Assembly (NCBI GenBank): GCA_031286205.1
Contig: JAITUR010000052.1
Span: 1 to 46,638 of the forward strand
DNA length: 46,638 nt
Origin: Treponema sp.
GTDB lineage: Bacteria > Spirochaetota > Spirochaetia > Treponematales > Breznakiellaceae
Direction: 5' to 3'
Notes under the pieces: generated by a model
Seen by the model: the letters and a program-made list of their open reading frames with translations, nothing else
The model's database searches: none
Told to the model about the DNA's origin: nothing
Part shown: positions 1 to 46,638 of the stretch, piece by piece
Layout: the number at the start of each line of letters is the position of its first letter
How positions within the stretch are numbered: the stretch's first letter is position 1
Program-made: the position numbers and the translations under genes

Positions 1-3000
1 TAACCGGCGAGGAAATAGCCGCAATAGAAGCATTAAAGGCGGAAGGGCGCAGTTTTTCTTTTGGAAATATTTACTCCACAGAAGGATTTGTTCTGTCAGA
101 CGGCAGTTGCACGGGGTTCTCGCCCAGGTTTGGCGAGCTTTTGTCGAATCTTTTTGAGATTACATTTACCTTGGAGTTCCACGATCTAAATACCATCATG
201 AACGGCTTGGAAGACATGACTATAGATTTTACCAGCCAGCTTATCATTACCCCCGAACGGCAAAGCAGATATATTATGTCCAACCCAATCTTGCAGCGAT
301 CTCTTGCGATCTTAACTTATGGAGATCGTAAAATAGAAACAACGCGCGATCTTAACGGCCTGCGGGTAGGCATATTGGAGCGCAGTTCTGTTTGGGAATT
401 TATTACCAACTCTTATCCCGATCTGGAAATTGAAGCCGTACCGCTTTCGAACCTGGTGCAAGAATCCGGTATGCTAAAAAGCGGCAAGATAGATGCCATC
501 ATAAGCATATCGACAGTATTAACTTATGATTTTAGCGGCACAGAATTTAATCTTATATATGATATACTGCCGCTGGCTTATTCACCTGCTGCGCTGTCTA
601 CCGCTAATCCTGAGTTTGCTCCAATTATTTCTGTTGTAAATAAATACCTCGCTGCAGGAGGACTAGACAAACTTTTTGAATTATACAAATCAGGCGAAGC
701 TGAATATAAAAAACACACAATAAGACAAATCTTATCCCCCGAAGAAAGAGCGTATCTAGAAGGTCTGGATAAAAAAGTTCCCATTGTTTTAGGAACTGAT
801 ACATACCCTGTAAGTTTTTACAACGAAAACGACGGTGAATTTCAGGGTATTGCGATAGATGTTTTAACAGAAATAAGCAAAATAACCGGAATCGAGTTCG
901 AGGTTATTAATGACAAAGATACATCTTGGGGAGCTATTCTGGAAATGCTAAAGACGGGAAAGGCGGCACTGATCTCGGATTTAATAATAACCGACGAACG
1001 CAAAGAATTTTTTATTTGGCCTCAAACGCCGTTTTATTCGACATCTTACGCATTTTTTTCAAAAGCAGAATATCCTTATCTTGAGTTATACCAGATCGAG
1101 CAAAGGAGCGTAGCTATCGTCGATTGGTGCGCTACTCATCAAGTATATGTTCAATGGTTTCCGAATAGTACCAATATCATCCTATACGATTCTCAGGACG
1201 AAGCGTTGGACGCACTAGAAAAAAACGAGGTAGACCTGTTTTTTAATCTTGGATATATTCTTTATTATCAAAAAAATTACCGCGAAAAACCAAACTATAA
1301 AGCCAATTACACCTTTCCTGTTTTTAACAATATATTTTTTGGACTTAATATAAATGAAAAAGAGCTGACCTCTATTATTGATAAAACTATTTCTTATATC
1401 AACACCGATAAAATTTCTTATGATTGGACAAGCCGTTCTTTCGACTATTCCAGAATCCTGGCGCAGGAACGGGTTAGTTTTTTAACCATATTTATAGCTG
1501 CGCTTTTGCTGGTTCTTTTTGTCATAATAGTTTTAATGGTAAATATTGCCAATAACAAAAAAGTTATTACAAAGCAGAGCCAGAAACTGGAGTTGGCGCT
1601 TGAACAAGCGGCAAGCGCAAGGACTTCTCTGGAAGAAACACATGATATTTTAACAAGCGTATTAAATAAATCCGACATTATGATTTATGTAACCGACAAG
1701 GATACAGACGAAATACTGTTTATGAATGATTATATGAAGCAGCAGTACGAGATAAAGAACGATGTTACCGGAATACCCTGTTACAAAGTGCTTCAGGTTG
1801 GAATGGAGAGAAGATGCGACTTTTGTCCCTGCTACGAGCTCGATAAAGACCCGGACAGTGTAATTACATGGGAAGAATGTAATTTAAAAACAAAAAGACA
1901 CTACCGTAAAACCGACCGGTACATTGACTGGCCGGGCGGCAGAAAAGTTCATATCCAACATTCCGTTGATATTACCGATATAGCTGTTGCAAGCGAACAG
2001 ATCTGCACTGTGTACGAAAATGCTCCCGTAGGGCTGACTGTGTTTGACGAAAATTTTAAATTCATAGATTGTAACGAGGCTGTCCTTAAAATATACGATG
2101 TTACAAGAGAGTTTTACTCAAACTTTTTTGGCAGTGCATCTCATTCGCCGGAGTTCCAGCCCGACGGTTCTAGCTCCCGAGATAAAGCTATGGAAGTTAT
2201 TAAACGAGTCATGGACGGCGAAACAATGAGAATCGAATGGACTCACTCTTTGCCCGATGGCCAGCCTTTGCCTGTCGAACTTACAATGACGCGTATAATT
2301 AGAGACGATAAATATGTAGGACTTGGTTATATATACGATATGCGCGATCAAATCCGGCTAAAAAAAGAAATCGAAACTGCATTAATTAAAACACAGGAAG
2401 CCAGCCGTGCCAAAAGTAACTTCCTGTCCGTTATGAGCCACGAAATGCGCACCCCCATGAACGCCATTATAGGCATGACATCCATAGGCAAAAAAACAGA
2501 CAGCCTCGAAGGAAAAAATAATGCCTTAAACAAGATAGGAGATGCGTCTTCCCATTTACTTGGCGTAATAAACGATGTGCTTGACATGGCAAAGATAGAA
2601 GCAAACAAACTGGAGCTTACGCCTGTAGAATTTAATTTCGAAAGAATACTTAGCAGGGTAATATCTGTAATTAATTTCCGCGTAAGCGAAAAACAGCAGC
2701 AACTATATACAAATATCGATAAAAACATTCCCAGTTTTCTTGTGGGAGACGGACACCGTTTGGCACAGGTAGTAACAAACTTGTTATCCAACGCTGTAAA
2801 GTTTACATCCGAAGGCGGCGAAATCCATTTTAACGCTTCTTTGTTATGCGAAACAGGCGAACACTGCGAACTTCTTATAGAAGTAGCTGACAATGGAATA
2901 GGCGTAGCTCCCGAACATCATAAAAAATTGTTTGATATGTTCGAGCAGGCGGAAAGCGGAACCAGCCGCAAATATGGAGGAACAGGACTAGGGCTTGTTA

Positions 3001-3950
3001 TATCCAAAAATATTGTAGAGCTTATGGGCGGCAAAATTTGGGTAGAATCCGAACTTGGCAAAGGGGCGCGGTTTATCTTTACCATAAAATTGCAGCGCGG
3101 CTCAAAAAACCCGCGTTCGCTGCTTTCTCACGGCGTAAATTGGGATAATGTCCGTGTTTTAGCCGTAGATGATGACAAAGAAATACATAATCAATTTAAT
3201 GACATATTTGACAGTCTTGATGTAAAATGCGACACAGCAATCGACGGACTTGAAGCCTGCCGTATGATAGAAGAACGCGGCGAATATGACATATATTTTA
3301 TAGATTGGCGAATGCCCGGTATGGACGGGGTTGAGCTTACAAGATTAATTAAATCCCGCGCAGACGACAGGCAGTCTGTAGTAATAATGATTACAGCTAT
3401 GGATTGGGAGCAGGTTAAAGATGTTGCCACTCGTGCGGGAGTAGACAAACATTTGTTAAAACCGCTTTTTCCATCCATGATTATTGATTGTATGAACGAT
3501 TGTTTTGGAGAAATTCTTGCCAAGAAGGACGAGAACAGGTACGGTAATTTTGTAGGCAAAAAACTGCTGCTTGCCGAAGATATAGAAATTAACCGGGAAA
3601 TACTTATAGCGCTTTTGGAAGATACCGGAATTGTTGTTGACTGGGTAGAAAACGGCGAAGAAGCTTTAAACAAACTGGAATCAGAGCCAGATAAATATGA
3701 CATTGTATTTATGGATGTGCAGATGCCCATAATGGACGGCCTGGAAGCAACACGCCGCATACGCGCCCTGCCCGATCAGCAGCGCAAGAGCGAAAAGCTG
3801 CCTATCATTGCAATGACAGCTAATGTTTTTAAGGATGATGTCGAAGCATGTATTTCAGCAGGTATGGACGATCATCTTGGCAAACCTCTTGATATCGAAA
3901 AGGTTTTAGAGATTTTGCATAAATACTTAAAAGTATCAACCGGTAATTAA
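1..3950 (+). CDS. Hybrid histidine kinase with periplasmic solute-binding domains (5' partial)
   Basis: The reading frame is open from base 3 to the stop at 3950, so the true start lies outside the window and 1315 residues are visible. Residues about 1-480 form two bacterial extracellular solute-binding (SBP_bac_3) lobes in BvgS/EvgS style; one membrane helix follows at about 492-517, then a short coiled coil. The first PAS domain carries the cysteines C605, C608 and C610. A second PAS domain precedes the HisKA box with phospho-acceptor H813 (motif SHEMRTP), and the ATPase domain has an N box (NLLSNAVKF) and G boxes (DNGIG, GGTGLGL). Two receivers end the protein, with phospho-aspartates near D1101 and D1238. 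It probably senses a small periplasmic ligand and passes phosphate internally to its receivers; the output partner is not here. The next gene repeats its transmitter and last receiver. The family is sure, the ligand unknown. Confidence 0.93.
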   Translation, partial: TGEEIAAIEALKAEGRSFSFGNIYSTEGFVLSDGSCTGFSPRFGELLSNLFEITFTLEFHDLNTIMNGLEDMTIDFTSQLIITPERQSRYIMSNPILQRSLAILTYGDRKIETTRDLNGLRVGILERSSVWEFITNSYPDLEIEAVPLSNLVQESGMLKSGKIDAIISISTVLTYDFSGTEFNLIYDILPLAYSPAALSTANPEFAPIISVVNKYLAAGGLDKLFELYKSGEAEYKKHTIRQILSPEERAYLEGLDKKVPIVLGTDTYPVSFYNENDGEFQGIAIDVLTEISKITGIEFEVINDKDTSWGAILEMLKTGKAALISDLIITDERKEFFIWPQTPFYSTSYAFFSKAEYPYLELYQIEQRSVAIVDWCATHQVYVQWFPNSTNIILYDSQDEALDALEKNEVDLFFNLGYILYYQKNYREKPNYKANYTFPVFNNIFFGLNINEKELTSIIDKTISYINTDKISYDWTSRSFDYSRILAQERVSFLTIFIAALLLVLFVIIVLMVNIANNKKVITKQSQKLELALEQAASARTSLEETHDILTSVLNKSDIMIYVTDKDTDEILFMNDYMKQQYEIKNDVTGIPCYKVLQVGMERRCDFCPCYELDKDPDSVITWEECNLKTKRHYRKTDRYIDWPGGRKVHIQHSVDITDIAVASEQICTVYENAPVGLTVFDENFKFIDCNEAVLKIYDVTREFYSNFFGSASHSPEFQPDGSSSRDKAMEVIKRVMDGETMRIEWTHSLPDGQPLPVELTMTRIIRDDKYVGLGYIYDMRDQIRLKKEIETALIKTQEASRAKSNFLSVMSHEMRTPMNAIIGMTSIGKKTDSLEGKNNALNKIGDASSHLLGVINDVLDMAKIEANKLELTPVEFNFERILSRVISVINFRVSEKQQQLYTNIDKNIPSFLVGDGHRLAQVVTNLLSNAVKFTSEGGEIHFNASLLCETGEHCELLIEVADNGIGVAPEHHKKLFDMFEQAESGTSRKYGGTGLGLVISKNIVELMGGKIWVESELGKGARFIFTIKLQRGSKNPRSLLSHGVNWDNVRVLAVDDDKEIHNQFNDIFDSLDVKCDTAIDGLEACRMIEERGEYDIYFIDWRMPGMDGVELTRLIKSRADDRQSVVIMITAMDWEQVKDVATRAGVDKHLLKPLFPSMIIDCMNDCFGEILAKKDENRYGNFVGKKLLLAEDIEINREILIALLEDTGIVVDWVENGEEALNKLESEPDKYDIVFMDVQMPIMDGLEATRRIRALPDQQRKSEKLPIIAMTANVFKDDVEACISAGMDDHLGKPLDIEKVLEILHKYLKVSTGN

Positions 3951-3970
3951 TAATTGCTCAGGAGTCTGCA

Positions 3971-5725
3971 TTGGCGGGTATTGTAAAAAAAACCATAGAT
4001 TTTTTATTTTCGGAAAAATTGCCAATAGAAGCGAAAAAACTTAATATTGTTTTATTTGCCGGAATGATTGGCGCTATTGTATCTCTTGTAACGCGATATT
4101 TTATGGGGTCGCCGCTGGAACTGCTTTTGGCTTTGGCGGGTATAATTTTTGCTATAGCCGTTTCTTTTTATGTAAGCAGACGATTTCAGGCTTATTTTAT
4201 ATGCACTCTAATAACAGTTGTTTTTATCAGCTATATATTGCTGCCTTTGGCTTTTTTCTATTTGGGAGGTATTTTTAATTCTGCGGCTTGTTATTTTATA
4301 TTAGGCACTGTCATAATATTTTTACTTATTCAAGGGCGTTCCCTTTTTATTTTTTTGGGAATACATATTGTTCTAGTCTGTATATGCCATTATATCAATT
4401 CAATGTATTCGGATATAGTTTACAAATTAGGCGGCTCCGCCGATTACCTGGAACGAATAAAATATATCGATTCTATTCAGACAATTTTAGTTGTCGGTAT
4501 TTGCATTGGCGCTATTATTTTGTTTCAAAATAAAATTAGCAATGACGAAATTAGAAAGACAGAAGCCGCTAATAGCGCCAAAAGTAATTTTCTGTCCTCT
4601 ATGAGTCACGAAATGCGCACTCCTATAAATGCAATTATAGGCATGACACTTATTGGAAAAAAATCCGATGATATGCATGGAAAAAATAATGCCTTAAACA
4701 AAATCGGAGATGCGTCCTCCCATTTGCTCGGCGTTATAAGCGATATACTTGACATGGCAAAAATCGAAGCAAACAGGCTGGAACTTGCGCCCATAGAGTT
4801 TAATTTCGAAAAAATGCTGCATAAAGTGCTGGCAGTAGTTAATTTTAGGATAAACGAAAAAAAACAAAAGCTTGTTGTAAACATAGACAAAGAAATTCCG
4901 GATTTCCTTGTAGGAGACGATCAACGATTGGCACAGGTAATAACAAATCTGTTGTCTAACGCCGTAAAGTTTACGCCCGAAGACGGTAAAATTCAGCTTA
5001 ACGCTTCTTTGTTATGCGAAACGGACGAATACTGCGAACTTCGTATAGAAATAACAGACAACGGAATAGGAATTGCTTCCGAGCATCACAAAAAATTATT
5101 TAGTATGTTTGAGCAGGCAGAAAGCGGAACCAGCCGTAAATACGGCGGCACAGGTCTTGGGCTTGTTATTTCCAAAAATATTGTAGAGCTTATGAACGGC
5201 AAAATATGGGTCGAATCCGAGCTTGGCAAGGGAACGCGATTTTCTTTTACCATAAAAGCGGGGCGCAGTACAAAAAAATCCCATGCGCCGTTTTCCCTTA
5301 AAGAACTGCAGGATCAATTTAAAGACATAGACGAGTTTACAGGCAAAAAAATGCTGCTTGCCGAAGATATAGATATTAACCGCGAAATACTTATATCGCT
5401 TTTGGAGGATACAGGGATTATTATTGACTGCGCCGAAAACGGCCAGGAAGCTCTGGATATGGTAGAGGCGGATCCCAATAAATATGATATTATCTTTATG
5501 GATATGCAAATGCCCAAAATGGACGGGCTGGAAGCAACACGCCTTATACGCGCTCTGCCTTCGTGCCGGCTCGAAAATCTTCCAATTGTAGCTATGACTG
5601 CAAATGTATTTAAAGATGATATAGATGCGTGTATTGCATCCGGTATGAATGATCATCTTGGCAAACCGTTGGATATGGAAAGAGTAATGGAAGTACTAAG
5701 AAAATATTTATATTATAAAGGGTAA
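3971..5725 (+). CDS. Membrane hybrid histidine kinase (HisKA-HATPase-REC)
   Basis: 584 residues starting at TTG, chosen because GGAG sits about seven bases upstream and no ATG fits. About six hydrophobic helices fill residues 20-190 with no large extracytoplasmic loop. The transmitter follows directly, with H-box SHEMRTP (H213), N box NLLSNAVKF, G boxes DNGIG and GGTGLGL, then one receiver with phospho-aspartate near D511 (FMDMQMP). From H-box to ATPase it is almost identical to the kinase just upstream, and its receiver matches that kinase's second receiver, so the pair arose by duplication with a new sensor joined to a copied transmitter. The gene lies 20 bp behind the first kinase and 3 bp before the channel gene, so the three are probably co-transcribed. 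The signal sensed by the membrane domain is unknown. Confidence 0.93.
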   Translation: MAGIVKKTIDFLFSEKLPIEAKKLNIVLFAGMIGAIVSLVTRYFMGSPLELLLALAGIIFAIAVSFYVSRRFQAYFICTLITVVFISYILLPLAFFYLGGIFNSAACYFILGTVIIFLLIQGRSLFIFLGIHIVLVCICHYINSMYSDIVYKLGGSADYLERIKYIDSIQTILVVGICIGAIILFQNKISNDEIRKTEAANSAKSNFLSSMSHEMRTPINAIIGMTLIGKKSDDMHGKNNALNKIGDASSHLLGVISDILDMAKIEANRLELAPIEFNFEKMLHKVLAVVNFRINEKKQKLVVNIDKEIPDFLVGDDQRLAQVITNLLSNAVKFTPEDGKIQLNASLLCETDEYCELRIEITDNGIGIASEHHKKLFSMFEQAESGTSRKYGGTGLGLVISKNIVELMNGKIWVESELGKGTRFSFTIKAGRSTKKSHAPFSLKELQDQFKDIDEFTGKKMLLAEDIDINREILISLLEDTGIIIDCAENGQEALDMVEADPNKYDIIFMDMQMPKMDGLEATRLIRALPSCRLENLPIVAMTANVFKDDIDACIASGMNDHLGKPLDMERVMEVLRKYLYYKG

Positions 5726-5728
5726 ATT

Positions 5729-6568
5729 ATGGAAACAAGAACACCTGTCGAAATTTTAGCATACGCAAGCGATACAGGACTTGCAAAAACGCAGAGGAAA
5801 TTTTCTTCTGTGTTAATTTTGGCGTTTTTTGCCGGAATATTTATTGCCTTTGCGGCAGGAGTTTCTACCATAGCAGCCTATAATTTGTATGCTAATCCGG
5901 AAGCCTACGGACTTGGCAGGGCGGTGGCAGGAGTATTATTCGGCTCCGGATTAATGCTGGTTATTCTGGGAGGCGGGGAACTGTTTACCGGAAGTATGCT
6001 TATTGTTACAACGGCGCTGGATCGCAGAACGACAGTTAAAAAAATGTTTTTAAATTGGCTGCTTGTGTATATCGGCAATCTTGCAGGCAGTATTTTAATA
6101 GCATGGATGATATATCTTTCCGGTTTATTCAATAACTCTGCCGGTTTGCTGGGCGGCGTAACAATTACAATAGCCGCATCCAAGACATCTATTTCTTTTA
6201 TTGCCGCATTTGTTTTGGGTGTTCTGTGTAACTTGCTGGTCTGCTTTACTGTATGGACTACTTATGCGGCAAAAGATGCTGCGGGAAAAGTCCTAATAAT
6301 ATTTTTTCTTATACTGCTGTTTGCAACATCCGGATTTGAACACTCGGTAGCCAATATGTATTATATTCCTGCCGGAATCTTTGCTAAACTAAACCCGCAA
6401 TGGCTTGTTATGTCTCAGGCCTCTGCACAGCAGATTGCCGGTCTTAATTGGCTGAACTTTGCCGTAAAAAATTTAATTCCCGTAACACTTGGAAATATTA
6501 TTGGCGGTGTATTGGTAGGATTTTTATATTGGGTTTCTCTTGGAAAAAACAAGAGAACTTGTTCGTAA
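5729..6568 (+). CDS. Formate/nitrite transporter family channel
   Basis: A 279-residue integral membrane protein of the FNT family (FocA/NirC/HSC type), which form pentameric channels for small monovalent anions such as formate, nitrite or hydrosulfide. Six hydrophobic helices are evident. Family motifs seen are GGGELFTG after the second helix, LGVLCNLLVC in the fourth, and SGFEHSVANMY with the histidine placed where FNT proteins carry their conserved pore histidine. The ATG follows the upstream kinase stop by 3 bp, with its ribosome site inside the end of that gene. Next to hydrogenase maturation genes and an ASKHA ATPase, formate is the most likely substrate, but sequence alone does not exclude nitrite or hydrosulfide. 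Confidence 0.93.
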   Translation: METRTPVEILAYASDTGLAKTQRKFSSVLILAFFAGIFIAFAAGVSTIAAYNLYANPEAYGLGRAVAGVLFGSGLMLVILGGGELFTGSMLIVTTALDRRTTVKKMFLNWLLVYIGNLAGSILIAWMIYLSGLFNNSAGLLGGVTITIAASKTSISFIAAFVLGVLCNLLVCFTVWTTYAAKDAAGKVLIIFFLILLFATSGFEHSVANMYYIPAGIFAKLNPQWLVMSQASAQQIAGLNWLNFAVKNLIPVTLGNIIGGVLVGFLYWVSLGKNKRTCS

Positions 6569-6573
6569 TATGT

Positions 6574-6579
6574 TATAAT
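6574..6579 (+). promoter_or_regulatory. Possible -10 box giving a leaderless start for the ASKHA gene
   Basis: A perfect TATAAT ends 6 bases before the ATG at 6586, inside the short gap after the channel gene. No good -35 box is visible at the right distance, and no Shine-Dalgarno precedes the ATG. If active, transcription would start at or next to the A of the ATG. Confidence 0.4.
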
Positions 6580-6585
6580 GAGTTT

Positions 6586-7677
6586 ATGAAAAATAAAATT
6601 GCTCGCGCCGGAGTGGGATTAGACATTGGTACTACTACTGTGCAGGCACAGCTTATCGATTTAGATACCGGCAATACACTGGAATCTGTTTCTGTTCTGA
6701 ATGTTCAGCGGGAATTTGGCACAGATGTAATGTCTCGTATAGCCTGCGCGCGCGCAGGCAAACTTCGCGAATTATATACTGCAATTAACAAACAAGTGCA
6801 GGTTATACTGCATCAATTTATGGAAAAATGGAATTTGTCCGGTATAGATCTATGTACAGTAAGCGGCAATACAACAATGCTGCATTTATTTATCAATGTG
6901 AATCCTCATGCAATGGGAGAAGCTCCATACTCCCCCGAATTTTTAGAAGAGCGCCATTTTAACGGAAGCGATTTATCTTTACCGGCGGAGCAGATTATTT
7001 TGCTACCGGGTATCTCCGCTTTTATTGGCGCAGATATTGTTGCAGGGCTGACTTTTCTTGATGTGATCAATAAAAAAAACAATATGCTTTTTGTCGATAT
7101 TGGAACAAACGGCGAGATAGTCGTATGGAAGGGAAGCGAAAAACGGCTTTTATGCTGCTCTACCGCTGCCGGTCCGTGTTTCGAAGGAGAGGCGATAACT
7201 TACGGCTCTGATTTAATTGATGCAATTGCCCGGATGAAACAGCAAGGCATAGTCGATAAAACCGGCGCAATGAAAGACAGTTATGTGAATAGCGGTTTTA
7301 TCTCGGAAAAAGGATTTACCGTTACTCAGGAGACAGTGCGCCTGTTTCAACTGGCAAAGAGTGCGATTTATTCCGGAATTAGTGTATTGTGCAGGACTGT
7401 CGGAATGAAACCTTCTGCTTTTGACGAGGTTTATATTGCGGGCAGAATGGGTTTTTATATCAATTTGGAAAATGCGGCGGAAACCGGGCTTTTGCCGCGG
7501 GAGTTTACTAAAGGAGTACAGGTATGCGAGAACACAAGCCTAAAAGGAGCGGTAAAAGGTTTAACCGATTGTAGTTTTTTACAAAAATGTAAAGATATTA
7601 TTGCACATTCTGTAACAATAGACCTTGCTGTAGACAGGGAGTTTGCGGATGCATATATAGAAAATATGTGGTTGTAA
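6586..7677 (+). CDS. ASKHA-type ATPase, DUF4445/RACo-like, without ferredoxin domain
   Basis: 363 residues from ATG 6586. The frame is open further upstream, but that stretch overlaps the channel gene and is unlike the family, whereas the ASKHA phosphate-binding motif GLDIGTTTV starts only 9 residues after this ATG. The second motif, FVDIGTNGEIV, is near residue 170, and a late adenosine-type motif (EVYIAGRMG) is near 285. These are features of the C-terminal domain of RACo/RamA-type reductive activators of corrinoid proteins, which use ATP to drive reduction of Co(II) to Co(I). Classical RACo has an N-terminal [2Fe-2S] domain and a linker; here both are missing. The start has TATAAT 6 bases upstream and no clear Shine-Dalgarno. 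A role in corrinoid or other low-potential reactivation is inferred. Confidence 0.82.
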   Translation: MKNKIARAGVGLDIGTTTVQAQLIDLDTGNTLESVSVLNVQREFGTDVMSRIACARAGKLRELYTAINKQVQVILHQFMEKWNLSGIDLCTVSGNTTMLHLFINVNPHAMGEAPYSPEFLEERHFNGSDLSLPAEQIILLPGISAFIGADIVAGLTFLDVINKKNNMLFVDIGTNGEIVVWKGSEKRLLCCSTAAGPCFEGEAITYGSDLIDAIARMKQQGIVDKTGAMKDSYVNSGFISEKGFTVTQETVRLFQLAKSAIYSGISVLCRTVGMKPSAFDEVYIAGRMGFYINLENAAETGLLPREFTKGVQVCENTSLKGAVKGLTDCSFLQKCKDIIAHSVTIDLAVDREFADAYIENMWL

Positions 7678-7700
7678 ATATTATAGAAAAAGTATAAAAT
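7672..7700 (+). promoter_or_regulatory. Likely sigma-70 promoter of the SUMF1-like gene
   Basis: TTGTAA (7672-7677), a 17-base spacer and TAAAAT (7695-7700), followed by a normal leader with AAGGA at 7713-7717, 6 bases before the ATG at 7724. The -35 box overlaps the stop codon of the ASKHA gene. Boxes match consensus in part only. Confidence 0.45.
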
Positions 7701-7723
7701 GGTGATAAGTTTAAGGAACTATT

Positions 7724-8521
7724 ATGAAAAAGCTAATTTTATTATTGTTGATAATAAATATATTATCGAATTTGTCTGCTATCGAAACTGTCAGATTAAA
7801 CGGCGGAACATTTACACAGGGAAGCCCCGTAGAAGAAATGGGAAGATCCAGTAATGAAGCACAGCGCCAGGTAACCATAAGTCCTTTTTATATTGGAATA
7901 CACGAAGTTACCCAGGCTCAGTACGAAGAAATAATGGGAACTAACCCCAGCAACAACAAAGGGCCAAATTTGCCTGTAGAACAGGTAAGCTGGCTTGATG
8001 CTATTGAATTTTGCAATAAACTAAGCGAAAAAAATAAATTAACTCCTGTATATACAATAGATGGGAGAAATGTAACATGGAACCGCAATGCCAATGGTTA
8101 CCGTCTGCCGACTGAAGCAGAATGGGAATATGCCTGCCGCGCCGGAACGCTTACAGTGTTTAATACGGGAGACAATATAACTTCTGCTCAGGCTAATTAC
8201 GATGGAACACGCCCTTTTAACAATAACGAAAGAACCGAATACAGGCGTGCTACAGTTCCTGTAGGAAGTTTTGCACCTAACGCATTTGGGATCTACGATA
8301 TGCATGGAAATGTCGGTGAATGGTGCTGGGATATTAATGGAATGTATGCCGCAGGTCCGCAGACAGATCCTGTAGGAGCAGCCTCCGGTGGTTATCGTGT
8401 TTTCCGAGGCGGCGGATGGAATCACCCTGCCGATTTTTTACGCTCTGCAAAACGAAGCGCAAATACTCCTGTAACAAAGGGGCATTACCTTGGATTTAGG
8501 GTTGCAAGAAATGCTCGTTAA
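7724..8521 (+). CDS. Secreted SUMF1/FGE-fold protein lacking the catalytic cysteines
   Basis: 265 residues with a signal peptide (about residues 1-19, hydrophobic, ending near LSAIE) and then a full formylglycine-generating-enzyme-type fold. Family landmarks are YIGIHEVTQAQYEE, PVEQVSWLDAIEFCNKLS, YRLPTEAEWEYACRAG, MHGNVGEW and the closing RGGGW and LGFRVAR. In true FGE the segment after RGGSW carries a catalytic cysteine pair; here that stretch (WNHPADFLRSAKRSA) has none, so sulfatase activation is unlikely. A binding or lectin-like role, as in many secreted members of this fold, is more plausible. It has its own promoter and a Shine-Dalgarno (AAGGA). Its last 26 bp overlap the 3' end of hydE on the other strand. 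Confidence 0.85.
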   Translation: MKKLILLLLIINILSNLSAIETVRLNGGTFTQGSPVEEMGRSSNEAQRQVTISPFYIGIHEVTQAQYEEIMGTNPSNNKGPNLPVEQVSWLDAIEFCNKLSEKNKLTPVYTIDGRNVTWNRNANGYRLPTEAEWEYACRAGTLTVFNTGDNITSAQANYDGTRPFNNNERTEYRRATVPVGSFAPNAFGIYDMHGNVGEWCWDINGMYAAGPQTDPVGAASGGYRVFRGGGWNHPADFLRSAKRSANTPVTKGHYLGFRVARNAR

Positions 8522-9539
8522 GGCATACATGGCCAATATGCGTTACTATTTTATACCCTGCCGATAATACTTTTTTTTCCAGATACACCCTGCTCTCGGC
8601 GGCTTCTTCGTCGGTGCATATTTTATTATCATATATTTGATATTGTTTTCTAACTTTTACCGGAGAAAGATTTGGCATAACAATATTAGCGCCTGCCATT
8701 AAACCCAGTTCGCGGCCTTTTGGGTCGATAGTACCAAGAGCTGTTGTGGCAGGAATTAATGCTTTTGGAAACATAAGGCGTAAAATGGCAAGAAGCCTAA
8801 GGCATAAATGTAAATCTCCGTTTTTATTATTTCCAAACGGCGTATTTTGATGTGAAATATACGGGCCTATCCCTATCATATCCGGTTTTAGTTCCTGCAA
8901 AAAACGCAAGTCCTCTATAATATTTTCTGTAGTTTGATAAGGCGAACCTGTCATAAAACCGGATCCCGTCTGATAACCAATTTTTTTTAAATTCCATAAA
9001 CAATTTTTGCGGTTTTCCAGGCTCATGCTGTCAGGATGAAGTTTACGATAATGCTTATCGTTTGCTGTTTCGTGACGAAGCAGATAGCGGTCTGCGCCTG
9101 CATTAAACCATGCTTTGTAATCGTTATAAGGTCTTTCGCCTAACGATAATGTAATGGCACAATCCGGATACAGTTTTTTTATCTCAGAAACTATACAAGA
9201 AACTAATTCGTTGGAAAAATATGTATCTTCGCCGCCTTGCAATACAAAAGTACGAAACCCAAGCTCGTATCCGTTTTTACAACAGGATAAAATTTCCTCT
9301 TTGCCAAGTCTGTAGCGTTCTGCTATTGTATTGCTTTTACGAATTCCGCAGTAATAGCAGTCGTTTTTGCAATAATTGGTAAATTCAATTAAACCGCGGA
9401 TATAAACATCTGTTCCATAGTATTTTCTGCGGACATTGTCGGCTTTTTTATAAAGCTCCTGTCCGTATTCATTGTTTTCTATTAATTTTTTAAGTTCATT
9501 GTCCGGTAAATCTCCGGTTTTATAAAGCTGTTCTATCAA
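8496..9539 (-). CDS. hydE: HydE, [FeFe]-hydrogenase maturation radical SAM enzyme
   Basis: 347 residues. Radical SAM enzyme acting with HydG and HydF to build the [2Fe] part of the hydrogenase H-cluster; HydE processes the HydG iron product. The radical SAM cluster motif CxxxCxxC is at C57, C61 and C64 (YCKNDCYYCGIRKSN), followed by HydE-like stretches (VLQGGEDTYF, HETAND, GSGFMTGSPYQT, ATTALGTIDPKGRELGL). The start is TTG at 9539, preceded by GGGAG with a 9-base gap, and this gives the usual HydE N-terminus. The gene starts within the last 20 bases of hydF, so translation is probably coupled. Its 3' end overlaps the convergent SUMF1-like gene by 26 bp. No hydrogenase structural gene is in the window. 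Confidence 0.95.
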   Translation of the reverse strand: MIEQLYKTGDLPDNELKKLIENNEYGQELYKKADNVRRKYYGTDVYIRGLIEFTNYCKNDCYYCGIRKSNTIAERYRLGKEEILSCCKNGYELGFRTFVLQGGEDTYFSNELVSCIVSEIKKLYPDCAITLSLGERPYNDYKAWFNAGADRYLLRHETANDKHYRKLHPDSMSLENRKNCLWNLKKIGYQTGSGFMTGSPYQTTENIIEDLRFLQELKPDMIGIGPYISHQNTPFGNNKNGDLHLCLRLLAILRLMFPKALIPATTALGTIDPKGRELGLMAGANIVMPNLSPVKVRKQYQIYDNKICTDEEAAESRVYLEKKVLSAGYKIVTHIGHVCLNEHFLQP

Positions 9540-10740
9540 AATTATTTGCTCCCGTAAAAATACCTGTGCATCTTTCCAGTATTCCGTTTAAGAATGCAAG
9601 TATTATGCCATAATTAGTTACAGGAATATTATTTTCAGATAACAATTTTAATCTTGTTTGCAGTTCGGCTTTATTAATCATGCAGCTTCCGCAAAGTATT
9701 GCCATAGAATATTCATTCGGGTTTTCGTTTATATTGTAACCGCTAAAAAAATGAAAGTTAAACTTTTTTCCGGTATATTTTTCCAGTAATGCGGGTATTT
9801 TTACCCTGCCTATATCTTCGTGCGTATGATTATGGGTACAGGCTTCCAATATTAATATAGGATCGTTATTCTTTAGATTTTTTATTTGATCTATTCCTTT
9901 AAGGAGCTGCTTAAAATTACCTTTCTGGTGTGCAAGTAGAATCGAAAACGAAGTTAACGGAATATTTGCAGGAACTATATTGTTAACAATATTAAATATC
10001 TGCGAATCTGCAACGACAAGATCGACCGCCGAAACAACAGCCAGCGTTTCTTTAAGCTCTGTTTCTCTTGTAACACACACCTTTACACCATGATCCAGAC
10101 AGTCCCGAATAAGCTGTACCTGCGGAAGAATAAGCCTGCCCTTGGGAGCTTCGCTGTCTATGGAGACTGCCATAACAACAGTACCGCCGCGGGGAACCAA
10201 ACTGCAAATAAGCGAGTCCTCATCGGATACTTCTATCTCTTTTAATGTTTGCACAAGTGTATTTTTTAGCAATTCTATACTTTGCGGATCGTCCTGCGAA
10301 ACAAAAACCGCATTGGGGAACTGTTCCTTAATATTTTTTAAATCTTGCGAATTAATTAAATCGCATTTTGTAAATACATCGATTTTTTTGCCGGAAAAAA
10401 TATCTTTATAATCGACTCCATTAATATTTGCATTGTTTATCTCGTTTACATCTGCAAGCATAAGCCCAATATCCGCTCTGCGAGAAACATCGCGGGTTTT
10501 TTTTATCCGTTTCTTTCCCAGCTCTGTTGTATCATCCAGCCCTGCTGTATCAATTAATGTAACAGGGCCAAAGGGCAGTAACTCCATATTTTTTAGAACA
10601 GGGTCTGTGGTTGTTCCGGCTTTTTCGGACACAATAGCGTTATCGCAGCCGGTAAGCAGATTAAAAAGCATAGATTTACCGGAGTTTGTTTTTCCGAATA
10701 ATGCAATATGCCTGCGCAGTCCTCTTGGAGTGCTTTCCAT
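9520..10740 (-). CDS. hydF: HydF, GTPase and scaffold of [FeFe]-hydrogenase maturation
   Basis: 406 residues. HydF binds GTP, carries a [4Fe-4S] cluster and hands the assembled [2Fe] subcluster to apo-hydrogenase. The N-terminal GTPase domain has a P loop GKTNSGKS (residues 16-23), the switch threonines in AGTTTDP and the DTAGLDD motif; TKCD takes the place of NKxD. The C-terminal cluster-binding set is ACTHNHTHEDIGR followed about 50 residues later by CGSC, matching the HydF CxH...CxxC pattern. ATG 10740 is preceded by GGAG. It lies 13 bp after hydG and overlaps hydE. Confidence 0.96.
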   Translation of the reverse strand: MESTPRGLRRHIALFGKTNSGKSMLFNLLTGCDNAIVSEKAGTTTDPVLKNMELLPFGPVTLIDTAGLDDTTELGKKRIKKTRDVSRRADIGLMLADVNEINNANINGVDYKDIFSGKKIDVFTKCDLINSQDLKNIKEQFPNAVFVSQDDPQSIELLKNTLVQTLKEIEVSDEDSLICSLVPRGGTVVMAVSIDSEAPKGRLILPQVQLIRDCLDHGVKVCVTRETELKETLAVVSAVDLVVADSQIFNIVNNIVPANIPLTSFSILLAHQKGNFKQLLKGIDQIKNLKNNDPILILEACTHNHTHEDIGRVKIPALLEKYTGKKFNFHFFSGYNINENPNEYSMAILCGSCMINKAELQTRLKLLSENNIPVTNYGIILAFLNGILERCTGIFTGANNFDRTAL

Positions 10741-10753
10741 AAATTAATCTCCG

Positions 10754-12121
10754 TTATATAAACAAATCCCTTTCGCCGTTTTTTATTTTCTTAATATTTT
10801 CGGCAATTAGGGCGCGAACTTTTTCGTTTTCTATACTGCTTAATTCTTTTTCTATAATAGCATCTGCTTTTTTTGTTAAATCATTATCTCCATAATCGCA
10901 GGCATATTCGCAAAGCGTCATAAGCGCGTTTGGCAGACAGACATTTTTTATTTCGCCGGATTTGGCAATACTCATAAAATAATCGCCGGTTCGCCCGTTT
11001 CTGTAACAAGCTGTGCAAAAACTGGGAACCATATTTTCATCCATCAGCCATTTAATAATTTCCGATGTTTTTCTGTCATCGTTAATTTCGAACTGTTTTG
11101 TTATTTTATCGGATTTGCTGTATCCCCTTACGCCTGTACTGGAACCGCCGCTAATTTGCGAAATCCCCGCATGAATAAGTTTTTTTCGCATTTCCGGGCT
11201 TTCGCGGGTGGAAATAATTATTCCTGTAAATGGTATTGCAATTCGCAGTATAGCTGCAATTTTTAAAAAGGTTTTATCATCAAGTGCGTATTTATAACCG
11301 GAATCGACTGCTCCGTCTGCTTTGCAAATTCTTGGAATGGATACCGTATGAAAACCAACATTATATTTTTTTTCCAAATATTCATTATGAAGCATAAGGG
11401 CAAGGGTATCAAAATAAGGATCGTATAAACCAAAAAGTACACCGCCGCCTACATCGTCTATACCGGCTTCCATTGCACGATCAAAAGCGGTAATATGGTA
11501 ATCATAATCTTTCTTTGGTCCCGCGATATGCGCTTTTTCGTAAGCTGCTCTATGATAAGTTTCCTGAAAAAGAATGTAAGTGCCAATGCCGGCTTCTTTT
11601 AGTTTCTTGTAATTTTCTACTGTGGTTGCCGCAATATTGACATTCACTCTGCGTATTTCGCCGTTTTCTGTTTTCATTTTATATATTGTATCCAGACATT
11701 CCAGGACATATTCTATGGGACAGTTGTCATCATCTTCTCCGGCTTCAAGCGCAAGCCGTTTATGCCCCATCTTCTCCAGTATGGCGACTTCTTCTCTAAC
11801 CTGTTCCATTGTAAGACGGCGGCGTTCGAACCGGTGGTTATGATTATAATTACAGTAAGCACATTGATTTACGCAGTAGTCGCTTACATAAAGAGGTGCA
11901 AACAGGACAATACGGTTTCCGTAAATATGTTTTTTTATTTTATGGGCAATTTCAAAAATTCTTAAAATATATTTTTCATCCTCGCAAACCAAAAGCTGCG
12001 CGACTTCTTCATGAGACAAACCTTCCAGCCTTTCCGCTTTATCAAGGATTCCGGAAACAGCATTATCATACATTTTTGCCTGTTTCAGCAAATTTTCTAT
12101 GTATGAATTATCGATATACAT
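10754..12121 (-). CDS. hydG: HydG, tyrosine-cleaving radical SAM maturase
   Basis: 455 residues. HydG splits tyrosine into p-cresol, CO and cyanide and makes the Fe(CO)2(CN) building block of the H-cluster. The radical SAM motif CxxxCxxC is at C83, C87 and C90. The C-terminal auxiliary cluster motif CxxC-x22-C is intact (FCTACYRNGRTGDYF to NVCLPN), which distinguishes HydG from the related tyrosine lyase ThiH. The ATG at 12121 follows a GGGGAT ribosome site. It lies 12 bp behind the saccharopine-dehydrogenase-like gene and 13 bp before hydF, so the whole block reads as one operon. Confidence 0.96.
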   Translation of the reverse strand: MYIDNSYIENLLKQAKMYDNAVSGILDKAERLEGLSHEEVAQLLVCEDEKYILRIFEIAHKIKKHIYGNRIVLFAPLYVSDYCVNQCAYCNYNHNHRFERRRLTMEQVREEVAILEKMGHKRLALEAGEDDDNCPIEYVLECLDTIYKMKTENGEIRRVNVNIAATTVENYKKLKEAGIGTYILFQETYHRAAYEKAHIAGPKKDYDYHITAFDRAMEAGIDDVGGGVLFGLYDPYFDTLALMLHNEYLEKKYNVGFHTVSIPRICKADGAVDSGYKYALDDKTFLKIAAILRIAIPFTGIIISTRESPEMRKKLIHAGISQISGGSSTGVRGYSKSDKITKQFEINDDRKTSEIIKWLMDENMVPSFCTACYRNGRTGDYFMSIAKSGEIKNVCLPNALMTLCEYACDYGDNDLTKKADAIIEKELSSIENEKVRALIAENIKKIKNGERDLFI

Positions 12122-12133
12122 TAATATCCCCGG

Positions 12134-13351
12134 TTATTTGTAGTGCACAACCTCTGTCGGCAGTCCTATCTTACCCAGAAGTTCAAGGTATGGGTCGGGA
12201 TCTAACTCCTCGACATTTACCATTTTTCTAACATCCCATTTGCCGTTTGCAACTAATATTGCCGTTGCAACAGCAGGAACCGCCGCAGTGTAGCTGATTG
12301 CCTGAGACTCGACCTCGTTATAGCTTTCTTTATGATCGCAGGTATTGTAAATAAAGATTTCTTTATCTGCGCCGTCTTTTTTTCCTTTAACCAAATTGCC
12401 AATACAGGTTTTTCCCGTATAATTTGGCGCAAGCGTTTTTGGATCTGGCAGAACCGCCTTAACAACCTTTAGCGGCACTACTGTAACTCCATCAGATGTT
12501 GTTACCGGATGTTCGGATAACAGCCCGATTTTTTTAAGCACCGTAAAACAATTAATATAATGATCGCTAAACCCCATCCAAAAACGAATTGAGTTGGCAT
12601 CTATATTTTTATACAGCGAATGAAGCTCGTCGTGTCCGTTTAAGTAGACTGTTTGTTTTCCGACAACCGGGAAATCGTAAACCAATTTTTCTTCGTGAAC
12701 CCCTTTGCAGACCCATTGCCTGTCAATCCATGTCCAGACTTTATGAAACTCCCTAAAATTAATTTCAGGATCAAAATTAGTTGCAAAATATTTTCCGTGA
12801 TTCCCCGCATTTACATCCATTATATCGATAGTATCGATAGTATCAAAAAAATGTTTTTGGGCATAAGCGGCATAAGCATTTACAACGCCGGGATCAAAAC
12901 CCGCACCAAGAATGGCGGTTATCTGTTTTTCTGCGCACCGGTCTTTGCGTTTCCACTCATAATTGGCATACCAGGGCGGATCTTCGCAAACCTTATCCGG
13001 TTCTTCGTGGATTGCGGTATCAATATAAGCACAGCCTGTTTCTATGCAGGCTTCCAGAATAGACATATTACAAAAAGCCGTAGCCAGATTTATTATTATG
13101 GAAATTTCCTGTTCTTTTATAAATTTAATTAATTCGGGAACATTTAAAGCATCGATTGTTTTTGCTGTTATTTTATTGGAAGGATCTTTATAATTATTTT
13201 TTCGTTCTACACTTTCCAAAATACTTTGACAATTACCCAATGTGCGCGATGCGATATACATCTTGCCAAATAAATCGTTGTTTTGTGCAAGTTTATGCGC
13301 AGCAACATGAGCAACCCCTCCGGAACCAATTAAAAGGACATTTTTTTTCAC
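12134..13351 (-). CDS. Saccharopine-dehydrogenase-like carboxy(nor)spermidine synthase
   Basis: 405 residues starting at GTG 13351, supported by GGAGG with a 9-base gap. The N-terminus MKKNVLLIGSGGVAHV is a Rossmann NAD(P)-binding motif, and the rest matches the LYS1/saccharopine dehydrogenase family (ILGAGFDPGVVNAYAAYA, DVNAGNHGKYFATNFDP). The next upstream gene is nspC, and this pairing marks the pathway in which aspartate semialdehyde condenses reductively with putrescine (or diaminopropane) to carboxyspermidine (or carboxynorspermidine). This enzyme would do the NADPH-dependent condensation and NspC the decarboxylation. A lysine-pathway saccharopine enzyme is less likely given the neighbour. 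Which diamine is used cannot be read from sequence. Confidence 0.88.
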   Translation of the reverse strand: MKKNVLLIGSGGVAHVAAHKLAQNNDLFGKMYIASRTLGNCQSILESVERKNNYKDPSNKITAKTIDALNVPELIKFIKEQEISIIINLATAFCNMSILEACIETGCAYIDTAIHEEPDKVCEDPPWYANYEWKRKDRCAEKQITAILGAGFDPGVVNAYAAYAQKHFFDTIDTIDIMDVNAGNHGKYFATNFDPEINFREFHKVWTWIDRQWVCKGVHEEKLVYDFPVVGKQTVYLNGHDELHSLYKNIDANSIRFWMGFSDHYINCFTVLKKIGLLSEHPVTTSDGVTVVPLKVVKAVLPDPKTLAPNYTGKTCIGNLVKGKKDGADKEIFIYNTCDHKESYNEVESQAISYTAAVPAVATAILVANGKWDVRKMVNVEELDPDPYLELLGKIGLPTEVVHYK

Positions 13352-13381
13352 TTCTAAACACCTCCAAAATTTATTTGTTTA

Positions 13382-14482
13382 TTATGACATATTCTCTAAA
13401 AAATTGCTATAAGTAAATTGCCTTACAATATCTATTTTACCGTCCAATCGTTTTATAGCAATAGACGGCATATTAAGCCCGTTAAACCAGTTTTTCTTAA
13501 CCATTGTATAACCTGCAGTATCAGAAAATTTAATCTGCGATCCAATTTTTAATTTTGATGCAAGTTTATAAACTCCAAAAATATCGCCGGCAAGACAGGA
13601 TTTTCCCGCTATAATGTATTCATTTTCTCCGCTTTTTGCATCGATTTTAGCAGATTGTCGATAAATTAACAAATCCAGCATATGCGCTTCTGTAGAGGTA
13701 TCTATAATTGCAATATTTTTACCGTTATTTACAATATCCAGAACGGTTGTTACAAGACAACAAGATTGAGTTATAGCAGATTCGCCGGGTTCAAGGTAAA
13801 CCTGCACAGAAAACTTTTTGGAAAATTCTTTTAGTTTTTCGCAAAATTTGCCAAGCGGATAACCGTCTTTGGAAAAATACAAACCGCCGCCAAGACTTAC
13901 CCAATCGACCTTATATAATATTTCTTCGTACTTGGCGGAAATTTTATCCAGCATAACAGAAAAAGTTTTATAATCGTCGTTCTCGCAGTTGTAATGGAAC
14001 ATAAGACCGTTAATTTTGTCCAGCACTTTTACAACTTCTTTTTTATCAAACACGCCCAGCCTGGAGTTTTTTCTTGCAGGATCCGCTAAATCGAAATTCG
14101 AATAACTTATACCGGGATTAATTCTTAATCCAATTTGTAAATGTTTAACCTCGTTATAAAACATTTTTAACTGCGATACAGAATTAAAAATTACTTTGCT
14201 GGAAATCTTTTTTAACTCTTGTATATCTTCTTTTGAATAAGCAACACAAAAAGCATGAGTTTCGCCGCCGAACTTTTCGTGTCCAAGCTTTGCCTCGTAA
14301 AGCGAACTGCTTGTTGTTCCTGCCATATATTGCCGCATAAGCGGAAAAACAGCCCATGCGGAAAAACATTTAAGAGCCAAAACAGATTTTGCGCCGGAGT
14401 TTTTTTGGATATATTCGATCTTCTTCATATTTTTAAGAAGTTTTTTTTCGTCGATTAGATAATACGGTGTTTTAAGCTGCAT
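13382..14482 (-). CDS. nspC: Carboxynorspermidine/carboxyspermidine decarboxylase
   Basis: 366 residues, alanine-racemase-fold group III PLP decarboxylase. The PLP lysine is K38 in VLALKCFSAW; other family marks are YNCEND, SLGGGLYFSKDGYP, EPGESAI, SCLAGDIFG with the cysteine expected at the active site, and YTMVKKNWFNG. It makes spermidine or norspermidine and CO2 from the carboxylated precursor produced by the next gene. ATG 14482 follows a strong AAGGGGG site. It is the first gene of the apparent operon nspC, dehydrogenase, hydG, hydF, hydE and diverges from the BMP-lipoprotein gene across 77 bp. Confidence 0.94.
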   Translation of the reverse strand: MQLKTPYYLIDEKKLLKNMKKIEYIQKNSGAKSVLALKCFSAWAVFPLMRQYMAGTTSSSLYEAKLGHEKFGGETHAFCVAYSKEDIQELKKISSKVIFNSVSQLKMFYNEVKHLQIGLRINPGISYSNFDLADPARKNSRLGVFDKKEVVKVLDKINGLMFHYNCENDDYKTFSVMLDKISAKYEEILYKVDWVSLGGGLYFSKDGYPLGKFCEKLKEFSKKFSVQVYLEPGESAITQSCCLVTTVLDIVNNGKNIAIIDTSTEAHMLDLLIYRQSAKIDAKSGENEYIIAGKSCLAGDIFGVYKLASKLKIGSQIKFSDTAGYTMVKKNWFNGLNMPSIAIKRLDGKIDIVRQFTYSNFLENMS

Positions 14483-14505
14483 TTTTCCCCCTTAATTAAT
14501 AGTTA

Positions 14506-14535
14506 TTGATATTATATTGTAATTTGTAATATAAT
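14506..14535 (+). promoter_or_regulatory. Sigma-70-type promoter of the BMP-lipoprotein gene
   Basis: TTGATA (14506-14511), an 18-base spacer and TATAAT (14530-14535), followed by AAGGAG at 14543-14548 and ATG at 14560. The same 77-bp interval must hold the divergent nspC promoter; a minus-strand TATAAT at 14516-14511 overlaps this one but lacks a clear -35. Confidence 0.65.
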
Positions 14536-14559
14536 TAATTACAAGGAGCATTTATTAAT

Positions 14560-15552
14560 ATGAAAAAATATTTAATATTGATTATCGCGGCTATTGCACT
14601 GTTGGCATCCGGCTGTTTAAGAAAACAATCTGCCGGCGAAATGTCTGTACTGGTTTTTGTTCCGGGGCATATTGCGGGAAGTTCCACTTACGAACTAATG
14701 GTTCAGGGATCGCTGGAATTTGCAGAAAAAAATCCGGGTGTAAGTATAAAAGTTTACGAAGCGGGATTTAATCAGGCGGAGTGGGAACAGCAGATTGCAG
14801 AAATGGTCTCTTCCGGGCAATATGATATTTTTATCAGCTCTAATCCTTCTCTGCCGGAATTATGCGCCAATGTTGCGGAGATGTTTTATTTACAAAAATT
14901 TATTATTTTAGATGCCGATTACGAGGGACATTCGCAAATAAAAACTTATTCGTATAATCAATATGAACAATCTTTGTTTCTTGGATATTTGGCGGGTCTT
15001 ATAACTACAAGCAATATGAAACACGCAAACGCAGCCAAACGAATTGGTTTTATAGCGGCGCAGGAATACCCGCTTTTAACAAGACAAATGATACCCGGCT
15101 TTCTTGACGGCGCGCGTCTTGTGGATCCGCAAATAGAACTTGACAGGCGAATAATTGGTTCATGGGCGGATGCGAACAAAGCCGCAGAGCTTGCCTCCGC
15201 CATGATAGATACAGGCGTGGATGTGTTTACTTCCATTGCCGGAGGCGCTTCTACCGGAATAATAAAAACCGCCAGAGACAGGGGCGCTTATGTTTTAAGT
15301 TATAATTCCAACGAATACAACAATGCTCCCGGCACTATTGTCGGCTGCGGCGTTATGGAAATAAAAAAACTTGTAATGGAAGTCCTTGAACAAGCTTTAA
15401 ACAACGAAATTGAATACGGAAAACCCGAAACAGTCGGATTAAAAGAAGGCTATCTTAATTTTATTTTTAACGACCCCGGCTACTACGATAATATCCCGCA
15501 AGAAATCCGGCAAAGATTTGAGATGTTTGTGGAAGAACTTCGTGGAATGTGA
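14560..15552 (+). CDS. BMP/PnrA-family substrate-binding lipoprotein
   Basis: 330 residues. The signal peptide ends in the lipobox LLASGC (lipidated C19). The rest is a type-1 periplasmic-binding fold of the basic-membrane-protein family (PnrA/TmpC/Bmp), which in spirochetes bind purine nucleosides for ABC uptake. Typical stretches are QYDIFISSNPSL, RIGFIAAQEYPLLTRQMIPG, VFTSIAGGASTG and GTIVGCGVMEIKKLV. No permease or ATPase gene is beside it, so it either serves a distant transporter or acts as a sensor-type binder. AAGGAG lies 11 bases before the ATG. Its last 72-bp coding stretch (15439-15510) is repeated downstream at 15950-16021. Confidence 0.88.
   Translation: MKKYLILIIAAIALLASGCLRKQSAGEMSVLVFVPGHIAGSSTYELMVQGSLEFAEKNPGVSIKVYEAGFNQAEWEQQIAEMVSSGQYDIFISSNPSLPELCANVAEMFYLQKFIILDADYEGHSQIKTYSYNQYEQSLFLGYLAGLITTSNMKHANAAKRIGFIAAQEYPLLTRQMIPGFLDGARLVDPQIELDRRIIGSWADANKAAELASAMIDTGVDVFTSIAGGASTGIIKTARDRGAYVLSYNSNEYNNAPGTIVGCGVMEIKKLVMEVLEQALNNEIEYGKPETVGLKEGYLNFIFNDPGYYDNIPQEIRQRFEMFVEELRGM
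15439..15510 (+). repeat. 72-bp direct repeat, copy 1 (inside the BMP gene)
   Basis: This coding stretch near the end of the BMP-lipoprotein gene reappears 511 bp downstream at 15950-16021 with 5 mismatches in 72. Here it encodes part of the conserved C-terminus. Confidence 0.9.
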
Positions 15553-15605
15553 GTGGGGGCTGGTCTTTTGTTTGTTAGTTAGGCGAAATTGGTTCTAAAG
15601 AGTAG

Positions 15606-15635
15606 TTGACATTATGAAATGAACGAGAATATAAT
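15606..15635 (+). promoter_or_regulatory. Consensus sigma-70 promoter of the small membrane protein gene
   Basis: TTGACA (15606-15611), an 18-base spacer and TATAAT (15630-15635), both perfect. Transcription should begin near 15642. The leader contains a 14-codon reading frame (15659-15703) that spans the AGGAGG site and overlaps the start of the next gene, so it might couple translation. Confidence 0.8.
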
Positions 15636-15696
15636 TAGCCAAGAGGCATTAAATAATAATGACTCAAAAAATAATTCAATATTTTAGGAGGATTTT

Positions 15697-15945
15697 ATGT
15701 TAGGATTTGTGGGAAGGGCTTTTCGTATTTGGTTTAGTATTATTCTATGGATTACTTTAATTGGCTTTATAATTGGTGGCGGTATTTTGGGTTACGCAAT
15801 TACTTACAGTGCAGGAATAGCTTTTTTAGGAGTAATTCTTGGAGCATTAGTTGGTTTAATTTTTATTATTTTAACAGGTGGTTTTGTAGCAAACTTTCTT
15901 AATCTTGTAGATAATGTCGAGAAAATTGCTAAAAAACACGAATGA
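15697..15945 (+). CDS. Small two-helix membrane protein, function unknown
   Basis: 82 residues with two glycine-rich hydrophobic helices (about 10-35 and 38-68) and a short charged tail ending EKIAKKHE. A strong AGGAGG lies about 6 bases before the ATG, and a perfect promoter lies upstream, so it is very likely a real gene. I do not recognise the family. It sits between two copies of a 72-bp sequence from the preceding gene and is AT-richer than that gene, which suggests it came in by insertion or duplication. Confidence 0.75.
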   Translation: MLGFVGRAFRIWFSIILWITLIGFIIGGGILGYAITYSAGIAFLGVILGALVGLIFIILTGGFVANFLNLVDNVEKIAKKHE

Positions 15946-15949
15946 ATAA

Positions 15950-16021
15950 TTAAAAGAAAATTATCTTAATTTTATTTTTAACGACCCCGGCTACTACGAT
16001 AATATCCCGGAAGAAACCCGG
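15950..16021 (+). repeat. 72-bp direct repeat, copy 2 (remnant of the BMP gene end)
   Basis: A non-coding copy of 15439-15510 with 67 of 72 bases identical. It starts just after the small membrane protein gene and loses similarity at 16022. It is a fossil of a duplication or insertion at this site. Confidence 0.88.
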
Positions 16022-16105
16022 CTGTATAAACATTATGCGCCATTGTGAATGATAGTAAAATAATATTAGTAAATTAAAATATTTATTTCGGAGGGAATTA
16101 ATTGT

Positions 16106-16246
16106 ATGTCTAATGCGGTTTATTATGTTTCTTATAAGCTAAAAAAAGGAGCATCTGTACCTGATTTTTTGCTTGCAGCCGAAAAGTTAAATAACGAGCA
16201 AATTTCTAAGAAAAAAGGCGTAAAAGGCACTCAGAAAAAAGACTAA
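16106..16246 (+). pseudogene. Short 46-residue gene, probably a truncated family member
   Basis: ATG 16106 has a good ribosome site (GGAGGG about 10 bases upstream). The N-terminal part (VYYVSYKLKKGASVPDFLLAAEKL in pieces) looks like the beginning of a small ferredoxin-like (monooxygenase-type) protein normally near 100 residues. After residue 33 it turns into a low-complexity lysine-rich tail (KKKGVKGTQKKD) and stops. I take it for a gene cut short by rearrangement, since both flanks carry repeats and odd sequence. A functional small basic peptide cannot be excluded. Confidence 0.45.
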
Positions 16247-16264
16247 AAATCCTCCCAAAAAGTC

Positions 16265-16293
16265 TTGACATAACCAAAACAATGTGATATAAT
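16265..16293 (+). promoter_or_regulatory. Perfect sigma-70 promoter into the 16.3-kb leader region
   Basis: TTGACA (16265-16270), a 17-base spacer and TATAAT (16288-16293). Predicted start near 16300. It reads into the heptanucleotide repeat and structured leader ahead of the DUF1566 lipoprotein gene, so it may be that gene's promoter with a leader of nearly 280 bases, or the promoter of a small RNA. Confidence 0.8.
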
Positions 16294-16302
16294 ATACTAG
16301 TA

Positions 16303-16389
<87 letters not shown>

Positions 16390-16578
16390 TCTACATACTA
16401 GAAGAGATTTTTCACTATTTACCTCAAAAACCCAATTTTCTCAGGAGAAATGCCGCTTGTAATTACTTACAGGCAGCTTTTATATATGCAAATCAAATAA
16501 CAAAGGCGACTTTGTCTCCGCGTTGCGGAGCCATTCTATTATATTCGCCGCTAGAAGCGGCATAGGAAGGAGTTAATT
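16390..16578 (+). promoter_or_regulatory. Structured leader of the DUF1566 lipoprotein gene
   Basis: No gene longer than 16 codons fits here. The region holds two perfect hairpins: CTCCGC-GTT-GCGGAG (16516-16530) and GCCGC-TAGAA-GCGGC (16547-16561), the second just 5 bases before the AAGGAG ribosome site (16567-16572). A weaker TGTAA/TTACA pair lies near 16458-16472. The placement suggests control of translation or of mRNA stability; no known riboswitch class is recognised. Confidence 0.45.
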
Positions 16579-17442
16579 ATGAAAACAGTAAAAAGACTGT
16601 TAGGAATTGCCGTAATTGTTACGGTAATTGGATTGGTAGTTACAGCTTGCGATGAGTCGCACACTTGCGAGTTCACCGGCTGGGAAATTTCAACCACAGC
16701 AAATTGTAAAGACATTGCAATCCAAACAGGAACTTGCAGTTGCGGAGAAACAACAACCCGCAATGAACCCGATGGAACCATAGACGCAAGCAATCACGAC
16801 CACAGTATTGTAGCAGGTTCAGGCAGTTTAATTTGCAGAAGAACAAACTGCGAACATCAGTACGCAATCGGCGACATAGGTCCCGCAGGCGGGATAATTT
16901 TCTATGTTGCAGATGGACAAAACGGCAGACAAACAAGCATTACAGTACAGGCATCGCCAGACGGAACACCGGCAGACAGGGCTTGGACTGAATACACCGC
17001 CTACTACCTTGAAGCCGCTAAAACAAATGAAGGCGTTCTCTTTTGGGATCCTTCTCCTTCTGGAACACTAATTAACGGCGTAACAACCCTTACAACTGGT
17101 TTGGAAACGGAAGCCTCTCTTTTAGGGAATGGAAGGAAAGACACACAACTTATTGTAAATCATCTTGTGACGACAGATGATGTAGCTGCCAAATTATGCG
17201 CAAATAGAACAAGTGGCGGCACAGATTGGTTTCTACCAAGTTTAGGAGAATTAAATCAACTCTATCTTAACAAAGAGGCTGTTAGTGCAGCCGGTGGCAG
17301 TTTTACAAGTTGGTTTTACTGGTCTTCGTCGCAGTACGATGCGAGATTTGCGTTGAAACAGAGATTCGACAATGGCAAACAGTACTATGAATTTAAGAAT
17401 GACATAGCCTACCACTTTGTTCATGCCGTGCGAGCCTTTTAG
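16579..17442 (+). CDS. DUF1566-type lipoprotein, candidate DGR target protein
   Basis: 287 residues. Lipobox VVTAC gives lipidated C24. Residues 25-95 are Cys-rich and low in hydrophobics, and then a DUF1566/Lcl-like C-type-lectin-fold domain follows: IGDIGPAGGIIFYV, YLEAA, DWFLPSLGELNQLYLNK, FYWSSSQYD and the closing VRAF. In the last 40 residues most variable positions are encoded by codons ending in C or T and give Y, D, F, H, A or N, as expected when AAC/AAT codons of a template are changed at adenines. This is the signature of a diversity-generating-retroelement variable region. Hairpins follow at once. A strong AAGGAG sits 6 bases before the ATG. A surface binding role is inferred. Confidence 0.8.
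   Translation: MKTVKRLLGIAVIVTVIGLVVTACDESHTCEFTGWEISTTANCKDIAIQTGTCSCGETTTRNEPDGTIDASNHDHSIVAGSGSLICRRTNCEHQYAIGDIGPAGGIIFYVADGQNGRQTSITVQASPDGTPADRAWTEYTAYYLEAAKTNEGVLFWDPSPSGTLINGVTTLTTGLETEASLLGNGRKDTQLIVNHLVTTDDVAAKLCANRTSGGTDWFLPSLGELNQLYLNKEAVSAAGGSFTSWFYWSSSQYDARFALKQRFDNGKQYYEFKNDIAYHFVHAVRAF
17317..17439 (+). other. Candidate DGR variable region
   Basis: The end of the lipoprotein gene from the WSSS motif to the final codon. Aromatic and acidic residues encoded by TAC, TAT, TTT, GAT, GAC and CAC alternate with invariant family residues (A, Q, G, VRAF). All these codons are reachable from AAC or AAT by changing adenines only. No template repeat or reverse transcriptase is in the window, so this call rests on codon pattern and position. 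Confidence 0.45.
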
Positions 17443-17447
17443 GCTCG
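17431..17447 (+). terminator. Hairpin spanning the stop codon of the DUF1566 gene
   Basis: Perfect inverted repeat CGAGCCT-TTT-AGGCTCG that includes the last codons and the TAG; CGAGCC then occurs once more directly after. It has no U-run, so it is either a cruciform of the type that follows DGR variable regions or an mRNA-end structure. Confidence 0.5.
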
Positions 17448-17468
17448 CGAGCCGATAGGAAGGATTAA

Positions 17469-17525
17469 ATGGGTGCTAGTGCACCCGACATCTTCCGGGC
17501 TTTTAATAATTTAACCTTACTTTAG
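17469..17525 (+). CDS. Possible 18-residue peptide gene
   Basis: ATG 17469 follows AGGAAGGA, a ribosome-site context very like that of the preceding lipoprotein gene (ATAGGAAGGAGTTAA against ATAGGAAGGATTAA). The frame runs 18 codons and ends at the first base of the large hairpin. It may be a relic of a duplicated gene start. Confidence 0.2.
   Translation: MGASAPDIFRAFNNLTLL
17471..17486 (+). repeat. Perfect hairpin GGGTGC-TAGT-GCACCC
   Basis: Six-base-pair stem with a four-base loop, about 30 bases past the stop of the candidate variable-protein gene. Size and place resemble the cruciforms seen after DGR variable regions, but the loop is not the usual GNRA type. Confidence 0.6.
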
Positions 17526-17561
17526 TGCGGTCAGCGTCAACTGTGTTGACGCTGACCGCAC
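17525..17561. terminator. 16-bp perfect inverted repeat with 5-base loop
   Basis: GTGCGGTCAGCGTCAA and its exact reverse complement are separated by CTGTG. It is by far the strongest palindrome in the window. It lies between the DUF1566 gene and the convergent lipoprotein operon, so a bidirectional terminator is the simple reading, though no T-run flanks it. A TGAAAC-AAA-GTTTCA hairpin (17576-17590) follows. The rest of 17562-17671 shows nothing recognisable. Confidence 0.75.
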
Positions 17562-17671
17562 ACTTTAATCGAACATGAAACAAAGTTTCACGACAACCGT
17601 TTAACTATTAAAAAGGGGTGTTGCGCCGTGCTTTTAATTGGCGGGGGTTGTCTAACTTCTAATTTCCAGTC

Positions 17672-18655
17672 CTAATTCTTATCGTCCAATATTCCTATAG
17701 TCCCGCCGTTTTGGGTAAAATCAGCGTCTTCCTCTATATACACATCAAAACCTGTATTGCCGGAGATTGTTCCGCCGTTCATTTCAAAGGCTCCGCTGTT
17801 TATTTTTACGCCGCCGCCGGTACTATTTCCTGTTATGACAACACCGGAATTCATTTTTAATGTTCCATGTTCCACTTCTATAAGTGCAGGGGCTGCACCG
17901 CCGGTTATTGTTAAAGTACCTATCAAACCATCCAAACCAACGATATCATCTTCCATGCCAAGGATAACAGTAGGGGTACAAAAATCATCAAAAGGAAGTT
18001 GGAAAACAGGGGTGCCACTAATAGATGTTATCTTCCTATTTCCCATAGGAAGTATGGTGTAAGTATCAGCACGGGAAGTAAAACACTCATACTTAAAGGA
18101 AAGTGTACTGTCAGCAATCAAATCATTTGTAATAAAAATAATTCCTCCATACTTGAGACTGCTTAGATGATCATCTTGGTTAAAAATGGCATTAAATGTA
18201 GCCCAATCACTAACATCCGTAGCGGACTGCGTTACTATTTCTACTTCGTTTACCATATTAGTGCGAACCTGAAAATCTTTTACCCTGCCATATTTTGTCA
18301 TTGAAAATTCACCGGTTAAAGAATCTATCCATCCACGGCGAATTTCAATTGTCCATGGTCCCGGAGCGAGTCTAAAAGTAATGTCAACAATTTGAGTACC
18401 AGAAAAAACCGGTCCTTGTGTAATGGTTTCCCCAAATGCATTGGTAAGCGTTACGATGTAGTCCCCCGCATAACCAAAAGCTGCTTGCCGTGCGGAAGAA
18501 CTTGTCCCCATTTGTGCGGGCAAGTCCGGGTCGATAATGGTAATTCTAAAACCGGTTCCGCCGCCTTCATAATCGCTGAAACATCCTGCCAAAGACAATA
18601 CCAAAAAAATCATACCTAATGCCGCTATAATTGCAGTTATCTTTATTGTTTTCAT
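17672..18655 (-). CDS. Lipoprotein with C-terminal beta-helix-type repeats
   Basis: 327 residues from ATG 18655, chosen because GGAGG lies just upstream; a GTG four codons earlier overlaps that site. The signal peptide ends in the lipobox LSLAGC (lipidated C25). Residues 30-150 form a beta-rich domain of unknown family. From about 240 on there are glycine- and asparagine-rich short repeats (MNSGVVITGNSTGGG, INSGAFEMNGGTISGN), as in right-handed beta-helix surface proteins of treponemes. The array is short, about three turns, and the protein ends abruptly. It is the last gene of a four-gene unit with the FecR protein, the outer-membrane protein and a secreted protein. Function unknown. Confidence 0.75.
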   Translation of the reverse strand: MKTIKITAIIAALGMIFLVLSLAGCFSDYEGGGTGFRITIIDPDLPAQMGTSSSARQAAFGYAGDYIVTLTNAFGETITQGPVFSGTQIVDITFRLAPGPWTIEIRRGWIDSLTGEFSMTKYGRVKDFQVRTNMVNEVEIVTQSATDVSDWATFNAIFNQDDHLSSLKYGGIIFITNDLIADSTLSFKYECFTSRADTYTILPMGNRKITSISGTPVFQLPFDDFCTPTVILGMEDDIVGLDGLIGTLTITGGAAPALIEVEHGTLKMNSGVVITGNSTGGGVKINSGAFEMNGGTISGNTGFDVYIEEDADFTQNGGTIGILDDKN

Positions 18656-18666
18656 ATTATCCTCCA

Positions 18667-19344
18667 CTAATAATTAGACATGGGACCTAGGTCAACTGAT
18701 ATTACAAAGTCAATATCATAAAGACCTCTAAACGGTGAATCCGGGTTTGTAAATCCGCCAACGGGACTATTGGGGAATAATCCGCCGCTGGCGTTGCCTT
18801 TTGGCTCTGTCGTTCCGCCGCCTCTTTTTCCGCCGCTTGTATTACTGGAAAATCCACGGGTTACAGAACGGGAAATTCCGTTATTGCCGGAATACATTAT
18901 CTTGCCGGAAGATACTCTTACTCTGTCTACGCCCATATTAATTCTTGTTCCGCGGACAGAGGCTGTCGCGCTGGGAGTTTGTACGGTGGTGTTTGCGCGG
19001 GTTCCGGCAGGGGGAGTTACATCTACCCTTACCCTTCCTGTCTGCAGGTTTACATTAAGACTTTCCGTTCCGGCGGCTTGTTCTATTTCCGCCAATGTTA
19101 AACGGGTTAACGGACGCACAACAAGTTCTGTACTTCCTACTGCAATTATGGCTGTGCTTCTAAAACCTGTGGATATAACAGTATCGCGGGAAACAACGGT
19201 TCCTTCTCTTGCGGCAGTAAATGCCGACTGACCGGCAGGTTTAATTTCTACCTCGCCGGTTAAACTACGAATTGTACCGGTTTGGGAAAAAACGGAAAAA
19301 ACAACAGTAAATATTAATAAAACCGATAGTATTAACTTTTTCAT
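18667..19344 (-). CDS. Secreted FecR-domain protein
   Basis: 225 residues with a signal peptide (residues 1-21, ending VFSQ). Residues 22-150 form a FecR domain: GTIRSLTGEVEIKPAG, STGFRSTAIIAVG, LNVNLQTGRVRVDV, and SATASVRGTRINMGV. Here it is free of a membrane helix, unlike the FecR anti-sigma regulators, so it is more likely a structural or envelope protein. The C-terminal third is low-complexity and rich in Gly, Ser and Pro. AAGGAG precedes the ATG. The stop is 11 bases from the next gene in the unit. Confidence 0.85.
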   Translation of the reverse strand: MKKLILSVLLIFTVVFSVFSQTGTIRSLTGEVEIKPAGQSAFTAAREGTVVSRDTVISTGFRSTAIIAVGSTELVVRPLTRLTLAEIEQAAGTESLNVNLQTGRVRVDVTPPAGTRANTTVQTPSATASVRGTRINMGVDRVRVSSGKIMYSGNNGISRSVTRGFSSNTSGGKRGGGTTEPKGNASGGLFPNSPVGGFTNPDSPFRGLYDIDFVISVDLGPMSNY

Positions 19345-19384
19345 AAAAACTCCTTAAATACTACTACTGTAATACATTGTATCA

Positions 19385-20623
19385 CTAGTATATGGAAAAA
19401 ACAACAGATAAATTAATATTCCACATGGCATTGGCATCCGGCGCGGCATCGCCAAGGGAAGGTAGATATATTCCTCCTCCAAGGTTTAACTGCAAGTCGG
19501 AAAACGGGTTCCAGATAACTCTTGCGTAAAATTCGGGTCCTAAGAAATAGCCTCCTTTGTAGAATATGGTGTAGTTATTGCTGGAAACACGGTCGTTGCG
19601 GACAAAATACGATGCAGAAACACTTGCTCCAAATTTCTCCGCCAAACGAGCGGAATAGTTCAGTTTTAATGCTGTAATTGCAGACATTTTAGGCTCGATT
19701 ATCTGCCCGTAGCCTTTTGAAGTTATAGGAACAAATGCGCCCATAAAATCGCTTGTTCTGCCGCCGGCAAGAAAACCCGCAAACGATAAGCGGCTGTTAA
19801 AATCCGTTGGAAGAAACCAGATAAGTCCCAATTCTCCTGCAAATGCCAGATTTAAGGGTGTCTTTTTTGATGGTTCTTGCGATATTTGCAATGAGCCGCC
19901 GGCTTCCAGAAAAAATCTTCCCAAAGGTATATCGGCTTTTACCGTTAAATACTGGCTGTGGAATTTTTCTTCGTGATCCGACAAATCTATCTGCCCTATA
20001 ATGGCTGCACTTAACTTAAAAAGTTCGGCAACCGAAGGATGCTCCCAGTCAAAGGATGCTACCAGCCGGCTGGGGGCAAAATATGTTTCGGAAATATAAT
20101 CATAATAAAACTTTTGGGCGTTTCGCACACGATCTTCTTCTGTCATGTCTATACTGTTACAACCTTTGTAAAGAAAACCTGTGTACCAGATTCCAAAACC
20201 AAAACTCCCAAGATTGGATGTATGGGTAATTCGGGCTCCGTCAAAAAGCCCTTCGAATATGTAGGAAAGGGGGTCGGAATACGGTATACGCCCGGCACTA
20301 AGTCCAAGTGCGCCAAATCTCATGTATAACTCGGTATGCAAAAGTTCGGGTATAAAAGTGAATTTTTCCTTTTTATATTGAATACCTAACCCCGCATTTA
20401 CTGTAAAACTGCCGCTGTATTCGCCGTCGGGGCTGCCGCCAAAGAAAAAGGAATACCTTGGTATTAAATATGCCGTATAAGTTAAAACATTATTATCATC
20501 ATCGCTAAAATTGTCGTACAGCAAATCCTGGCTTAATAAAAGACCAAAGTCTTGCGCGGCAGCGGCAAATGGCATAAAAAAAACAAATAAACTTATTATA
20601 AATCCAAAAAATGTTTTTTTCAT
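19385..20623 (-). CDS. Outer-membrane beta-barrel-like protein
   Basis: 412 residues from ATG 20623, which has GGAGGAG at a good distance; an ATG eight codons earlier has none. The signal peptide (about 1-24) ends AAAAQ. The rest is a series of amphipathic, aromatic-rich strands with no helices or cysteine clusters, ending in VVFSIY with a terminal aromatic residue as in outer-membrane barrels. No named family is recognised. The start lies one base past the stop of the preceding gene, so the two are translationally linked. A porin or surface-adhesion role is possible but unproven. Confidence 0.7.
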   Translation of the reverse strand: MKKTFFGFIISLFVFFMPFAAAAQDFGLLLSQDLLYDNFSDDDNNVLTYTAYLIPRYSFFFGGSPDGEYSGSFTVNAGLGIQYKKEKFTFIPELLHTELYMRFGALGLSAGRIPYSDPLSYIFEGLFDGARITHTSNLGSFGFGIWYTGFLYKGCNSIDMTEEDRVRNAQKFYYDYISETYFAPSRLVASFDWEHPSVAELFKLSAAIIGQIDLSDHEEKFHSQYLTVKADIPLGRFFLEAGGSLQISQEPSKKTPLNLAFAGELGLIWFLPTDFNSRLSFAGFLAGGRTSDFMGAFVPITSKGYGQIIEPKMSAITALKLNYSARLAEKFGASVSASYFVRNDRVSSNNYTIFYKGGYFLGPEFYARVIWNPFSDLQLNLGGGIYLPSLGDAAPDANAMWNINLSVVFSIY

Positions 20624-20624
20624 A

Positions 20625-21083
20625 TTAATTCTCCTCCAGCGCTTCATTTATATCAAGCAGCCTTGCTATATAAATTAAAAGGTTTTCCCCTGTTACTGTC
20701 ATTTTGGGAAAAATCATGCCATAAATTATATCTTTGTACACAAGCTCGCGGTAGGCATAATGAGGATTTTTAAAAATGGAATACATTATTCCGCCTTTTA
20801 AGTCGAAAGAACGCATAATCAGAAGGGAAATTCCATCCAGCCGCGCAATATCACCGGGGGATACGCCTTGTGGCAGCCATTTTTGCTCTACAGCATACCT
20901 AAAAGCTTCTTCAGGATTGGAAGTGCTTAAAACATCGGCAGCATCAAGCACAAATCTAACTGCCTGAGCATAAGTTACCGTATTTGTTTCTAAAAGAGCT
21001 TCAATTTCACTTGCCGTAGATTGCGCAGGTAAAAAACCGGTTATTATTAGCAAAATAATAATAAAGAAAGCATATTTTTTCAT
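20625..21083 (-). CDS. Conserved-looking secreted protein, first gene of the FecR/OMP unit
   Basis: 152 residues from ATG 21083 (GGTGGA just upstream). The signal peptide ends near LPAQS. The mature part is about 125 residues, mainly helical, with no known motif (TYAQAVRFVLDAADVL, KNPHYAYRELVYKD). It leads the operon and has its own strong promoter. I do not recognise the family; an envelope or periplasmic helper for the barrel protein behind it is a guess from context. Confidence 0.7.
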   Translation of the reverse strand: MKKYAFFIIILLIITGFLPAQSTASEIEALLETNTVTYAQAVRFVLDAADVLSTSNPEEAFRYAVEQKWLPQGVSPGDIARLDGISLLIMRSFDLKGGIMYSIFKNPHYAYRELVYKDIIYGMIFPKMTVTGENLLIYIARLLDINEALEEN

Positions 21084-21102
21084 ATAATCCACCATATATT
21101 AC

Positions 21103-21131
21103 ATAATATCGACCTTTATTGATATTGTCAA
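21103..21131 (-). promoter_or_regulatory. Strong promoter of the secreted protein/OMP/FecR/lipoprotein unit
   Basis: On the minus strand, TTGACA (21131-21126), a 17-base spacer and TATTAT (21108-21103). The start codon is at 21083, with a short leader and a GGTGGA ribosome site. Confidence 0.75.
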
Positions 21132-21149
21132 GGGGAACGACAAAGCCGC

Positions 21150-21191
21150 TTAGCGTATTTTTTAAGGGAAATCGTGCTAAAAACACGCTAA
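21150..21191. promoter_or_regulatory. Possible operator: inverted repeat TTAGCGT...ACGCTAA
   Basis: A 7-bp perfect inverted repeat with a 28-base spacer, between the promoter of the minus-strand operon and that of the plus-strand kinase. A CGTG/CACG pair lies inside its right half. It could bind a regulator of both units. Confidence 0.35.
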
Positions 21192-21214
21192 ATATCATAA
21201 ATAAAAGTGGAAAA

Positions 21215-21242
21215 TTCTGATAAATACCATTAGAATTATAAT
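21215..21242 (+). promoter_or_regulatory. Possible promoter of the Cache-domain kinase
   Basis: TTCTGA (21215-21220), a 16-base spacer and TATAAT (21237-21242). It ends only 2 bases before the ATG at 21245, so transcription from it would begin inside the predicted first codons; either the start codon lies further in or another promoter is used. Confidence 0.35.
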
Positions 21243-21244
21243 GG

Positions 21245-24200
21245 ATGAAACTGTTCTCTTTTTTTGCTAAAAAAATTAGAAATCCTCGTTTTTTGTATTT
21301 GCAGTTGTTATTTGTAACACTTGCATTTATGCTAATGGTGCTTACAAGTGCCGTTTTTGTTTACAATATGCTTAAAAATAACATAAGACAAGATGCGAAA
21401 AACGCAATAAATCAAACACAAATTAGAATTTTAAATGAGCTTACAGAGCCGGAAACACTAATGATTCCCATTGTAAGAGAAGTACGCAATATATTTGCCA
21501 GAGGCGGAACCGCAAACAATGTGTCAAATTATTTTAACGCAATCTCCGCTGAATTATTAAAAAAAGAACATGGATTTGCTTTTGAAGGCTTGCATGGTTA
21601 TTTCGAAGCTCTTGGAGGAGTTTATATTCCCGCCCCCGGATGGACAGTGCCAGCAAATTATAATGCAAAAGAGCGTCCATGGTACATTGCGGGCATAGAG
21701 GCGGAAGGACGAATTACCGCGTCTCCAATGTTCAGAAGTCTTCGTTCGGGAAATTATCAAATTAATTATTCGTGTCAAATTTTCGATACCGAAGGAAGAT
21801 CGCTTGGTGTAATAGCCATGAATGTTCCGCTGTATAATATATCCGATTTTGTCGCAGAAATAAATATAGCCAATGGCGGATACGGGTTTTTGGTAAACGA
21901 AAATTTCGAACTTGTCGCGCATTACGAACAAAGTCTTATAGGCAGCCGAATTATAGATATAAGCTCTGCGTTTCGTGTAATGATAGAGGCTCTACAGCAG
22001 GTAACAAACGAATTTATAGAAGTTGATGCAAAAAATTATCAAAATAGAGATTCTATATTTTTCTGCCGGGAAATGGAAAATGGATGGTATTTAGGCTTAA
22101 TGATGCCTAAAAGTGAATATTATAGAAACATGGCGCCTTTACTTATATCCCTTGGGGTTTTAGCTTTTATTTTAATGGTAACAACAAATATTATATTAAT
22201 AAGAATTGACAGGGCAAAAAACAAAGTAAACAGGGCATTTAACGAACAAGGTGTTATACTTGCAGAAAATTTAAAACTTATTTTAAACAGTATAGATTCG
22301 ATGATTTATGTTACAGAACCGGATACAGGCAAAATTTTATTTATAAATGACAGCATGAAGAATCATTACAATGTCGGCAATGACTGTATCGGAGAAAGAT
22401 GTTACAAGATATTTCAAAATGGACTTGATGACCGGTGCGATTTTTGCCCGTGTTTTAAACTGGATAAAAATCCGAACGAAGTAGTTATTTGGGAAGAACA
22501 CAGCACAAAAACAAATCGAATTTACCGCAATATTGACAGATACATTTCCTGGCCGGGCGGGCAAACGGTTCACATTCAACACTCCGTTGACATGACAGAA
22601 TTAATAAGCGCAAAGGAGCTTGCGGAACAAAGCAGTCATTACAAGAGCGCATTTCTTGCAAATATGAGTCACGAAGTTCGTACTCCAATGAACGCCATAC
22701 TTGGCATAGCGGAAATTTATTTGCGCAACGAATATATATCTCCGTCTGTAGAAGAAGCATTTGCTAAAATTTACGATTCCGGAAATCTTCTGCTTCATAT
22801 TATTAACGATATTCTGGATTTATCCAAAATAGAAGCGGGAAAAATGGAGTTAATTCCCGTTAAATATAATGTCCCAAGTTTAATAAACGACTCCATACAA
22901 TTAAATCTTTTGCGCTACGAAAGCAAGCCAATAGAATGTAAAATTAATGTAGACAAAGATACTCCGCTTACTTTATACGGAGACGAGCTTCGCATTAAAC
23001 AGGTGCTAAATAATGTTCTTTCCAATGCTTTTAAATACACACATTCCGGAGAAGTAATACTGTCAGTGTCTGCAGAATATCCGAAAAACGAAGAAAAAAC
23101 GGCTATTCTTGTTTTTAATGTTAAAGATACGGGACAGGGTATGACAGAAGAACAGGTTAACAGACTTTTCGATGAATATACCCGTTTTAATTTAAAGGCT
23201 AACCGTACAACTGTTGGCACGGGTTTAGGCATGACAATTACAAAAAATATTCTTAATATGATGAATGGAACGATCAATGTAGAGAGCAGGCTTGGAGAAG
23301 GCTCCGTATTTACCGTAAAAATCCCTCAACTGCGGTTAGGTTCTTCTGTGTGCGGCACAGAGCTTGCGGATAAATTGCACAACTTTGCTTTCCACAGCAC
23401 ATCCATAGAAAAGAAATCGCGAATAATACGAGAGTATATGCCCTATGGCAGTGTTCTTATAGTCGATGATGTCGAATCCAATATATATGTCGCAAAAGGT
23501 ATGCTAATGTCTTATGGCCTAAAAATCGATACAGCAACCAGCGGTTTTGAAGCCATAGAAAAAATAGAAAAAGGCAATGTGTATGATGTTATTTTTATGG
23601 ATCATATGATGCCAAAAATGGATGGAATGGAAACTGTAAAAAGAATCCGGGAAATGAATTATAAAAATACCATTGTAGCTCTTACAGCCAATGCCATTGT
23701 CGGACAAGCCGGTGTATTTATGGAAAATGGCTTTGACGGCTATATTTCCAAACCAATAGATTCGCGCGAAATGAATCATTTATTAAATGATTTTATAAGA
23801 AATAAACAGCCGCCGGAAGTTGTACATAAAGCAAGACTCGAGCAGCAGCAAAAAAACTCGCGGCATAAAAAACAGGGAATAGAACTGTCGGATGTAGAAA
23901 GATTCTTTGTATTAGATGCAGAAAAAGCAAAAGAAGTTCTGGAAAAGATGTTTGCGCAGCCGCACGAGCTTAGCAAACCCGAGCTTGAATTATACATAAT
24001 TACGATTCATGGTATGAAGAGCGCGTTGGCAAATATCGGCGAAAAACAATTATCCGAGATCGCGCTTAGACTGGAAACTGCCGGCAGAGAAGAAAACCAC
24101 CCCATAATACTGGAGGAAACATCCGTATTTATTAAAGCGCTGCAATCCTTAATTATAAAATACAAACCGGAAGAAAAAACAGATACACAAGATACTGAAA

Positions 24201-24424
24201 TTACCGACGAAAGCAAACAATTGTTACGGGAAAAACTTGCAGACATGAAAGAAGCGTGCGTATCTTTAAATAAAAAAGCCGCAAAAGAAGCGCTGAATCT
24301 TTTAAAACAAATAAATTGGCCGCAGAATATAACTTCCGTTTTAGATAATTTATCTGTACTGCTGCTTCACAGCGCTTTCGAAGAAGTAGAATCTATTGTC
24401 GAAGATTTACTAGAACAATACTAA
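21245..24424 (+). CDS. Hybrid sensor kinase: Cache, Cys-PAS, HisKA, ATPase, REC, HPt
   Basis: 1059 residues. One membrane helix at about 18-42, an extracytoplasmic Cache domain (40-290, with NAKERPWYIAG and GVIAMNVPLY typical of dCache) and a second helix at about 298-320. A PAS domain carries C398, C401 and C403 in the same context as the first kinase in this window. HisKA follows with H476 (SHEVRTPMNAILG), then an ATPase with NVLSNAFKYT, DTGQGM and GTGLGM, a receiver with phospho-aspartate near D786 (FMDHMMPKMDG) and a C-terminal HPt domain with H922 (TIHGMKSALANIG). It can therefore run a whole His-Asp-His relay within one chain. No obvious ribosome site precedes the ATG, and the assigned start is uncertain. 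Its 3' end overlaps the convergent lipoprotein gene by 3 bases. Confidence 0.93.
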   Translation: MKLFSFFAKKIRNPRFLYLQLLFVTLAFMLMVLTSAVFVYNMLKNNIRQDAKNAINQTQIRILNELTEPETLMIPIVREVRNIFARGGTANNVSNYFNAISAELLKKEHGFAFEGLHGYFEALGGVYIPAPGWTVPANYNAKERPWYIAGIEAEGRITASPMFRSLRSGNYQINYSCQIFDTEGRSLGVIAMNVPLYNISDFVAEINIANGGYGFLVNENFELVAHYEQSLIGSRIIDISSAFRVMIEALQQVTNEFIEVDAKNYQNRDSIFFCREMENGWYLGLMMPKSEYYRNMAPLLISLGVLAFILMVTTNIILIRIDRAKNKVNRAFNEQGVILAENLKLILNSIDSMIYVTEPDTGKILFINDSMKNHYNVGNDCIGERCYKIFQNGLDDRCDFCPCFKLDKNPNEVVIWEEHSTKTNRIYRNIDRYISWPGGQTVHIQHSVDMTELISAKELAEQSSHYKSAFLANMSHEVRTPMNAILGIAEIYLRNEYISPSVEEAFAKIYDSGNLLLHIINDILDLSKIEAGKMELIPVKYNVPSLINDSIQLNLLRYESKPIECKINVDKDTPLTLYGDELRIKQVLNNVLSNAFKYTHSGEVILSVSAEYPKNEEKTAILVFNVKDTGQGMTEEQVNRLFDEYTRFNLKANRTTVGTGLGMTITKNILNMMNGTINVESRLGEGSVFTVKIPQLRLGSSVCGTELADKLHNFAFHSTSIEKKSRIIREYMPYGSVLIVDDVESNIYVAKGMLMSYGLKIDTATSGFEAIEKIEKGNVYDVIFMDHMMPKMDGMETVKRIREMNYKNTIVALTANAIVGQAGVFMENGFDGYISKPIDSREMNHLLNDFIRNKQPPEVVHKARLEQQQKNSRHKKQGIELSDVERFFVLDAEKAKEVLEKMFAQPHELSKPELELYIITIHGMKSALANIGEKQLSEIALRLETAGREENHPIILEETSVFIKALQSLIIKYKPEEKTDTQDTEITDESKQLLREKLADMKEACVSLNKKAAKEALNLLKQINWPQNITSVLDNLSVLLLHSAFEEVESIVEDLLEQY

Positions 24425-25401
24425 TTTACCCTGTATGCTGCCGCGCGGTTTTCGTTGTCTATTAATCTTTGAAGCCTAAGAATTTCTTCCCTGGCTCTTT
24501 GATCTCCCGTCTCGTTTAAAACATTTTGCATTAAAAGTAAAGCTTCGTTTAGTTGTCTTTGTACCGTCATTACAAGAGCTGCGTTAAAGGCCGCCGCATA
24601 ACTTCCGGTATCACGGTAAATATCAAGGAAAGCATTTTGGGCGGCATTGTAATTTCCGGCTTTAACAAGGGACGCGGCTTCTTTAGATCTTTGTTTTACA
24701 GCTTTATCTTTTGAATTTTCGTTCATAAGACTGCGTCTTTCTGTAACTGTGTAAGGAACCATATCTCTTGTCAAATCTTTCATGTTTTTTTCTATTATTT
24801 CCTGCACCATAACTTCCGGCGATTTTAAATAATTGTTAATTCTATTTTCTGTTTGATTCTGCGTCCTTCTGCCTCTGGGCTGACGGATATTTTCCTGGTT
24901 ATCGGCTTCATCTTCCGCAAGCTCGTAATAATCTGTTAATAAATCTTCTATTGTTCTTGTTCCAATAACGATGCCATTGCTGTCTGAAAGGGTGTAAATA
25001 AATGCTATTTGAACTGTTCGTTCAAATATAACATAATTAGCTTCTGTTTCGTCTTTTTGATCTACTCTTGTTTCGTTTTGTATATTGTCATTAACAACAA
25101 CATAATATACCTTGCCGGTAAAAAAGGCATCGAAAGAACCCCTGTTTTCGTTTGTTTGCACTTGAACCTGGGCAAAATGATTCGCTCCCCTTATTTGGCT
25201 GTAAGATATCGAATTTAAAAGCATACTTGCGTGTCTTTGCAGCGGAGTATTTTCCGATTCTTCGAAAGGAATTACCGCAATGCTTCTAATACTTGCAGTA
25301 TTCCATTCCGGCAGCCTTGTTGTCTGATAAGATACAGAAGTTGCGCAGCTTGTAATAAATATCAAAATTGCAAGGATTAATATAAAACCTGTTTTTCTCA
25401 T
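24421..25401 (-). CDS. Lipoprotein with C-terminal TPR-like helices
   Basis: 326 residues from ATG 25401. The open frame extends further, but only this start gives a proper signal peptide with the lipobox FITSC (lipidated C19). Residues 35-200 form an alpha/beta domain (RSIAVIPFEESENTPLQ, FTGKVYYVVV, RTVQIAFIYTLSDSNG) like lipoproteins that resemble CsgG or the curli/LPP type, but not clearly assigned. Residues 250-320 are helical and TPR-like (EAASLVKAGNYNAAQNAFLDI, YAAAFNAALVMTVQRQLNEA). No Shine-Dalgarno precedes the start. It diverges from the methyltransferase gene over only 22 bases. Confidence 0.75.
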   Translation of the reverse strand: MRKTGFILILAILIFITSCATSVSYQTTRLPEWNTASIRSIAVIPFEESENTPLQRHASMLLNSISYSQIRGANHFAQVQVQTNENRGSFDAFFTGKVYYVVVNDNIQNETRVDQKDETEANYVIFERTVQIAFIYTLSDSNGIVIGTRTIEDLLTDYYELAEDEADNQENIRQPRGRRTQNQTENRINNYLKSPEVMVQEIIEKNMKDLTRDMVPYTVTERRSLMNENSKDKAVKQRSKEAASLVKAGNYNAAQNAFLDIYRDTGSYAAAFNAALVMTVQRQLNEALLLMQNVLNETGDQRAREEILRLQRLIDNENRAAAYRVN

Positions 25402-25441
25402 GCGCCTATGATATAATATTCCCATGAAAAACACAAGGCAA
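25402..25441. promoter_or_regulatory. Compact divergent promoter with overlapping -10 boxes
   Basis: Only 22 bases separate the two start codons (25401 minus, 25424 plus). The plus-strand TATAAT (25412-25417) ends 6 bases before its ATG. On the minus strand TTGCCT (25441-25436), a 17-base spacer and TATTAT (25418-25413) lie 11 bases before its ATG. The -10 boxes overlap, so only one polymerase can bind at a time, and neither gene has room for a ribosome site. Confidence 0.6.
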
Positions 25442-26656
25442 GAAGCCTGCAATACCGCCGTTGCTCTTTGTGCTGTAGGCGCGGAAAAAGTTGTTTCCAA
25501 CGAATTAAAAAAACTGGGCGATATTCAAATCGAAGAATCCTCCTATGGCAAGGTACGCTTTAAGACCGGCACAACGGGGTTATACAGGGCGTTGATTGGT
25601 CTTCGCGCCGCCGACAGGGTTCTGCTGGAAATAGCGAACTTTAAGGCTGTCGATTTTGACGCTCTTTTCGAGAAAACCGCTGCGGCGCAGTGGGAAACAC
25701 TTGTGCCAAAAGGCATGGGGCTTGTTGTTTCTAAAGTGCGGACAAACCGCTCCGTATTAAAAGCGGAGACCAGTATTCAAGCGATTGTCCACAAAGCGGC
25801 AGCGCAGCGTCTTTGCGCTCGATATAAAATGGACAGACTGCCCGAGCAAAAACCCATTGCAAAGGGCTCGGAAGAAAGCGCAATAAAAATTGCGGAAGTT
25901 CGTGTTTATATAGAAAAAGATACTGCTTCCCTGCTTGTAGACCTTAGCGGAGAACCCATGTTCAAACGAGGTTACCGCAGCGAAGGCGGAGCTGCTCCTC
26001 TTAGGGAAACAACCGCGGCGGCATTATTATTTCTTTCCGGCTGGAAGCGCAAATTCCCGTTGTACGATCCTTTTTGTGGTTCCGGTACTTTCCCAATAGA
26101 AGCGCTGATGTATGCGTGGGACATGGCTCCCGGTTTGGGAAGGCGCTTTGCCATTGACGATCTCCTTATCGCCGACGAAAAAATCGACAAAACAGTAAGA
26201 GAGGAGTTTCGCTCCAAAATTGATTATGACAGACTTATTAGAATTGCAGGCAGCGATGAAGAATCGCGCTCTGTCTCCATTGCGCTGTCCAATACGGCGC
26301 GGCTTTGCGATATAGCAGAAGGCCGTTTACCGCAAAGAGGAATCCGTCCTTCTGGCGGAATAACCGCAAGTATCAATCTAAAAACACTTCCCATGAAGGA
26401 AGCATCCGCCCCTGTCGCGGACACCGGTTTATTAATCACAAACCCGCCCTACGGCAAAAGATTGGGAGACCCGGCGTTGGCGGAACAGGTATACAAAGAT
26501 ATGGCGGGTCTTGCAAAGCGTTTCCCCGGCTGGAAACTTGCCGTAATAACAGATCACAGCGGTTTTGAAAGTTTTTACGGCAAAAAAGCGGATAGCTGCC
26601 GCGAAATAAGCAATGGGAACACACCTTCCTTTTTTTATCAATATGATATAATATAG
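25424..26656 (+). CDS. THUMP-domain RNA (23S rRNA guanine-N2) methyltransferase, RlmL/YpsC-like
   Basis: 410 residues. The N-terminal part has the CAVGAEKVVSNELKKLG motif and a THUMP RNA-binding domain (about 60-155). The class I SAM methyltransferase domain follows, with PLYDPFCGSGTFPIEA near residue 215-230 and the target-amine motif TNPPYGKRLGD near 340. This is the N-terminal half of E. coli RlmL, which methylates G2445 of 23S rRNA, and equals the single-domain YpsC/Trm11-type enzymes. It starts at an ATG without a Shine-Dalgarno and probably as a leaderless transcript. It is followed 3 bases later by a TetR regulator. Confidence 0.88.
   Translation: MKNTRQEACNTAVALCAVGAEKVVSNELKKLGDIQIEESSYGKVRFKTGTTGLYRALIGLRAADRVLLEIANFKAVDFDALFEKTAAAQWETLVPKGMGLVVSKVRTNRSVLKAETSIQAIVHKAAAQRLCARYKMDRLPEQKPIAKGSEESAIKIAEVRVYIEKDTASLLVDLSGEPMFKRGYRSEGGAAPLRETTAAALLFLSGWKRKFPLYDPFCGSGTFPIEALMYAWDMAPGLGRRFAIDDLLIADEKIDKTVREEFRSKIDYDRLIRIAGSDEESRSVSIALSNTARLCDIAEGRLPQRGIRPSGGITASINLKTLPMKEASAPVADTGLLITNPPYGKRLGDPALAEQVYKDMAGLAKRFPGWKLAVITDHSGFESFYGKKADSCREISNGNTPSFFYQYDII
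26647..26652 (+). promoter_or_regulatory. Possible -10 box for a leaderless TetR gene
   Basis: TATAAT 7 bases before the TetR ATG at 26660, overlapping the last codons of the methyltransferase gene. No good -35 box is visible, and the short gap to the upstream stop also allows read-through coupling. Confidence 0.3.
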
Positions 26657-26659
26657 GGT

Positions 26660-27253
26660 ATGGCGATTACTGTAGAACACAACGAAAGACGAAAATCCAT
26701 TTTGGAAAAAGCTCTTACCGTTTTTATAGACGACGGGTTCGAGGGCACTACTTTCCAAAAAATTGCCGATCGTTGTGGAATTACCCGGACAATACTTTAT
26801 CTTTATTTTAAGAATAAGCGCGAAATTTTTATTTTCAGCATTAAACAACTGTTATTAAGCGTAGAAGAAAATATAAACACAATTCGGGCAAGCAAATCTT
26901 TAAACAGTGCGGACAAAATTACCAAAGTTCTTTATACCATTTTTAAACTATTGGAACAAAACCAACAAATGCTTTCCGTTATTCTGGATTATCTTTTGCA
27001 TGTATTAAAAAGCGATGTTAATCCGGAAACACGGGTTAGGCGCAGAACCGTAAGGCTTAGGCATATGTTATCGTCTATGTTAATAGAGGGCATAAAAGCC
27101 GGCGAGTTTAAAAAAGTTAATGTAAAAACAACCAACGATTATCTTTACAGTTTTATAGAAGCTGCAATTTTTCAGCTGGTTATTTTAAAGCGAAAAGATT
27201 TTACCGAGTTAAAAGAAGCGGCAGCTTTTGCTGTCCGGCAGTTGTCGGTATAA
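26660..27253 (+). CDS. TetR/AcrR-family transcriptional regulator
   Basis: 197 residues. The N-terminal helix-turn-helix is clear (residues about 12-57: FEGTTFQKIADRCGITRTIL, then YLYFKNKREIF), and the rest is an all-helical ligand-binding domain without recognisable ligand residues. It starts 3 bases after the methyltransferase stop and ends one base from the convergent trkH stop. It does not sit beside an efflux pump, so its target is unclear; self-control and control of neighbouring genes are the usual first guesses. No palindromic operator is evident upstream. Confidence 0.9.
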   Translation: MAITVEHNERRKSILEKALTVFIDDGFEGTTFQKIADRCGITRTILYLYFKNKREIFIFSIKQLLLSVEENINTIRASKSLNSADKITKVLYTIFKLLEQNQQMLSVILDYLLHVLKSDVNPETRVRRRTVRLRHMLSSMLIEGIKAGEFKKVNVKTTNDYLYSFIEAAIFQLVILKRKDFTELKEAAAFAVRQLSV

Positions 27254-27254
27254 G

Positions 27255-28700
27255 TTACTTTTTCCAGAATTCCGGCGTAAACAAAACAAAGACAGTCCAT
27301 AATTCCAGTCTTCCTGCAATCATTACCAATGAATAGTACAATTTTAGATAGTCCGGAAAATCGCTGAAGTTGTTAAAAGGCCCCGCTGCCCCAAAGCCGA
27401 CGCCAATATTGCCCGTTATGGAAAGGCTTGTACACAAAGACGAAAAAACATCTATTCCGGAAGCTGCGGTAATAATCGTAGTAAGACCTACAATAAAAAT
27501 ATAAAGAAAAACAAATGCCATTACGCCATGCTCTAATTCCATAGTGGCTGTTCTGCGATTAAGCCGTATTGTAAATACGCCATTTGGATAGATAATTTTT
27601 TTTAATTCGTTCCCTGTTTGTTTAAAAAAGAATACATGGCGAATTACCTTAATGCCTCCGCTGGTAGAGCCGGAACAGCCGCCGGACAGCATCAATAAAA
27701 GTAAAATTGTCTGAGCCAGAGCAGGCCATAATGTATAATTTGCACTAACGCTTCCGGTTGTGGTAAGTATCGAGGCTGCCTGAAAAGAACCAAATCTAAA
27801 AGCTTCTCCAATAGAGCCGTACATGGGAATAATTTTTATGCTTGTAATTACGGCAGAAATAAAAAAAATGGCAAGAAAAGCCCTTGCTTCCGTATTTATA
27901 AAAAAATCTTTAAATTTTCCTTTGGCAATTTTGTAATACAATGTAAAGTTCATGGCACCTAACAACATAAAGATAATTGTTACCCAATCTATAAACGAAG
28001 AATTAAAGAAATTCAGACCTGCGTTTTTTGTGCTTAGTCCGCCTGTAGATATAATTGTAAAACCGTGGCATACAGCGTCAAACCAGTTCATTCCTCCAAA
28101 GCGGTAAAGTATAATAAGCGCCAAAGTAAAAATACAGTAAACTCCCCAGGCTATCTTTGCTGTAGATGTAATTTTTGGTTTAACCCTGTCTTTTTCGGGT
28201 CCCGGAACTTCCGCTTTAATAAGCTGAAACCCGCTGGAACCAAAAAATGGAAGAAGGGCAACAAACAAAAGAATAATTCCCATTCCTCCCGCCCATTGGC
28301 TTATACTCCGCCAAAGAAGAAGCGAGCGGGGCAAGGTTTCTATATTGCTTATTGTAGTTGCTCCTGTAGTAGAAAAACCGCAGGCGCTTTCAAAAATTGA
28401 ATCCACCCAACTGATACCGGCAGATGCAAAATAATAACAAAGGCTGCCCATCAGCGTTGATATAATCCAGACTAAAAAAACCAAAAGAAACCCGTCTTTC
28501 GATCTTATACCAAGCTTAACTTTAGGAATAAATAAAATAAATGGAATGGCAATAACAAGCCCAATTATCATGGGAAGAAGGAACGGGAAAATCATGGAGT
28601 TTTCCTGCAGAACCAAGGCTGTAACAAGAGACGGCAGCATGAAAGCGCTAACTCCCGCCGTAATAATGGCAAGAAGACGAATTATTGCAGGTCTTTTCAT
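27255..28700 (-). CDS. trkH: TrkH/KtrB-family potassium uptake membrane subunit
   Basis: 481 residues, 8 or more membrane helices arranged as four M1-P-M2 repeats. Selectivity-loop-like segments are ACGFSTTGATTI, GFTIISTGGLSTKNAG, ILTTTGSVSAN and LSITGNIGVGFGAAGP, each with the single glycine expected. With TrkA it forms a K+ channel/transporter of the SKT superfamily. It lies 12 bases after trkA, with a GGAGAG site, so the two genes are one unit. The C-terminus (FVLFTPEFWKK) ends one base from the convergent TetR stop. Confidence 0.95.
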   Translation of the reverse strand: MKRPAIIRLLAIITAGVSAFMLPSLVTALVLQENSMIFPFLLPMIIGLVIAIPFILFIPKVKLGIRSKDGFLLVFLVWIISTLMGSLCYYFASAGISWVDSIFESACGFSTTGATTISNIETLPRSLLLWRSISQWAGGMGIILLFVALLPFFGSSGFQLIKAEVPGPEKDRVKPKITSTAKIAWGVYCIFTLALIILYRFGGMNWFDAVCHGFTIISTGGLSTKNAGLNFFNSSFIDWVTIIFMLLGAMNFTLYYKIAKGKFKDFFINTEARAFLAIFFISAVITSIKIIPMYGSIGEAFRFGSFQAASILTTTGSVSANYTLWPALAQTILLLLMLSGGCSGSTSGGIKVIRHVFFFKQTGNELKKIIYPNGVFTIRLNRRTATMELEHGVMAFVFLYIFIVGLTTIITAASGIDVFSSLCTSLSITGNIGVGFGAAGPFNNFSDFPDYLKLYYSLVMIAGRLELWTVFVLFTPEFWKK

Positions 28701-28712
28701 GCTCTCTCCATT

Positions 28713-30101
28713 TTATTTACTGTTTTTTTGAGCCGCAAAAAACTTTTCCAGCTCTACCTCGCCGCCGCTCTTTGCCATAATTATAATTTTATCTTTGGCA
28801 GAAAAAACATAATCTCCCTGCGGAATAAACGATATTTCTCCGCGATTTACAAGCATAACAAGACCGCCCAAAGAAAGTTTAAAATCCGTAACAGGTTTAT
28901 TTATTGCAGGAGATCCGTCTTCTATTTCTACTTCTACAATTTCGAAGCTTCCATCTCCAAGACTTTGCATACCTCTTATATTTGTACCTGCAAGATGGGA
29001 AAGTATGGAATCGACTACAACGGTTTTTACCGGTATGGCTACATCTACTCCAAGCTGGAGAGCGATTGTTTTGTATCCCGGGGTGGAAACCGTGGCTATA
29101 GCGCGTCTTACTCCATGCGATTTTAAATAAACGGCAGTAACAATGTTAAGCTCCTGGTTTGGAGTAGCCGTAATTATTAAATCAAGATCGCCAAGTCTTT
29201 CTTCTGCTACGAAATCTTCATCTGTTATATCTTCGTTTAAGACAATAGCTTTTGGAAAACGGGTTGCAAGCTCTTTGCAAATATTGTAATCTTGTTCGAT
29301 TATTAACAGTTGATGCCCAAGAGAGCTTAATCCTTTTATAGATTTTTTAAATTTATTATGGGCATCCAAAAGGGCTTCCGCAATAAGCGAGCCTAATTGT
29401 CCGCCGCCAACTATACCTATTCGTTTAAGAACGGTTTCCGTTGTTCTGCCTGCAAGATTAAAAACATGGGACATATTTTCTCTTCTTGCCATAATATAAA
29501 TTAAATCGCCTGCGCAAAGTTCTGTAGAACCTGCGGGAAGAAAGCAATCCTTGCCGCGTTCAATTAAGGCAATAAGTCCCTCGTCGCGGATAAAGGAATG
29601 AAAATCTATAAGAGAAAAACCGTCAAAATGACTTCCTTCTTTAATGTGGACAGAAGCAAGTTCATACGATGTTCCCGGAAAGGTAACTATATTCCCTGAT
29701 GCGCCATGAGACAAAGATGCAAGTACGGCTCTTGCGGCTTCTATATCGGGGTGAATAAAAGAATCTATCCCTATAATTTTCTTATAACCGGTATTTCTTA
29801 CACGCGCAATTTTTAACAGCTTTTTTGTTTTTTGCATAGAAGAACCCATGCTGCAAATAATCATGTTAACTTCGTCAGATTCTGATACGCAGATAAGAGC
29901 ATCGGCTGCAGGAACTCCCGCTTCTTCCAGGGCGGAAATATTGCTTCCAATATCATTAATAACAAGACAGTCCAAGCGGTTAGAAGCATGACGGGCTGTT
30001 TCTTCATTGGATTCGATCAGGGAAATTTCATGTCCTTCCTGTATCAGGTGGCTTGCAAGCTGAGTTCCCGTAAAACCTGCGCCAACAATAACTATTTTCA
30101 T
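28713..30101 (-). CDS. trkA: TrkA, cytoplasmic NAD-binding gating subunit of K+ uptake
   Basis: 462 residues with two RCK units, each a Rossmann nucleotide-binding domain plus an RCK-C domain. First glycine motif MKIVIVGAGFTGTQLASHL with the acidic ribose-binding residue in SLIESNEE; second motif RIGIVGGGQLGSLIAEAL with LLIIEQD. The start at 30101 has no Shine-Dalgarno. A minus-strand TATAAT (30113-30108) ends 6 bases before it but overlaps the stop codon of the upstream kinase, so it may be read-through or leaderless. TrkA gates TrkH in response to NAD(H) or other nucleotides. Confidence 0.94.
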   Translation of the reverse strand: MKIVIVGAGFTGTQLASHLIQEGHEISLIESNEETARHASNRLDCLVINDIGSNISALEEAGVPAADALICVSESDEVNMIICSMGSSMQKTKKLLKIARVRNTGYKKIIGIDSFIHPDIEAARAVLASLSHGASGNIVTFPGTSYELASVHIKEGSHFDGFSLIDFHSFIRDEGLIALIERGKDCFLPAGSTELCAGDLIYIMARRENMSHVFNLAGRTTETVLKRIGIVGGGQLGSLIAEALLDAHNKFKKSIKGLSSLGHQLLIIEQDYNICKELATRFPKAIVLNEDITDEDFVAEERLGDLDLIITATPNQELNIVTAVYLKSHGVRRAIATVSTPGYKTIALQLGVDVAIPVKTVVVDSILSHLAGTNIRGMQSLGDGSFEIVEVEIEDGSPAINKPVTDFKLSLGGLVMLVNRGEISFIPQGDYVFSAKDKIIIMAKSGGEVELEKFFAAQKNSK

Positions 30102-30108
30102 GGTTATA

Positions 30109-33100
30109 TTATATATGTCCCGGCCGATTTAAATAAGTATGTATTTTTTCTATAACATCATCAAAATCCAAGGGTTTACCCAGGTGGTCGTTCATGCCGG
30201 CTGAAATACATTTTTCTATATCTTCCTTAAACACATTGGCTGTCATTGCTATAATTGGAGTTCTTTTAGATGTTTTGCCCAATTCTTTTTCTATTTCCCG
30301 TATTCTGCGAGTTGCTTCAAACCCGTCCATTTCCGGCATTTGCACATCCATAAAAATTACTTCGTATTTATCAGGGTCTTCGTTGTACATTTTAACAGCC
30401 TGAGCTCCATTTTCTGCACAGTACATTTCCAGCCCTGTCGGTTCCAATACTGTTAAAATAATTTCCCGGTTTATTTCCATATCTTCTACCAGCAGAATAC
30501 AATGACCTTTGAAAATTCCGTCTATGGTCTGCTGTGCTGTTTGCTTTTTTTGAAGCTCTATTCCAAAACACTCGTTAATAGTATCCGCCACAGAAGACGG
30601 GAACAGGGGTTTGGACAGGAATTTATCGACCCCGGCTTTTTTTGCTTCCGGCTCTATATCGTTCCATTGCGCGGCAGAGATCATAATTATTACAGAATTT
30701 TCAGAGGTGCCAGTTTGCTGCGATTTTAAAATTTCAGTTAATTCGATCCCGTCCATATCCGGCATCTTCCAATCAACAAAATAAATATCATAAGGCTGGT
30801 TTTCCTTAGCCATTTTTAGCGCTTCTTTCCCGCTTAGAGCAGTATCGCATTTTCCTCCAAAACCGTGTATTATTTCACTTATATATTCCAGAATAAACGG
30901 ATCGTCATCTACAACCAAGATACGGGCATTGTTCATATTCACATTCGAAGGCGGAATTTCCTGGGTTTTTTCTTCTCCCCTTCCAACAAGAATGGTAAAG
31001 ATAAAGGAAGAGCCCTTGCCCATCTCAGATTCTACCCGTATTTTTCCGCCCATCATTTCTACAATGCTTTTGGAAATTGCAAGACCCAGTCCTGTGCCTC
31101 CGTATTTGCGTACCGTGCTGCTTTCTGCCTGCATAAAAGATTGAAACAGGCGTTTTTGCTGATCGGGAGATATGCCTATCCCCGTGTCTTTTACAGAAAC
31201 TTGTATTACGCAAAAACCGTTATCTTCTCCAAGGAAGCGGGCATTAACAGTAATAGAACCTTCGTCGGGCGTAAATTTTACTGCATTGCTTAAAAGATTG
31301 GTAATAACCTGCGCAATTCTTTGGTCGTCGCCGTTTATAATTTTTGGAATTGTTTTATCTATATAAACCGAAAGTTTTTGGTTTTTTTCGTCCAGACGGA
31401 AATGAATAACATTTACAACTCTTTGCAGCATTTTTTCGAAATTAAATTCAACAGGAGAAAGCTCGAACTTGTTTGCTTCGATTTTAGAAATATCAAGTAC
31501 ATCGTTTATTACGCCAAGAAGATGTACCGATGCGTCTTCTATTTTGCTTAGCGAATAATCTTTACGATCAAGCTGCTCGGAGTTCTTGCCAATTCTGGTC
31601 ATTCCAATTATCGCATTCAGGGGCGTGCGCATTTCGTGACTCATGTTGGAAAGGAATTCGCCCTTTGCCTTGTTCGCTGATGTTGCTTTTGCAAGCGCGT
31701 CTTTTAGTGTTTTGTTGTATATATCGCGCATGATAACGCCGGCTATGGTTCCTGCTGTTATTGCAACAAACTTTCTTTCGTTTTCCGTCCATTGGCGCGG
31801 AACAAATCGCTGCACTACAGCAATAACTCCCCACAAACGGCCTTCCGTATAAAGAGGCGAGCTGACAAATGCGTTAATATTTACAGACAACAAGTCGCGG
31901 TATACATCGCTTTTGGAGGTATCGGCACAGGAAATAACCGGTAATGTAGCGCATTCGGGCAGATTCTCCGGAAAACTGTGTATAACCATGCTGTGAAGAT
32001 CAAAATCTATTGGCTGCGGCGGTTCATCTTTGGAAGACCAATTATATTCAAGAACAGTTTTGTTGTGTCTATAATCGATACGATAAATAAAAACCGAAGA
32101 CGCTTTATGATAATCTCCCAATTTGGCTATGGCATCTCTTACATATAACTGAGAATCTCCTGACGAAATAAACCCCTTTGAAATATCGGATATTATTTCC
32201 TGTTGCTTCAGGCGGATTTTTAAAAGTTCGCTCTGCTTGTGTATGCTATCCATCATTTTTTTTGTATTGCGTAAATCGTACTTAAAAGAAACTATCATTT
32301 TTTTATCGTTTTGGGTTACTCGTGTCAGTGTATTTTCCATGGGAATAGCTTCCCCGTCTAATGAATAGTGAATCCATTCGAATCTGGATTGATCCCCGGA
32401 GAACGCTTCGTCTCTTTTTGCTATTGCTTTATCGAAGGATTTTTCTTTATCGGGCTGGGTTTTTGGTACAAATTTTTCCCAATAATGCTCCAAAAAATAT
32501 TTTTTGTCGGTGCAGCCCAATATATTCATCATTGTTTCGTTGCAATCGATTACCTGCATATTTTCATCGAACAATACATAAGAGATGGGGCTTGCTTCCG
32601 TTATGTCGCGCATTAACTCCTGTGTTTTAATAATGGCTTTTTCCATTTCGGCGCGTACAATAGCTCCTGCGCAAAGGTTGGCAGTAGAGCGCATAAGATC
32701 ATGTGTATCTTCGTGAAAATCTCTGTAATTGGTATGGTCTTCCAAAGTAACAACACCCCAGAATTCGCCTCGTGCAAAAATTGGAACCATAAATACCGAT
32801 TTAACGCCAAACTGCTTTAGAAAATCTACTTCGTCCTGCGAAGCTTTTCCCAAATTTACATTGATACAATTGCCTTTGGTTAAAACATCCAGCCAGCGTC
32901 TGATGGGAGAAATGTCGGGCAAAGCAACCAATTCATCTTCCAATGGAAGTGTTTTTCCGTACCAAAGATAAATTTGCCCTAATTGATTTTTTCCGTCCAG
33001 GAGCCTGTAAACAGCAATACGATCTATGCCTCCGGCAGCAGCAACAGGCACCAAACTATTGCTCATAACATCGTTAAAATTTTTGGTGTTGTCTTCCAAA

Positions 33101-34770
33101 AGCATTACGGCTGTTTTATTTAATGCGCTCATCATTTTTTCCCGCCGTTTAAGAGCTTCCATTGAATTTTGCGCGCTTTCAGTTTTTTCATTCATAATAA
33201 CAATGTCAGCGCACAGGAAAGCCGCCGAACGCATCATTTCTACGCTTTCATCGTCAAAATAGCGTTCGTTGTGACGGTCTTCGAACATTGCAAAACCCCA
33301 AAGCTTATTGCCAATAAAAATAGGCGTAATATAAACTGACACAACGCCAAACGACTGCAATATAGCGGCTTCGGGCAATAAGCCGACAGGGCTGTTAACT
33401 GATTCGTCGGAATAAAAAAGATCCTCCCATCGGGGAGCAAGATTAGCGTATTTAACATCTTCTAATCCTGAGGTAGGAATAGTAGTGCCGCTGGCTTCCC
33501 TGTCCCAGCGGTAAATCTGAGACGCGTGCAAACCATCGGATTGGGCAGAATTGCACCATAGAGAAAACCTGTCTACTCTAACCATGTCAACAATAGTTCT
33601 TATACCCGCTGTCATTGTTTCGTCGAAAGAGTCGTCCGCCTGCGAAAGAAATATTATAGCGGCATTGTTAAGAGTCCGCATCATTTTTTCCCGCCGCTTA
33701 AGTTCTTCCAATGCGTTTCTTGCGCTTTTGGTTTTATCGTTTTTAATTATTGCGTTATTGCACAAACGCGCGGCAGAACTTAAAAAACCAATCAGGTCAG
33801 CGTCAAAAGCCCGTTCTGTCGTATGATCCTGAAAAGCGACAGCGCCCCATAACTCATTATTTATAAGAAAGGGGGTAAGCAGTATGGACTTTATTCCGAA
33901 TGTTTTTAAAAATTCTTTTTCTTCGCCGGACATTGTGCCGGTTTGCAGATTTATATATTCACCTTTTGACAATATCTCTATCCAGTTTTTTGTTGTTGGA
34001 ACATTGGGTACTATTATAAGATCATCATCCAGACTTACCAAACTGCCTTCGTTTTTATCCCAGCGGTAAACCTGCCCAAAATGTTTTTCTTTACCTTCTC
34101 CAGTCTCTGTAAGACAATAAAAAATAATTCTGTCCATGCTTGCTGTATCTGCAATGGGCTTTAGACTGTCGCTTAATACGGCTTCAAAATTATCGATATT
34201 ATTTGAAAGCAGCAAAATATCAATTTCATTTAATGCATTTAATAATTTTTCCCGGTGTTTTATGGTTTCCGTTATTTGTTTTTCTTCGGCTATATCCTGT
34301 AATGCGCCTGCCACTCTGATTGGGATTCCCTTGCGGCCTCTTAGCGTTGTACCAAATGCGCGAAAATACTTGTACTGTCCGTTTTTAAGCATAAGACGAT
34401 ATTCAAGATCGTAGGGGGTTTGGCCTGTGTAGTCGCTTAAATGCGCCGCAAAGGCGTCAAGAGTTCTTTCTTTATCTTCGGGGTGTAGGCGGTCGCTCCA
34501 ACTGCAGGTAAGATTTGGGAAGTCGTTTTCATCGGTAAAACCAAGCATATGACGGAATTCCTGCGACCATGTAAACCTGTTGTTAGGATTAACAGGGTCT
34601 CCGCTTACGACATCCATATCCCACAAAGCAATACCAAGGGCATCACTTGTAAGCTTGTATTTCATCATGTCATATTCTGCGGCATCAGCAAGCTGTTCCA
34701 ATTCATTTAAAAGACCGTTTTTATTGGTTTTTTTGGTATTTTGGAACAGTCTTTTAATAAGATTTTTCAT
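30109..34770 (-). CDS. Giant hybrid kinase: PAS, three tandem GAF modules, PAS, GAF, HisKA, ATPase, two REC
   Basis: 1553 residues from ATG 34770 (MKNLIKRLFQ); an earlier ATG 13 codons upstream lies in the promoter region and is unlikely. No membrane helix, so it is cytosolic. A PAS_3 domain (40-165) is followed by three repeats of about 180-190 residues, each a helix starting REK(L/M) (near residues 173, 362 and 543) and a GAF domain (ending GAVAFQDH, GFAMFEDR, GVVTLEDH). A PAS domain (735-860), a fourth GAF (880-1030), HisKA with H1045 (SHEMRTPLNAIIG), an ATPase domain, and two receivers (D1333 and D1475) follow. The last receiver resembles those of the first two kinases. It lies 7 bases before trkA, suggesting co-transcription. 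Confidence 0.93.
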   Translation of the reverse strand: MKNLIKRLFQNTKKTNKNGLLNELEQLADAAEYDMMKYKLTSDALGIALWDMDVVSGDPVNPNNRFTWSQEFRHMLGFTDENDFPNLTCSWSDRLHPEDKERTLDAFAAHLSDYTGQTPYDLEYRLMLKNGQYKYFRAFGTTLRGRKGIPIRVAGALQDIAEEKQITETIKHREKLLNALNEIDILLLSNNIDNFEAVLSDSLKPIADTASMDRIIFYCLTETGEGKEKHFGQVYRWDKNEGSLVSLDDDLIIVPNVPTTKNWIEILSKGEYINLQTGTMSGEEKEFLKTFGIKSILLTPFLINNELWGAVAFQDHTTERAFDADLIGFLSSAARLCNNAIIKNDKTKSARNALEELKRREKMMRTLNNAAIIFLSQADDSFDETMTAGIRTIVDMVRVDRFSLWCNSAQSDGLHASQIYRWDREASGTTIPTSGLEDVKYANLAPRWEDLFYSDESVNSPVGLLPEAAILQSFGVVSVYITPIFIGNKLWGFAMFEDRHNERYFDDESVEMMRSAAFLCADIVIMNEKTESAQNSMEALKRREKMMSALNKTAVMLLEDNTKNFNDVMSNSLVPVAAAGGIDRIAVYRLLDGKNQLGQIYLWYGKTLPLEDELVALPDISPIRRWLDVLTKGNCINVNLGKASQDEVDFLKQFGVKSVFMVPIFARGEFWGVVTLEDHTNYRDFHEDTHDLMRSTANLCAGAIVRAEMEKAIIKTQELMRDITEASPISYVLFDENMQVIDCNETMMNILGCTDKKYFLEHYWEKFVPKTQPDKEKSFDKAIAKRDEAFSGDQSRFEWIHYSLDGEAIPMENTLTRVTQNDKKMIVSFKYDLRNTKKMMDSIHKQSELLKIRLKQQEIISDISKGFISSGDSQLYVRDAIAKLGDYHKASSVFIYRIDYRHNKTVLEYNWSSKDEPPQPIDFDLHSMVIHSFPENLPECATLPVISCADTSKSDVYRDLLSVNINAFVSSPLYTEGRLWGVIAVVQRFVPRQWTENERKFVAITAGTIAGVIMRDIYNKTLKDALAKATSANKAKGEFLSNMSHEMRTPLNAIIGMTRIGKNSEQLDRKDYSLSKIEDASVHLLGVINDVLDISKIEANKFELSPVEFNFEKMLQRVVNVIHFRLDEKNQKLSVYIDKTIPKIINGDDQRIAQVITNLLSNAVKFTPDEGSITVNARFLGEDNGFCVIQVSVKDTGIGISPDQQKRLFQSFMQAESSTVRKYGGTGLGLAISKSIVEMMGGKIRVESEMGKGSSFIFTILVGRGEEKTQEIPPSNVNMNNARILVVDDDPFILEYISEIIHGFGGKCDTALSGKEALKMAKENQPYDIYFVDWKMPDMDGIELTEILKSQQTGTSENSVIIMISAAQWNDIEPEAKKAGVDKFLSKPLFPSSVADTINECFGIELQKKQTAQQTIDGIFKGHCILLVEDMEINREIILTVLEPTGLEMYCAENGAQAVKMYNEDPDKYEVIFMDVQMPEMDGFEATRRIREIEKELGKTSKRTPIIAMTANVFKEDIEKCISAGMNDHLGKPLDFDDVIEKIHTYLNRPGHI

Positions 34771-34819
34771 AGTTATATATATAGTATAAGGTATATTAAT
34801 AATAATCAACTTGATTAGC

Positions 34820-34848
34820 TTGCATAATATTAACTAATTATGGATAAT
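34820..34848 (+). promoter_or_regulatory. Promoter placed for a leaderless start of the 99-residue protein
   Basis: TTGCAT (34820-34825), a 17-base spacer and GATAAT (34843-34848), then 7 bases and the ATG at 34856. No Shine-Dalgarno lies between. The kinase gene diverges from here, and its own weak boxes (TTGATT and TACTAT on the minus strand) end about 10 bases before its ATG. Confidence 0.5.
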
Positions 34849-34855
34849 TATTCTT

Positions 34856-35155
34856 ATGGAACAAGGACAATTATTACTTATTATGAGCCAGCTTGGTTTG
34901 GGAGCCATTGCTACATTTTTGGCAATTATGCTTTGGTCAAGAACAAGAGATGCCGCCTGGATGCTTATAATAATAGGGGCTATTGTTGCTTATATAGAAA
35001 TTGTGTATGATATATTAGAAACATTCGGCATGAGTTTGAATTTACTTTTAATAGGTTCAGTTCCGGCTGTTTCTTTCGTTTTGCCATTGTTGCGGATGGT
35101 TTTTTTTATTACCGCTTTTTTGGTAATGATAATAAAACAATCCCGGTTAAAATAA
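34856..35155 (+). CDS. Small three-helix membrane protein, unknown function
   Basis: 99 residues with hydrophobic helices at about 5-24, 32-52 and 60-92. The charged termini and an acidic stretch (EIVYDILETFG) in the middle are the only polar parts. No family is recognised. It has a good -35/-10 pair directly before the ATG and no ribosome site. It lies 24 bases before another small membrane protein and diverges from the giant kinase. Confidence 0.65.
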   Translation: MEQGQLLLIMSQLGLGAIATFLAIMLWSRTRDAAWMLIIIGAIVAYIEIVYDILETFGMSLNLLLIGSVPAVSFVLPLLRMVFFITAFLVMIIKQSRLK

Positions 35156-35179
35156 TCATATAGAAGAGAGGGATATGAC

Positions 35180-35404
35180 ATGAAAGCATTAATTATTGGT
35201 CTATTGATCATTGCTGCTGCGGTTTTTGCAATCCTGCCTGCCGAAATCTTAGGTTTTGGACTGGGCTGGGGTGCTGAAGTAACGGCATTCCTTCGCGGAG
35301 GACTTCCGGTAATAGCAATTCTAATTGGCCTTGTTGCCATTTTTATAGGTATTGCCGACATGAAAGATCGCGCCGAAGCAAAAAAAGAAGAAAAAGCAGA
35401 GTGA
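35180..35404 (+). CDS. Small two-helix membrane protein, unknown function
   Basis: 74 residues with a first helix at 3-27 and a second at about 42-62, and a strongly charged tail (DMKDRAEAKKEEKAE) that is probably cytosolic. A ribosome site GAGAGGG lies about 7 bases before the ATG, unlike the preceding gene. Likely co-transcribed with it. Family not recognised. Confidence 0.7.
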   Translation: MKALIIGLLIIAAAVFAILPAEILGFGLGWGAEVTAFLRGGLPVIAILIGLVAIFIGIADMKDRAEAKKEEKAE

Positions 35405-35412
35405 CGAACCCC

Positions 35413-35461
35413 ACCCTAAAGGGATAGGGTATCGTCGTTCTCCCGAGGAATTGCATTCGGG
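35413..35461 (+). terminator. Probable terminator after the small membrane proteins
   Basis: Two short hairpins follow the stop: ACCCTA-AAGGGA-TAGGGT (35413-35430) and CCCGA-(10)-TCGGG (35442-35461), with GGTTTATTAA after. It may serve both this unit and the convergent proB end (35487). Neither has a strong T-run. Confidence 0.45.
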
Positions 35462-35486
35462 GTTTATTAACCGACTCTCGAATAAA

Positions 35487-36275
35487 TTACGCCAAAAACG
35501 CCGTGGCTTTTTGTTCTCCTGCAGCGAGAATTTCTAAACTGCGGGCGGTTCCGCCGTGTGCAAGTATTGTGGGAATACTGTAAGATAAAGCCATTTGCGC
35601 GGCATCCAGTTTTGTGGCAATTCCGCCTGTTCCAAAATTATTGGTTGATCCTATATCAATACTTTTACGAAGATCATCGATATTGCGGACTACTTCTATT
35701 AATTTTGCGTCTGTATGTTCTTTTGGGTTTTTGTCATATACCCCGTCTATATCGCTGAATAGGATTAACAAGTCGGCGCTCCATAAAATTGCAGACCGGG
35801 CGGCAAGGGTATCGTTATCGCCAATTTTTATTTCTTCTACAGAGACAGTATCGTTTTCGTTAATGATAGGAATGATTCCCTCGTCTACCAAAGTAAAGAG
35901 CGTGTTACGCATATTAAGTGTTCTGTTAGAATCGTTAAAATCTTCGCGTGTTAATAAAATTTGTCCGACATGAAGCCCGTATTGTTCAAAAGCAATCCGC
36001 CATGACTTCATTAATTCTACCTGTCCTACAGCGCAAAGGGCCTGTCTGTAATGAAGATCTTTTTTGCGCGACCACTTGTCCAATTTAGAAAGCCCCGCAA
36101 CCTGCGCGCCGGAAGAAACAATTATAAACTGCTTGCCTTTTTTTATAAGAGCGGCTGTCTGTTCCGCAAATTCAGAAAGAAGGTCTGTGTTCATTTTACC
36201 TTCGCTGTTGGCAAGCGTATTTGACCCAAACTTAAGGATTATTTTTCGCGCATCATTAATTAACCGAGAAATCAT
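35487..36275 (-). CDS. proB: Glutamate 5-kinase, short form without PUA domain
   Basis: 262 residues. Catalyses ATP-dependent phosphorylation of glutamate, first step of proline synthesis. Amino-acid-kinase fold with IILKFGSNTLAN, FIIVSSGAQVAGL, PIINENDTVSVEEIKIGDNDTLAA and GTGGIATKLDAAQMALSY. The E. coli enzyme has about 367 residues, the extra part being a C-terminal PUA domain; it is absent here, as in several spirochete-type and other short ProB proteins. GGAG precedes the ATG at 36275. It follows proA by 3 bases, in the same operon. Confidence 0.95.
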   Translation of the reverse strand: MISRLINDARKIILKFGSNTLANSEGKMNTDLLSEFAEQTAALIKKGKQFIIVSSGAQVAGLSKLDKWSRKKDLHYRQALCAVGQVELMKSWRIAFEQYGLHVGQILLTREDFNDSNRTLNMRNTLFTLVDEGIIPIINENDTVSVEEIKIGDNDTLAARSAILWSADLLILFSDIDGVYDKNPKEHTDAKLIEVVRNIDDLRKSIDIGSTNNFGTGGIATKLDAAQMALSYSIPTILAHGGTARSLEILAAGEQKATAFLA

Positions 36276-36278
36276 TTT

Positions 36279-37541
36279 TTAGCTCCGTATTTGTCCATTT
36301 CCGCTTACAATGTACTTGATTGATGTCAGAGTATCAAGCCCCATAGGTCCTCTTGCATGAATTTTTTGGGTGCTAATTCCCAGCTCGGCACCAAAACCGA
36401 ATACGCCTCCGTCTGTAAATCGTGTAGAAGCATTAACATACACGCAAGCGGCATCTACCTGTGCGCGGAATTTTTCTGCCGACTTTAAGTCGTTGGTAAG
36501 GATAGCTTCCGAGTGCTTTGTTCCATACCGGTTAATGTGCGCAACAGCCTCGTCGCAAGAGGCAACCGTTTTTACTGCAAGAATATTGTCAAGGAATTCC
36601 TTACCCCAATCTTCTTCGGATACATCTTTTAGCACAAGCTCTGCGGGCGGTGTTCCAATAGCAGCCTTTGATAACGAGTCGCAGCGCATTTCTGCCTTGC
36701 CTGCAAGGGCGGCGGCAGCTTTAGGCATAATCTGCGCAAGAATATCCTTGTGTATTAAAAGTGTTTCCACCGCATTGCACACACCGGGTCTTTGCAATTT
36801 AGCGTTAATGATAATCTGAACAGCCTGTTCAATGTCTGCGCTTGGCTCGATATAAATATGGCAGTTTCCTTCTCCGGTTTCGATTACGGGAATTCGCGCA
36901 TTCTCTGTTACACGGCGAATTAAATCTCCGCCGCCGCGGGGAAGAACAACATCTATAAATCCGCGGGCGTTAAGGATTACATCTACTTCGTCTCTGCTGC
37001 CGGATTCGCAAAGAGCAACTGCATCTTCTATTCCGCCGCCTTTGGCAAGACCTGCTTTAATAGCCTTAACCAATGCCTTGTTGGATTCCAGCGCGGAAGA
37101 AGATCCCCGTAATAAAATGGAACAGCCTGTTTTATACGCAATGGCGGCACAATCCGCCGTAACATTGGGGCGGGATTCGTAAATAATAGCCGCAACTCCA
37201 AGAGGGACAGTTACCCTTTCTATTTGCAGTCCATTTTGAATGGTCCAGCCCGCCTGCACCCGCCCTACTGGGTCTTCCTGCCGGATTACTATATCTATTC
37301 CTTCTATAATGCCGTCTATCCGTTTATCGTTAAGAAGCAGGCGATCTACAAGGCTTTCCTTCATGCCGCCTTCGCGTGCCTTTGCAACATCACGGACATT
37401 GGCTTGAAGAATACCGGCACGATCTTTATCGATTGCGTCTGCGGCGGCGGCAAGAGCCGTATCTTTTGCGGCACGGTTGTGCATAGCCAACTGCGTCTGC
37501 GCGGTTTTTAGAGAATTAAAAATAGAATTCATGGAGTTCAT
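36279..37541 (-). CDS. proA: Gamma-glutamyl phosphate reductase
   Basis: 420 residues. NADPH-dependent reduction of gamma-glutamyl phosphate, second step of proline synthesis. Aldehyde-dehydrogenase fold with PLGVAAIIYESRPNVTADCAA, LLRGSSSALESNKAL, and the catalytic cysteine in KLQRPGVCNAVETLL. The C-terminus has VYVNASTRFTDGGVFGFGAELGIST and HARGPMGLDTLTS, as in the family. Two in-frame ATG codons, 37541 and three codons on, are both possible; neither has a clear ribosome site. It follows glyS by 13 bases. Confidence 0.96.
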   Translation of the reverse strand: MNSMNSIFNSLKTAQTQLAMHNRAAKDTALAAAADAIDKDRAGILQANVRDVAKAREGGMKESLVDRLLLNDKRIDGIIEGIDIVIRQEDPVGRVQAGWTIQNGLQIERVTVPLGVAAIIYESRPNVTADCAAIAYKTGCSILLRGSSSALESNKALVKAIKAGLAKGGGIEDAVALCESGSRDEVDVILNARGFIDVVLPRGGGDLIRRVTENARIPVIETGEGNCHIYIEPSADIEQAVQIIINAKLQRPGVCNAVETLLIHKDILAQIMPKAAAALAGKAEMRCDSLSKAAIGTPPAELVLKDVSEEDWGKEFLDNILAVKTVASCDEAVAHINRYGTKHSEAILTNDLKSAEKFRAQVDAACVYVNASTRFTDGGVFGFGAELGISTQKIHARGPMGLDTLTSIKYIVSGNGQIRS

Positions 37542-37554
37542 TTCTGTATCACCG

Positions 37555-38943
37555 CTAATTTGCGCGCTTGTACGCTTTTATTTCCTGCTTTAACCGTACG
37601 GCAAGCTCCGCGCGGGGCACTCTTACCTGTTCCATAGAATCGCGGAAACGCAGGGTAACTGTATTGTCCTCTTTGGATTGATAATCTACGGTAACACAGA
37701 AAGGCGTTCCTGCTTCGTCCTGGCGGCGGTATCGCCTGCCAATCGCACCCGCCTGATCATAGTCGGTGGAGTAATCTTCCTTAAGCTCTGTGCGAATATC
37801 CTGCGCAAGTTCGGCAAGCCCGTCTTTTTTCATTAAGGGCAGAATTGCCACAGTAATGGGAGCAAGACTTGGATGGAAGCGCAAGACTGTACGCCAATCG
37901 TCTGCGCTTCCTTCGGATGCGACATCGCCTTTGTCGGCAACTTTTTCTTCGTCGTAGGCATCGCAAAGAACCATTAGCACATTGCGGGTAAGTCCTGCGG
38001 AAGTTTCTATTATATACGGAGTGTAACGCGCGTTATTATCGTCCTGATCTATATACTGCATATCTTTGCCGGAGTACTCTGCGTGTCTGGCAAGATCGTA
38101 GTCGGATCTGTTGTGCACACCTTCCAGCTCGCTCCAGCCCATTGGGAATAAATACTCGATATCGTAGGCATCTTTTGCATAGTGGGCGCGTTTGTCTATC
38201 GGGTGCTGATACCATCGCAGGTGATCCATTTTTACGCCGAGTTTTTTGTAGTATTCCCAGCGGCGGTTTTTCCATTCATCAAACCATTTTTCGTCTTCGC
38301 CGGGTTTTACAAAGTATTGCATTTCCAGTTGCTCGAACTCGCAGGTGCGGAAGATAAAGTTTTTGGTAACAATTTCGTTGCGAAACGCCTTTCCTACCTG
38401 CGCAATGCCAAACGGGATTTTCATCCGGTTGGATTGAATAATATTTTTATAATTTACATAAATGCCCTGTGCGGTTTCCGGGCGCAGATAAAGTACACTT
38501 GCGGTATCTTCTGCCGCGCCAATATGGGTTTTGAACATCAGGTTAAAATTGCGAGGGTCTGTAAGTTCGCCTCCGCAATCCGGGCATTTTTTTGCCTTCA
38601 TGTTTTCTTCGGGGATCATATCGTCGCGGAAACGGGACTTGCATTTTTTACAATCCACCAATGGATCGGTAAAATTTTCCACATGACCGGACGCTTCCCA
38701 TGTACGGGGGTGCATCAATATAGATGCATCCAAACCCACAATATCGTCGTGGAGCTGGGTCATTTCCTTCCACCATGTACCGGCAATGCGGTTTTTAAGC
38801 TCAATGCCGAGAGGACCGTAATCCCATGCGCCCCTCTGACCGCCGTAAATTTCCGACGACTGAAAAACAAAGCCCCGTCTTTTTGCCAGCGAGGTAATTT
38901 TTTCCATCGTTGCTTTTCCTGTGTATTCTTTTAATTCTGCCAT
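37555..38943 (-). CDS. glyS: Glycyl-tRNA synthetase, dimeric class II type
   Basis: 462 residues. Charges tRNA(Gly). Class II marks include RRGFVFQSSEIYGGQRGAWDYGPLG, motif 2 in FGIAQVGKAFRNEI and FIFRTCEFEQLEMQYF, and a zinc-knuckle insertion with CKKC and CPDC (near residues 97 and 119). The anticodon-binding domain closes the chain. The start at 38943 lacks a Shine-Dalgarno; the Met at codon 13 (38907) has AGGAAA upstream and is a plausible alternative. It follows luxS by 9 bases. Family and length typical of the alpha2 enzyme. Confidence 0.95.
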   Translation of the reverse strand: MAELKEYTGKATMEKITSLAKRRGFVFQSSEIYGGQRGAWDYGPLGIELKNRIAGTWWKEMTQLHDDIVGLDASILMHPRTWEASGHVENFTDPLVDCKKCKSRFRDDMIPEENMKAKKCPDCGGELTDPRNFNLMFKTHIGAAEDTASVLYLRPETAQGIYVNYKNIIQSNRMKIPFGIAQVGKAFRNEIVTKNFIFRTCEFEQLEMQYFVKPGEDEKWFDEWKNRRWEYYKKLGVKMDHLRWYQHPIDKRAHYAKDAYDIEYLFPMGWSELEGVHNRSDYDLARHAEYSGKDMQYIDQDDNNARYTPYIIETSAGLTRNVLMVLCDAYDEEKVADKGDVASEGSADDWRTVLRFHPSLAPITVAILPLMKKDGLAELAQDIRTELKEDYSTDYDQAGAIGRRYRRQDEAGTPFCVTVDYQSKEDNTVTLRFRDSMEQVRVPRAELAVRLKQEIKAYKRAN

Positions 38944-38952
38944 GTTGATAGT

Positions 38953-39438
38953 TTACACATTATTATTGGGATAGTAAAGGTTCCCTTTTTTGGGATTTCG
39001 CAGAAGAGCCGCGTATTTGCGGACTTCCCACTTTGCCATGTTCAGGTTCTGTTCCTGCCAGTTGCCGCATTCTTCCGGAGATGCGCCGGGGATACTGCCC
39101 TGGAAGTTTTCGACCCATTCAAACATATCGACTAAGAGCGAAAGGATATCTTCGGATATATAATCGCCCTCTAAAATTACATAAAAACCTGTGCGGCAGC
39201 CCATCGGGCCAAAATATACTGTTTTTTTAGTCCATTCCGAATTGGAACGAAGATAGGTTGCGCACAGATGTTCTATTGTGTGCAAGGCGGGTTGATCCAT
39301 GACCGGTTCTTTGTTTGGCTCCTTAAAACGCAGATCAAAGGTGGTAAGCGTTGTTTCCCCATATTTGTCTTTTCGGGAAACATAAACACCGGGCTTTAGC
39401 CTAAGATGATCAACCTCGAAACTTGCAATTTTTTCCAT
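38953..39438 (-). CDS. luxS: S-ribosylhomocysteine lyase
   Basis: 161 residues. Splits S-ribosylhomocysteine to homocysteine and the autoinducer-2 precursor DPD in the methyl cycle. The metal ligands match LuxS: H53 and H57 in HTIEH, and C124 in ECGNW; the catalytic cysteine is C81 in GCRTGFY. ATG 39438 is chosen because it gives the usual N-terminus (MEKIASFEVDH); a longer open frame is a shadow in the preceding gene. The ATG overlaps the TAA of the lipoprotein gene (TAATG), and there is no Shine-Dalgarno, so translation is probably coupled. Confidence 0.96.
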   Translation of the reverse strand: MEKIASFEVDHLRLKPGVYVSRKDKYGETTLTTFDLRFKEPNKEPVMDQPALHTIEHLCATYLRSNSEWTKKTVYFGPMGCRTGFYVILEGDYISEDILSLLVDMFEWVENFQGSIPGASPEECGNWQEQNLNMAKWEVRKYAALLRNPKKGNLYYPNNNV

Positions 39439-39998
39439 TATTGCATTATCCTGACATCCCAGATTGTAATGTCGTACGGCCCGGGTCTCCAGCTTTCGTG
39501 GGTCTGCCATGAAATGTCAAAAACATTGTTCATAAGTCTTTCGTTCAAAGCACCGACGGGGGTTCCCCAGGACGGCTGTGTGAACATATTAATAGGAACT
39601 TCTATGGTAAGCTCTTTACCGGCTTCAGCTTCAAAGCGGTATTCATGGTGTGCCCAATCTGTAATAGTACTGACACGGTATTTAACGGAGTAAAGCTGTC
39701 CGTCTCCGGTAACCTTAAAGGAAATTCCCTTTGCTTTTTTAAGCGCTTCCAGCGTGTCTTCGTCCGGATTAATTTGCCAGCCGGTAAAACCGTACTGGAA
39801 CGCTTCCGTAACTTCTCCGTATAATCGATAAGCAGTCATACCGCCTTTTTCGATTATTTCCATTTCGATGGTAGAGTCGCCATTGTCGTTAGCATCTGTA
39901 AAAGGCTCCCATTCGCCGGTTACCGGGATACTTGCACTTTTACCGCAGCCGAACATAAATAATGCCCCAATAAGCATTACCACTAATAATTTTTTCAT
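39438..39998 (-). CDS. CIA30/CBM11-like lipoprotein
   Basis: 186 residues from ATG 39998, with AAGGAG upstream. Signal peptide ending in the lipobox FMFGC (lipidated about C18). The mature part is a beta-sandwich of the CIA30/CBM11 type (GMTAYRLYGEVTEAFQYGFTGW, KGISFKVTGDGQLYSVKYRV, ISWQTHESWRPGPYDITIWDV), a fold used in carbohydrate binding. The xylanase genes diverge 256 bases away, so a polysaccharide-related role is possible. It is the first gene of the unit containing luxS, glyS, proA and proB, and the luxS start depends on it. Confidence 0.78.
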   Translation of the reverse strand: MKKLLVVMLIGALFMFGCGKSASIPVTGEWEPFTDANDNGDSTIEMEIIEKGGMTAYRLYGEVTEAFQYGFTGWQINPDEDTLEALKKAKGISFKVTGDGQLYSVKYRVSTITDWAHHEYRFEAEAGKELTIEVPINMFTQPSWGTPVGALNERLMNNVFDISWQTHESWRPGPYDITIWDVRIMQ

Positions 39999-40027
39999 AT
40001 CAAACTCCTTGTGTTTTCTTGTTTGAT

Positions 40028-40056
40028 ATTGTATCACAATGGGATTTAATCAACAA
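40028..40056 (-). promoter_or_regulatory. Promoter of the lipoprotein/luxS/glyS/pro unit
   Basis: Minus-strand TTGTTG (40056-40051), a 17-base spacer and TACAAT (40033-40028). The lipoprotein ATG is at 39998, with a normal leader and AAGGAG. Confidence 0.6.
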
Positions 40057-40216
40057 CCCCTAAGCACGAATGAAAAAGCCCCCAAATGGGTAAATTTGTC
40101 TGTTTCGTGAATACACCGCCTTCTTGTTAAAAATGCGCAATCTTCTTCCTTTACTTTTATATTGTTTGTCCAAACTTTGTGGAAGGAACTTTATCTTTCC
40201 CTGATTTTTTTTTGGA

Positions 40217-40246
40217 TTGACAGCGCAGCAGATGCCATGTTATAAT
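40217..40246 (+). promoter_or_regulatory. Consensus promoter of the xylanase pair, leaderless layout
   Basis: Perfect TTGACA (40217-40222), an 18-base spacer and perfect TATAAT (40241-40246). The ATG lies 7 bases further on at 40254, so transcription should start at or next to the ATG. No Shine-Dalgarno is present. The remainder of 40057-40216 shows nothing recognisable. Confidence 0.8.
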
Positions 40247-40253
40247 TACTGTT

Positions 40254-41726
40254 ATGAAAACAACAACCAAATTATTATCCTATCTTATGTTGATTGTTGC
40301 GGTAATTTTTTTATTTTCAACATGCGCTTCAAAAAACGGCTCTGCGGAAACTGCCAAAACAGGAATCAATATCGAAAAGCGGTCGCTCATCCTTACTATC
40401 GGAGCAAGCGAAAAACTCAATTTTACATTATCGCCGGAAGCGGAAGGGCAGGCTGTTACTTGGACATCCAGCGCCCCAAGAATTGCAAGCGTTTCCAATG
40501 ATGGTACTGTAACTGCGCTGGATTATTCTGTACGCGGAGAATCAAGGTTTACTTCATCTCCTGCTACCGGAACTGCAAATATTACGGCAAAAACTGCGGA
40601 CGGAAAATTCGAAGACACCATAATAGTAACTACCACAACTCAAGGCACTATAGATATACTTACCCTGCCGCCAATGAAAGATCAATTTAGCTCTTATTTT
40701 TTAATTGGCAATATTTTTAACAGGACAGATGCCAGAAACAACGAAATTGTAAATCAACGCCTTATTCATCATTTTAATGTACTAACTGCAGAAAACGATA
40801 TGAAGCCCGAATATATTGCGCCAAGCAGAAACTCCTACAATTTTGCAAATGCAGACCGTATGGTTAACTCTGCTATTGCATCGGGCTTTAAGGTGCATGG
40901 GCACACTCTTCTTTGGCATAGACAAAATGCCCAGTGGATGACATCAATGACTAGATCAAGCAAAGAAAACGCTCTTGCCGCTATGAAAAAATACATTACA
41001 GATGTAATGACACATTATAAGGGAAGAATTTATTCATGGGATGTGTTAAACGAAGCATTTCCGGACAGCGTAACCGAAAACGACGATTGGACACAAGTGA
41101 TACGCAAGGCGGGGGATTCTCAGTCGCCTAATCCGTGGTATGTTTCCATTGGTGCAGATTTTGTTTACGAAGGATTCCTTGCAGCCCGGCTTGCAGATCC
41201 GGAAGCATTGTTGTATTACAACGATTACAATCTGGACACTATCGGCAAAGCTACAATGGTTCGCAACATGGTCCGCGATGTAAATGCCCGCTACAGGCAG
41301 GAGTATCCCAACGAAAGACGGCTTTTAATTGATGGTATAGGAATGCAATCGCATCATAATCTTCATGTGTCGGAAGCCCATGTTAGAAGATCTTTAGATA
41401 TGTTCCGCCCGCTGGGAGTTAAAATTGCTATTTCCGAGCTTGATGTTCTTGGTCAGGGCTGGGGCGACTTTAGCAGATCCGGCGGTTCAGGCACCAATAA
41501 ACAATCAGGTTCTTCTGTTACAAATGACGGAATAAAAGATCAGGCATGGTTTTACAACGAACTTATGACTCTGTTTATAGAAAACGCCGACATTGTCGAA
41601 CGCGTTACATGGTGGGGCGTTACCGACAGCCAAAGCTGGCGTTCCGCCGGACTTCCATTACTTTTTGATTCTCGGGGCCGTGCAAAGCCCGCGTACTACA
41701 GAGTAATAGAGGCGTTAAGCCAATGA
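40254..41726 (+). CDS. Lipoprotein endo-1,4-beta-xylanase, GH10, with Big_2 domain (first copy)
   Basis: 490 residues. Signal peptide with the lipobox LFSTC, so membrane-anchored on the envelope. Residues about 40-125 are a bacterial Ig-like Big_2 domain (LTIGASEKLNFTLSP, VTWTSSAPRIASVSNDGTVTAL). The GH10 barrel follows, cleaving internal beta-1,4-xylosidic bonds by the retaining mechanism: acid/base E267 in WDVLNEAF and nucleophile E395 in ISELDV; HGHTLLWH and YNDYN are also typical. The stop overlaps the start of the next gene (ATGA). Together they make a xylan-degrading pair, most similar to each other. Confidence 0.95.
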   Translation: MKTTTKLLSYLMLIVAVIFLFSTCASKNGSAETAKTGINIEKRSLILTIGASEKLNFTLSPEAEGQAVTWTSSAPRIASVSNDGTVTALDYSVRGESRFTSSPATGTANITAKTADGKFEDTIIVTTTTQGTIDILTLPPMKDQFSSYFLIGNIFNRTDARNNEIVNQRLIHHFNVLTAENDMKPEYIAPSRNSYNFANADRMVNSAIASGFKVHGHTLLWHRQNAQWMTSMTRSSKENALAAMKKYITDVMTHYKGRIYSWDVLNEAFPDSVTENDDWTQVIRKAGDSQSPNPWYVSIGADFVYEGFLAARLADPEALLYYNDYNLDTIGKATMVRNMVRDVNARYRQEYPNERRLLIDGIGMQSHHNLHVSEAHVRRSLDMFRPLGVKIAISELDVLGQGWGDFSRSGGSGTNKQSGSSVTNDGIKDQAWFYNELMTLFIENADIVERVTWWGVTDSQSWRSAGLPLLFDSRGRAKPAYYRVIEALSQ

Positions 41727-43159
41727 TTAAAAAAATTCTCTTTTTTTCGGTTATCGCGGTTTTTATGTTTAGCGGATTTTTGTCCTGTAATCAGAATCGA
41801 GCTCCACGAAAGGGAGTTATACTGGAAAAAAGAGAACTTGTTCTAACAATTGGCGCAAGCGAAAAACTTGAATATATTTTAACGCCGGAAGCAGAAGGTC
41901 AAACTCTTGTATGGGTATCCAGCGATCCAAATATTGTAAGAGTTTCTGAAGATGGAGTTGTAACTGCTGTAAACTTTTCCACAGGAGGTTCTATGGCGTA
42001 TGCTTCTATTTTTGGCACAGGTCAGGCAAATGTAACAGTTAGTACGGAAAACGGAAAGTTTAAGGATACAATAAAAATTGCCGCTACAACACAGGGGCAG
42101 GTTAATATATTATCATTGCCGCCAATAAAAGATCAATTTAGTTCTTATTTTATAATGGGTAATATTTATAATCCTGCAGATGCAAGCCCTGCAGAAATTG
42201 TTACGGAACATCTTATTTATCATTACAGTATGTTGACACCGGAAAATAACATGAAGCCAAGCTATCTTGCGCCGGATCCGAATTCTTATAATTTTCAGAC
42301 GGCAGACCGCATGGTAAATGCCGCGCTTGCATCGGGCTTAAAAGTGCATGGGCACACTCTTCTTTGGCATAGCCAGAACTCCGCCTGGATAAAAAGAGTC
42401 CCTGACAGATATAACAAAGATCAAGCGTTAGTTGTAATGAAAAAATACATTACAGATGTCGTTACGCATTTTAAGGGAAGAATATATTCGTGGGATGTAT
42501 TAAACGAAGTTTTCCCGGACGGTGTAAGCTCCAGAGGAGATTGGCGGCAGGTAATGCGCAAGGAGAATCCGTGGTATGCAGCTATAGGGGCAGATTTTGT
42601 TTACGAAGGTTTTCTTGCCGCCCGCCTTGCAGACCCAAATGTAATTTTATACTACAACGATTACAATACCGACCAGGCTCCCAAAGCCGCAATGATACGC
42701 GACATGGTGCGTGATGTAAACGAACGCTACCGCCGCGAATATCCCAACGCAAACCGTCTTTTAATAGAAGGAATAGGAATGCAGGAACATCACAACACCG
42801 GTGTAACCGCATCCAGCATTAGAGCGACAATTAATTTATTCAGGCCATTGGGAGTAAAAATCTCCGTTGCCGAGCTTGATGTTCTTGGCCAAAGCTGGAG
42901 TACATTCAGAGATATTGGTGCCGGAATAGATAAACACGGAACTTCTACTGTTACAAACGAAGGACTTATGGATCAAGCCCGCCTGTACGGCGAATACATG
43001 AAGCTGTACATGGAAAATGCAGACATAATCGAGCGCGTATCCTTATGGGGAGTTACCGACGACAAAAGCTGGCGTTCCGGCGGACTCCCGCTACTCTTTG
43101 ATTCACAAGGCCGTGCAAAACCCGCGTATTACAGTTTTGTTGGAGCTTTGGATAATTAA
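41723..43159 (+). CDS. Lipoprotein endo-1,4-beta-xylanase, GH10, with Big_2 domain (second copy)
   Basis: 478 residues, same plan as the gene before it. Lipobox GFLSC, Big_2 domain (LTIGASEKLEYILTPEAEG, LVWVSSDPNIVRVSEDG), GH10 barrel with acid/base E262 (WDVLNEVF) and nucleophile E384 (VAELDV). It shares long identical stretches with the first copy, notably HGHTLLWH and the C-terminal LPLLFDS and GRAKPAYY, so the two arose by tandem duplication. They overlap by 4 bases. The differences lie in loops near the active site (for example RQNAQWM against SQNSAWI), so substrate preference may differ. Confidence 0.95.
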   Translation: MIKKILFFSVIAVFMFSGFLSCNQNRAPRKGVILEKRELVLTIGASEKLEYILTPEAEGQTLVWVSSDPNIVRVSEDGVVTAVNFSTGGSMAYASIFGTGQANVTVSTENGKFKDTIKIAATTQGQVNILSLPPIKDQFSSYFIMGNIYNPADASPAEIVTEHLIYHYSMLTPENNMKPSYLAPDPNSYNFQTADRMVNAALASGLKVHGHTLLWHSQNSAWIKRVPDRYNKDQALVVMKKYITDVVTHFKGRIYSWDVLNEVFPDGVSSRGDWRQVMRKENPWYAAIGADFVYEGFLAARLADPNVILYYNDYNTDQAPKAAMIRDMVRDVNERYRREYPNANRLLIEGIGMQEHHNTGVTASSIRATINLFRPLGVKISVAELDVLGQSWSTFRDIGAGIDKHGTSTVTNEGLMDQARLYGEYMKLYMENADIIERVSLWGVTDDKSWRSGGLPLLFDSQGRAKPAYYSFVGALDN

Positions 43160-43171
43160 TTTTTATTATTG

Positions 43172-43201
43172 TTGACAATAGGTTATTATTCTACTTATAA
43201 T
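43172..43201 (+). promoter_or_regulatory. Consensus promoter of the nucleotidyltransferase/HEPN pair, leaderless layout
   Basis: Perfect TTGACA (43172-43177), an 18-base spacer and perfect TATAAT (43196-43201), then 6 bases and the ATG at 43208. No Shine-Dalgarno. Confidence 0.8.
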
Positions 43202-43207
43202 TAAAAT

Positions 43208-43528
43208 ATGGATAATTTAGCGGAAAGAATAGAGATAATAAAGGATTCAATCCTTAAAAATGTAGCAGCTAAATATATATATTTATTTGGCTCTTATGTA
43301 TATGGTATTCCGACAGAAAAAAGTGATGTTGATATTTATTTAGTTGTTCCTGATGATGCAGGCAATACATTAGAAATTTACTCAAAAATAATGGTTGATT
43401 TAAGTCTTAAAAAAATATTTTTTGTGGATTTATTATTAAATAGAGAAAGCGTTTTCAATAAAAGGAAAACAGAAAATATTTTAGAAGAAACAATTTACCA
43501 AAAGGGAAAATTAATTTATGAAAATTAA
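43208..43528 (+). CDS. MNT-type minimal nucleotidyltransferase (antitoxin-like)
   Basis: 106 residues. Minimal nucleotidyltransferase of the Pol-beta superfamily with GSY (G28-S29) and the catalytic pair D40 and D42 in SDVDIYLVV. Such proteins pair with HEPN proteins; some modify and silence the HEPN partner by AMP addition. The next gene is a HEPN protein overlapping by 11 bases, so this is the antitoxin half of a candidate two-gene module. The gene is markedly AT-richer than the xylanases, which suggests recent transfer. It has its own strong promoter. Confidence 0.9.
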   Translation: MDNLAERIEIIKDSILKNVAAKYIYLFGSYVYGIPTEKSDVDIYLVVPDDAGNTLEIYSKIMVDLSLKKIFFVDLLLNRESVFNKRKTENILEETIYQKGKLIYEN

Positions 43529-43940
43529 TGATGTATTAGAATGGATACAAATCGCTGAAGATGATATTTATTCCGCTAAATATTTATACGAAGCTGTTCG
43601 TAAACCTTTTGAGATAATTTGTTATCATTGTGCTCAAGCAGTAGAAAAATATTTGAAAGGATATTTAACATATAGTGGAATAATACCACAAAAAACACAT
43701 AATCTGCTTCTTTTGCTTGAACTGTGTATTGAAAAAGACAATAGTTTTGAAAATATAAGAACAGAATGTGGTTTATTAAATAAATTTACAAATGAAATAC
43801 GCTATCCATATAGAATTGAGATAAAAGAAGAAGATGTAATTTATTCAATTAATGCAGTAGACAGGATTAGAAATATTGAATCTATAAAAAAATTAATTGA
43901 AATATTTAAAAATAGAGAAAGGGAAAATAATAGAAAATAA
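43518..43940 (+). CDS. HEPN-domain protein (toxin-like partner)
   Basis: 140 residues of the HEPN (PF05168-like) family, four-helix-bundle proteins, several of which are RNases. Marks are AEDDIYSAKYLYE, ICYHCAQAVEKYLKGYL, QKTHNLLLLLELC and EIRYPYRIEI. The Arg-x-His nuclease motif of the strict HepT type is not evident in its usual form (RYP without His near it), so RNase activity is not certain. Translation is coupled to the gene before it by the 11-base overlap. AT-rich like its partner. Possible roles are abortive defence or nucleic-acid modification. Confidence 0.85.
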   Translation: MKINDVLEWIQIAEDDIYSAKYLYEAVRKPFEIICYHCAQAVEKYLKGYLTYSGIIPQKTHNLLLLLELCIEKDNSFENIRTECGLLNKFTNEIRYPYRIEIKEEDVIYSINAVDRIRNIESIKKLIEIFKNRERENNRK

Positions 43941-43951
43941 TTGTATTGTTG

Positions 43952-43967
43952 ATCTTTCAATAAAGAT
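43952..43967. terminator. Weak bidirectional hairpin between convergent genes
   Basis: ATCTTT-CAAT-AAAGAT, 6-base-pair AT-rich stem, in the 37-base gap between the HEPN gene and the kinase. T- and A-rich flanks would serve either strand. Confidence 0.35.
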
Positions 43968-43977
43968 GAATATTCTA

Positions 43978-45909
43978 TTATATCATTGGAAAGACAAACT
44001 TTAATGTAAGGCCGGAATCTGTAGAGTTGATTTTTATTGAACCGTTGAATTCTTTTACTAGATCCTTTACAAGGCTTAAACCGACTCCTCTGCCTGCTAT
44101 TATATTTGTGTCTTCCGATGTGGAAAATTCCGGTGTAAAAACAGCGGAAAGAAGAGTTTTTTTATCAATGGCTTTTGCTTCGGGATGCTTTTTAAGATAT
44201 TTTTCCTTAATTTGTTCCCAATTAAATCCACTACCATCGTCAGAGAAAATTATTTCCGCATTACCATTGTCTTCTATTATACTGAAATCCAAAAAGCTGT
44301 TTCGCCTTTTATTTTTTCTGATTCTTTCGTCAGGGGTTTCTATTCCGTGATAAATGGAGTTTTTTACGCATTGGAAAAGGATATCTTTTATGGGTTTTCG
44401 CAGTTTGGATTCAAGAACGCTCATATCTATTCTTCCGACTCTTAAATCAACTTCTTTTTTGGTTTCTCTGGAGGTTTTTTCAACGGCTCTTATAAGAGTA
44501 TTTACAAAGACAGTATCAAGCTTATTGGAAGCCTTAAACGATTCTATCTTCTTAATTATTTTTATATAGGAATCTTTTTCCTGCATAACCTGCTCTAAAA
44601 GTATTGCCAGTTTAAAGGTATCGTCTACTCCAATATCACTTTTATCCAATACTTTCTTAATTTCATCTTCCATTTCATGGAGTTTTTGTCCAAAAGTTTC
44701 AAGACCAAGGATAATTGCATTGGATTTTATGGCATGGATATTCTGGAAAAACTTGGTAACAACCTGCCTTTCATTCAAGGTTTTGTCTTTTAACAGGGAA
44801 TTGATATAATTAAAGTTGGAATCGGTATCATCAATAAAGTCATTAAACACAAGAGGGTCTATCTGAATTACATCGAACATATTCTTCATTTCATCTTCTT
44901 GAGACTCTTTACGGGTTTGCATCTCTCTTTCAAATTCTTTTTCTCTTGTAATGTCCTGAATAATTCCGATAATTACCGGTTCTGCTCCATCTGCCTCAAT
45001 CAGGCTGAATTTAGAAGCTAAAATTTTAATTTGGTTATCTACTTTATAATCGAACTCATAAAGAGGATTGGCAGCATCAAGAACCTTGGGGCTTTTCTTT
45101 TTATTAAAAACCATATCAAAATAGCCTTTAAGAATTTGAAGCTGCTTTGTTTCCAGGGAATTGCTTAAAATGTCCAAAAAATTCTTTCCTGTCAGATTAT
45201 CTTCGTAATAAGAAAAAATGGACACAAGAGGAAGCGAATAAAGCGGAAGGATTTTAAGCTCTTTGTCCATAAGAAAAATACCTTGAGGTATATTATCTTT
45301 CATAATCTGAATTATGTTTTTTTCTTGAACAAGCTCCGCTTGAAGAGATTTTTCTTTTCTATCTTTAAGGATACTTATGCGTTCGTAAATTACGGTTAAG
45401 CTAAGAATAAGGATATATGCCAAAATTACTCTGGAACGAATTTCGCTATCCACATTAACCGGCGCATACGGAGTATATAGAAAAATTCCCGTAATAATGA
45501 TGGCAGCAACAGATTCTATTATACCAACCGTCATACGGCAGAGAAAGATAACTATTGGCGGGAAGGCAAAAAGCCAAATGGCAGCCCAAAGATTCATGTC
45601 TCCGGAATAGGCAAGATACACACAATACGCGCCAAAAACAGTTACCGGAAATACAGGAACAACTTTTAACGGAATTTTTGAACGAATCATAAGCAGGGCA
45701 AGGAAGCAAAGACCGGCAATGAAAAAGTCGATAAACCTCCTCATTGGGTCATCCATAGAAATACCAAGTAATACAAGAGGAATTATTGCGACCATAAAAA
45801 TAGAGTTCATGGTCATGTATCTTACTTGATCATCTATACTTGTTAGTTCGTAATACCGTTTACCAAGAAAAAACGATCTTAAAAAACCGCCAAATTTTGA
45901 TTTTTTCAT
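43978..45909 (-). CDS. Membrane-bound CheA-like kinase without P2 and CheW-binding domains
   Basis: 643 residues from ATG 45909, which overlaps the stop of the preceding gene (ATGA). About six membrane helices span residues 32-183, followed by a coiled coil and a PAS-like domain (200-335). Then comes an HPt domain of CheA P1 type with phospho-acceptor H392 (FQNIHAIKSNAIILGLETF, HEMEDEI), a linker and a CheA P4-like ATPase (CVKNSIYHGIETPDERI, FSDDGSGF, FTPEFSTSEDTNIIAGRGVGLSLV). There is no CheY-binding P2 and no C-terminal P5/CheW domain; the chain stops after P4. It therefore looks like a stand-alone receptor-kinase using the CheA mechanism, with the CheX-like and receiver proteins as partners. 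Confidence 0.85.
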   Translation of the reverse strand: MKKSKFGGFLRSFFLGKRYYELTSIDDQVRYMTMNSIFMVAIIPLVLLGISMDDPMRRFIDFFIAGLCFLALLMIRSKIPLKVVPVFPVTVFGAYCVYLAYSGDMNLWAAIWLFAFPPIVIFLCRMTVGIIESVAAIIITGIFLYTPYAPVNVDSEIRSRVILAYILILSLTVIYERISILKDRKEKSLQAELVQEKNIIQIMKDNIPQGIFLMDKELKILPLYSLPLVSIFSYYEDNLTGKNFLDILSNSLETKQLQILKGYFDMVFNKKKSPKVLDAANPLYEFDYKVDNQIKILASKFSLIEADGAEPVIIGIIQDITREKEFEREMQTRKESQEDEMKNMFDVIQIDPLVFNDFIDDTDSNFNYINSLLKDKTLNERQVVTKFFQNIHAIKSNAIILGLETFGQKLHEMEDEIKKVLDKSDIGVDDTFKLAILLEQVMQEKDSYIKIIKKIESFKASNKLDTVFVNTLIRAVEKTSRETKKEVDLRVGRIDMSVLESKLRKPIKDILFQCVKNSIYHGIETPDERIRKNKRRNSFLDFSIIEDNGNAEIIFSDDGSGFNWEQIKEKYLKKHPEAKAIDKKTLLSAVFTPEFSTSEDTNIIAGRGVGLSLVKDLVKEFNGSIKINSTDSGLTLKFVFPMI

Positions 45910-46379
45910 TTGGTTATAGCCATCGCGACAGAAATGCAAATTTCCTGATCTTCAAAAATTGAAAAAGGTATGCATATAATTCTAGCCTTATCGGAAGGCC
46001 ACACTATACAATGCGCTTTTCCTTTAACAATGGATGGCAGTGATATTTTTATCCTAAGCTCGTTTTCATAATACTTTTTAACATTACCTGCAATTATATT
46101 GATAATTTCCCCTGTTGTATCGCAGACAAGCTTGTCCAGATCGTCATGTTCCTTGCCTGTTAAAATCCGTGTTACCTGGCAAGCAGTATTTTCTTTAAAA
46201 GATATAACTACAGCGCCGGATACATCGCCGGAAAGACCGATAATTCCGGAAATATCCCAGTTTCTTTCAAATTCATTTACATCGACAAAGAATACTCTGC
46301 CGGGCCGTATTTCTAAATTACATAATTGCTGAAATACAGATTCACTTGTTTTCATAAATGGCTGAATGTATTGTTCCAT
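45906..46379 (-). CDS. CheX-like phosphatase-family protein
   Basis: 157 residues. CheX family fold (CheC/CheX/FliY type, which dephosphorylate CheY-P), with the motif ExxxN-like GEIINIIAGN at residues about 90-99 providing the catalytic Glu and Asn. Other marks are DISGIIGLSGDVSGAVVISF and ITRILTG-like VTRILTGKEHDD. AAGGAG precedes the ATG. It lies 10 bases after a CheY-like receiver and overlaps the CheA-like kinase by 4 bases, so the three form a complete phosphate in/out circuit. Confidence 0.85.
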   Translation of the reverse strand: MEQYIQPFMKTSESVFQQLCNLEIRPGRVFFVDVNEFERNWDISGIIGLSGDVSGAVVISFKENTACQVTRILTGKEHDDLDKLVCDTTGEIINIIAGNVKKYYENELRIKISLPSIVKGKAHCIVWPSDKARIICIPFSIFEDQEICISVAMAITK

Positions 46380-46389
46380 TGTTTACTCC

Positions 46390-46638
46390 TTAAAAGGTTA
46401 TTTCGTAAAGCTTTTTCATTAAGATTTTTTCATGTATTGGCTTTACAATGTAATCGGTAGCGCCGGTCTGAAGAGCTTCTACCACGCTATACCGTGCTGA
46501 TTCAGAGGTTACCATTATAACCGGAAGATTCTCGTACTCTGGGTTGGCTCTTATTCTTTTTAAAAACTCCATACCGTCCATATTAGGCATATTCCAGTCC
46601 AATAAAACAAGGTCTACCTTGTTTCTTTCCAGTAATTG
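46390..46638 (-). CDS. CheY-like response regulator (5' partial)
   Basis: The window holds the last 82 residues or so of a single receiver domain; the first part is beyond the edge. The phospho-aspartate is in LVLLDWNMPNMDG, followed by the conserved Thr/Ser (MVTSE) and Lys (IVKPI). The frame runs on through the window end, so the start is outside. The protein ends soon after the receiver, so it is CheY-like with no output domain. It leads the CheX-like and CheA-like genes. Confidence 0.9.
   Translation of the reverse strand, partial: QLLERNKVDLVLLDWNMPNMDGMEFLKRIRANPEYENLPVIMVTSESARYSVVEALQTGATDYIVKPIHEKILMKKLYEITF

Follow-up and report, generated by a model that had tools for sequence, protein, structure and literature searches.

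An orphan, apparently retired target of a diversity-generating retroelement at the end of a Treponema lipoprotein gene

Introduction

In Treponema denticola, 8 of 17 isolates each carry 2-6 targets of a diversity-generating retroelement (DGR) with neither template (TR) nor reverse transcriptase (RT), and the authors of that study read these targets as leftovers (PMC4891356). The domain DUF1566 (Lcl_C) is the commonest annotated target domain among DGRs of the human microbiome (PMC4159848). Work on BPP-1 demonstrated that homing needs the 3' region of the target, including a downstream hairpin, and the hairpin in that study has a stem of 7-10 bp and a 4-nt GRNA loop (PMC3240598).

Here we analyse a Treponema sp. 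lipoprotein gene whose end an earlier note had proposed as a DGR variable region (VR). The class to which the gene belongs is a known one, since DUF1566 targets and leftover targets have both been described. With the T. denticola leftovers it shares a target of lipoprotein type, a VR at the gene end, a genome lacking RT and TR, several targets per genome, and a full element kept in related genomes (PMC4891356). The T. denticola targets, however, belong to the FGE-sulfatase type (TvpA-like), and adenines still account for most differences between their leftover VRs and known TRs (PMC4891356), whereas the gene described here is of the Lcl_C/DUF1566 type, displays no A-specificity against the TRs known from the genus, and has an interrupted homing end. 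It has the same Pfam domain and the same C-terminal VR as the human-microbiome DUF1566 targets, but these accompany an RT and a template (PMC4159848) and our locus has neither. As at the BPP-1 site, with its VR, IMH and downstream hairpin, a GC-rich hairpin lies close after the VR; in a related genome with a complete DGR (G044), the VR of the core target is followed downstream by an 8-bp stem that closes a GCAA loop. Unlike the BPP-1 hairpin, the nearest one in our gene straddles the stop codon, has a 3-nt loop and is part of an interposed segment, and thus departs from the published description (PMC3240598).

Results

The window, meaning the whole stretch of DNA analysed (46,638 nt), is contig C103 of genome G000, a draft of 2.34 Mb in 126 contigs that is 94.5% complete. 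The gene of interest, on the plus strand at 16579-17442, encodes a protein of 287 aa with a lipobox-like VTAC at residues 21-24 and, at residues 199-285, a C-terminal domain of the Lcl_C (DUF1566) family. The match to PF07603 (E 1.2e-6) scores 29.2 bits, below the curated cut-off of 34.9; together with the lipobox it bears out the original designation as a DUF1566 lipoprotein. In protein searches, 31 of the 40 same-genus genomes had homologues, 2 of which adjoin reverse transcriptases, and there were no relatives in genome_contigs or viral_contigs at the search sensitivity used. With regard to a possible C-type lectin fold, the observations are the Lcl_C match, a structure prediction of low confidence (mean pLDDT 34.9) and a match of a profile of the protein and three DGR targets to the solved chain 8q4e_A (E 2.6e-19). 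The lipoprotein is presumably displayed on the cell surface and presumably binds a ligand. No Rfam family matched at 16000-18000.

Two sets of repeats lie upstream of the gene. An array of 5.7 GTTCTCC heptamers (16348-16387) is contained in a block of ~200 bp (16308-16506) that is 82% identical to positions 9563-9758 of locus L208 on another contig of the same genome (C15), where about 5 GTTCTCC copies are found and a different lipoprotein-like gene follows. Judged by the alignment, the two blocks look like a shared leader in which the repeat number could vary. Further upstream, a 74-bp direct repeat occupies 15438-15511 and 15949-16022 (93% identical).

Complete DGR cassettes with homologous targets are present in 3 of the 40 same-genus genomes, namely G078 and G044, where scanning for near-repeats whose differences are biased towards A revealed them, and G159, in which RT and Avd led to the cassette. 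The cassette begins with the target lipoprotein, followed by Avd, TR and RT. The RT carries the motifs IGNLTSQ and YVDD. The accessory gene is recognized as Avd by models of Pfam and PHROGs and, below the curated cut-off, of NCBIfam. The TR/VR pair of G078 (L065, 130 nt) has 24 of its 25 mismatches at template A, and that of G044 (L066, 127 nt) 25 of 27. Targets located on different contigs of these genomes fit the template too: L127 is changed relative to it at 15/41 A-sites and 1/76 non-A sites, and L133 at 20/40 and 2/74, respectively. This indicates that a DGR of this type rewrites several dispersed lipoprotein genes. Across the genus, the rate of change per template A is ~45%. The window protein is 42% (G044) and 38% (G078) identical to the core targets, with the VR in the equal, C-terminal position. 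The named records with this DGR are Treponema sp. MAGs, which we take, from their isolate names, to be termite-gut assemblies. A Psychroserpens record contains an RT of 49% identity, with the same kind of target nearby.

The cassette can also be found half deleted. In G164 (L122 on contig C10, minus strand, about 5310-4280) the target's VR is clean and its 3' end intact, but all that directly follows is the last ~48 aa of a DGR RT (54% identity); Avd and TR are missing, as is most of the RT. Cassette loss does therefore occur in the genus.

The evidence for DGR ancestry of the window VR comes from its codons. The last 40 codons of the gene align with genuine VRs of same-genus relatives, and most of the TAC, TAT, TTT, GAT, GAC and CAC codons first singled out there fall on AAY positions of the relatives' templates. 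Between altered variable codons the constant ones read, in order, TCT TCG TCG CAG / GCG / CAG / TTC / GGC / CAG / AAG. Aligned to the G044 template, the window retains the sequence TGG TCT TCG TCG CAG ... GCG ... CAG ... TTC GAC AAT GGC ... CAG ... AAG. For the conserved tryptophan codon (TGG) of the family, the window has TTG. All ten tested constant codons are of the TR type, the G044 and G078 templates carrying the identical ten; given the codon frequencies of contig C103, chance would produce such a match with a probability of about 1e-6, which we take as good evidence that the VR was once copied from a DGR template.

The same pattern extends to the homologues. Within the VR synonymous codons are strongly kept (AAG in 41/41 at K273, CAG in 35/37 at Q261), and upstream of it the codons for conserved residues are scrambled. 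Synonymous identity between genomes is 0.62 in the VR vs 0.43 upstream, and between the window and other genomes 0.76 vs 0.44. Taken together with the targeting of homologous same-genus lipoproteins by complete DGRs, these codons make descent of the window VR from a DGR variable region well supported on grounds of homology and codon identity, and the link first proposed between this gene end and a DGR stands. The VR-derived part spans 17320-17429 (plus strand); of the interval originally proposed, 17317-17442, the portion from 17430 onwards belongs to an interposed segment.

An adenine signature is not found. When the window is set beside the best known template, differences fall on 17/40 A-sites and on 20/74 non-A sites (Fisher p 0.10), whereas the same test on G044's own TR/VR pair yields p 1e-9. 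If the window's template was of the AAY type, like the genus templates, as this comparison presumes, variable codons should end in C or T; 12 of the 19 do, vs 133 of 136 in eight template-matched VRs (Fisher p 1.3e-5). The share of C/T third bases (0.63) is background-like, the upstream value being 0.53. Seven of the 19 variable codons (GCG, AGA, AAA, AGA, AAA, GAA and ATA) are unreachable from AAC/AAT by adenine changes alone, and an AAY signature covering the entire region is not confirmed. Since the constant codons are intact, the lost third-base signature is not simple decay, and drift after retirement does not account well for it; a template with AAA codons would fit the third-base pattern as well.

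Searches of the 94.5% complete G000 assembly for the rest of the element were negative. There was no match to PF00078, to the DGR RT of the genus, or to an Avd of the genus cassette type. The earlier note placed the template elsewhere in the genome, to be recognized as an A-bearing near-copy close to an RT gene. No copy was found in the window or in the assembled genome by a strict A-aware pattern, nor in G000 by blastn. Exact matches to the core motif TGGTCTTCRTCGCAG in G000 are the gene ends of the window and of contigs C124 and C107 only, and exact matches to a generic TR pattern are confined to the three cassette genomes. The other two VR-like gene ends of G000 (C124, C107) are likewise without a template, and a search for relics of RT or Avd near the window gene and both of its paralogues was negative, while it clearly recovered the positive control, G164. 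A second match in G000 to a 39-mer pattern was rejected as a template, being an A-rich stretch without resemblance; across 200 family genomes this pattern hit mostly A-runs, about equally often in a reversed control, and was uninformative. Downstream of the VR-like gene on C124 (L080), a repeat of ~120 bp with 4 mismatches is present at 6594-6713 and 8794-8913.

The homing site is split. The typical VR end of the family is GTCCGTGCNGTNCGGGCTTTTTAA, often followed by the motif TTTAACCCTTTAAC, of which all ten occurrences in about 1 Mb of partly overlapping sequence stand just after VR-end sequence. The coding end of the window gene is instead GTTCATGCCGTGCGAGCCTTTTAG, with CAT for CGT, GTG, CGA and GCC. 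A segment of 64 nt with two hairpins (17430-17493, plus strand), whose first bases re-encode R-A-F-stop, stands between the body of the VR and its ancestral end. Its first hairpin, GCGAGCCT-TTT-AGGCTCGC (17430-17448), is the one across the stop codon, and the second, GGGTGC-TAGT-GCACCC, is at 17471-17486. The 3' homing sequence matching the TR 3' end is hence not contiguous with the window VR but displaced by 64 nt, to 17494. From there to 17647 the plus strand, starting with TCCGGGCTTTTAATAATTTAACC, aligns with the sequence that follows the uninterrupted VR end of L084 in G078 (score 144.5; maximum of 36 in 500 null simulations). This ancestral flank includes a perfect hairpin with a 17-bp stem (17525-17561), to which the shorter L084 hairpin GTGCGGTC-GAAT-GACCGCAC corresponds. 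Since the VR body is separated from the match to the template 3' end, retrohoming at this site should be impaired, by analogy with BPP-1.

Full-length counterparts of the segment occupy the equivalent site in L135 (G156) and L140 (G139), the former followed by an intact CGGGCTTTTTAACTATTTAACCCTTTAAC, and possible partial forms occur in L075 (G167). The second stem corresponds to GAGCGC/GCGCTC in L135 and GGGCGC/GCGCCC in L140, and a linker around AGGAA-GATT is common to the three long segments. Both stems are kept in the three genomes despite changes on both sides; with only three long sequences, this is suggestive. Beyond these sites, neither about 337 kb of further G000 sequence nor about 355 kb sampled from G139 and G156 contained the segment, and a common repeat was rejected for the sequence sampled from these genomes. 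By eye, it contains no attC core boxes that would point to an integron. Carriers of the segment are dispersed over the tree built from the protein bodies, whose supported branches require 3 or more changes. One insertion in a shared ancestor is thus disfavoured, and independent insertions are not proven, because the 3' ends may have recombined. The split homing site is unusual, and the segment inside it is the least expected part of the locus.

Discussion

Our results favor the view that the window VR is an orphan and apparently retired DGR target, whose RT, Avd and template have been lost and whose homing sequence has been split; we consider this probable. An ancestor of the lipoprotein gene would have served a DUF1566-type DGR as a target, and DGRs like it persist in 3 of the 40 genomes. 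This ancestral DGR would have copied a template rich in asparagine codons into the gene end with adenine-specific errors, and would thereby have diversified the end of a C-type-lectin-like domain. The lineage of the window would later have lost RT, Avd and template or, less likely, these would sit in the unassembled ~5% of the genome. The 64-nt segment separates the homing sequence from the VR body while retaining the C-terminal R-A-F and the stop. The protein presumably holds one fixed variant, which would now evolve by ordinary mutation.

Could the gene still be rewritten in trans, by an RT, Avd and a template with AAA and AAY codons in the unassembled part of the genome? The assembly is a draft of 126 contigs, 94.5% complete, so that a cassette could be missing from it, and trans targets do occur in related genomes. 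Of the seven variable codons with a purine at the third position, six have A there (AGA, AAA, AGA, AAA, GAA and ATA), and AAA codons in a template are a possible source of these six; the constant codons are unaltered, as in template-matched VRs. The cassette type is however present in only 3 of 40 genomes, vs 31 with homologues; the VR body is severed from its homing end; the two other VR-like gene ends of G000 equally lack a template; and six unchanged third-position A's are somewhat unlikely at ~45% change per template A. We therefore hold continued rewriting to be very improbable. An active DGR at the window, as the earlier note envisaged, is not supported, there being no A-biased template, RT or Avd as far as the assembly goes; with all three absent from it and the homing site split, the target looks retired rather than live. 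It also seems very improbable that the gene was never a DGR target and has an ordinary divergent Lcl_C domain that resembles VRs through shared protein family. The lack of A-specific differences against known templates and the background-like third bases of the variable codons would agree with this, but ten of ten constant codons are template-type where upstream codons for conserved residues are scrambled, and a DGR-type VR 3' end with its flank lies just downstream. The codon match by itself already disfavours such an origin.

How the segment at 17430-17493 came about is a separate question. Recombination between two neighbouring target genes may have deleted most of the second, sparing its start and its VR end, and left the segment as a scar; this is a real possibility, though we would not expect it to be the answer. 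The segment has an RBS-like AGGAAGG followed by ATG, the AAGGAA linker is common to the long segments of G156 and G139, and tandem arrays of lipoprotein genes are known in G167. On the other hand, the persistence of both stems in three genomes through two-sided changes suggests either selection or inheritance as a structured unit, the frame would begin MGAS..., unlike a lipoprotein, and a short form in L075 (6304) is without RBS and ATG. We regard it as rather unlikely that a two-hairpin element of ~60-75 nt repeatedly enters DGR homing sites in the genus, re-encoding the last residues and the stop, disconnecting the homing sequence and locking one variant. Should the segment nevertheless turn out to be a mobile element, it would offer a natural route to freezing a DGR variant.

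For VR-like lipoprotein ends in these treponemes, an active DGR should not be assumed without RT and template. Template-type codons and contiguity with the homing end offer two simple tests that divide live, retired and relic targets. Moreover, the genus contains orphan targets next to live cassettes and one that is half deleted (G164), so that it is possible to trace how a diversifying system is lost.

Other VR-like gene ends and DGRs were noted in the genus. On contigs C20 and C23 of G167 (L075, L076), Lcl_C lipoprotein genes that end in VR-like sequence stand side by side in arrays, and no template matching these ends was found in this 70% complete genome. On contig C9 of the same genome (L141), an A-biased TR/VR pair unrelated to the window VR (6390-6484 and 7300-7394; 13/13 mismatches at template A) lies near an RT of another type, with the motif LGLGSQVSQ. 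A second DGR type is found in G160, G181, G171, G153 and G182 (L144-L148), with RTs about 30-39% identical to those of the first type and VRs that resemble FGE-sulfatase ends; here 19/19, 21/22, 20/25, 22/23 and 22/23 mismatches, respectively, are at template A.

Follow-up and report, generated by a model that had tools for sequence, protein, structure and literature searches.

The stretch of DNA analysed here (hereafter the window) comprises an entire contig of 46,638 nucleotides from a Treponema genome bin (2.34 Mb, 126 contigs, 94% complete), which we take to come from a termite-gut organism. By its homologues, the organism groups with Treponema genomes that were obtained through metagenomic binning. 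The window contains the tandem GH10 pair described in the original prediction, two open reading frames encoding Big_2 and GH10 domains whose ends overlap as ATGA (Table 1). The GH10 domain of the first protein scores 281.7 bits against a curated cut-off of 22.1, and xylanase activity is predicted from this domain. Judging by the overlap, the second gene is probably translationally coupled to the first. Directly after the GH10 genes, at 43172-43940, lies an MNT/HEPN nucleotidyltransferase pair (toxin-antitoxin-like); it has a consensus promoter of its own at the ATG (gap of 6 nt), so its first gene is also predicted to be leaderless.

Table 1. Coordinates of the promoter elements, genes and related features in the window.
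Feature	Position	Strand	Detail
-35 hexamer TTGACA	40217..40222	+	6/6 match
TG of extended -10 (TGT-TATAAT)	40238..40239	+	sequence; promoter scan
-10 hexamer TATAAT	40241..40246	+	6/6 match; spacer from -35 of 18 nt
Gap TACTGTT between -10 and ATG	40247..40253	+	7 nt; no Shine-Dalgarno
Predicted transcription start, A of AUG	40254	+	promoter geometry, Y(-1)R(+1) preference, class statistics
First GH10 gene	40254..41726	+	lipoprotein-type signal MKTTTKLLSYLMLIVAVIFLFSTCA; Big_2 and GH10 domains (Pfam GH10 9.5e-84; Big_2 3e-9)
Second GH10 gene	41723..43159	+	Big_2 and GH10 domains; 61% identical to first; start overlaps stop of first as ATGA
Second consensus promoter, TTGACA-18-TATAAT-6-ATG	43172..43210	+	adjoins start of nucleotidyltransferase gene of MNT/HEPN pair
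Divergent intergenic region	25402..25423	.	22 bp; -10 boxes on opposite strands, 6 nt from the respective ATGs (25424 +, 25401 -)

A promoter scan of positions 39950-43700 returned only two sites that match both hexamers at 12 of 12 bases, the one abutting the first GH10 gene and the one at 43172. The GH10 site thus has the full sigma-70 pattern (TTGACA, 16-18 nt, TATAAT), with a spacer of 18 nt. The perfect TTGACA-18-TATAAT seven bases before the ATG at 40254 had been pointed out in the original prediction; to this the scan adds the TG that extends the -10 element. As also noted there, a search of the 20 nt upstream of this ATG found no Shine-Dalgarno (SD) sequence. Leaderless genes typically have a -10 box ~6-8 nt before the start codon, which is AUG, and the GH10 gene has both the spacing (7 nt) and the codon. 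Since the -10 hexamer ends at 40246, a transcript beginning 7 or 8 bases further on would start at T40253 or A40254. The latter, the eighth base past the hexamer, is the likely start, being a purine that follows a pyrimidine (T at -1). However, the gap of 7 lies on the shoulder of the gap distribution, off the class peak of 6, and T40253 is therefore also a possible start. Folding of the first 60 nt of the predicted transcript is unremarkable (z -0.26).

The next in-frame ATG, at 40287, could in principle be the true start, in which case an mRNA from near 40254 would have a short leader. Starting there would shorten the lipoprotein signal peptide by its charged n-region and would gain no SD; ATG 40254 yields a proper lipoprotein-type signal peptide N-terminus, and the signal peptides of homologues are similar in length from the equivalent start. 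We regard initiation at the later codon as highly improbable. Another reading is that the main transcript comes from an upstream promoter within 40040-40216, with a leader and an SD-less ATG (used, for example, through ribosomal protein S1 or an unstructured leader), and that the consensus site is secondary. The AT-rich 5' intergenic region of ~250 bp leaves room for such a promoter, but within the scanned region no other promoter-like site lies on the + strand before the ATG, while the abutting one matches 12/12 and is extended. The missing SD also argues against a leadered message, as does a weak terminator-like hairpin at 40181-40200, which would separate the gene from any start further upstream. 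An upstream origin for the main transcript is thus unlikely, while an extra upstream promoter could give an additional leadered GH10 transcript.

The promoter-ATG arrangement at the GH10 gene is not due to chance. The window has three instances of TTGACA-N15-19-TATAAT-N5-9-ATG, and 100 dinucleotide shuffles gave none. For TATAAT-N5-8-ATG, the spacing whose comparison with shuffled sequence had been proposed in the original prediction, the window holds 14 instances against a shuffle mean of 4.0 and a maximum of 10. Across the whole genome the consensus promoter-ATG pattern is found 11 times against once in a mirrored control, whereas TATAAT near ATG alone is much less specific (324 versus 216 mirrored).

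Class statistics were drawn from a 556-kb sample of the genome, taken as stretches, together with whole-genome pattern counts. When TATAAT-gap-ATG opens a coding frame, 15 cases fall at a gap of 6 nt and on average 1.5 at any other gap, an approximately 10-fold excess, and all 15 start codons at this gap are ATG, with no GTG and no TTG. The -35 boxes upstream of starts at gaps 6-8 are better than those at other TATAAT sites (p=2e-4). These starts are also preceded by a pyrimidine at -1 in 19 of 22 cases compared with 88 of 147 SD starts (p=0.017), an excess to be expected if transcription begins at the A of the ATG. Of 367 called genes, 19 (~5%) are preceded by a perfect TATAAT at gap 6-8, with control gap windows averaging 3.4, and the percentage is approximate because genes were called by a simple codon-usage script and not by a full gene finder. 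Two of the 19 were also counted as SD genes, and a further 157 of the 367 were SD-only. A 16S search of the genome bin found no rRNA, so SD use was taken from an AGGAG peak 4-7 nt before starts rather than read directly from the anti-SD. Together these counts indicate that a small leaderless class (~5% of genes by perfect TATAAT) coexists with AGGAG-led genes in this Treponema.

The same spacing recurs in the family. Of the consensus promoters that are followed by an ATG at up to 30 nt in three family genomes, 24 have a gap of 6, nine a gap of 7 and eight a gap of 8, while each gap from 10 to 30 has 3.2 on average. Nine family genomes that are at least 90% complete hold 61 consensus promoter-ATG sites, where the mirrored control yields 1. 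Elsewhere in the phylum, several families also include genomes rich in such sites. Genomes of family f25 (e.g. G121, 39 sites versus 1 in the control) contain numerous TTGACAAATAAAATTATTCTGTTATAAT-ATG sites that are almost identical to one another and might represent a repeated promoter element or a regulon.

The original prediction had described the GH10 site as one of several like it in the window. This held for 6586, 25424, 30101 and 43208, all good candidates, but 26660 is doubtful and no credible gene begins at 16303. No site is clearly conserved in relatives for the TrkA-like gene at 30101. At 26660 (a TetR gene) the TATAAT lies within the conserved end of an upstream methyltransferase coding sequence (26640-26662), which makes the site weak as a leaderless start; its conservation was dropped as evidence of leader loss, the conserved stretch being the end of that coding sequence. 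The consensus promoter within 16265-16400 precedes an ATG whose reading frame is very short, as well as tandem TTCTCCG repeats; its role may rather be to transcribe the gene at 16579 with a long leader (~280 nt).

Within 25399-25426, TATAAT-6-ATG on the + strand opens a gene for an RlmL-like methyltransferase and TATCAT-6-ATG on the - strand opens a gene for a lipoprotein (MRKTGFILILAILIFITSCA); because the two -10 boxes overlap and each lies 6 nt before its ATG, both divergent genes look leaderless. The + strand box is conserved in the genus. In 16 of 20 congeners the homologue of the RlmL-like gene has TANNNT at a distance of exactly 6 nt from its start, and in two more at 5 nt, the box being TATAAT in eight, TATACT in six and another sequence in four, with the extended TG in 14 of 18. 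None of the 20 has an SD before this start. Against a background of 3.75% per gap, the conservation of the gap has a naive binomial probability of 6e-20, a figure that ignores shared ancestry. The start at 25424 is the strongest evidence obtained here that leaderless starts are under selection in the genus.

These observations bear on whether the GH10 spacing could be coincidental, the promoter being real but its very short leader reaching the ATG by accident, in a genome that has no dedicated leaderless class. TATAAT near ATG is indeed fairly common in AT-rich DNA, as the mirrored count above illustrates, but such a reading would leave the sharp gap-6 peak, seen both at coding starts and at consensus promoters, without a cause, and likewise the exclusive use of ATG at that gap and the arrangement at 25424 across 20 genomes. 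We consider coincidence very unlikely.

Our preferred reading, to which we assign a probability of about 0.83, is that a sigma-70 (RpoD-type) promoter 7 nt from the GH10 start gives rise to a leaderless mRNA and that the gene belongs to a minority class. RNA polymerase would most likely start at A40254, or at most 1-3 nt upstream, so that the mRNA would begin with AUG and have no 5' UTR. A 70S ribosome with initiator tRNA would then start at the 5'-terminal AUG without an SD, and the second GH10 gene would be translated through the ATGA coupling. That bacterial leaderless mRNAs can be initiated by 70S ribosomes at a 5'-terminal AUG has been described (PMC9031893). The expectation of an mRNA starting at or next to the ATG, put forward in the original prediction, is strengthened as a prediction by the gap-6 peak, the restriction to ATG, the -35 enrichment, the Y(-1)A(+1) preference and the conserved start at 25424. 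Its description of the arrangement as unusual is correct in that most genes lie outside the class; however, the class is a regular minority here and has been reported for Spirochaetes (PMC3160421, PMC5243855).

Zheng et al. (2011) found leaderless genes in 6 of 18 Spirochaetes genomes, amounting to 1.8-6.9% (mean 3.9%) of genes (PMC3160421), in line with the ~5% in this genome. Their 'TA-like signal' genes resemble the GH10 site in having a -10-type signal directly before the start and no SD. That study, which appeared before the termite-gut bins used here, names no Treponema in its main text. Differential RNA-seq of Leptospira interrogans revealed ~440 mRNAs with a 5' UTR below 10 nt, half of them below 2 nt, and at 37 C leaderless transcripts were over-represented in carbohydrate transport and metabolism, among other categories (PMC5243855). 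Leptospira is also a spirochaete but of a distant lineage, and its starts were mapped experimentally whereas ours are predicted from sequence. The '-10 region adjacent to ORF' of Deinococcus-Thermus, in which TANNNT ~6-7 bp before the ORF replaces the ribosome binding site, has the same geometry; it serves nearly one-third of genes in D. radiodurans, compared with ~5% in this Treponema, and its usual motif is TACACT rather than the TATAAT, often with an extended TG, found here (PMC12340547). A limited literature search found no relevant study of leaderless genes in Treponema, including 5'-end mapping. The GH10 start is therefore of an already known type; what is particular is its lineage-specific appearance at a xylanase gene, together with the conserved companion at 25424.

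That lineage specificity emerges from the GH10 homologues in relatives (roughly 46-62% identity). All 12 examined are SD-led, and so, within this sample, the leaderless GH10 start is specific to the present lineage. None of the 12 has a TATAAT directly against its start codon, nor do further homologues that were checked; several of the 12 have TATAAT boxes ~20-60 nt upstream. Unlike the RlmL-like gene, whose homologues share the -10/ATG geometry, the GH10 gene does not have its arrangement kept in homologues, and conservation thus gives no support to the GH10 site itself. One homologue (L004) has CATGTTATAAT in common with the GH10 site, but with a 32-nt gap containing AAGGA; this would fit leader loss, although an 11-base match at such divergence proves nothing.

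In summary, the case for a class of leaderless genes in gut Treponema gains further evidence from sequence, and the conserved start at 25424 supplies a phylogenetic footprint. Gene finders that depend on SD motifs may put leaderless starts in the wrong place. Tentatively, termite-gut Treponema might keep a core of ancient leaderless genes (e.g. the RlmL-like gene) while others are gained or lost, and in this lineage the GH10 pair might have exchanged an SD-led start for a leaderless one, so that xylanase output would possibly depend on whatever conditions favour leaderless translation. The GH10 case suggests that a lignocellulose enzyme can change its mode of initiation between relatives.
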